Virus record (IMG/VR): IMGVR_UViG_3300044302_001311
Location: 1-21,201 of that record
Length of the DNA stretch: 21,201 nt
Direction: 5' to 3' (one strand)
Origin: a virus
The notes under the pieces are model-generated. The model did not search any database, was not told the origin of the DNA, and was given only the letters and a program-made list of their open reading frames with translations. The translations under genes were made by a program, and so were the position numbers. Of this stretch, positions 1-21,201 are shown one piece after another (the first letter of the stretch is position 1; each line of letters starts with the position of its first letter).

Positions 1-1
1 A

Positions 2-439
2 ATGAAACAACTACTATCCATATTTTTAGTTATACTCTTTGCTTTCCCTGCTTGGGCACAAGAGGGAGTTATAACTGAACTACAGAAAGGGCAAAAAGCA
101 CCCTTTACTGGTGTCCTAATGGATGCCAAAGCAGCAGCCAAAGTTCTAACAGAGCAGAAATACACGGCAGAAGAGTGTAGGCTGGAAATGGATAGAGAGA
201 TAGAAATATTAAAAGCCAAGTTAGAACTAGATCTCAAAATCAGCGAGATCAAACTAACCTCGGCAACCGACAAATACACAAATCTTCTCAATATAAAAGA
301 CGAGGAGAACAAGCGACTACAGGAACTAGCACTAGAAAGACCAAATGATAACAGCCATTGGTGGCTTGCCGGTGGTGTGCTTGGTGGTATAGTTCTTTCC
401 ATAGCAGTCTTTGCAGTCGCTGTGGAGATCAAAGACTAA
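2..439 (+). CDS. Secreted coiled-coil protein with C-terminal membrane anchor (possible spanin-like)
   Basis: A 145-residue protein. Residues 1-19 look like a Sec signal peptide: Lys near the start, a hydrophobic core, then AWA-Q as a plausible signal peptidase I site. Residues about 50-112 are charged and heptad-like, rich in E, K and L, consistent with a coiled coil. Residues about 118-141 form a Gly/Val/Ile-rich transmembrane segment with a short charged tail (EIKD). A cleaved signal, periplasmic coiled coil and C-terminal membrane anchor would suit an envelope-spanning or lysis (Rz-like) role, but the topology is not that of a classical Rz, which is anchored at its N-terminus. I do not recognise the family with certainty. 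Its start lies at the window edge, so an upstream in-frame start cannot be excluded. Its stop overlaps the next start as TAATG, implying translational coupling. Confidence 0.6.
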   Translation: MKQLLSIFLVILFAFPAWAQEGVITELQKGQKAPFTGVLMDAKAAAKVLTEQKYTAEECRLEMDREIEILKAKLELDLKISEIKLTSATDKYTNLLNIKDEENKRLQELALERPNDNSHWWLAGGVLGGIVLSIAVFAVAVEIKD

Positions 440-1335
440 TGGCGATAGGTAATTATAGTCACGCAAAACTGATATCATTAATTAGGAGATCGCAAGAGCA
501 GGACACCTCTGTCCCTGTAGCGGGTTCTAATACTGAATTACAATTTAACAATAATGGCAGCCTTGATGGAATCGAGGCATTTACTTTTGATGGAACTGAT
601 CTTAAAGTAGCTGATGGCAGAAAGATATTTTTTGGAGATGGGGGAGAATCTTACATACACTACCGGGAGGCTGTCGATGACTTCATGACAATATCGGGTT
701 CTGATAAAGGCATTGTTTTGTCTGGCTCAACGATTCAGATAGCGGGAACACTAGAGGGAGCCTCCCCGCTTAAGATCGGCGGTGAATTGCAATTTGTTTC
801 AACGGGAGATTCCTCTGCTTTTAACTTCGGACCAAATAACGAATCAAAAATATACTACGAAGACGGCGGAAACGGAGCACTAATTGTTTCAGGGTCGGAA
901 CATAGGGGGCTCGTCTTGTCGGGCTCCTGTGTTCATGTTGACAGGTTTTTGGCTATCGGTGATTGTTCCGCCACCCATGCGATCACTTTGCCAGACGCAA
1001 GCGATGATTCAGGAAAAGTAAAGGCAAATGCTTTTGTATCGTATTCTTCTATAAGATACAAGAAGGATGTTGAGCCTCTTGAGTCGGCTGTTGATACGAT
1101 AAACAAACTTCAAGGTGTTTCATACAACTGGAAAGATACTGGAAAGAAAGATTTTGGTTTCATCGCAGAAGAAGTGGGCAAAGTAATCCCTGAGATTGTT
1201 GAGTGGAGCCAAGATCCCCAATATGCAAACACAATGGATTACACTAGGATCATTTCGTTCTTGGTCGAGGCTGTAAAAGAGCAACAAAAGAAAATAGATC
1301 TTTTGGCTGAAAAACTAGACAAATTAGATGTATAA
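439..1335 (+). CDS. Tail fibre/appendage protein with C-terminal peptidase S74 chaperone domain
   Basis: A 298-residue protein starting at the ATG of the TAATG overlap with the upstream stop; an upstream in-frame ATG at 358 would read through the preceding gene and is not preferred. The N-terminal two thirds are Gly/Ser/Asp-rich beta-type fibre sequence containing two imperfect repeats (nt 649-741 and 844-939) that share an ISGS/VSGS...G-VLSGS pattern. The last ~96 residues match the S74 intramolecular chaperone: YSSIRYKK carries the expected catalytic Ser203 and Lys208 (spacing of five), followed by YNWKDTGKKDFGFIAEEV and a C-terminal coiled coil (LVEAVKEQQKKIDLL). In this family the domain trimerises the fibre and then cleaves itself off just before the Ser. 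Likely role: a host-recognition fibre or a minor virion appendage. The S74 call is strong; the exact virion position is unknown. Confidence 0.85.
   Translation: MAIGNYSHAKLISLIRRSQEQDTSVPVAGSNTELQFNNNGSLDGIEAFTFDGTDLKVADGRKIFFGDGGESYIHYREAVDDFMTISGSDKGIVLSGSTIQIAGTLEGASPLKIGGELQFVSTGDSSAFNFGPNNESKIYYEDGGNGALIVSGSEHRGLVLSGSCVHVDRFLAIGDCSATHAITLPDASDDSGKVKANAFVSYSSIRYKKDVEPLESAVDTINKLQGVSYNWKDTGKKDFGFIAEEVGKVIPEIVEWSQDPQYANTMDYTRIISFLVEAVKEQQKKIDLLAEKLDKLDV
649..939 (+). repeat. Imperfect repeat pair inside the first S74 fibre gene
   Basis: Two copies, nt 649-741 and nt 844-939, encode related ~31-residue units. Each begins with S-x-I-x-Y, then has an acidic/variable stretch, then a TISGS or IVSGS element, a G-(I/L)-VLSGS element and a beta-strand end. 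The pattern is visible in protein rather than DNA, suggesting an old duplication of a fibre shaft beta unit. Confidence 0.6.
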
Positions 1336-1344
1336 TGGTGTGAA

Positions 1345-1761
1345 ATGAAAAAGCCTGATTTAAATGATATAGCCAAACTAGAGCAAGAAATTTCTAAAAA
1401 GTATGGTGCGGAAACAATTACAAACCCAAGGTCGGGGTGGTCAAAAGAAAAAGAACTTGTTTACCTAGAGCAAATAAAAAAACAATACAAAAAAGAACTT
1501 AGAAGAAGAGAAGACGCTGAAAAGATTAATAAAGATGGTTTTTTCATATCAAAAAAACTACTTACTAAAGACGAAGACCGTGTTTGTCCTGCTTGCTTTG
1601 AATATTCGTTTAACTTAAAGGACGATTTATATATGAGCAAATACGATTGTTGCTATAAATGTTATTTACATTTCGTTGTAGACAGGGAAGAACGCTGGAT
1701 GAACATAGACCAAAGAGTAGAGTTTTTAGGAAACTTTTATAAGGGGAAAGATAATGGCTAA
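1345..1761 (+). CDS. Hypothetical Cys-rich (zinc-ribbon-like) protein
   Basis: A 138-residue protein. The N-terminal half is highly charged and helical (residues 33-62, Lys/Glu/Arg-rich). The C-terminal half has CPAC at residues 81-84 and DCCYKC at 101-106, so C81, C84, C103 and C106 could form a four-Cys zinc site, with C102 as an extra cysteine. This suggests a structural zinc ribbon, possibly nucleic-acid or protein binding; I do not recognise a named family. It lies 9 bases after the fibre gene and its 3' end overlaps the next start by 8 bases (stop at 1761, ATG at 1754), so it is co-transcribed and probably translationally coupled with the gene ahead of the terminase. Function unknown. 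Confidence 0.75.
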   Translation: MKKPDLNDIAKLEQEISKKYGAETITNPRSGWSKEKELVYLEQIKKQYKKELRRREDAEKINKDGFFISKKLLTKDEDRVCPACFEYSFNLKDDLYMSKYDCCYKCYLHFVVDREERWMNIDQRVEFLGNFYKGKDNG

Positions 1762-2248
1762 TATTTTAGATGTTGTGCAGACAATTCAAAACATCGTCGC
1801 AACAAAAGGGTACGATGGAGCACTTGATGAAGAAGGCAATCCAGTAAAGATTGGTCTTAAAAGAGAAGTTGATAATGTTGTAACAGATAGTAGACTTGTT
1901 GATGGGTTTGGTGTTAGATTTCAAGGGAATAAGATGATACTCAGTTATTCTTCTGAGTGTAACATAAAGCAAGTTCAGAAGCCAAATTTTCAGGATATGG
2001 TTGAGCAAAATATTGCAGATATTGTCTCCTTCATACAAAAGGAGTACAAAGGAGCAGCAGGAAAGAGTCTAAGTCTAACCAGAGAGGGGGAGACTGATAT
2101 TCTTGTTCAAAAAATGTCTAACTTTCGCACTTGGTTCCAATCAAGCTGTATCTATAAGATTGGAGGAGCGGAAGGTGTATTGGAAGAAGATCAGCCAAAA
2201 GATATCAATGAGAATATCAAAAGTTGGCTTAAAACTGCTAAGAACTAA
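1754..2248 (+). CDS. Hypothetical protein upstream of large terminase (candidate small terminase position)
   Basis: A 164-residue protein ending 17 bases before the large terminase start. It has an N-terminal helix-like segment (residues 1-17), a beta-rich centre (about residues 30-72, including a GFGVRFQGNKMILSY stretch) and helical C-terminal parts ending in a Lys-rich tail. I see no helix-turn-helix or other diagnostic motif. In T4 the gene directly upstream of gp17 is the small terminase gp16, also 164 residues, so position and length make small terminase one possibility. The beta-rich centre does not look like the mostly helical gp16, so I do not assign it. It could equally be a minor virion or assembly protein. 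Confidence 0.7.
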   Translation: MANILDVVQTIQNIVATKGYDGALDEEGNPVKIGLKREVDNVVTDSRLVDGFGVRFQGNKMILSYSSECNIKQVQKPNFQDMVEQNIADIVSFIQKEYKGAAGKSLSLTREGETDILVQKMSNFRTWFQSSCIYKIGGAEGVLEEDQPKDINENIKSWLKTAKN

Positions 2249-2265
2249 TAACCCACCGTTGAGAA

Positions 2266-3840
2266 ATGGCTTACAAACTATCAAAAAAAGAAATCCTCGC
2301 AGAAATAGTCAAGTGCGGAAAAGATCCGGACTTTTTTATCAATAGTTATGCTAGGATCTCCCACCCAATCCATGGCACCGTACCTTTCAATACCTACGAT
2401 TTCCAAACCCAACTCCTAAAGGATTTTAACGATCACCGCTTCAATGTGATTTTAAAAGGGAGACAGTTAGGTATTTCTACTATTACTGCTGCTTATGTCT
2501 CTTGGATGATGCTTTTTCATAGAGACAAAAATATTCTTGTCATGGCTACCAAGTTTCAGACAGCAGCGAACTTGGTAAAGAAAGTTAAAGCGATCATTAA
2601 AAACCTGCCAGATTGGATGCAGATTGCTACCATCTCTATTGATAATCGAGCTTCTTTCGAGCTGAACAATGGCTCTCAGATTAAAGCCTCCACCACTTCT
2701 GGCGATGCCGGTCGTTCAGAAGCCCTCTCTCTTCTTGTCATTGATGAGGCAGCACATGTAGAGGGTCTTGATGAGCTATGGACTGGTCTTTACCCCACTC
2801 TATCAACAGGTGGACGCTGTATTGCTCTATCTACCCCAAATGGTGTAGGAAACTGGTTTCACCAAACTTACACAGACGCAGAAGCAGGAAACAACGACTT
2901 CTTCCCAACTGTCCTACCATGGCATGTCCATCCAGACAGAGATGATGAATGGTTCGAGGAAGAAACCAAAAATATGTCTCAAAGACAAGTTGCACAAGAA
3001 TATGAGTGTAACTTTAATATGTCCGGTGAAACGGTTATACACCCGGATGACATGGCTATAATAAAAGCTGGACTACAAGACCCAAAATATAAAACAGGCT
3101 TTGATAGGAACTTTTGGATCTGGGAAGAATACCAGCCGGGAGAAAGCTATCTTCTTGTAGCCGACGTTGCCCGTGGTGATGACAAAGATAGTTCTGTTTT
3201 CCACATTATGAAGTTATCAACAATGGAAATCATCGGAGAGTATAAGTCTAAAATCACACCAGATCTCTTTGCTAACATGCTAAACGAAGTTGGTAAAGAG
3301 TTCGGTGAATGCCTGATGGTTATTGAAAATAATTCTGTAGGCTTTGCTGTGCTTGACAAGCTCAGGGATATGGCATATCCAAATCTTTACTATTCAATAA
3401 AGTCCACACACGAATATATTGATTCTTATCTGGGAGAAACAGCCTCAAATGCTGTTGCTGGCTTTTCTACCACCTCAAAGACCAGACCTTTGATTGTGGC
3501 GAAAATGGAAGAGTTCATTAGAAATAAACTAGTTACAATATATTCTGCTAGACTATTTAATGAGTTAGAGACATTTGTCTGGCAAAATGGGCGTCCCCAA
3601 GCAATGCGTATGTATAACGATGATTTGGTGATGGCTTTTGCAATTGGATGTTGGGTTAGGGATACAGCTTTGGAAACTAACCAGAGAGATGTTCAATATA
3701 CAAAAGCGTTTCTTAGCACAATGACTAGGACAAAAAGTGAATTAAATACGACAATTCCCGGTCAACAGGGCTATAAACCTGTCGCAAAAAGTGCTAGAAT
3801 AAAGGAACAACAGCAATACAACTGGATTCTTAAAGGATAA
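2266..3840 (+). CDS. 17: Large terminase subunit (gp17-like packaging ATPase-nuclease)
   Basis: A 524-residue motor protein that docks on the portal, translocates DNA into the prohead with ATP and cuts the concatemer. ATPase domain: a P-loop of the deviant terminase type, K64-GRQLGIS-T72, with Lys at the loop start instead of before the Ser/Thr; Walker B LLVIDEAAH with D160 and E161; coupling motif STPNG at 189-193. C-terminal RNase H-like nuclease: ADVARGDD with D300, VIENN with E354 and YNDDLVMAFA with D452/D453 supply the expected acidic triad. Length is below T4 gp17 (610), mostly at the N-terminus. The start ATG follows a weak purine-rich GAGA sequence. It is followed 5 bases later by the portal gene, its working partner. 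Confidence 0.96.
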   Translation: MAYKLSKKEILAEIVKCGKDPDFFINSYARISHPIHGTVPFNTYDFQTQLLKDFNDHRFNVILKGRQLGISTITAAYVSWMMLFHRDKNILVMATKFQTAANLVKKVKAIIKNLPDWMQIATISIDNRASFELNNGSQIKASTTSGDAGRSEALSLLVIDEAAHVEGLDELWTGLYPTLSTGGRCIALSTPNGVGNWFHQTYTDAEAGNNDFFPTVLPWHVHPDRDDEWFEEETKNMSQRQVAQEYECNFNMSGETVIHPDDMAIIKAGLQDPKYKTGFDRNFWIWEEYQPGESYLLVADVARGDDKDSSVFHIMKLSTMEIIGEYKSKITPDLFANMLNEVGKEFGECLMVIENNSVGFAVLDKLRDMAYPNLYYSIKSTHEYIDSYLGETASNAVAGFSTTSKTRPLIVAKMEEFIRNKLVTIYSARLFNELETFVWQNGRPQAMRMYNDDLVMAFAIGCWVRDTALETNQRDVQYTKAFLSTMTRTKSELNTTIPGQQGYKPVAKSARIKEQQQYNWILKG

Positions 3841-3845
3841 AAAAG

Positions 3846-5795
3846 ATGGCTCCTAAAAATGGAAAAAATGTAAGAAATCCCTCCTCTCCCCTGTTTAAGA
3901 GGTTGACTAGGCTTTTCTCGGGTCCAATCGTTAACTACCGGGCACAAAATGTTAACCAGAATCGAAGACAAGACTTGGATAAATATGCTGGAAAATTTAC
4001 TTCCGCTTCTGGCAAACAATTTAAAAGAATGGGATACAACCCGTTTGCTGATATATCAGCCAATATCTATCAAAATCAATCCAGACTTCAAAGATATATT
4101 GATTTTGACCAAATGGAATATGAACCAATTATTGCTTCAGCATTGGATATCTATGCGGATGAGATGACAACCTCTTCCCCGATGAAGCCTCTCTTAAATA
4201 TTCACTGCCAAAATGAAGAAATAAAAATTATATTAAACTCTCTTTTTCACAATGTTCTTAATGTGGAGCACAACATTTTCAATTGGTGTAGAACATTGTG
4301 CAAGTATGGCGATTACATTCTTTATTTAGATATTGATGATAAAATAGGAATAGAAAATGTCATTAGTCTACCTTTGAGAGAAGTGGAAAGACTGGAAGGA
4401 GAAGACAAAACAAACCCTAATTATGTCCAATACCAGTGGAACTCAGCCGGATTGACTTTTGAAAATTGGCAGGTCGCACATTTTAGAGTTTTAGGGAATG
4501 ACAAGCATGCGCCATACGGCACTTCTGTTTTAGACCCCTCTAGGAGAATCTTCAGACAGCTTACTCTGCTGGAAGATGCAATGATGGCATACCGCATCGT
4601 TCGCTCCCCAGAACGCCGCGTATTTTATGTTGATGTTGGAAACATGGCTCCTAACGATGTTGAACAATACATGCAGAAGGTTATGACTTCTATGAAGCGT
4701 AACCAAGTTGTCGATGCCGACACCGGTCGCGTTGACCTTCGCTACAATCCAATGTCTGTTGATGAAGATTATTTCATCCCTACTCGTGGCGGTCAATCAA
4801 CTAGGGTTGAGAGTCTGCCCGGTGGAACTTACACGGGTGACATTGATGATGTTAAGTACCTAAAAGATAAACTATTCTCGGCACTTAAAATCCCACAGTC
4901 TTACCTTTTCCGTGGCGAAGGTGCCGATGAGGACAAGGCAACACTCGCTCAAAAAGACATTCGTTTTGCGAGAACAATCCAAAGACTGCAAAGAGTTATC
5001 ATCACAGAGTTGGAAAAGATTGCCATCATTCACCTTTTTACTTTGGGATACAGAGAGAACGATCTTATTTCTTTTAAACTCTCAATGAACAATCCATCCA
5101 AGATTGCTGAACTGCAAGACCTAGAACAGTGGAGAACCAAATTTGACGTTGCTTCAGCGGCAGCGGAAGGCTTCTTCTCAAAGCGATGGATCGCAGAAAA
5201 CCTCTTTGCCATTTCGGAAGAAGAGTTCTTGCGTAACCAGCGCGAGATGTTCCACGATAGAATGATCACAGCCCAGCTTGATCAGTCAGCCGAAGCCGCA
5301 GATATGGGAGGGGGTCTTGGCGGCGGCGCAGAAGATCTACTTGGAGATGAGGGCGGCGGCGAAGATCTTTTGGGAGATGAAGAGGCGGGAGCAGAAGAAC
5401 TAGTAGCTGATGAACCCGAGCCGGAAGAACCAGAAACAAATTTATTAGCAACGCCACCAGCAAACAGAGATGATAAAATACATAAGAAAGTGGCTGGCAA
5501 GAAAATGACTACAACCGCAAAATCCAAGGGCAAATGGTACGAGCCTCGCAAAGATCTTTCGGGCAAAAGAGCAATGCAAAGACAAATGTCTTCTGACGCG
5601 GGAAGCAATCTGGCTAGTAGCTCCAGCAGAAATATAAACAAGGGCTACCAAGATCTTTCCCGCTTGGCGAGAGGGATTAAAGAAGAGCAGGATTCTAATT
5701 ATAAGAAAGAAGAGGATAGAATCTTTGAGATCAATAACCAAGTAAAAGCATTGATTACAGAATTGGAGACTAAAAAAAATGTCAACGAAAATTAA
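3846..5795 (+). CDS. 20: Portal vertex protein (gp20-like)
   Basis: A 649-residue protein forming the dodecameric ring at the unique head vertex; it nucleates prohead assembly and is the DNA conduit. Family-typical stretches include YEPIIASALDIYADEM (about residue 95), AYRIVRSPERRVFYVDVGN (about 249-267) and the SYLFRGEGADEDKATLAQKD region (about 353-372), all in the order seen in T4-type portals. It is longer than T4 gp20 (524 residues) because of a C-terminal extension: residues ~485-540 are Gly/Asp/Glu-rich with a tandem GGG-EDLLGDE repeat, followed by a basic Lys/Arg/Ser-rich segment and a charged helical tail. It overlaps the next gene by 17 bases. Identity is near certain; the role of the tail is unknown. 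Confidence 0.95.
   Translation: MAPKNGKNVRNPSSPLFKRLTRLFSGPIVNYRAQNVNQNRRQDLDKYAGKFTSASGKQFKRMGYNPFADISANIYQNQSRLQRYIDFDQMEYEPIIASALDIYADEMTTSSPMKPLLNIHCQNEEIKIILNSLFHNVLNVEHNIFNWCRTLCKYGDYILYLDIDDKIGIENVISLPLREVERLEGEDKTNPNYVQYQWNSAGLTFENWQVAHFRVLGNDKHAPYGTSVLDPSRRIFRQLTLLEDAMMAYRIVRSPERRVFYVDVGNMAPNDVEQYMQKVMTSMKRNQVVDADTGRVDLRYNPMSVDEDYFIPTRGGQSTRVESLPGGTYTGDIDDVKYLKDKLFSALKIPQSYLFRGEGADEDKATLAQKDIRFARTIQRLQRVIITELEKIAIIHLFTLGYRENDLISFKLSMNNPSKIAELQDLEQWRTKFDVASAAAEGFFSKRWIAENLFAISEEEFLRNQREMFHDRMITAQLDQSAEAADMGGGLGGGAEDLLGDEGGGEDLLGDEEAGAEELVADEPEPEEPETNLLATPPANRDDKIHKKVAGKKMTTTAKSKGKWYEPRKDLSGKRAMQRQMSSDAGSNLASSSSRNINKGYQDLSRLARGIKEEQDSNYKKEEDRIFEINNQVKALITELETKKNVNEN
5319..5381 (+). repeat. 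Tandem acidic repeat in portal C-terminal extension
   Basis: Two adjacent in-frame units, nt 5319-5351 and 5352-5381, encode GGGAEDLLGDE and GGGEDLLGDE (portal residues 492-502 and 503-512). The DNA copies are nearly identical apart from one codon indel and synonymous changes (CTACTT versus CTTTTG), consistent with a recent duplication in a disordered tail. Confidence 0.8.
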
Positions 5796-6609
5796 GCACA
5801 ACAAAAAAAGAAACACTATTTTTCTTTACGAAGCGCTTGTTAGAGAACTAACAAAAGCGACTGTAGAGAAGGACCAAAGCAGAAGAGAAACTATCTTGGG
5901 CATTGTAAAAGAGCACTTCGCCAACAATACTTTGATGGGAAAGGAGGTCCGTATCTATAAGAGTATTTTGGAGACTAAAGATGCACACCAAAATATTGCT
6001 GAAAAAATTCTTTCCGAATCTAAAATAGAATATTCTGTCATTAATAAAAAGGCACTTTTCTTAGAGCAGAGTCAAATGATTTCTAGAATAAACAAAGAAC
6101 TTTCAAAAGATGTGTTTACTACTTTTGTCCCAAATTATAAAAACTTAGCAACTTTGCATCAAGTGTTTAATAATTTAGACCTCTCAGCCAAAGAGAGAGT
6201 TTTGCTAGAGCAGGAAGTCCTAGATCTAATGTTAGAATCAAATAACCAATCTGAAGTTAAAGATTTAAAACACATTGATAACCTTGTTTTTAAATCATTT
6301 GTTGAAAGATTTAATAATGAATATTCCGGTCTTCTGGAGGAACAAAAGACTTTACTATCTAGGTTTGTTTCTTCTGGTGTTGGTGATGAGCTTGAGTTTA
6401 AAATCTATTTAAACGCAGAGATTGGTAGATTAAAAGAGGAGATAGTTTCTGCTAAAGATTGTAAAGAGCTTAAAGAAGACAAAGAAATGGCAAAAAAAGC
6501 CAAACAAGTATTAGAGTTTTTAGAGGGTTTTAGCCAAAATCCTTTAGGAGACGCAGATCTAAAAAAGATCTTAAAGATCCAAGAATTGGCTAGGGAAATA
6601 AAAAACTAA
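5779..6609 (+). CDS. Hypothetical helical protein following the portal gene
   Basis: A 276-residue, Lys/Glu/Leu-rich and apparently all-helical protein with no signal peptide or membrane segment. The N-terminus is basic (MSTKIKHNKKRN) followed by FLYEALVREL; the C-terminal third (about residues 200-270) is strongly heptad-like. Its ATG lies inside the end of the portal gene (17-base overlap), so it is translationally coupled to portal. T4 has the small prohead core proteins gp67 and gp68 at this place between gp20 and gp21, and a core or assembly-factor role is therefore plausible, but I see no sequence motif proving homology. It is considerably larger than gp67 (80 residues) or gp68 (141 residues). 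Confidence 0.8.
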   Translation: MSTKIKHNKKRNTIFLYEALVRELTKATVEKDQSRRETILGIVKEHFANNTLMGKEVRIYKSILETKDAHQNIAEKILSESKIEYSVINKKALFLEQSQMISRINKELSKDVFTTFVPNYKNLATLHQVFNNLDLSAKERVLLEQEVLDLMLESNNQSEVKDLKHIDNLVFKSFVERFNNEYSGLLEEQKTLLSRFVSSGVGDELEFKIYLNAEIGRLKEEIVSAKDCKELKEDKEMAKKAKQVLEFLEGFSQNPLGDADLKKILKIQELAREIKN

Positions 6610-6610
6610 A

Positions 6611-7159
6611 ATGAGTATTAAAATTAGCATCAAAAATCAGTTACCATTGGAGGTGATGGAAAGCGAGATTAAAAAGCTTGATATCAAGCGCTCCCTATCT
6701 GGTCAAATTATGGTTTTTAATCACATCGATATGGATATCGTCTTGGATGAGCAGAGCGGAAAAGTCACGGTTTATTCAAAGAAAGATTTTGGAGAATTGG
6801 TCTACAAGAGTCAAAATAGGTTTTTTGAATATCTTTTTAAGAAAGGAGTTATCTTTCCTGAAAGCGTAAAAGGGTCAAATGTTTTTGGAGCGATTGAGGC
6901 TGTCTACCCCAAAGAAGCAAAAGTGGAACACCTAACGGAAATAGTTCTTTACAACATTGCCGGGTTTATGGAATCAGAGCAGCAATATATTAAATCATTT
7001 GATTATACGGATGAAGTTGAAGACGAAAGGCTCCTCGACCCAGACAAAGAGGACAGCACAGAATTAGGTGAGGTCCCACAGGAAGAAAAGAAGGGAACAC
7101 TAAGTCCGGGGTATCCGGGTTATTATTATGGATTAGCAGGGATGTATAGGTACGAATAG
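6611..7159 (+). CDS. Hypothetical protein in prohead assembly cluster
   Basis: A 182-residue protein whose ATG follows the previous stop by one base. Residues 1-130 look like a compact alpha/beta domain (alternating hydrophobic strands such as KISIKNQL, GQIMVFNH, DIVLDE and KVTVYSK, then helices). Residues ~133-163 form an acidic, probably disordered linker (DEVEDERLLDPDKED). The end is unusual: a Gly/Tyr/Pro-rich tail SPGYPGYYYGLAGMYRYE. I do not recognise the family. Its place between portal and protease suggests a head-assembly part, and an acidic segment followed by an aromatic tail could be a partner-binding peptide; both are inference. Confidence 0.75.
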   Translation: MSIKISIKNQLPLEVMESEIKKLDIKRSLSGQIMVFNHIDMDIVLDEQSGKVTVYSKKDFGELVYKSQNRFFEYLFKKGVIFPESVKGSNVFGAIEAVYPKEAKVEHLTEIVLYNIAGFMESEQQYIKSFDYTDEVEDERLLDPDKEDSTELGEVPQEEKKGTLSPGYPGYYYGLAGMYRYE

Positions 7160-7473
7160 TGGAACTTTTATATTTTATTCTCGCCTCTTGGGGCATGACC
7201 CAGATTTTAGTTTACGGAACAATTTTTGAAAACCAGCGTAATTGGATTATGGAAAAATCTGATTGGTTTGGCACACTTATCCATTGCCCTATGTGTACGG
7301 GTTTTTGGGTCGGTGTATTTTTGTTCGGAATAAATGGCTTAACAGAACTATTTAATTTTGAGTATAATATCGCTAATTTGTTGATTTTAGGATGTTTGTC
7401 TTCGGCTACATCATATGCTTTAAACGTTGTTATTAGCGATAGTGGTATAAAAGTAAACAATATTCACGAGTAA
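7159..7473 (+). CDS. Small membrane protein, DUF1360-like
   Basis: A 104-residue protein that starts with GTG overlapping the preceding TAG by one base (TAGTG). Hydrophobic segments at about residues 3-22, 47-63 and 70-93 suggest two or three membrane passes. The central motif HCPMCTGFW (C43, C46) is the signature I associate with the DUF1360 family, small bacterial and phage membrane proteins that include a Bacillus sporulation protein; their biochemical function is not established. The gene is embedded in a head-assembly operon although it is unlikely to be a virion shell component, so membrane-located prohead assembly, lysis or host-envelope modification are conceivable. Family assignment is from memory of the motif and moderately sure. 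Confidence 0.7.
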   Translation: MELLYFILASWGMTQILVYGTIFENQRNWIMEKSDWFGTLIHCPMCTGFWVGVFLFGINGLTELFNFEYNIANLLILGCLSSATSYALNVVISDSGIKVNNIHE

Positions 7474-7484
7474 AGGAGGTTCTT

Positions 7485-7538
7485 ATGAATGCGAAATGGA
7501 TGTTACAACCAGTTAGACGTTGCTGTAGAGGCTCCTAG
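7485..7538 (+). CDS. Putative 17-residue micro-ORF in the protease leader
   Basis: The DNA reads AAAGGAGGT, five bases, then ATG, followed by 17 codons (MNAKWMLQPVRRCCRGS) and TAG. The Shine-Dalgarno sequence is the strongest seen in the window, better than those of the capsid and sheath genes. The peptide is basic with a Cys-Cys pair. It lies 11 bases after the DUF1360-like gene and 35 bases before the protease start. It could be a real micropeptide, a leader peptide tuning protease translation, or simply ribosome loading for a downstream start. No homologue can be judged by eye at this length. Confidence 0.45.
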   Translation: MNAKWMLQPVRRCCRGS

Positions 7539-7543
7539 CTCGC

Positions 7544-7558
7544 ACGGGTAATGCCCGT
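7544..7558 (+). promoter_or_regulatory. Small hairpin between micro-ORF and protease gene
   Basis: A perfect 5-bp inverted repeat, ACGGG (7544-7548) and CCCGT (7554-7558), with loop TAATG. It begins five bases after the micro-ORF stop and ends 15 bases before the protease ATG. No T-run follows, so it is not an intrinsic terminator. It might affect translation or mRNA stability; it is short enough to occur by chance. Confidence 0.35.
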
Positions 7559-7573
7559 CAAAGGATTATTATT

Positions 7574-8170
7574 ATGTCAAGGATGTTATTAACAGAATTT
7601 TATCAACTATGTGAAGGTGGAACATGCCAAGATCTTCTAACGGAAGAGGAAAAGCGATATGTCGCAAATGGTGGGCTCATTCTTTCCGGCGTGATGCAGA
7701 GGGCGGAAGCGCAAAACGGAAATGGCAGAGTTTATCCTATGCGAGTTTTAGAGAGAGAAGTAGAGAACTACAAGAAACTTGTCAAGGAAAAAAGAGCACT
7801 AGGCGAGCTAGACCATCCAGAATCGTCTATCGTTAATCTTGCAAATGCCTCTCATCTGGTCACAGAAGTGTGGTTTGAGGGCAAAGATGTTATGGGCAAA
7901 ATTAAAGTGCTTGAAACGCCAGCAGGTAAGACACTTAGGGCACTTGTTGAAGGCGGATGCCAAGTAGGCATCTCTTCCCGTGGCTTGGGTACTGTTGATG
8001 AGAACAATGGCGCAGCCAGAGTTAATGATGATTTTCAGTTGATTTGTTTTGATATGGTCTCTGAGCCATCCACAACAGGCGCTTTTATGATGAAAGAGAA
8101 TAAAGAGCCAAATATGTGGACCAAGGCAGACAAGATCAACAGACTTTTAAATGATATCGTAAAGGATTAA
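7574..8170 (+). CDS. 21: Prohead core protease (gp21-like, S78/U9-type)
   Basis: A 198-residue serine protease, close to T4 gp21 (212). In the family it is incorporated in the prohead core, activates itself and then cleaves scaffold and shell proteins after (L/I)-x-E sites to allow expansion. Visible hallmarks: GELDHPE with catalytic His81, and GISSRG with the nucleophile Ser at 134 or 135, followed by FDMVSEPST (about residues 157-165), typical of the herpes/T4 protease fold. The Ser-His spacing (~53) matches T4 (His85, Ser140). The C-terminal tail is charged and probably removed by autoprocessing. A micro-ORF and hairpin precede it; the scaffold-like gene at 8172 follows after one base. Confidence 0.94.
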   Translation: MSRMLLTEFYQLCEGGTCQDLLTEEEKRYVANGGLILSGVMQRAEAQNGNGRVYPMRVLEREVENYKKLVKEKRALGELDHPESSIVNLANASHLVTEVWFEGKDVMGKIKVLETPAGKTLRALVEGGCQVGISSRGLGTVDENNGAARVNDDFQLICFDMVSEPSTTGAFMMKENKEPNMWTKADKINRLLNDIVKD

Positions 8171-8171
8171 A

Positions 8172-8582
8172 ATGAAAAAGAGTGAGTTCAAAGAAATGAT
8201 TAAAGAAAGCGTTAAGGAAGTCCTTGTTGAAGAGGGTGTTCTTAAGAGCGTTATTTCAGAAGTAGTAAAAGCGGTAGGGCAAGCGCAAGTATCCCAGCAG
8301 CCGGTTGCTGTGCAGCAGACATTTAAAGAGCAAGCTAATTTGGAAGCAATGGAAAAAAGAAAAGAAAAATTAGCAGAGACAAGAAAAAGAATGCTTGATG
8401 CTATTGGAAAAGATTCTTTTGGGGGCATAGATCTTTTTGAGGGCACAACGCCAATGAAAAAAGGCGGATCACCAGAAGCTACGCCTTCCTCGGCACTAGA
8501 GGGTGTAGACCCAAGCGACTCTGGAGTAGACATTTCAAGTTTACTTGGGGCAGCGTCTTCTTGGGAACAGTTAATAAAGTAG
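8172..8582 (+). CDS. Small scaffold/prohead-core-like protein
   Basis: A 136-residue protein. Residues 1-37 are an amphipathic Lys/Glu/Val helix (MKKSEFKEMIKESVKEVL), then a Gln/Val-rich segment, a Lys/Glu/Arg coiled coil (about 55-78), a Gly/Ser/Pro-rich linker and a C-terminal SLLGAASSWEQLIK helix. It has no recognised domain. Its start follows the protease stop by one base, and low complexity plus coiled coil resemble internal core proteins that gp21 degrades. GID-LFE and ALE are possible gp21-type (hydrophobic-x-E) sites, but this motif is weak evidence. Most likely a minor scaffold or core protein; not proven. Confidence 0.7.
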   Translation: MKKSEFKEMIKESVKEVLVEEGVLKSVISEVVKAVGQAQVSQQPVAVQQTFKEQANLEAMEKRKEKLAETRKRMLDAIGKDSFGGIDLFEGTTPMKKGGSPEATPSSALEGVDPSDSGVDISSLLGAASSWEQLIK

Positions 8583-8589
8583 GTATAAG

Positions 8590-8826
8590 ATGCGTAAAAA
8601 AGCAAAACCAGTTAATGTAGAGGTTACACCAAGAAAAAATGAATCTCCTGAAAGAATGATTAAGAGATTTATTAAAAAAGTTAAAAAAGAAGGCATTCAA
8701 GATGAATGGCGAGAAAAACATATGTTCTTTGAGAAGCCAACAGATAAGCGCCGAAGAAAAAAGAAAGAGCGCAATAGAATTTTAAAAAGGCTACAAAGAG
8801 AACGCGATGCTAAATATAAAGACTAG
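8590..8826 (+). CDS. rpsU: Phage-encoded ribosomal protein bS21
   Basis: A 78-residue, extremely basic protein that aligns along its length with bacterial bS21 (E. coli 71 residues). Seen here: an N-terminal strand VNVEVTPRKNESPERMIKRF (residues 8-27, matching the V-x-V-R-x-N/E...RRF pattern), KKVKKEGI (29-36), then the diagnostic FFEKPTDKRRRKKK (46-59) corresponding to E. coli FYEKPTTERKRAK, and a Lys/Arg helical tail. bS21 sits on the 30S platform beside the anti-Shine-Dalgarno helix and helps initiation. Phage copies are known from environmental phages and are thought to replace the host protein to favour phage mRNA. Compared with E. coli it has about ten extra N-terminal residues. It sits between scaffold-like and virion genes, so it should be expressed late. 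Confidence 0.88.
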   Translation: MRKKAKPVNVEVTPRKNESPERMIKRFIKKVKKEGIQDEWREKHMFFEKPTDKRRRKKKERNRILKRLQRERDAKYKD

Positions 8827-8837
8827 GAGAAAATAAA

Positions 8838-9359
8838 ATGGCAATTTATTCACCAAGAGGAAGTGGAATAGGCAATTCAGCAGCATATCAGGTAGCAGGG
8901 AAGCCCTATGCTACTGCCTCTGTAGTAGACTATGAAACAGCTAAAACTTTCAAAAATTCAAAAGAATACAAGGTAACCTTTCCAACTGTAACAAGGAGCA
9001 TTACTATTACTAATAATTGTTCTGGGAGCAATCTTGCTATTCACTTCGTCTCTAAAGCAACCTCTCCTTCTGCAATCACCGCAGGTCAATATGTTCTCGT
9101 TCCTTGTACAAATATAGTTGGAGATACCACTGGATCTTTCACTATGAACATTAAGTGCAAAGAGCTTTATATTAGCCCCGGTCCACAACACGCAACGACT
9201 GCATTTGGAACAGCGGGTGTAGTAGGCGGTCCCTTACAAGAAGCAGACGCCAATAACTTTTCAATTTTTGCTGAACTCACAGGCGTTCCTCCAGAAGAAA
9301 TGTATGAGTTGAGCGGCTCTGGAATTAGTGCAGCCAGAAATAGTGACGGTCACCACTAA
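8838..9359 (+). CDS. Probable beta-rich virion protein (head decoration or fibre-type), hypothetical
   Basis: A 173-residue protein, preceded by AGGAG 11 bases before ATG. Sequence is Ser/Thr/Gly/Val-rich with alternating beta strands: KVTFPTVTRSITITNN (about residues 45-60), LAIHFVSKA, GQYVLVPC and SFTMNIKCKELYISPG. Residues 134-160 (ANNFSIFAELTGVPPEEMYEL) form a more helical end region, and the tail is flexible with a terminal HH. No signal peptide or membrane segment. The beta-sandwich look and position at the end of the head-assembly block suggest a capsid decoration or small structural protein; I cannot name the family. A terminator-like structure follows downstream. Confidence 0.7.
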   Translation: MAIYSPRGSGIGNSAAYQVAGKPYATASVVDYETAKTFKNSKEYKVTFPTVTRSITITNNCSGSNLAIHFVSKATSPSAITAGQYVLVPCTNIVGDTTGSFTMNIKCKELYISPGPQHATTAFGTAGVVGGPLQEADANNFSIFAELTGVPPEEMYELSGSGISAARNSDGHH

Positions 9360-9443
9360 TATTTTTTTGCCAATCCTTTCATACAATTACAATAAAATAC
9401 TTAAATAAGTAATTTTATCAAGTCACAAATCCAATCCTCAAAA

Positions 9444-9453
9444 CTATTTATAT
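9444..9453 (+). promoter_or_regulatory. Intergenic CTATTTA element, copy A (divergent)
   Basis: CTATTTATAT in the 188-base gap between the 173-residue virion gene and the large fibre gene. It shares CTATTTA with the elements at 12570 and 18298, but here a terminator-like hairpin follows 21 bases later, before the next gene. If it is a promoter, its transcript would be short or need readthrough. The reverse strand reads TATAAATA-like, so its orientation is ambiguous. Confidence 0.35.
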
Positions 9454-9474
9454 ATGAGCACAATCTCGTGCTTC

Positions 9475-9495
9475 AAGCGCCTTCCGGCGCTTTTT
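9475..9495 (+). terminator. Intrinsic terminator before the large fibre gene
   Basis: AAGCGCC (9475-9481), loop TTCC, GGCGCTT (9486-9492), running into TTTTT at 9491-9495: a 7-bp GC-rich stem with a U-tract. Immediately upstream is a second, 5-bp hairpin (AGCAC 9457-9461, GTGCT 9468-9472). It would end transcripts of the head-assembly block ending at 9359. The rest of the 9360-9547 gap is AT-rich and holds no gene. Confidence 0.8.
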
Positions 9496-9547
9496 CTTTA
9501 ACTTAATATAAAAAATTTAATCATTAAATCTATGGGAGGATTTATAT

Positions 9548-12217
9548 ATGGCTACTCAATTATCACAAACCGGATTGGAGGTAGATAAGGTAGATACCGG
9601 AGATATCCCCACTGGGGCTACCGACAAGGTATTGCTTTACGCTTCTGGATCTGGTTCCGATACAAGACTCTATGTTAAGGCTGGTGCAAACACACAAAAG
9701 CAGCTAGGCTTTGACATTGATCAGTTCGATGCTCTTGGGGGAACAGGTGTTGCTCAAGGAGATCACTTCATCTTTTCTGATGCTGGAACTGAAAAGAAAA
9801 TTACTTTTTCTAACATGGAAGATGCAATCTTCGGAAATGTTTCCGGCGATGTCGCAATCGCAGCAGGTGGTGCCGTCACTATCCAAGCTGATGCTGTTGA
9901 AAGCGGAATGCTCAATGACGATGTTATTTCTGGTCAAACAGAATTAGCTTCTGATGGACTCGCTGCTGCTGACGAATTGATGATCAGCGATGGCGGAACC
10001 CTTAAGAAGATTGGTGTTGATAACCTTTTCAAAGATGGACCGGGACTCCTCGGAGCAGAAGCTATCGCTGTCGGAAGTGACCACTTCATGTTCCTTGATG
10101 GTGGGGCTACTGGCGATGCAAAGGTCGAATCTGTTGCTGATCTTATGACTGCTGTCGCTGGTGACGGTCTTGCTGCCTCTTCTGGTGTTCTCGCAGTTGG
10201 TGTCGATGATAGCTCAATCGAGCTTAACTCTGATGCTCTCCGCGTGAAAGCATCGGGTGTTACTAATGCAATGCTTGCAGGCTCTATCGCTGACAGCAAG
10301 TTGAACCAACTCACTAGTGCAAACAAAGTTTCTTTGGCTGCTTTGGACATTGATGGCGCAACTGCTCTTGGTGGAGCATCTGTAGCACAAGCTGATTTGT
10401 TGGTCATTGACGACGGCGCAGGCGGAACTAACAAGTCGGTTACTTTCTCTAACTTTGAAGACTCAATCTTTGCAAACATCTCTGGCGATGCTACAATCGC
10501 CGCTGGTGGTGCTTTAACTATTGCTGCTCAAGCAGTTGAAAACAGCATGCTTGCTGATGATGCTGTCGGTGCCGATGAGTTGGCTGCTAACGCTGTTGTT
10601 AACGCTTCTGTCGCATCTAATGCTGCAATCGCTGCTACTAAGTTAGACTTTAATGTCGATTTGGGTGGAAATGTTACTTTTGGTGACCAAGCAAACGACA
10701 CAGTGACTTTCACAGGTCATGTTAATGTGGCACAACAACTTACTGCTTCACATGCAAAGATCACCAACCTTGATGTTGTAACTCTTAACAGTATTGCTCA
10801 AACAGAATCAACACTTGAAGTTGCTGACAAATTAATCATTTCTGCTGTTTCAGCTTCCTCTGCCAACTCTGATGGCGGTGGTTTGAAAATCGGTGGAGGT
10901 CATGACTTAGCAGGAAACGCTTCAGTTCTTTATGACCACAGCAACACCGCTCTTGATTTTAACATTGGCGGAACAACTGAAGTAAGACTTGAAGACGGAG
11001 TTCTCCGCCCAGAAACTGATTCTGATGTTGATCTTGGAACAACTGCTGCTCGCTTCAAAGACGCTTTCGTAGACAGCATCACTGTTACTGGCGAGATTGA
11101 CGGTGCTTCTCTTGATATTAGTGGAAACGCTGATATTGATGGTACACTTGAAGCTGATGCGATTACTGTTAATGGTGCTACATTACAAGTAGTTGTTGAA
11201 GACCATGTTGGAGCAATGCTCGATGGTACAGAGACTGGTATTTCTGTTTCTTATGACTCTACTGACAATAACTTAGATTTTGTAATCGACGCAGCACAAA
11301 CTGCAATCACATCTATTCTTGCAACCGACCTTAAAATCGGTGAAGATGATCAAACAAAGATTGACTTCGAGACAGCAGATGAAATTCACTTCTACGCTGC
11401 AAATGCAGAGCAAGTTTATGTTGCAGACGGCGTACTTGGACCACAGACTGACAGTGATGTTGATCTTGGTGCAGACGGCGTTGCTTTTAAGAAGCTTTAT
11501 GTTGACGATATTGATCTCAACGGTCAAGGACGCATTGATCTTGATGCTGATGCTGACACTTCTATCCGTTCTGCTGCTGACGATCAAATTCAGTTTGAAG
11601 TCGGCGGAGGTGATAGGGTAACGATGACTGCGACTGGTATGGCTGTTGGTGCAGGCTATGGCGCTGGAGGTACATCCTTCGGCGTAGATGGCACTATCAA
11701 TGCTGGAAGCAACATCCTTGCCGGTGCTGATGGATCTGGAGCCAACATCATAGCTTACGGTGGAGCAGCGAATGAATTGATGCGCTACGACGCATCAAAC
11801 CACGTTCTTCAGTTCGTCGATAGTTCCGGTGGAACAATGCTTAACCTCGGTGGCGATGCCACTTCTGAGTACGCTTTGGACGTTGCTAACGGATCTAACA
11901 ACATCAACAAAGTTCGTGCTGCTGCATTTGTTACTTACTCGGACGAAAGCCTTAAGAGTGACGTTGCTTCTATGGGCAACACTGCTCTTGACACTGTTAT
12001 GTCCCTCAAGGGCGTCGAGTTCACTTGGAAAGATTCCGGTGAAAGAGACTTCGGTTTCATCGCTCAAGACGTTCAATCTGTTCTTCCAAAGGCAGTTCAC
12101 ACTGCTGATGACGGAGTACAGGGAGTTGACTACTCAAGACTTACTTCTGTTCTCGTCGAGGCTGTAAAGGCTCAACAAGTTCAGATCGAAGAATTGAAAG
12201 CACTCCTCAAGAAGTAA
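9548..12217 (+). CDS. Large repetitive fibre protein with C-terminal peptidase S74 domain
   Basis: An 889-residue protein with a good GGGAGG ribosome site. It is Ala/Asp/Gly/Thr-rich beta-type fibre throughout. Two repeat families are visible: an ALGG-x2-VAQ...TFSN-x-ED-x-IF...SGD...IAAGGA-x-TI unit (residues 62-112 and 273-325) and a DGVL-x-P-x-TDSDVDLG...VD-x-I unit (483-511 and 627-655). The C-terminus is an S74 chaperone: TYSDESLKSDV with catalytic Ser798 and Lys803, then FTWKDSGERDFGFIAQDV and a closing coiled coil (VEAVKAQQVQIEELK). Self-cleavage before Ser798 would release ~92 residues. Codons are biased to GCT, CTT, GGT and AAC as in the capsid gene, suggesting very high expression. 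Probably a long tail fibre or abundant head/whisker fibre; the exact location is unknown. Confidence 0.88.
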   Translation: MATQLSQTGLEVDKVDTGDIPTGATDKVLLYASGSGSDTRLYVKAGANTQKQLGFDIDQFDALGGTGVAQGDHFIFSDAGTEKKITFSNMEDAIFGNVSGDVAIAAGGAVTIQADAVESGMLNDDVISGQTELASDGLAAADELMISDGGTLKKIGVDNLFKDGPGLLGAEAIAVGSDHFMFLDGGATGDAKVESVADLMTAVAGDGLAASSGVLAVGVDDSSIELNSDALRVKASGVTNAMLAGSIADSKLNQLTSANKVSLAALDIDGATALGGASVAQADLLVIDDGAGGTNKSVTFSNFEDSIFANISGDATIAAGGALTIAAQAVENSMLADDAVGADELAANAVVNASVASNAAIAATKLDFNVDLGGNVTFGDQANDTVTFTGHVNVAQQLTASHAKITNLDVVTLNSIAQTESTLEVADKLIISAVSASSANSDGGGLKIGGGHDLAGNASVLYDHSNTALDFNIGGTTEVRLEDGVLRPETDSDVDLGTTAARFKDAFVDSITVTGEIDGASLDISGNADIDGTLEADAITVNGATLQVVVEDHVGAMLDGTETGISVSYDSTDNNLDFVIDAAQTAITSILATDLKIGEDDQTKIDFETADEIHFYAANAEQVYVADGVLGPQTDSDVDLGADGVAFKKLYVDDIDLNGQGRIDLDADADTSIRSAADDQIQFEVGGGDRVTMTATGMAVGAGYGAGGTSFGVDGTINAGSNILAGADGSGANIIAYGGAANELMRYDASNHVLQFVDSSGGTMLNLGGDATSEYALDVANGSNNINKVRAAAFVTYSDESLKSDVASMGNTALDTVMSLKGVEFTWKDSGERDFGFIAQDVQSVLPKAVHTADDGVQGVDYSRLTSVLVEAVKAQQVQIEELKALLKK
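9731..10522 (+). repeat. Long fibre repeat family 1 (two copies)
   Basis: Copies at nt 9731-9883 and 10364-10522 encode ~52-residue units sharing ALGG, VAQ-x-D, a TFSN-x-ED-(A/S)-IF-x-N-x-SGD run and IAAGGA-x-TI. Shorter related pieces (DELMISDGG-x-LKKIGVDNLF, nt ~9974-10030, and DHFMFLDGG near 10081) lie between them, suggesting a degenerate array of fibre-shaft modules. Confidence 0.75.
10994..11512 (+). repeat. Long fibre repeat family 2 (two copies)
   Basis: Copies at nt 10994-11080 and 11426-11512 (each 87 bases) encode DGVL-x-P-x-TDSDVDLG-x4-A-x-FK-x3-VD-x-I units. Copies are the same length, 432 bases apart, and lie downstream of repeat family 1 in the same fibre. Confidence 0.75.
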
Positions 12218-12232
12218 TACTTTTTGATAACC

Positions 12233-12269
12233 GAGGGCAGGGATCTACGGGTCTCTGCCCTCACCTTTT
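12233..12269 (+). terminator. Intrinsic terminator after the large fibre gene
   Basis: An 11-bp stem with one G-U pair: GAGGGCAGGGA (12233-12243) and TCTCTGCCCTC (12252-12262), loop TCTACGGG, followed by ACCTTTTC with a short T-run at 12266-12269. It starts 15 bases after the fibre stop. The stem is strong and the T-run modest, so partial readthrough into the next small gene is likely. Confidence 0.8.
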
Positions 12270-12274
12270 CTATT

Positions 12275-12529
12275 ATGCAAATCAATGACCGAACCGACAT
12301 TATAAGATATTTGCAAGAGCATGATCCTAGCTATCGTGTGGAAAATAATGTTATATTCGCCCCCAAAGCCTTTTTCATTAACACCCTTATTCAGTGGTGC
12401 TACAATCAATTAAATACGGGCAAAATAAAACCAAATGAAATGGATTTTTATCTAATGTCAATAGAGGGTTTTTTGCAAGATCATAACGATCTTTATTGGG
12501 ATAAAGATGGTAACTTGGTGATTTCATGA
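12275..12529 (+). CDS. Hypothetical 84-residue protein
   Basis: An acidic/aromatic small protein with helical stretches (DIIRYLQEHDP, FFINTLIQWCYNQL) and a DLYWDKDGNLVIS end. I chose the ATG at 12275; the frame is open to a TTG at 12224 but that start would place the terminator stem inside the coding sequence. No clear Shine-Dalgarno precedes the ATG, and the gene lies directly behind a terminator without an obvious promoter, so expression may be low or depend on readthrough. No family recognised. It is isolated between the fibre and scaffold transcription units. Confidence 0.6.
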   Translation: MQINDRTDIIRYLQEHDPSYRVENNVIFAPKAFFINTLIQWCYNQLNTGKIKPNEMDFYLMSIEGFLQDHNDLYWDKDGNLVIS

Positions 12530-12548
12530 ACTAAGTTGTTATTTTTTT
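12511..12548 (+). terminator. Possible intrinsic terminator at the end of the 84-residue gene
   Basis: TAACTTGG (12511-12518) can pair with CTAAGTTG (12531-12538) in an 8-bp stem containing two G-U pairs; the loop includes a TTCATGAA palindrome. It is followed by TTA and a run of seven T at 12542-12548. The stem overlaps the last codons of the gene. AU-rich, so weaker than the other terminators. Confidence 0.45.
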
Positions 12549-12569
12549 GTATTTTTGAACTTTAAAGAA

Positions 12570-12579
12570 CTATTTACTA
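12570..12579 (+). promoter_or_regulatory. Intergenic CTATTTACTA element, copy B (candidate late promoter)
   Basis: CTATTTACTA, 22 bases after a possible terminator and 45 bases before the scaffold gene start. It is identical over 10 bases to the element before the tail sheath gene. A position between a terminator and the scaffold-capsid unit suits a late promoter; this is inference from recurrence and position only. Confidence 0.5.
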
Positions 12580-12582
12580 CGA

Positions 12583-12601
12583 CGCAAAACGCCTATTTGC
12601 G
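12583..12601 (+). promoter_or_regulatory. Hairpin in scaffold gene leader
   Basis: CGCAAA (12583-12588) pairs with TTTGCG (12596-12601) around loop ACGCCTA, a 6-bp stem lying between the CTATTTACTA element and the AGGAG ribosome site of the scaffold gene. No T-run follows. It might be a 5' mRNA-stabilising hairpin; it may also be chance. Confidence 0.35.
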
Positions 12602-12624
12602 ACCAAATATTAGGAGATTATATA

Positions 12625-13650
12625 ATGTCATCAATGTTAGATCAAGCAATCGTAGATGCTAAAGAGCTTAAAGAAGCCGCGATTAAAAGCGCAGAGTCAA
12701 GTATTATTGAAAAGTATTCTCAAGAAATTAGAGAAGCTGTTGATACCATGTTGAGTCAAGAAGAGATTATCAATGAGGATGAAGCAAGCATGGTCAGTGA
12801 TATTCCAATGGCAGCATCAGATGTAACCGATGCATCATCTGTTGGGGAAGAAACAGTCGAGCTTGACTTTGCAGAATTAGAACAAATGATTGATCAAGAG
12901 TTAGCTTCTGAGGATGGATTAGACCCAGAAGAAATGACAGACCGACATGATTTCGCCGAAGAAGAACTAGACAAGCCTGAAGAGGAGCTGCAAGAAGCAG
13001 ACGAGATTGATTTGGCTAACTTATTTGAAGATGAAGAAATTAATTTAGACGAGGAAGAGATAGAGAAACTAGCAGAAAAGCTAACACTTGATTTTGAGCC
13101 TGTAAAGTCTGGCAATTTAGGCATGCCCGATAGTCAAAAACACGAGGCATACGAAGAAGCAAAGGCTCTTGATGCTCATATGGACGAAGAGGACGACTCT
13201 GACGAAATCGATAAAGAGGTCGGAAAGCTTAGAGAATCTGTAAAAACTTTAAAACAAGAAAAGAAAGATTTGCAAGAAAGCCTCTCCTCTCTTCAGTCTA
13301 ATACCAAACACATTGAGGACGTTGTTCTCAAATTAAAAAATGCTCTGAACGAAACCTCAGTTCAGAACGCAAAGCTACTTTACACAAACGAAGCATTGAC
13401 TAGCGACTCGTTGAATGGGCGACAAAAAACAAAACTTGTCGAAGCTATTTCAAATGCTAAGTCTGTGGAAGAAGCTAAGGTAATCTTTGAAACCCTTCAA
13501 AGCACGGTGAGCGGAACCAAGAAAGAGTCCCCGAAAACACTAAGCGAGGCGGTTAGTAGGAAATCTACTTTATTACCACAAACTAAAGAGGCTAAAAACC
13601 CAGCAGACCCTCGTATCGATAGGATGCGTAGATTAGCTGGATTAAACTAA
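12625..13650 (+). CDS. 22: Prohead core scaffold protein (gp22-like)
   Basis: A 341-residue, very acidic helical protein placed directly before the capsid gene, as in T4. Residues ~75-155 are dominated by Asp/Glu (ELEQMIDQELASEDG, EEELDKPEEELQEADEID). Residues ~190-255 are a coiled coil (KLRESVKTLKQEKKDLQESL). The C-terminal part contains LNGRQKTKLVEAISNAKSV (about 269-287) followed by EEAKVIFETLQ, a region I recognise as conserved in T4-type gp22 scaffolds. In the family it forms the core around which gp23 assembles and is degraded by the gp21 protease; several hydrophobic-x-E sites are available. It has an AGGAG site ahead of ATG. Size is slightly above T4 gp22 (269). Confidence 0.88.
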   Translation: MSSMLDQAIVDAKELKEAAIKSAESSIIEKYSQEIREAVDTMLSQEEIINEDEASMVSDIPMAASDVTDASSVGEETVELDFAELEQMIDQELASEDGLDPEEMTDRHDFAEEELDKPEEELQEADEIDLANLFEDEEINLDEEEIEKLAEKLTLDFEPVKSGNLGMPDSQKHEAYEEAKALDAHMDEEDDSDEIDKEVGKLRESVKTLKQEKKDLQESLSSLQSNTKHIEDVVLKLKNALNETSVQNAKLLYTNEALTSDSLNGRQKTKLVEAISNAKSVEEAKVIFETLQSTVSGTKKESPKTLSEAVSRKSTLLPQTKEAKNPADPRIDRMRRLAGLN

Positions 13651-13671
13651 CTTTAAAGGAGAAATAAAACT

Positions 13672-15444
13672 ATGTCAGTTTTAGATAAATTAACAGAAGG
13701 CATTGTTAATCGTGACCTCCAGAAAGAAGGTGCAGCCCTACTTAACAAGTGGGAAAAGACCGGACTTCTTGAGGGCATTGACAGTGACCAGAAAAAAGAC
13801 GGAATGGCACGTTTGCTTGAAAACCAAGCAAAAGAGCTACTCCGCGAAGCATCAGCCATGGCGGCTGGTGATGTTGAAGGTTTTGCATCTGTTGCATTCC
13901 CAATCGTTCGCCGTGTATTCGGTAATTTGATCGCCAATGATCTTGTAAGCGTTCAGCCAATGAGCCTCCCATCGGGACTCATTTTCTTCTTGGATTTTAC
14001 ATCCAATACTCCAAAGGCTGGATATCCAAAGGATGAATCACTTTACGGTGGTGGAGTTGTTGCGAAAGGTCTTCGCGACGGTGTTTCCCTTGATGGAGGA
14101 GGAAATGGAAACCTTGAAAAAGGTCCTTACAGCTTGAATAACGGCTATGCTAGCCCAACTGGTTCTGGTAACTGGACCAAGGCTGATGCTACCCTTATTT
14201 CTGGTATTGTTGGCTCCGGAGACTTCAACGTTGATAAGGCTGTTGACTTTGACCCAGATCTTTCTGGCTCTGCAATTGTTTCCTTCCCAGTTACTTTAGT
14301 GGATAATGGGGATAACTCCCAAGCGGATTATTTGAACCTTGTAGCATTTTCGGGATCACTTCCTTTCATCCACACTGGTGGTACCAATGAAGAGGTTGGT
14401 TTCCAAATTCGACGTTTGACCAAGCTTCACTCCGGCTCCTCTGGAGATAAGTACGATGGCACAAACACAAGCATGCTGCTTAGAGTTGTTTATGCTGCAA
14501 CTGGATCCCTTAAGGGAACTTCTGCGGGGCTCACTGAGCTTGTTAACGCAGCCAAGGCTGTCGCTGACACTTTCCCATTGACTTATCCACTTGCGGATGA
14601 GTTCAAAGCGGGTGGCGCAATTGGCTCTGTTGTCGGTGAGCCTAAGTGGGACCTTGAGAATAGCGTTGACATTCCAGAGATCGACATCAAAGTTGACTCT
14701 ATCGCAGTTACTGCTAAGACCAAAAAGCTCAAGGCTAAGTGGACACCAGAATTGGGACAAGATCTCAATGCTTATCACAACCTTGATGCAGAAGTTGAAC
14801 TTACAAGCATTCTTTCTGAGCAGATCGCTCTGGAGATTGACCGTGAGATTCTTGAGGACCTTATCAAAGGTGCTACTGCTTCTACACAATACTGGTCTCG
14901 TCGTCCGGGTAGGTTCTTAAACAGAACTGACGGATCACAAATTGGCGGAAACTTGGACAATGAGTCCTTGATGGGTGCTGACTTCACTGGTACTGTTTCC
15001 GAGTGGTACGAAACACTCGCAGAAACTGTTAATGATGTTTCGGCTCAAATCCACAGAAAGACACTTCGCGGCGGAGCTAACTTTGTTGTTTGTTCACCAG
15101 AAGTAGCTAACATTCTTGAGTTCACTGCTGGCTTCCGTGCAAGCATTGGAAACGATTATGGTAACGGTTCTATTGGAGCAGTTAATGTTGGATCTTTGAG
15201 CAAGAAGTTCGACGTTTATGTGGATCCTTATTTCCCACGTAACGTTCTTCTTGTTGGACGTAAAGGTGGATCATTCCTCGAAAGTGGATATGTATACGCC
15301 CCATATGTCCCACTCCAAGTAACTCCAACTATCTTTGGTGTAGAGGACTTCGTACCTCGTAAGGGTGTTATGACCCGTTACGCCAAAGAGATGGTAAGAC
15401 CTGATATGTATGGTCTTGTTATCTGTGAAGATCTTAACGGTTAA
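13672..15444 (+). CDS. 23: Major capsid protein (gp23-like)
   Basis: A 590-residue precursor of the head shell. The N-terminal 60 residues are a charged helical propeptide; ELLRE-A at residues 55-60 fits a gp21 cleavage site (after Glu59), near T4's cleavage after residue 65. Then come the typical gp23 stretches FASVAFPIVRRVFGNLIANDLVSVQPM (about 71-97), a variable Gly/Ser-rich domain (~110-310), KAKWTPELGQDLNAYHNLDAE (about 354-374), EIDREIL, and a C-terminal half ending with FVPRKGVMTRYAKEMVRPDMYGLV. It is longer than T4 gp23 (521), with the extra length in the variable domain. AAAGGAG lies ahead of ATG. Codons favour GCT, CTT, GGT and AAC, consistent with the most abundant virion protein. 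A terminator follows. Confidence 0.96.
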   Translation: MSVLDKLTEGIVNRDLQKEGAALLNKWEKTGLLEGIDSDQKKDGMARLLENQAKELLREASAMAAGDVEGFASVAFPIVRRVFGNLIANDLVSVQPMSLPSGLIFFLDFTSNTPKAGYPKDESLYGGGVVAKGLRDGVSLDGGGNGNLEKGPYSLNNGYASPTGSGNWTKADATLISGIVGSGDFNVDKAVDFDPDLSGSAIVSFPVTLVDNGDNSQADYLNLVAFSGSLPFIHTGGTNEEVGFQIRRLTKLHSGSSGDKYDGTNTSMLLRVVYAATGSLKGTSAGLTELVNAAKAVADTFPLTYPLADEFKAGGAIGSVVGEPKWDLENSVDIPEIDIKVDSIAVTAKTKKLKAKWTPELGQDLNAYHNLDAEVELTSILSEQIALEIDREILEDLIKGATASTQYWSRRPGRFLNRTDGSQIGGNLDNESLMGADFTGTVSEWYETLAETVNDVSAQIHRKTLRGGANFVVCSPEVANILEFTAGFRASIGNDYGNGSIGAVNVGSLSKKFDVYVDPYFPRNVLLVGRKGGSFLESGYVYAPYVPLQVTPTIFGVEDFVPRKGVMTRYAKEMVRPDMYGLVICEDLNG

Positions 15445-15470
15445 TTCCTGCTGAGTCTAAACAAGCAAGA

Positions 15471-15501
15471 AGCCTCGTCATTAATTTGGCGGGGCTTTTT
15501 T
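15471..15501 (+). terminator. Intrinsic terminator after the major capsid gene
   Basis: AGCCTCGTC (15471-15479) pairs with GGCGGGGCT (15488-15496) in a 9-bp stem with two G-U pairs, loop ATTAATTT, followed by TTTTTT at 15496-15501. It lies 26 bases after the capsid stop and closes the scaffold-capsid transcription unit. Confidence 0.88.
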
Positions 15502-15532
15502 ATTTCTATTATGCTTTAAGTTTACTCCACAA

Positions 15533-15542
15533 CTAATTACTA
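15533..15542 (+). promoter_or_regulatory. Intergenic CTATTTACTA-like element, copy C
   Basis: CTAATTACTA, one mismatch from copies B and D, 31 bases after the T-run of the capsid terminator and 30 bases before the gp13 start. Location between a terminator and the first gene of the neck block supports a promoter role. Confidence 0.45.
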
Positions 15543-15572
15543 TGATACGATTGTACCAAGGAGAATGAATGA

Positions 15573-16865
15573 ATGGCTTACCCAACTTTAACACCAACAA
15601 GCACAACGAGTGTCTCTAGACTGCCTGTAACTGGCAATGTTGATAATGTTAATAGCTCCACAAATCCTCTTCCATACGGAGTATATACAGACCATGCCTC
15701 TTCACATCATGCCCTTCAGGGTTTTGTAACTGGAGCAGTAGATCAGGTTGCTTACGTCTATAAGAAGATGGGCGGCGATATTCTCGATATTGAGATTACC
15801 GAGTATCAGGTATACGCTGCATACGAAGAGGCATGCCTTGAATACTCCTATCTTGTCAATATACATCAAGCCAAGAATGTCTTGGGTAGTGTCTTGGGTG
15901 CCAATACTGGCTCATTCGATAATGACGGACAACTGTCAGGCTCCCATTCCCTAAGTGGATCTTCCGTGGAATTAAAATATCCAAAGTATGACTTTCAATA
16001 CGCACAGAGAGTTGGCGATGCAGTCTCAACTCAAACAGGGATAGGTGGGGCAACACCAATCTATTCTGCTTCTTTCGATACCGTAGTAGACAAACAAGAT
16101 TACGACCTGCAAAACATTATTTCCAGTTCTGCTGCAACTGACACCGCTTCTCCTTTCTTCAATAAATTAGGAGATAAGAGGGTGACAATTAGAAAAGTTT
16201 TTTACAAAACTCCCCAAGCGATGTGGAGATTTTACGGATACTACGGAGGCTTAAATACTGTAGGTAACTTATCATATTATGGACAATATTCAGACGATTC
16301 CACTTTTGAATTGATACCCACATGGCAAAACAAATCACAGGCAATGGCGTTTGAAGACGCGATATACACTAGGGCATCTCATTATTCATTTGAGATCAAG
16401 GACAATAAATTAAGATTGTTTCCAACCCCCGTTGAATCATCACCAGATAAATTCTGGGTTGAGTTTTCAGTTGATACTGATCCATGGACTGAGGAGGCGG
16501 GCAAAGAAGGTGGAGCCGCAGGCATCAACAACATGAACACGTTGCCATTTGAAAATATACCATATGATAGAATTAACTCAATAGGAAAGCAGTGGATTAG
16601 AAGATTCGCTTTAGCATTGTCTAAAGAAATGCTGGGCTTGGTTAGGAGTAAATTCGCTACAATACCAATTCCAAATGAGAGTGTGACCTTAAATGGACCC
16701 GCCTTGGTAACTGAGGCTAAAGAACAGCAAAACCTTTTAAGAGATGAATTAAAGACTGTGCTTGATGAGCTTACTTATGAAAAGCTAGCAGAAAAAGACA
16801 GCAACATTAGCGATTCATCACAGAATGTATTAAAGAATGTACCCCCTTCACTTTATGTAGGATAA
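15573..16865 (+). CDS. 13: Neck protein (gp13-like head completion)
   Basis: A 430-residue protein. Regions seen: VYKKMGGDILDIEITEYQVYAAYEEACLEYSY (about 63-94), Tyr/Gly-rich WRFYGYYGGLNTVGNLSYYG (about 216-235), LRLFPTP (about 284-290), and a helical C-terminus QWIRRFALALSKEMLGLVRSKF followed by IPIPNESVTLNG and a coiled-coil tail. The end region is the pattern I associate with T4-type gp13 neck proteins, which close the filled head and join it to the tail. It is longer than T4 gp13 (309), with Ser/Gly-rich insertions near residues 105-135. The start was chosen as the third ATG of ATGAATGAATG; only this one opens the long frame. It is followed at 6-9 base gaps by gp14- and gp15-like genes, which supports the identity. 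Confidence 0.72.
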   Translation: MAYPTLTPTSTTSVSRLPVTGNVDNVNSSTNPLPYGVYTDHASSHHALQGFVTGAVDQVAYVYKKMGGDILDIEITEYQVYAAYEEACLEYSYLVNIHQAKNVLGSVLGANTGSFDNDGQLSGSHSLSGSSVELKYPKYDFQYAQRVGDAVSTQTGIGGATPIYSASFDTVVDKQDYDLQNIISSSAATDTASPFFNKLGDKRVTIRKVFYKTPQAMWRFYGYYGGLNTVGNLSYYGQYSDDSTFELIPTWQNKSQAMAFEDAIYTRASHYSFEIKDNKLRLFPTPVESSPDKFWVEFSVDTDPWTEEAGKEGGAAGINNMNTLPFENIPYDRINSIGKQWIRRFALALSKEMLGLVRSKFATIPIPNESVTLNGPALVTEAKEQQNLLRDELKTVLDELTYEKLAEKDSNISDSSQNVLKNVPPSLYVG

Positions 16866-16871
16866 AAATAA

Positions 16872-17360
16872 ATGGCAGACAACAAATGGGAACAACCAAC
16901 TAATCCTCCGCCACCCTTATTTACTGGGGAGAAAGAGAGAAATTTAGTCAAGCAGATCAATGATGAAGTCATAGAGCGCGTCATCGGTCAAACTGTGCTT
17001 TACTACCCCATAAGTCTAGATAAAACTAATTTCCACTCCCTTTACGGTGAATCAATCAAGAAGACGTTTTTGCCACCTGTTAGAGTTTATGCTTTGATTG
17101 GATGGGAGGGGCAAGAGACAACAACAACAAGTCTTGGCGTTGACAAGAGGTCGAGAATCAAAATATATTTTCACAAGAGGAGATTAACTGAAGATCAAAA
17201 TTTGTTTGTCCGAGAGGGAGATTTTGTGTTGTACGGTAAATTTCATTATGAGATTTTAGATTTAAATGAGCCCAAGCAACTTTTTGGACAAGTTGATTAC
17301 AAATATGAAATCATGGCAAATTGCGTTAGAGCTAGAAAGGGAACGTTCGACGCTTTGTAG
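16872..17360 (+). CDS. 14: Neck protein (gp14-like head completion)
   Basis: A 162-residue protein starting 6 bases after the gp13-like gene. Visible are an N-terminal Pro-rich piece, a helix EKERNLVKQINDEVIERVIGQ (about 17-37), a YYPIS strand and a beta-rich remainder with EGDFVLYGKFHYEILD (about 115-130) and MANCVRARKG near the end. The arrangement (helix, GQ-x-V-x-Y-x-P, YGE, later FEI/YEI and NC) resembles T4-type gp14 neck proteins that work with gp13 in head-tail joining. It is clearly shorter than T4 gp14 (256), so it may be a reduced version or a different adaptor. The call rests on both pattern and neighbours. Confidence 0.62.
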   Translation: MADNKWEQPTNPPPPLFTGEKERNLVKQINDEVIERVIGQTVLYYPISLDKTNFHSLYGESIKKTFLPPVRVYALIGWEGQETTTTSLGVDKRSRIKIYFHKRRLTEDQNLFVREGDFVLYGKFHYEILDLNEPKQLFGQVDYKYEIMANCVRARKGTFDAL

Positions 17361-17369
17361 GAAATAAAA

Positions 17370-18272
17370 ATGTCAAATTATACAGGTATACCAGAGGAAG
17401 AAGGGAACAACTATGATCAGGATTTGGATTTTACTCCATCTACCATCGAAACAGTTGATTACGCCATTTATGATTATATAAATGATAAACTATCTTTAAA
17501 AGTGACATCAAAAGATGGGCAAGAAAAAGTACCCATTGTTTGGTCCTCGGCAGAAAGATCCTTCCAAATAAAAAACAACCCAGACTATAGAGACAATGAA
17601 GGTACAATTATACTTCCTGCCATAACAATTGAAAGAACATCTATAAATAAAGATTTAAATCGAAGAGGTCGCTTTTATGGAGATCAGTTTCCAATACAAT
17701 CTCAAAAAGAGAAGGGCGGATCTTTAGTGATCGCTAGACAAATAAATCAGAAAAAGACATCTGAGTTTGCTAATAACGATGCCAATAGAAGATATGGAGG
17801 CAGGGAAGGACCAAGGTTTGTTAGGAATCCAACAAAGAAAGTTGTATATGAATACATAACAATACCTGCCATAGTTTATTCCGTGATTAATTATGAAATT
17901 ACCTTAAGAACCGAATATCAGCAGCAGATGAATCAGCTTCTACAACCATTTGTTACTAGACCGGGAACAATCAACAGTTTTGTAGTAGAGCGCGACAGCC
18001 ATAAATATGAGGCATTTATTCAAGGTACATACAACTTAGCCAACAATTTATCCTCCATGGATAATGAAGAGAGAAGGTTTGAGACTAAGGTAAATATAGA
18101 AGTTTTGGGATATTTCTGCGGAGGAGATGAAAACAGCACAACACCGACATATTCTATAAGAGAAAATGCAGTTCAATTTAGGATTCCCAGAGAGAGGGCT
18201 TTGTGGGACGATCCGCTTGTGGGCAACGACAACCATAAAAATAAGGGAGTAGACGACAAGTACAGAGAATAA
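17370..18272 (+). CDS. 15: Tail sheath stabiliser/tail completion protein (gp15-like)
   Basis: A 300-residue protein, near T4 gp15 (272). Family-typical stretches: VDYAIYDYINDKL (about 29-41), VPIVWSSAERSFQIK (about 54-68), RDNEGTIILPAITIERTSI (about 74-92) and, in the second half, EYITIPAIVYSVINYEITLRTEYQQQMNQLL (about 161-191), ending with a Arg/Asp-rich tail. In T4 gp15 forms the hexameric cap at the head-proximal end of the tail, stabilising the sheath and binding the neck. It follows gp14 by 9 bases and is the last gene before the sheath protein it would contact. An Arg/Asn/Gly-rich insertion occupies about residues 93-152. Confidence 0.82.
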   Translation: MSNYTGIPEEEGNNYDQDLDFTPSTIETVDYAIYDYINDKLSLKVTSKDGQEKVPIVWSSAERSFQIKNNPDYRDNEGTIILPAITIERTSINKDLNRRGRFYGDQFPIQSQKEKGGSLVIARQINQKKTSEFANNDANRRYGGREGPRFVRNPTKKVVYEYITIPAIVYSVINYEITLRTEYQQQMNQLLQPFVTRPGTINSFVVERDSHKYEAFIQGTYNLANNLSSMDNEERRFETKVNIEVLGYFCGGDENSTTPTYSIRENAVQFRIPRERALWDDPLVGNDNHKNKGVDDKYRE

Positions 18273-18297
18273 TTTTGGACTTTGATAAAACGGTGCA

Positions 18298-18307
18298 CTA
18301 TTTACTA
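18298..18307 (+). promoter_or_regulatory. Intergenic CTATTTACTA element, copy D (candidate late promoter)
   Basis: CTATTTACTA, an exact 10-base match to copy B, in the 85-base gap before the tail sheath gene and 50 bases before its ATG. No terminator hairpin is seen between the gp15 stop and this element. The gap otherwise contains only an AT-rich leader and the AAAGGAG ribosome site. Confidence 0.5.
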
Positions 18308-18357
18308 AAGAAATAATATCGTCATCTATATCAGACGTTTTAAAGGAGAACACACTA

Positions 18358-21201
18358 ATGTCAGCGAAAAATTTTAAGTTTGTATCGCCGGGAGTATTCA
18401 TCAATGAAATTGACAATTCACAATTGCCAACTATAAGTGACGCAATTGGTCCAGTTATCATAGGGAGATCCCGCCGTGGACCGGCTTTCATACCAACTAC
18501 AGTCCAATCATTTTCGGAGTTTGTTACTCTCTTCGGAGATCCAGTCGCAGGGCAAGAAGCCAGCGACCAGTGGAGAAGTGGAGTTCCAAAAGCTCCTACT
18601 TTTGCGGCGTATGCAGCTCAGGCATGGTTAAGAAACAGCTCTCCTTTAACTTTCATTAGGCTTTTGGGCGATCAATCCAACAGAAACACAGGAACAAATA
18701 CCTCTAAGGCAGGTTGGACCGCAGCAGATTCCTCGCAAGGTGGAACCAACGGCGGCGGCAGCACATCTGGTGGTGGAGGAGCTTATGGTTTGTTCTTGGT
18801 CAACTCTGGTACAGCAGGCACCCTCGGTCCTTCCGGGACACCAGAGAGAGTAACTGGATCACTAGCAGCGGTTATTTATACAAGATATGGTGCGCCAATC
18901 CTTTCCGGTACAGTTAGAGGTCAAGGCGAGCCAGCAACTTCCGCATTCTCTGCTTCCATGTTAAACTTTAGTGGAGCAAACGGGTCTGTTGCGGCAACAA
19001 ACACGATTGTATTTAGTGTGCCTTCAGCGGCTGGCGGAGCCGGGACAACAACTATTAAATTTAGTGCCGATACAGATGGGACAGGTGGAGACGGGGTTGA
19101 TACAATTGGTATTGGTGTTAATAGTTTGGGATCCGCAACCATCCCGGCAGGTGATGTCGAACTTATGGCAGCAGTTAGAGACGCTATCAATGGTAATGCC
19201 GCAAGCAATGCGAGAGTTACAGCAGCCACAAGCGGTAATGGATCAGGCACAGGTGGTGTACAGGGTATCACAGCTTTCACTGGCTCTCTTACTGATTATG
19301 GCGCTGGTACTGCTGGTCAGTTAGCTACTCATTTGGCATCCATCTTTGTAGACGCTTCTGGCTCGGTAGGCAACACTACTACAGTCACAATGGCAGCTAA
19401 CTCAAAGGTGTCCGATGGTGTTACGACTGCTGTTACCATTACTGGCGGCGATGACTCCCGAGCAACAATTGCAACAGGGTCCAATGCATTGGTCAAGTCT
19501 CTTGACAGTAATGGCAACTTCTCATTTAAAGTTAGGGTTATTAACAACAGCGGCGTTCTTGCTACGACTGATGCTGACAATCCTGTCGGAGTATTGGAAG
19601 AATCAATTGTTAACTTTAACAGAAGTTCCAATAGCTACATCAGAAAAGTTTTAAACACAGACCCAACTAAGACAAACGCATCCTTAGTTAATACCGAGTC
19701 TGATCAATTAAAGTCTTATTTCTTGGGACAAACATACGAAAGATCTATTGCTGACAAGATTACTGGTAATAGTTGTTATGGATTTATAGCCCAACTTGGT
19801 GGCGCGACCAACATAACTGACGGTGGAGCTTTTAAGTACCCCACTCAAGCAGCACAAACAGGGTGGTTTTTCTCACAAGACTTGAGAACAACAGCCGCTA
19901 GCCACACTGCTGCTAGCAATAAGCTGGTCCCAGCGTACAACCCAGAGGTTGGTTCAGGCGTTGTTGACAGGCTGTTTAAGTTTCACACTCTCAGTACAGG
20001 AGAGGAAGAACAAAGAAATTACAAGATATCAATTGAGGATATTAAATACTCTAAAAATGATAACACGCCATATGGTTCGTTTACTATAGCTATTAGAGAC
20101 ATTAAAGATAATGATGGAGCAAGAATATATGTTGAAAGATATACAAACTGCAACCTAGATCCTAGTTCTCCAAACTATATCGCAAAAAAGATTGGTGATA
20201 GATACTACAAGTGGAGCGAGAACGATAGAAGAGTTATTGAGTATGGAACATACCCAAATATCTCCAATATTGTCAGAGTGGATATGGCACCCGCAGTTGA
20301 CTCTAGCCAGCTTAACCCGGAGGTTTTGCCATTCGGTGTCGAAGGACCACTCAAGCTAACAGACTTTAACATCGTAGGATCATCTGGTGTATTTAGTGAC
20401 ACTATCCTTAGCGGTATCAACTCACCAGTTATCATAGGCTCGGGTTCTACATATCCGCAAAACTTCGGTTCTGTTACAGGATCTGCAACTCAGTTATTAA
20501 TTTCTGATCACCCAGCAATTGTCCAGCCACTTTCAGCTTCTATTGAGTTCCCGCGTGTCCCATTGAGACTTAGCTCAAGTACACCAGAGTTGGCTAACAA
20601 AAGAGATGCATACTTTGGCGCTACGTTTACTAGGTCGTCTGCTTCGGTAATCTATGAAGACTCGATGCAAGATGTGTTGTACCCGCTTCCAGCTGGAGGT
20701 CAAGCCTTTAGCGCTGTATCAAATGAGACAGAACTTTCATGGTATTTCTCGCTAGATGACTTGGTATATGTTGGTGCAGCTAGCACTACCACAGGTGATA
20801 TGTTCTACCAATCAGGCTCTAGGGAATTGGGTTCATCTACCACTGCTATGACAGGAAGTTATAAATCAGTCCTAGATAAGGGATATGATAGATTTACAAC
20901 TCCTCTTTTCGGTGGCTTCAACGGCTTTGACATTACAGAAAACGAGCCGCTTAATGCATCCAGAGCCTTGGTCGCAGGAGCAACAGAGACTCAATACTCA
21001 ATGGCTTATACAATTAGAAAAGGTATTGACATGTTCTCTGACCCTGAGTACATTGAGGGTAACTTGTTAGCAGTTCCGGGAGTTACCAATGAGGGCTTAA
21101 CAACACACATGATTAATACATGTGAAGAACGTGGAGATGCTTTGGCTGTTATTGATCCATTGGGTGGCTACACTCCTGCTGCGGAAAACTACGAGACTGA
21201 T
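18358..21201 (+). CDS. 18: Tail sheath protein (gp18-like), truncated at the window end
   Basis: An open frame from ATG (with AAAGGAG eight bases upstream) to the last base, 948 codons without a stop, so partial at the 3' end. Sheath hallmarks: N-terminal SPGVFINEIDNS (10-21), IGPVIIGRSRRGP (30-42) and FVTLFGDP (55-62), then WLRNSSPLTFIRLLG; near the window end MFSDPEYIEGNLLAVPGVTN and ERGDALAVIDPLGGY, typical of contractile sheath C-terminal domains. Already ~290 residues longer than T4 gp18 (659). Part of the excess is a Gly/Ser/Thr-rich beta insertion at about residues 200-390 (nt ~18955-19527), built like an Ig- or Hoc-like external module. The protein polymerises around the tail tube and contracts at infection. 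Confidence 0.92.
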   Translation, partial: MSAKNFKFVSPGVFINEIDNSQLPTISDAIGPVIIGRSRRGPAFIPTTVQSFSEFVTLFGDPVAGQEASDQWRSGVPKAPTFAAYAAQAWLRNSSPLTFIRLLGDQSNRNTGTNTSKAGWTAADSSQGGTNGGGSTSGGGGAYGLFLVNSGTAGTLGPSGTPERVTGSLAAVIYTRYGAPILSGTVRGQGEPATSAFSASMLNFSGANGSVAATNTIVFSVPSAAGGAGTTTIKFSADTDGTGGDGVDTIGIGVNSLGSATIPAGDVELMAAVRDAINGNAASNARVTAATSGNGSGTGGVQGITAFTGSLTDYGAGTAGQLATHLASIFVDASGSVGNTTTVTMAANSKVSDGVTTAVTITGGDDSRATIATGSNALVKSLDSNGNFSFKVRVINNSGVLATTDADNPVGVLEESIVNFNRSSNSYIRKVLNTDPTKTNASLVNTESDQLKSYFLGQTYERSIADKITGNSCYGFIAQLGGATNITDGGAFKYPTQAAQTGWFFSQDLRTTAASHTAASNKLVPAYNPEVGSGVVDRLFKFHTLSTGEEEQRNYKISIEDIKYSKNDNTPYGSFTIAIRDIKDNDGARIYVERYTNCNLDPSSPNYIAKKIGDRYYKWSENDRRVIEYGTYPNISNIVRVDMAPAVDSSQLNPEVLPFGVEGPLKLTDFNIVGSSGVFSDTILSGINSPVIIGSGSTYPQNFGSVTGSATQLLISDHPAIVQPLSASIEFPRVPLRLSSSTPELANKRDAYFGATFTRSSASVIYEDSMQDVLYPLPAGGQAFSAVSNETELSWYFSLDDLVYVGAASTTTGDMFYQSGSRELGSSTTAMTGSYKSVLDKGYDRFTTPLFGGFNGFDITENEPLNASRALVAGATETQYSMAYTIRKGIDMFSDPEYIEGNLLAVPGVTNEGLTTHMINTCEERGDALAVIDPLGGYTPAAENYETD

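Follow-up and report, generated by a model that had tools for sequence, protein, structure and literature searches.

The octamer ACTATTTA, found upstream of virion genes throughout a large group of T4-like, uncultured phages, very probably represents, with its close variants, the late promoter of the Far-T4 phages. Together with a -35-like box located at fixed spacing upstream, it would form a two-part promoter that is read by a gp55-like factor with sigma region 2 and region 4 in concert with the host RNA polymerase, and we consider this explanation as a whole to be probable. What is new here is the -35-like box and, as the likely reader of this box, the gp55-like factor of the sigma2-sigma4 type; in the open-access literature, which was the scope of the search, no description of ACTATTTA or of a Far-T4 late promoter was found.

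Motif copies in the structural gene block

The window, i.e., the whole stretch of 21,201 nucleotides of viral DNA that was analysed, contains the structural block of a T4-like phage, comprising genes for terminase, portal, prohead protease, scaffold, major capsid protein gp23, neck, sheath stabiliser and sheath. The closest annotated matches of its gp23 were from uncultured large phages, Mel-JY01 and RM378, followed by T4-like phages at 30%. Judged by these best annotated matches, gp23 is nearer to Far-T4 members than to T4 or cyanophages, and by this measure the window phage is a Far-T4 phage.

Four copies of the motif, termed A to D, were recovered on the + strand at the positions given in a preliminary description of this DNA. 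The 10-mer proposed there was narrowed to a conserved core of eight bases, ACTA(T>A>C)TTA, which takes in the preceding A, found to be invariant in relatives; the trailing CTA is weakly conserved. Copy A (core ACTATTTA, 9443-9450) is located 97 nt upstream of a tail-fibre-like gene. Copy B (core ACTATTTA, -10-like, 12569-12576; predicted +1 near 12582) is separated by 48 nt from the ATG at 12625 of the scaffold-like gene that it putatively drives (12625..13650, + strand); this gene, with a coiled coil, lies between the prohead protease region and gp23, and its homologues occupy the same place in relatives. Copy C (core ACTAATTA, 15532-15539; predicted +1 near 15545) precedes by 33 nt the ATG at 15573 of the neck (gp13-like) gene (15573..16865, + strand; phrog_211 head-tail adaptor, E = 3e-10), and copy D (core ACTATTTA, 18297-18304; predicted +1 near 18310) precedes by 53 nt the ATG at 18358 of the tail sheath gene (18358..21201, + strand). 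These two genes are likewise the putative targets of their copies. The sheath gene is cut by the window end and was identified via tblastn to the annotated tail sheath proteins of the Mel-JY01 and immuto phages. For gp23 itself (13672..15444, + strand; phrog_138, E = 5.7e-72), no core was found in the upstream regions of relatives. The lack of a motif of its own fits co-transcription with the scaffold gene, behind which gp23 is presumably transcribed.

The assignment of the four copies to the four largest non-coding gaps (about 188, 95, 128 and 85 bp) holds if one disregards the 100-bp gap 7474-7573, which is filled by a conserved micro-ORF. This micro-ORF (7487-7540; MNAKWMLQPVRRCCRGS) lies upstream of the prohead protease gene and is followed by the hairpin CACGGGTAATGCCCGT; its peptide core WMLQPVR.CC.GS is retained in far relatives, e.g., L034 and L074. 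Terminators had been described ahead of both copies B and C. Between the major capsid gene and copy C, close to the latter, an intrinsic terminator with a 14-pair stem and a T-run was indeed found (15467..15500, + strand), whereas copy B is preceded by a T-run only, with no terminator called.

As already remarked in the preliminary description, the short word also occurs in coding sequence: ACTANTTA was found eight times on the + strand of the window, four of these being coding (1557, 3528, 3552 and 7347), and not at all on the - strand. With up to two mismatches allowed, CTATTTACTA gave 22 matches in the window as compared to 23.8 expected, which is no better than chance; the evidence for the motif is therefore comparative and comes from relatives. 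The T4-type TATAAATAG, read as the reverse complement of copy A, was rejected as a candidate, the other copies being different and the motif being confined to the sense strand.

In addition, a phage-encoded ribosomal protein bS21 was found at 8590-8826 of the window (PF01165, E = 1.4e-13), adjoining strong Shine-Dalgarno sequences. Flavobacteriales mostly do without Shine-Dalgarno use, and the combination is of interest because the predicted hosts include this order. Bacterial genome contigs revealed no clue to the host.

Conservation, strand and gene class

A gp23 scan of IMG/VR yielded 80 loci of relatives. Redundancy among their upstream non-coding segments was removed on the basis of shared 20-mers, and every 8-mer was ranked relative to a second-order background. 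Top of the ranking was ACTATTTA, present in 81 of the 243 non-redundant segments from these approximately 80 relatives versus 2.8 expected, with no occurrence on the opposite strand; the variants ACTAATTA and ACTACTTA were found in 22 and 12 segments, respectively. An independent set of 179 segments, from contigs found via a different gene and having no 24-mer in common with the first set, again placed ACTATTTA at the top (19 versus 1.3 expected, 0 reverse). Enrichment in relatives had been named beforehand as the finding on which the promoter depends, and the motif ranked first in both sets. The logo built from 120 instances reads ACTA(T 0.67, A 0.17, C 0.13)TTA, followed by a weak Y and W. 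The motif is confined to the sense strand, where it lies 5-116 nt ahead of start codons, and terminators precede it in 32 of the 120 instances.

Conservation of the core extends far beyond that of its surroundings. More than 40 relatives, with sheath identities as low as about 40%, carry ACTATTTA unchanged or almost unchanged upstream of the sheath gene, in surroundings that vary, and upstream of the scaffold gene the core was retained to 30% protein identity while the flanks diverge. At the place of copy C, upstream of the neck gene, relatives carry ACTAATTA, ACTATTTA or ACTACTTA (CTAATTA, CTATTTA or CTACTTA in the neck homologues).

In all 29 of the 29 genomes or large contigs compared, the major strand of the motif was that of the gp55-like gene, with approximately 300 occurrences versus 26. 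A 185-kb relative contains ACTATTTA 21 times on the gene strand and not once on the other, as compared to 11 and 13 for the reversed control; in the T4 genome it occurs 0 and 6 times, which is below the controls (21 and 16). Across the group, the motif precedes scaffold, neck, sheath, tube, baseplate and fibre genes. The intergenic copies of the 185-kb relative precede genes for baseplate wedge, tube, spike, sheath, neck and scaffold and several genes of unknown function; they were found in 8 of the 18 segments between genes of the virion block versus none of the 11 from the replication and left blocks together (Fisher p = 0.012), and no intergenic copy lies at 112-133 kb, where the replication block is located. 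Segments of this genome devoid of the motif amount to 10 of 18 in the virion block and 29 of 37 in the right-hand region. In immuto, a cultured Flavobacterium phage, ACTATTTA was found upstream of the portal gene (120621) and other late genes, including those at 117631, 145373 and 153855. The first rank of the 8-mer, its strict strandedness, its association with virion genes and its absence between replication-block genes of one large genome bear out the late promoter suggested in the preliminary description, and the genes concerned would be transcribed late in infection.

Two further observations were made on these genomes. Genome-wide in immuto (NC_055915.1), a second motif, TATATTTAGGTATCAATAATT, was the top 8-mer family upstream (18 segments versus 0.75 expected), which is possibly an early or middle promoter. 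Motif-driven genes at 151308, 159706, 183192, 184151 and 184466 of the 185-kb relative (reverse complement) have a common N-terminus like MKLTKQQLIKVIKEEL; the window gene at 8172 begins with MKKSEFKEMIKESVKE. This type of N-terminus might act as a targeting signal for proteins inside the head.

Copy A behaves differently from copies B, C and D. From its predicted +1, two hairpins followed by a T-run extend over 9456..9497 of the + strand (RNA folding z = -5.0), ahead of the fibre gene. The second of them, approximately 25-47 nt from the core on its downstream side, was identified as an intrinsic terminator (9475-9492) in a terminator scan. Copy A is conserved in eleven relatives (L008, L010, L013, L014, L020, L022, L023, L026, L027, L028 and L030). 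The window shares the two-hairpin layout with eight close relatives, and L022, L026 and L030 have a single hairpin-terminator at this place. In the hairpin alignment, 94.9% of the cells were paired and two pairs showed compensatory change, and a layout similar to that of copy A was seen at 151216 of the 185-kb relative. These features speak for the view that copy A, and only this copy, is no gene promoter but gives rise to a short RNA of some 45 nt with two hairpins, or to an attenuated leader ahead of the fibre gene. Since a terminator follows in only 5 of the 120 motif instances, a -35-like box is absent at copy A and the covariation of two pairs is thin, we give this reading slightly less than an even chance. 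Be it a short RNA, an attenuated leader or a weak site, copy A is best kept apart from the ordinary gene promoters.

The upstream box and a probable gp55-like sigma factor

A second conserved block, GGnTTTTT, was revealed at -20 to -13 from the A of the core, leaving about 16 bp between GGnTTT and TATTTA. With terminator tails excluded, it persisted in 27 gene families and was reached in 0 of 2000 permutations, with the same outcome whether families were shifted as a whole or not; GGNNTTT was concentrated at -20/-19 from the core. In the window, the box is present at copy B (GTATTTTT, 12549..12556, + strand), where it occupies exactly the consensus position, at copy C with the same spacing (TGCTTTAA, 15512..15519, + strand) and at copy D (GGACTTTG, 18277..18284, + strand), where GGACTTT is retained at this position in the sheath promoters of relatives. 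In the upstream sequence of copy A, TCACAAAT, no such box was found. In one large promoter family the box is weak, and none was apparent in immuto. As far as sequence comparison goes, this conserved box at fixed spacing is an addition to the promoter of the preliminary description.

Transcription would start about 6 nt after the last core base. The core is rarely less than about 4 nt away from the Shine-Dalgarno core, and there is no sharp upper limit, distances of up to 100 nt being reached; this minimum and the position of the copy A hairpin at the predicted +1 both fit such a start.

A candidate reader of the promoter was found in relatives. The gp55 family phrog_234 matched one ORF of the 185-kb relative (E = 2e-5; 7e-4 by hmmscan), and the protein has hundreds of homologues in IMG/VR, 45 of which were taken into the alignment; it is also present in Mel-JY01 and immuto (29% identity). 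The immuto protein, gp118 (NC_055915.1 78174-78872; L106:1465-2187), is annotated as hypothetical. Similarity to T4 gp55 is weak and was detectable over region 2; the Pfam models Sigma70_r2 and r4 gave no match in the protein of the 185-kb relative, nor did a search of solved-structure sequences with the gp55-like profile. The 21-kb window contains no gp55-like gene. In the nearest complete or long relatives that have one, the capsid protein is 62-69% identical (best segments), and we infer that the window phage carries such a gene as well.

AlphaFold2 modelling of the gp55-like protein from 45 sequences (pLDDT 81.6) gave an N-terminal domain that matched sigma region 2 (4lup, sigma E region 2 with -10 DNA; rmsd 2.8 over 93 residues) with a Z value of 8.5, values of 7-9 being such as may arise by chance in helical proteins. 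In the comparison of the whole model, nearly all among the matches listed were sigma factors. When the C-terminal 95 residues were modelled alone (pLDDT 91), the best eight matches were region 4 of SigH, SigD, sigma 32, SigB, CnrH and SigA, with Z values of 7.7 to 5.1; Foldseek E-values for the models were >0.001. The predicted fold joins region 2 to a region-4-like domain of about 90 residues at the C-terminus; with Z values that are only moderate and Foldseek matches that are weak by themselves, it is regarded as likely and not as proved.

The alignment showed no SLDFLYE-like hydrophobic clamp-binding tail at the C-terminus. Among 14 records, phrog_223 and phrog_254 (gp45 clamp and gp33) were found in T4 only, in a search that strongly diverged versions would escape. 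Two candidate partners were discarded: the conserved gene next to the gp55-like gene received no support as a gp33 equivalent, and a small protein of the 185-kb relative (L110:1411-1734, - strand), with a cysteine cluster and a stand-alone sigma region 4 (PF04545, E = 1.2e-7), was not conserved in other loci.

We propose that the diverged gp55 homologue directs the host RNA polymerase to the late promoters, whereby its region 2 would read the -10-like core and its C-terminal domain the upstream box that most of these promoters add. Recognition of the late genes would then not require the sliding-clamp system on which T4 depends. The main argument for this two-part reading is that the region-4-like domain and the -35-like box co-occur in the same phages. 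What had been termed the phage's own machinery is in all likelihood a phage-encoded gp55-family sigma factor that acts together with the host enzyme.

The MotA box of T4 middle promoters is centred at -30, and the T-rich box described here, at about -33 to -26, is near that position; moreover, TGCTTTA at copy C resembles a MotA box. The box might accordingly be read by a separate activator, as MotA reads its box in T4, and the C-terminal domain found in the gp55-like protein would then not be its reader. However, the MotA DNA-binding domain PF09158, of which diverged forms could escape detection, was not found in 10 relatives, immuto and Mel-JY01, as compared to E = 7e-71 in T4, and both the resemblance of the C-terminal domain to region 4 and the 16-bp spacing suit a sigma factor; a separate activator is considered unlikely.

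The consensus of the Bacteroidota SigA is TAnnTTTG at -7 and TTTG at -33. Recognition by such a host main sigma factor, without a phage sigma, would draw on a vague likeness of TAnTTA to TAnnTTTG and on the prediction that Far-T4 hosts are largely Flavobacteriales (PMC13037479, PMC7198788). It is very unlikely in view of the missing conserved TTTG after the core, the concentration of the motif at virion genes and not between replication-block genes, its tracking with the gp55-like gene, and the different motif, TATATTTAGGTATCAATAATT, that marks many other genes in immuto. An RNA-level element, i.e., a site in the 5' untranslated region at which late mRNA is processed or bound, would be expected in the same sense-strand location ahead of start codons, but is the least probable of all, given the fixed-spacing box upstream, the motifs directly behind terminators, where new initiation is needed, and a logo without a conserved downstream partner sequence across families.

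Relation to known late promoters and implications

As given in the cited passages on T4, the late promoter is TATAAATA at -13 to -6 without a -35 element (PMC2988020, PMC1524935), and T4 gp55 is described as being without region 4 (PMC2988020). Aligned to it, the Far-T4 core would take the register A-13 C-12 T-11 A-10 N-9 T-8 T-7 A-6. Both are 8-bp AT-rich -10 elements of virion genes having TA at -11/-10 and -7/-6; they differ in that ACTATTTA replaces TATAAATA and that, going by the same passages, only the Far-T4 promoter of the two carries a -35-like box (PMC2988020). The T4 promoter is read by gp55 with gp33 and gp45, and its Far-T4 counterpart presumably by a gp55-family protein. The difference from T4 asserted in the preliminary description was confirmed: TATAAATA had 0 forward occurrences in the 179 independent segments and neither enrichment nor strand bias in the 185-kb relative, and it was dismissed as a promoter on either strand for want of enrichment.

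A further comparison is with the late promoter of the Aeromonas phage Aeh1, (a/g)CTAAATA, with a/g C at -13/-12 followed by TAAATA (PMC2988020, PMC1524935). In the register adopted above, which for the Far-T4 core is inferred, it has A/G at -13, C at -12 and TA at -11/-10 and -7/-6 in common with ACTATTTA but AA at -9/-8 in place of N and T, and the cited passages report no upstream box (PMC2988020, PMC1524935). At the protein level, the likeness to T4 gp55 over region 2 contrasts with the additional, predicted region-4-like domain and the missing clamp-binding tail of the Far-T4 protein.

The predicted arrangement, with region 2 and region 4, resembles that of ECF-type sigma factors (sigma E and others; Rm378p144 of RM378). 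The ECF consensus has GGAACTT at -35 and a spacer of about 16 bp, and both box and spacing of the Far-T4 promoter are similar to these. In contrast, the gp55-like protein is too diverged for the Pfam sigma models, and ACTATTTA is not an ECF-type -10 element. RM378 was rejected as a close model, its top 8-mers being TTATTTAA and TATTTAAA and its sigma factor being of the ECF type, with no gp55-like protein; the top 8-mer of Mel-JY01 is ATATTTAT. Both phages have the TATTTA centre in common with the Far-T4 motif and not the whole word.

Far-T4 phages are widespread in waters. How their late genes are switched on was open, because no T4 core gene for transcription regulation had been detected in Far-T4 contigs (Roux et al. 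2015, PMC4360716). A concrete answer is now offered, consisting of a promoter, a candidate sigma factor and, with immuto, a cultured phage having both the gp55-like gp118 and ACTATTTA. It also suggests how the odd, clamp-dependent late system of T4 may have arisen: conceivably, and we put this forward as a tentative idea that may well prove wrong, T4 gp55 is what reduction has left of a complete late factor of the sigma2-sigma4 type, one still found in Far-T4 phages, where it would read a two-part promoter without a sliding clamp, and the clamp system replaced the lost -35 element. In many uncultured genomes, the motif marks operon boundaries.
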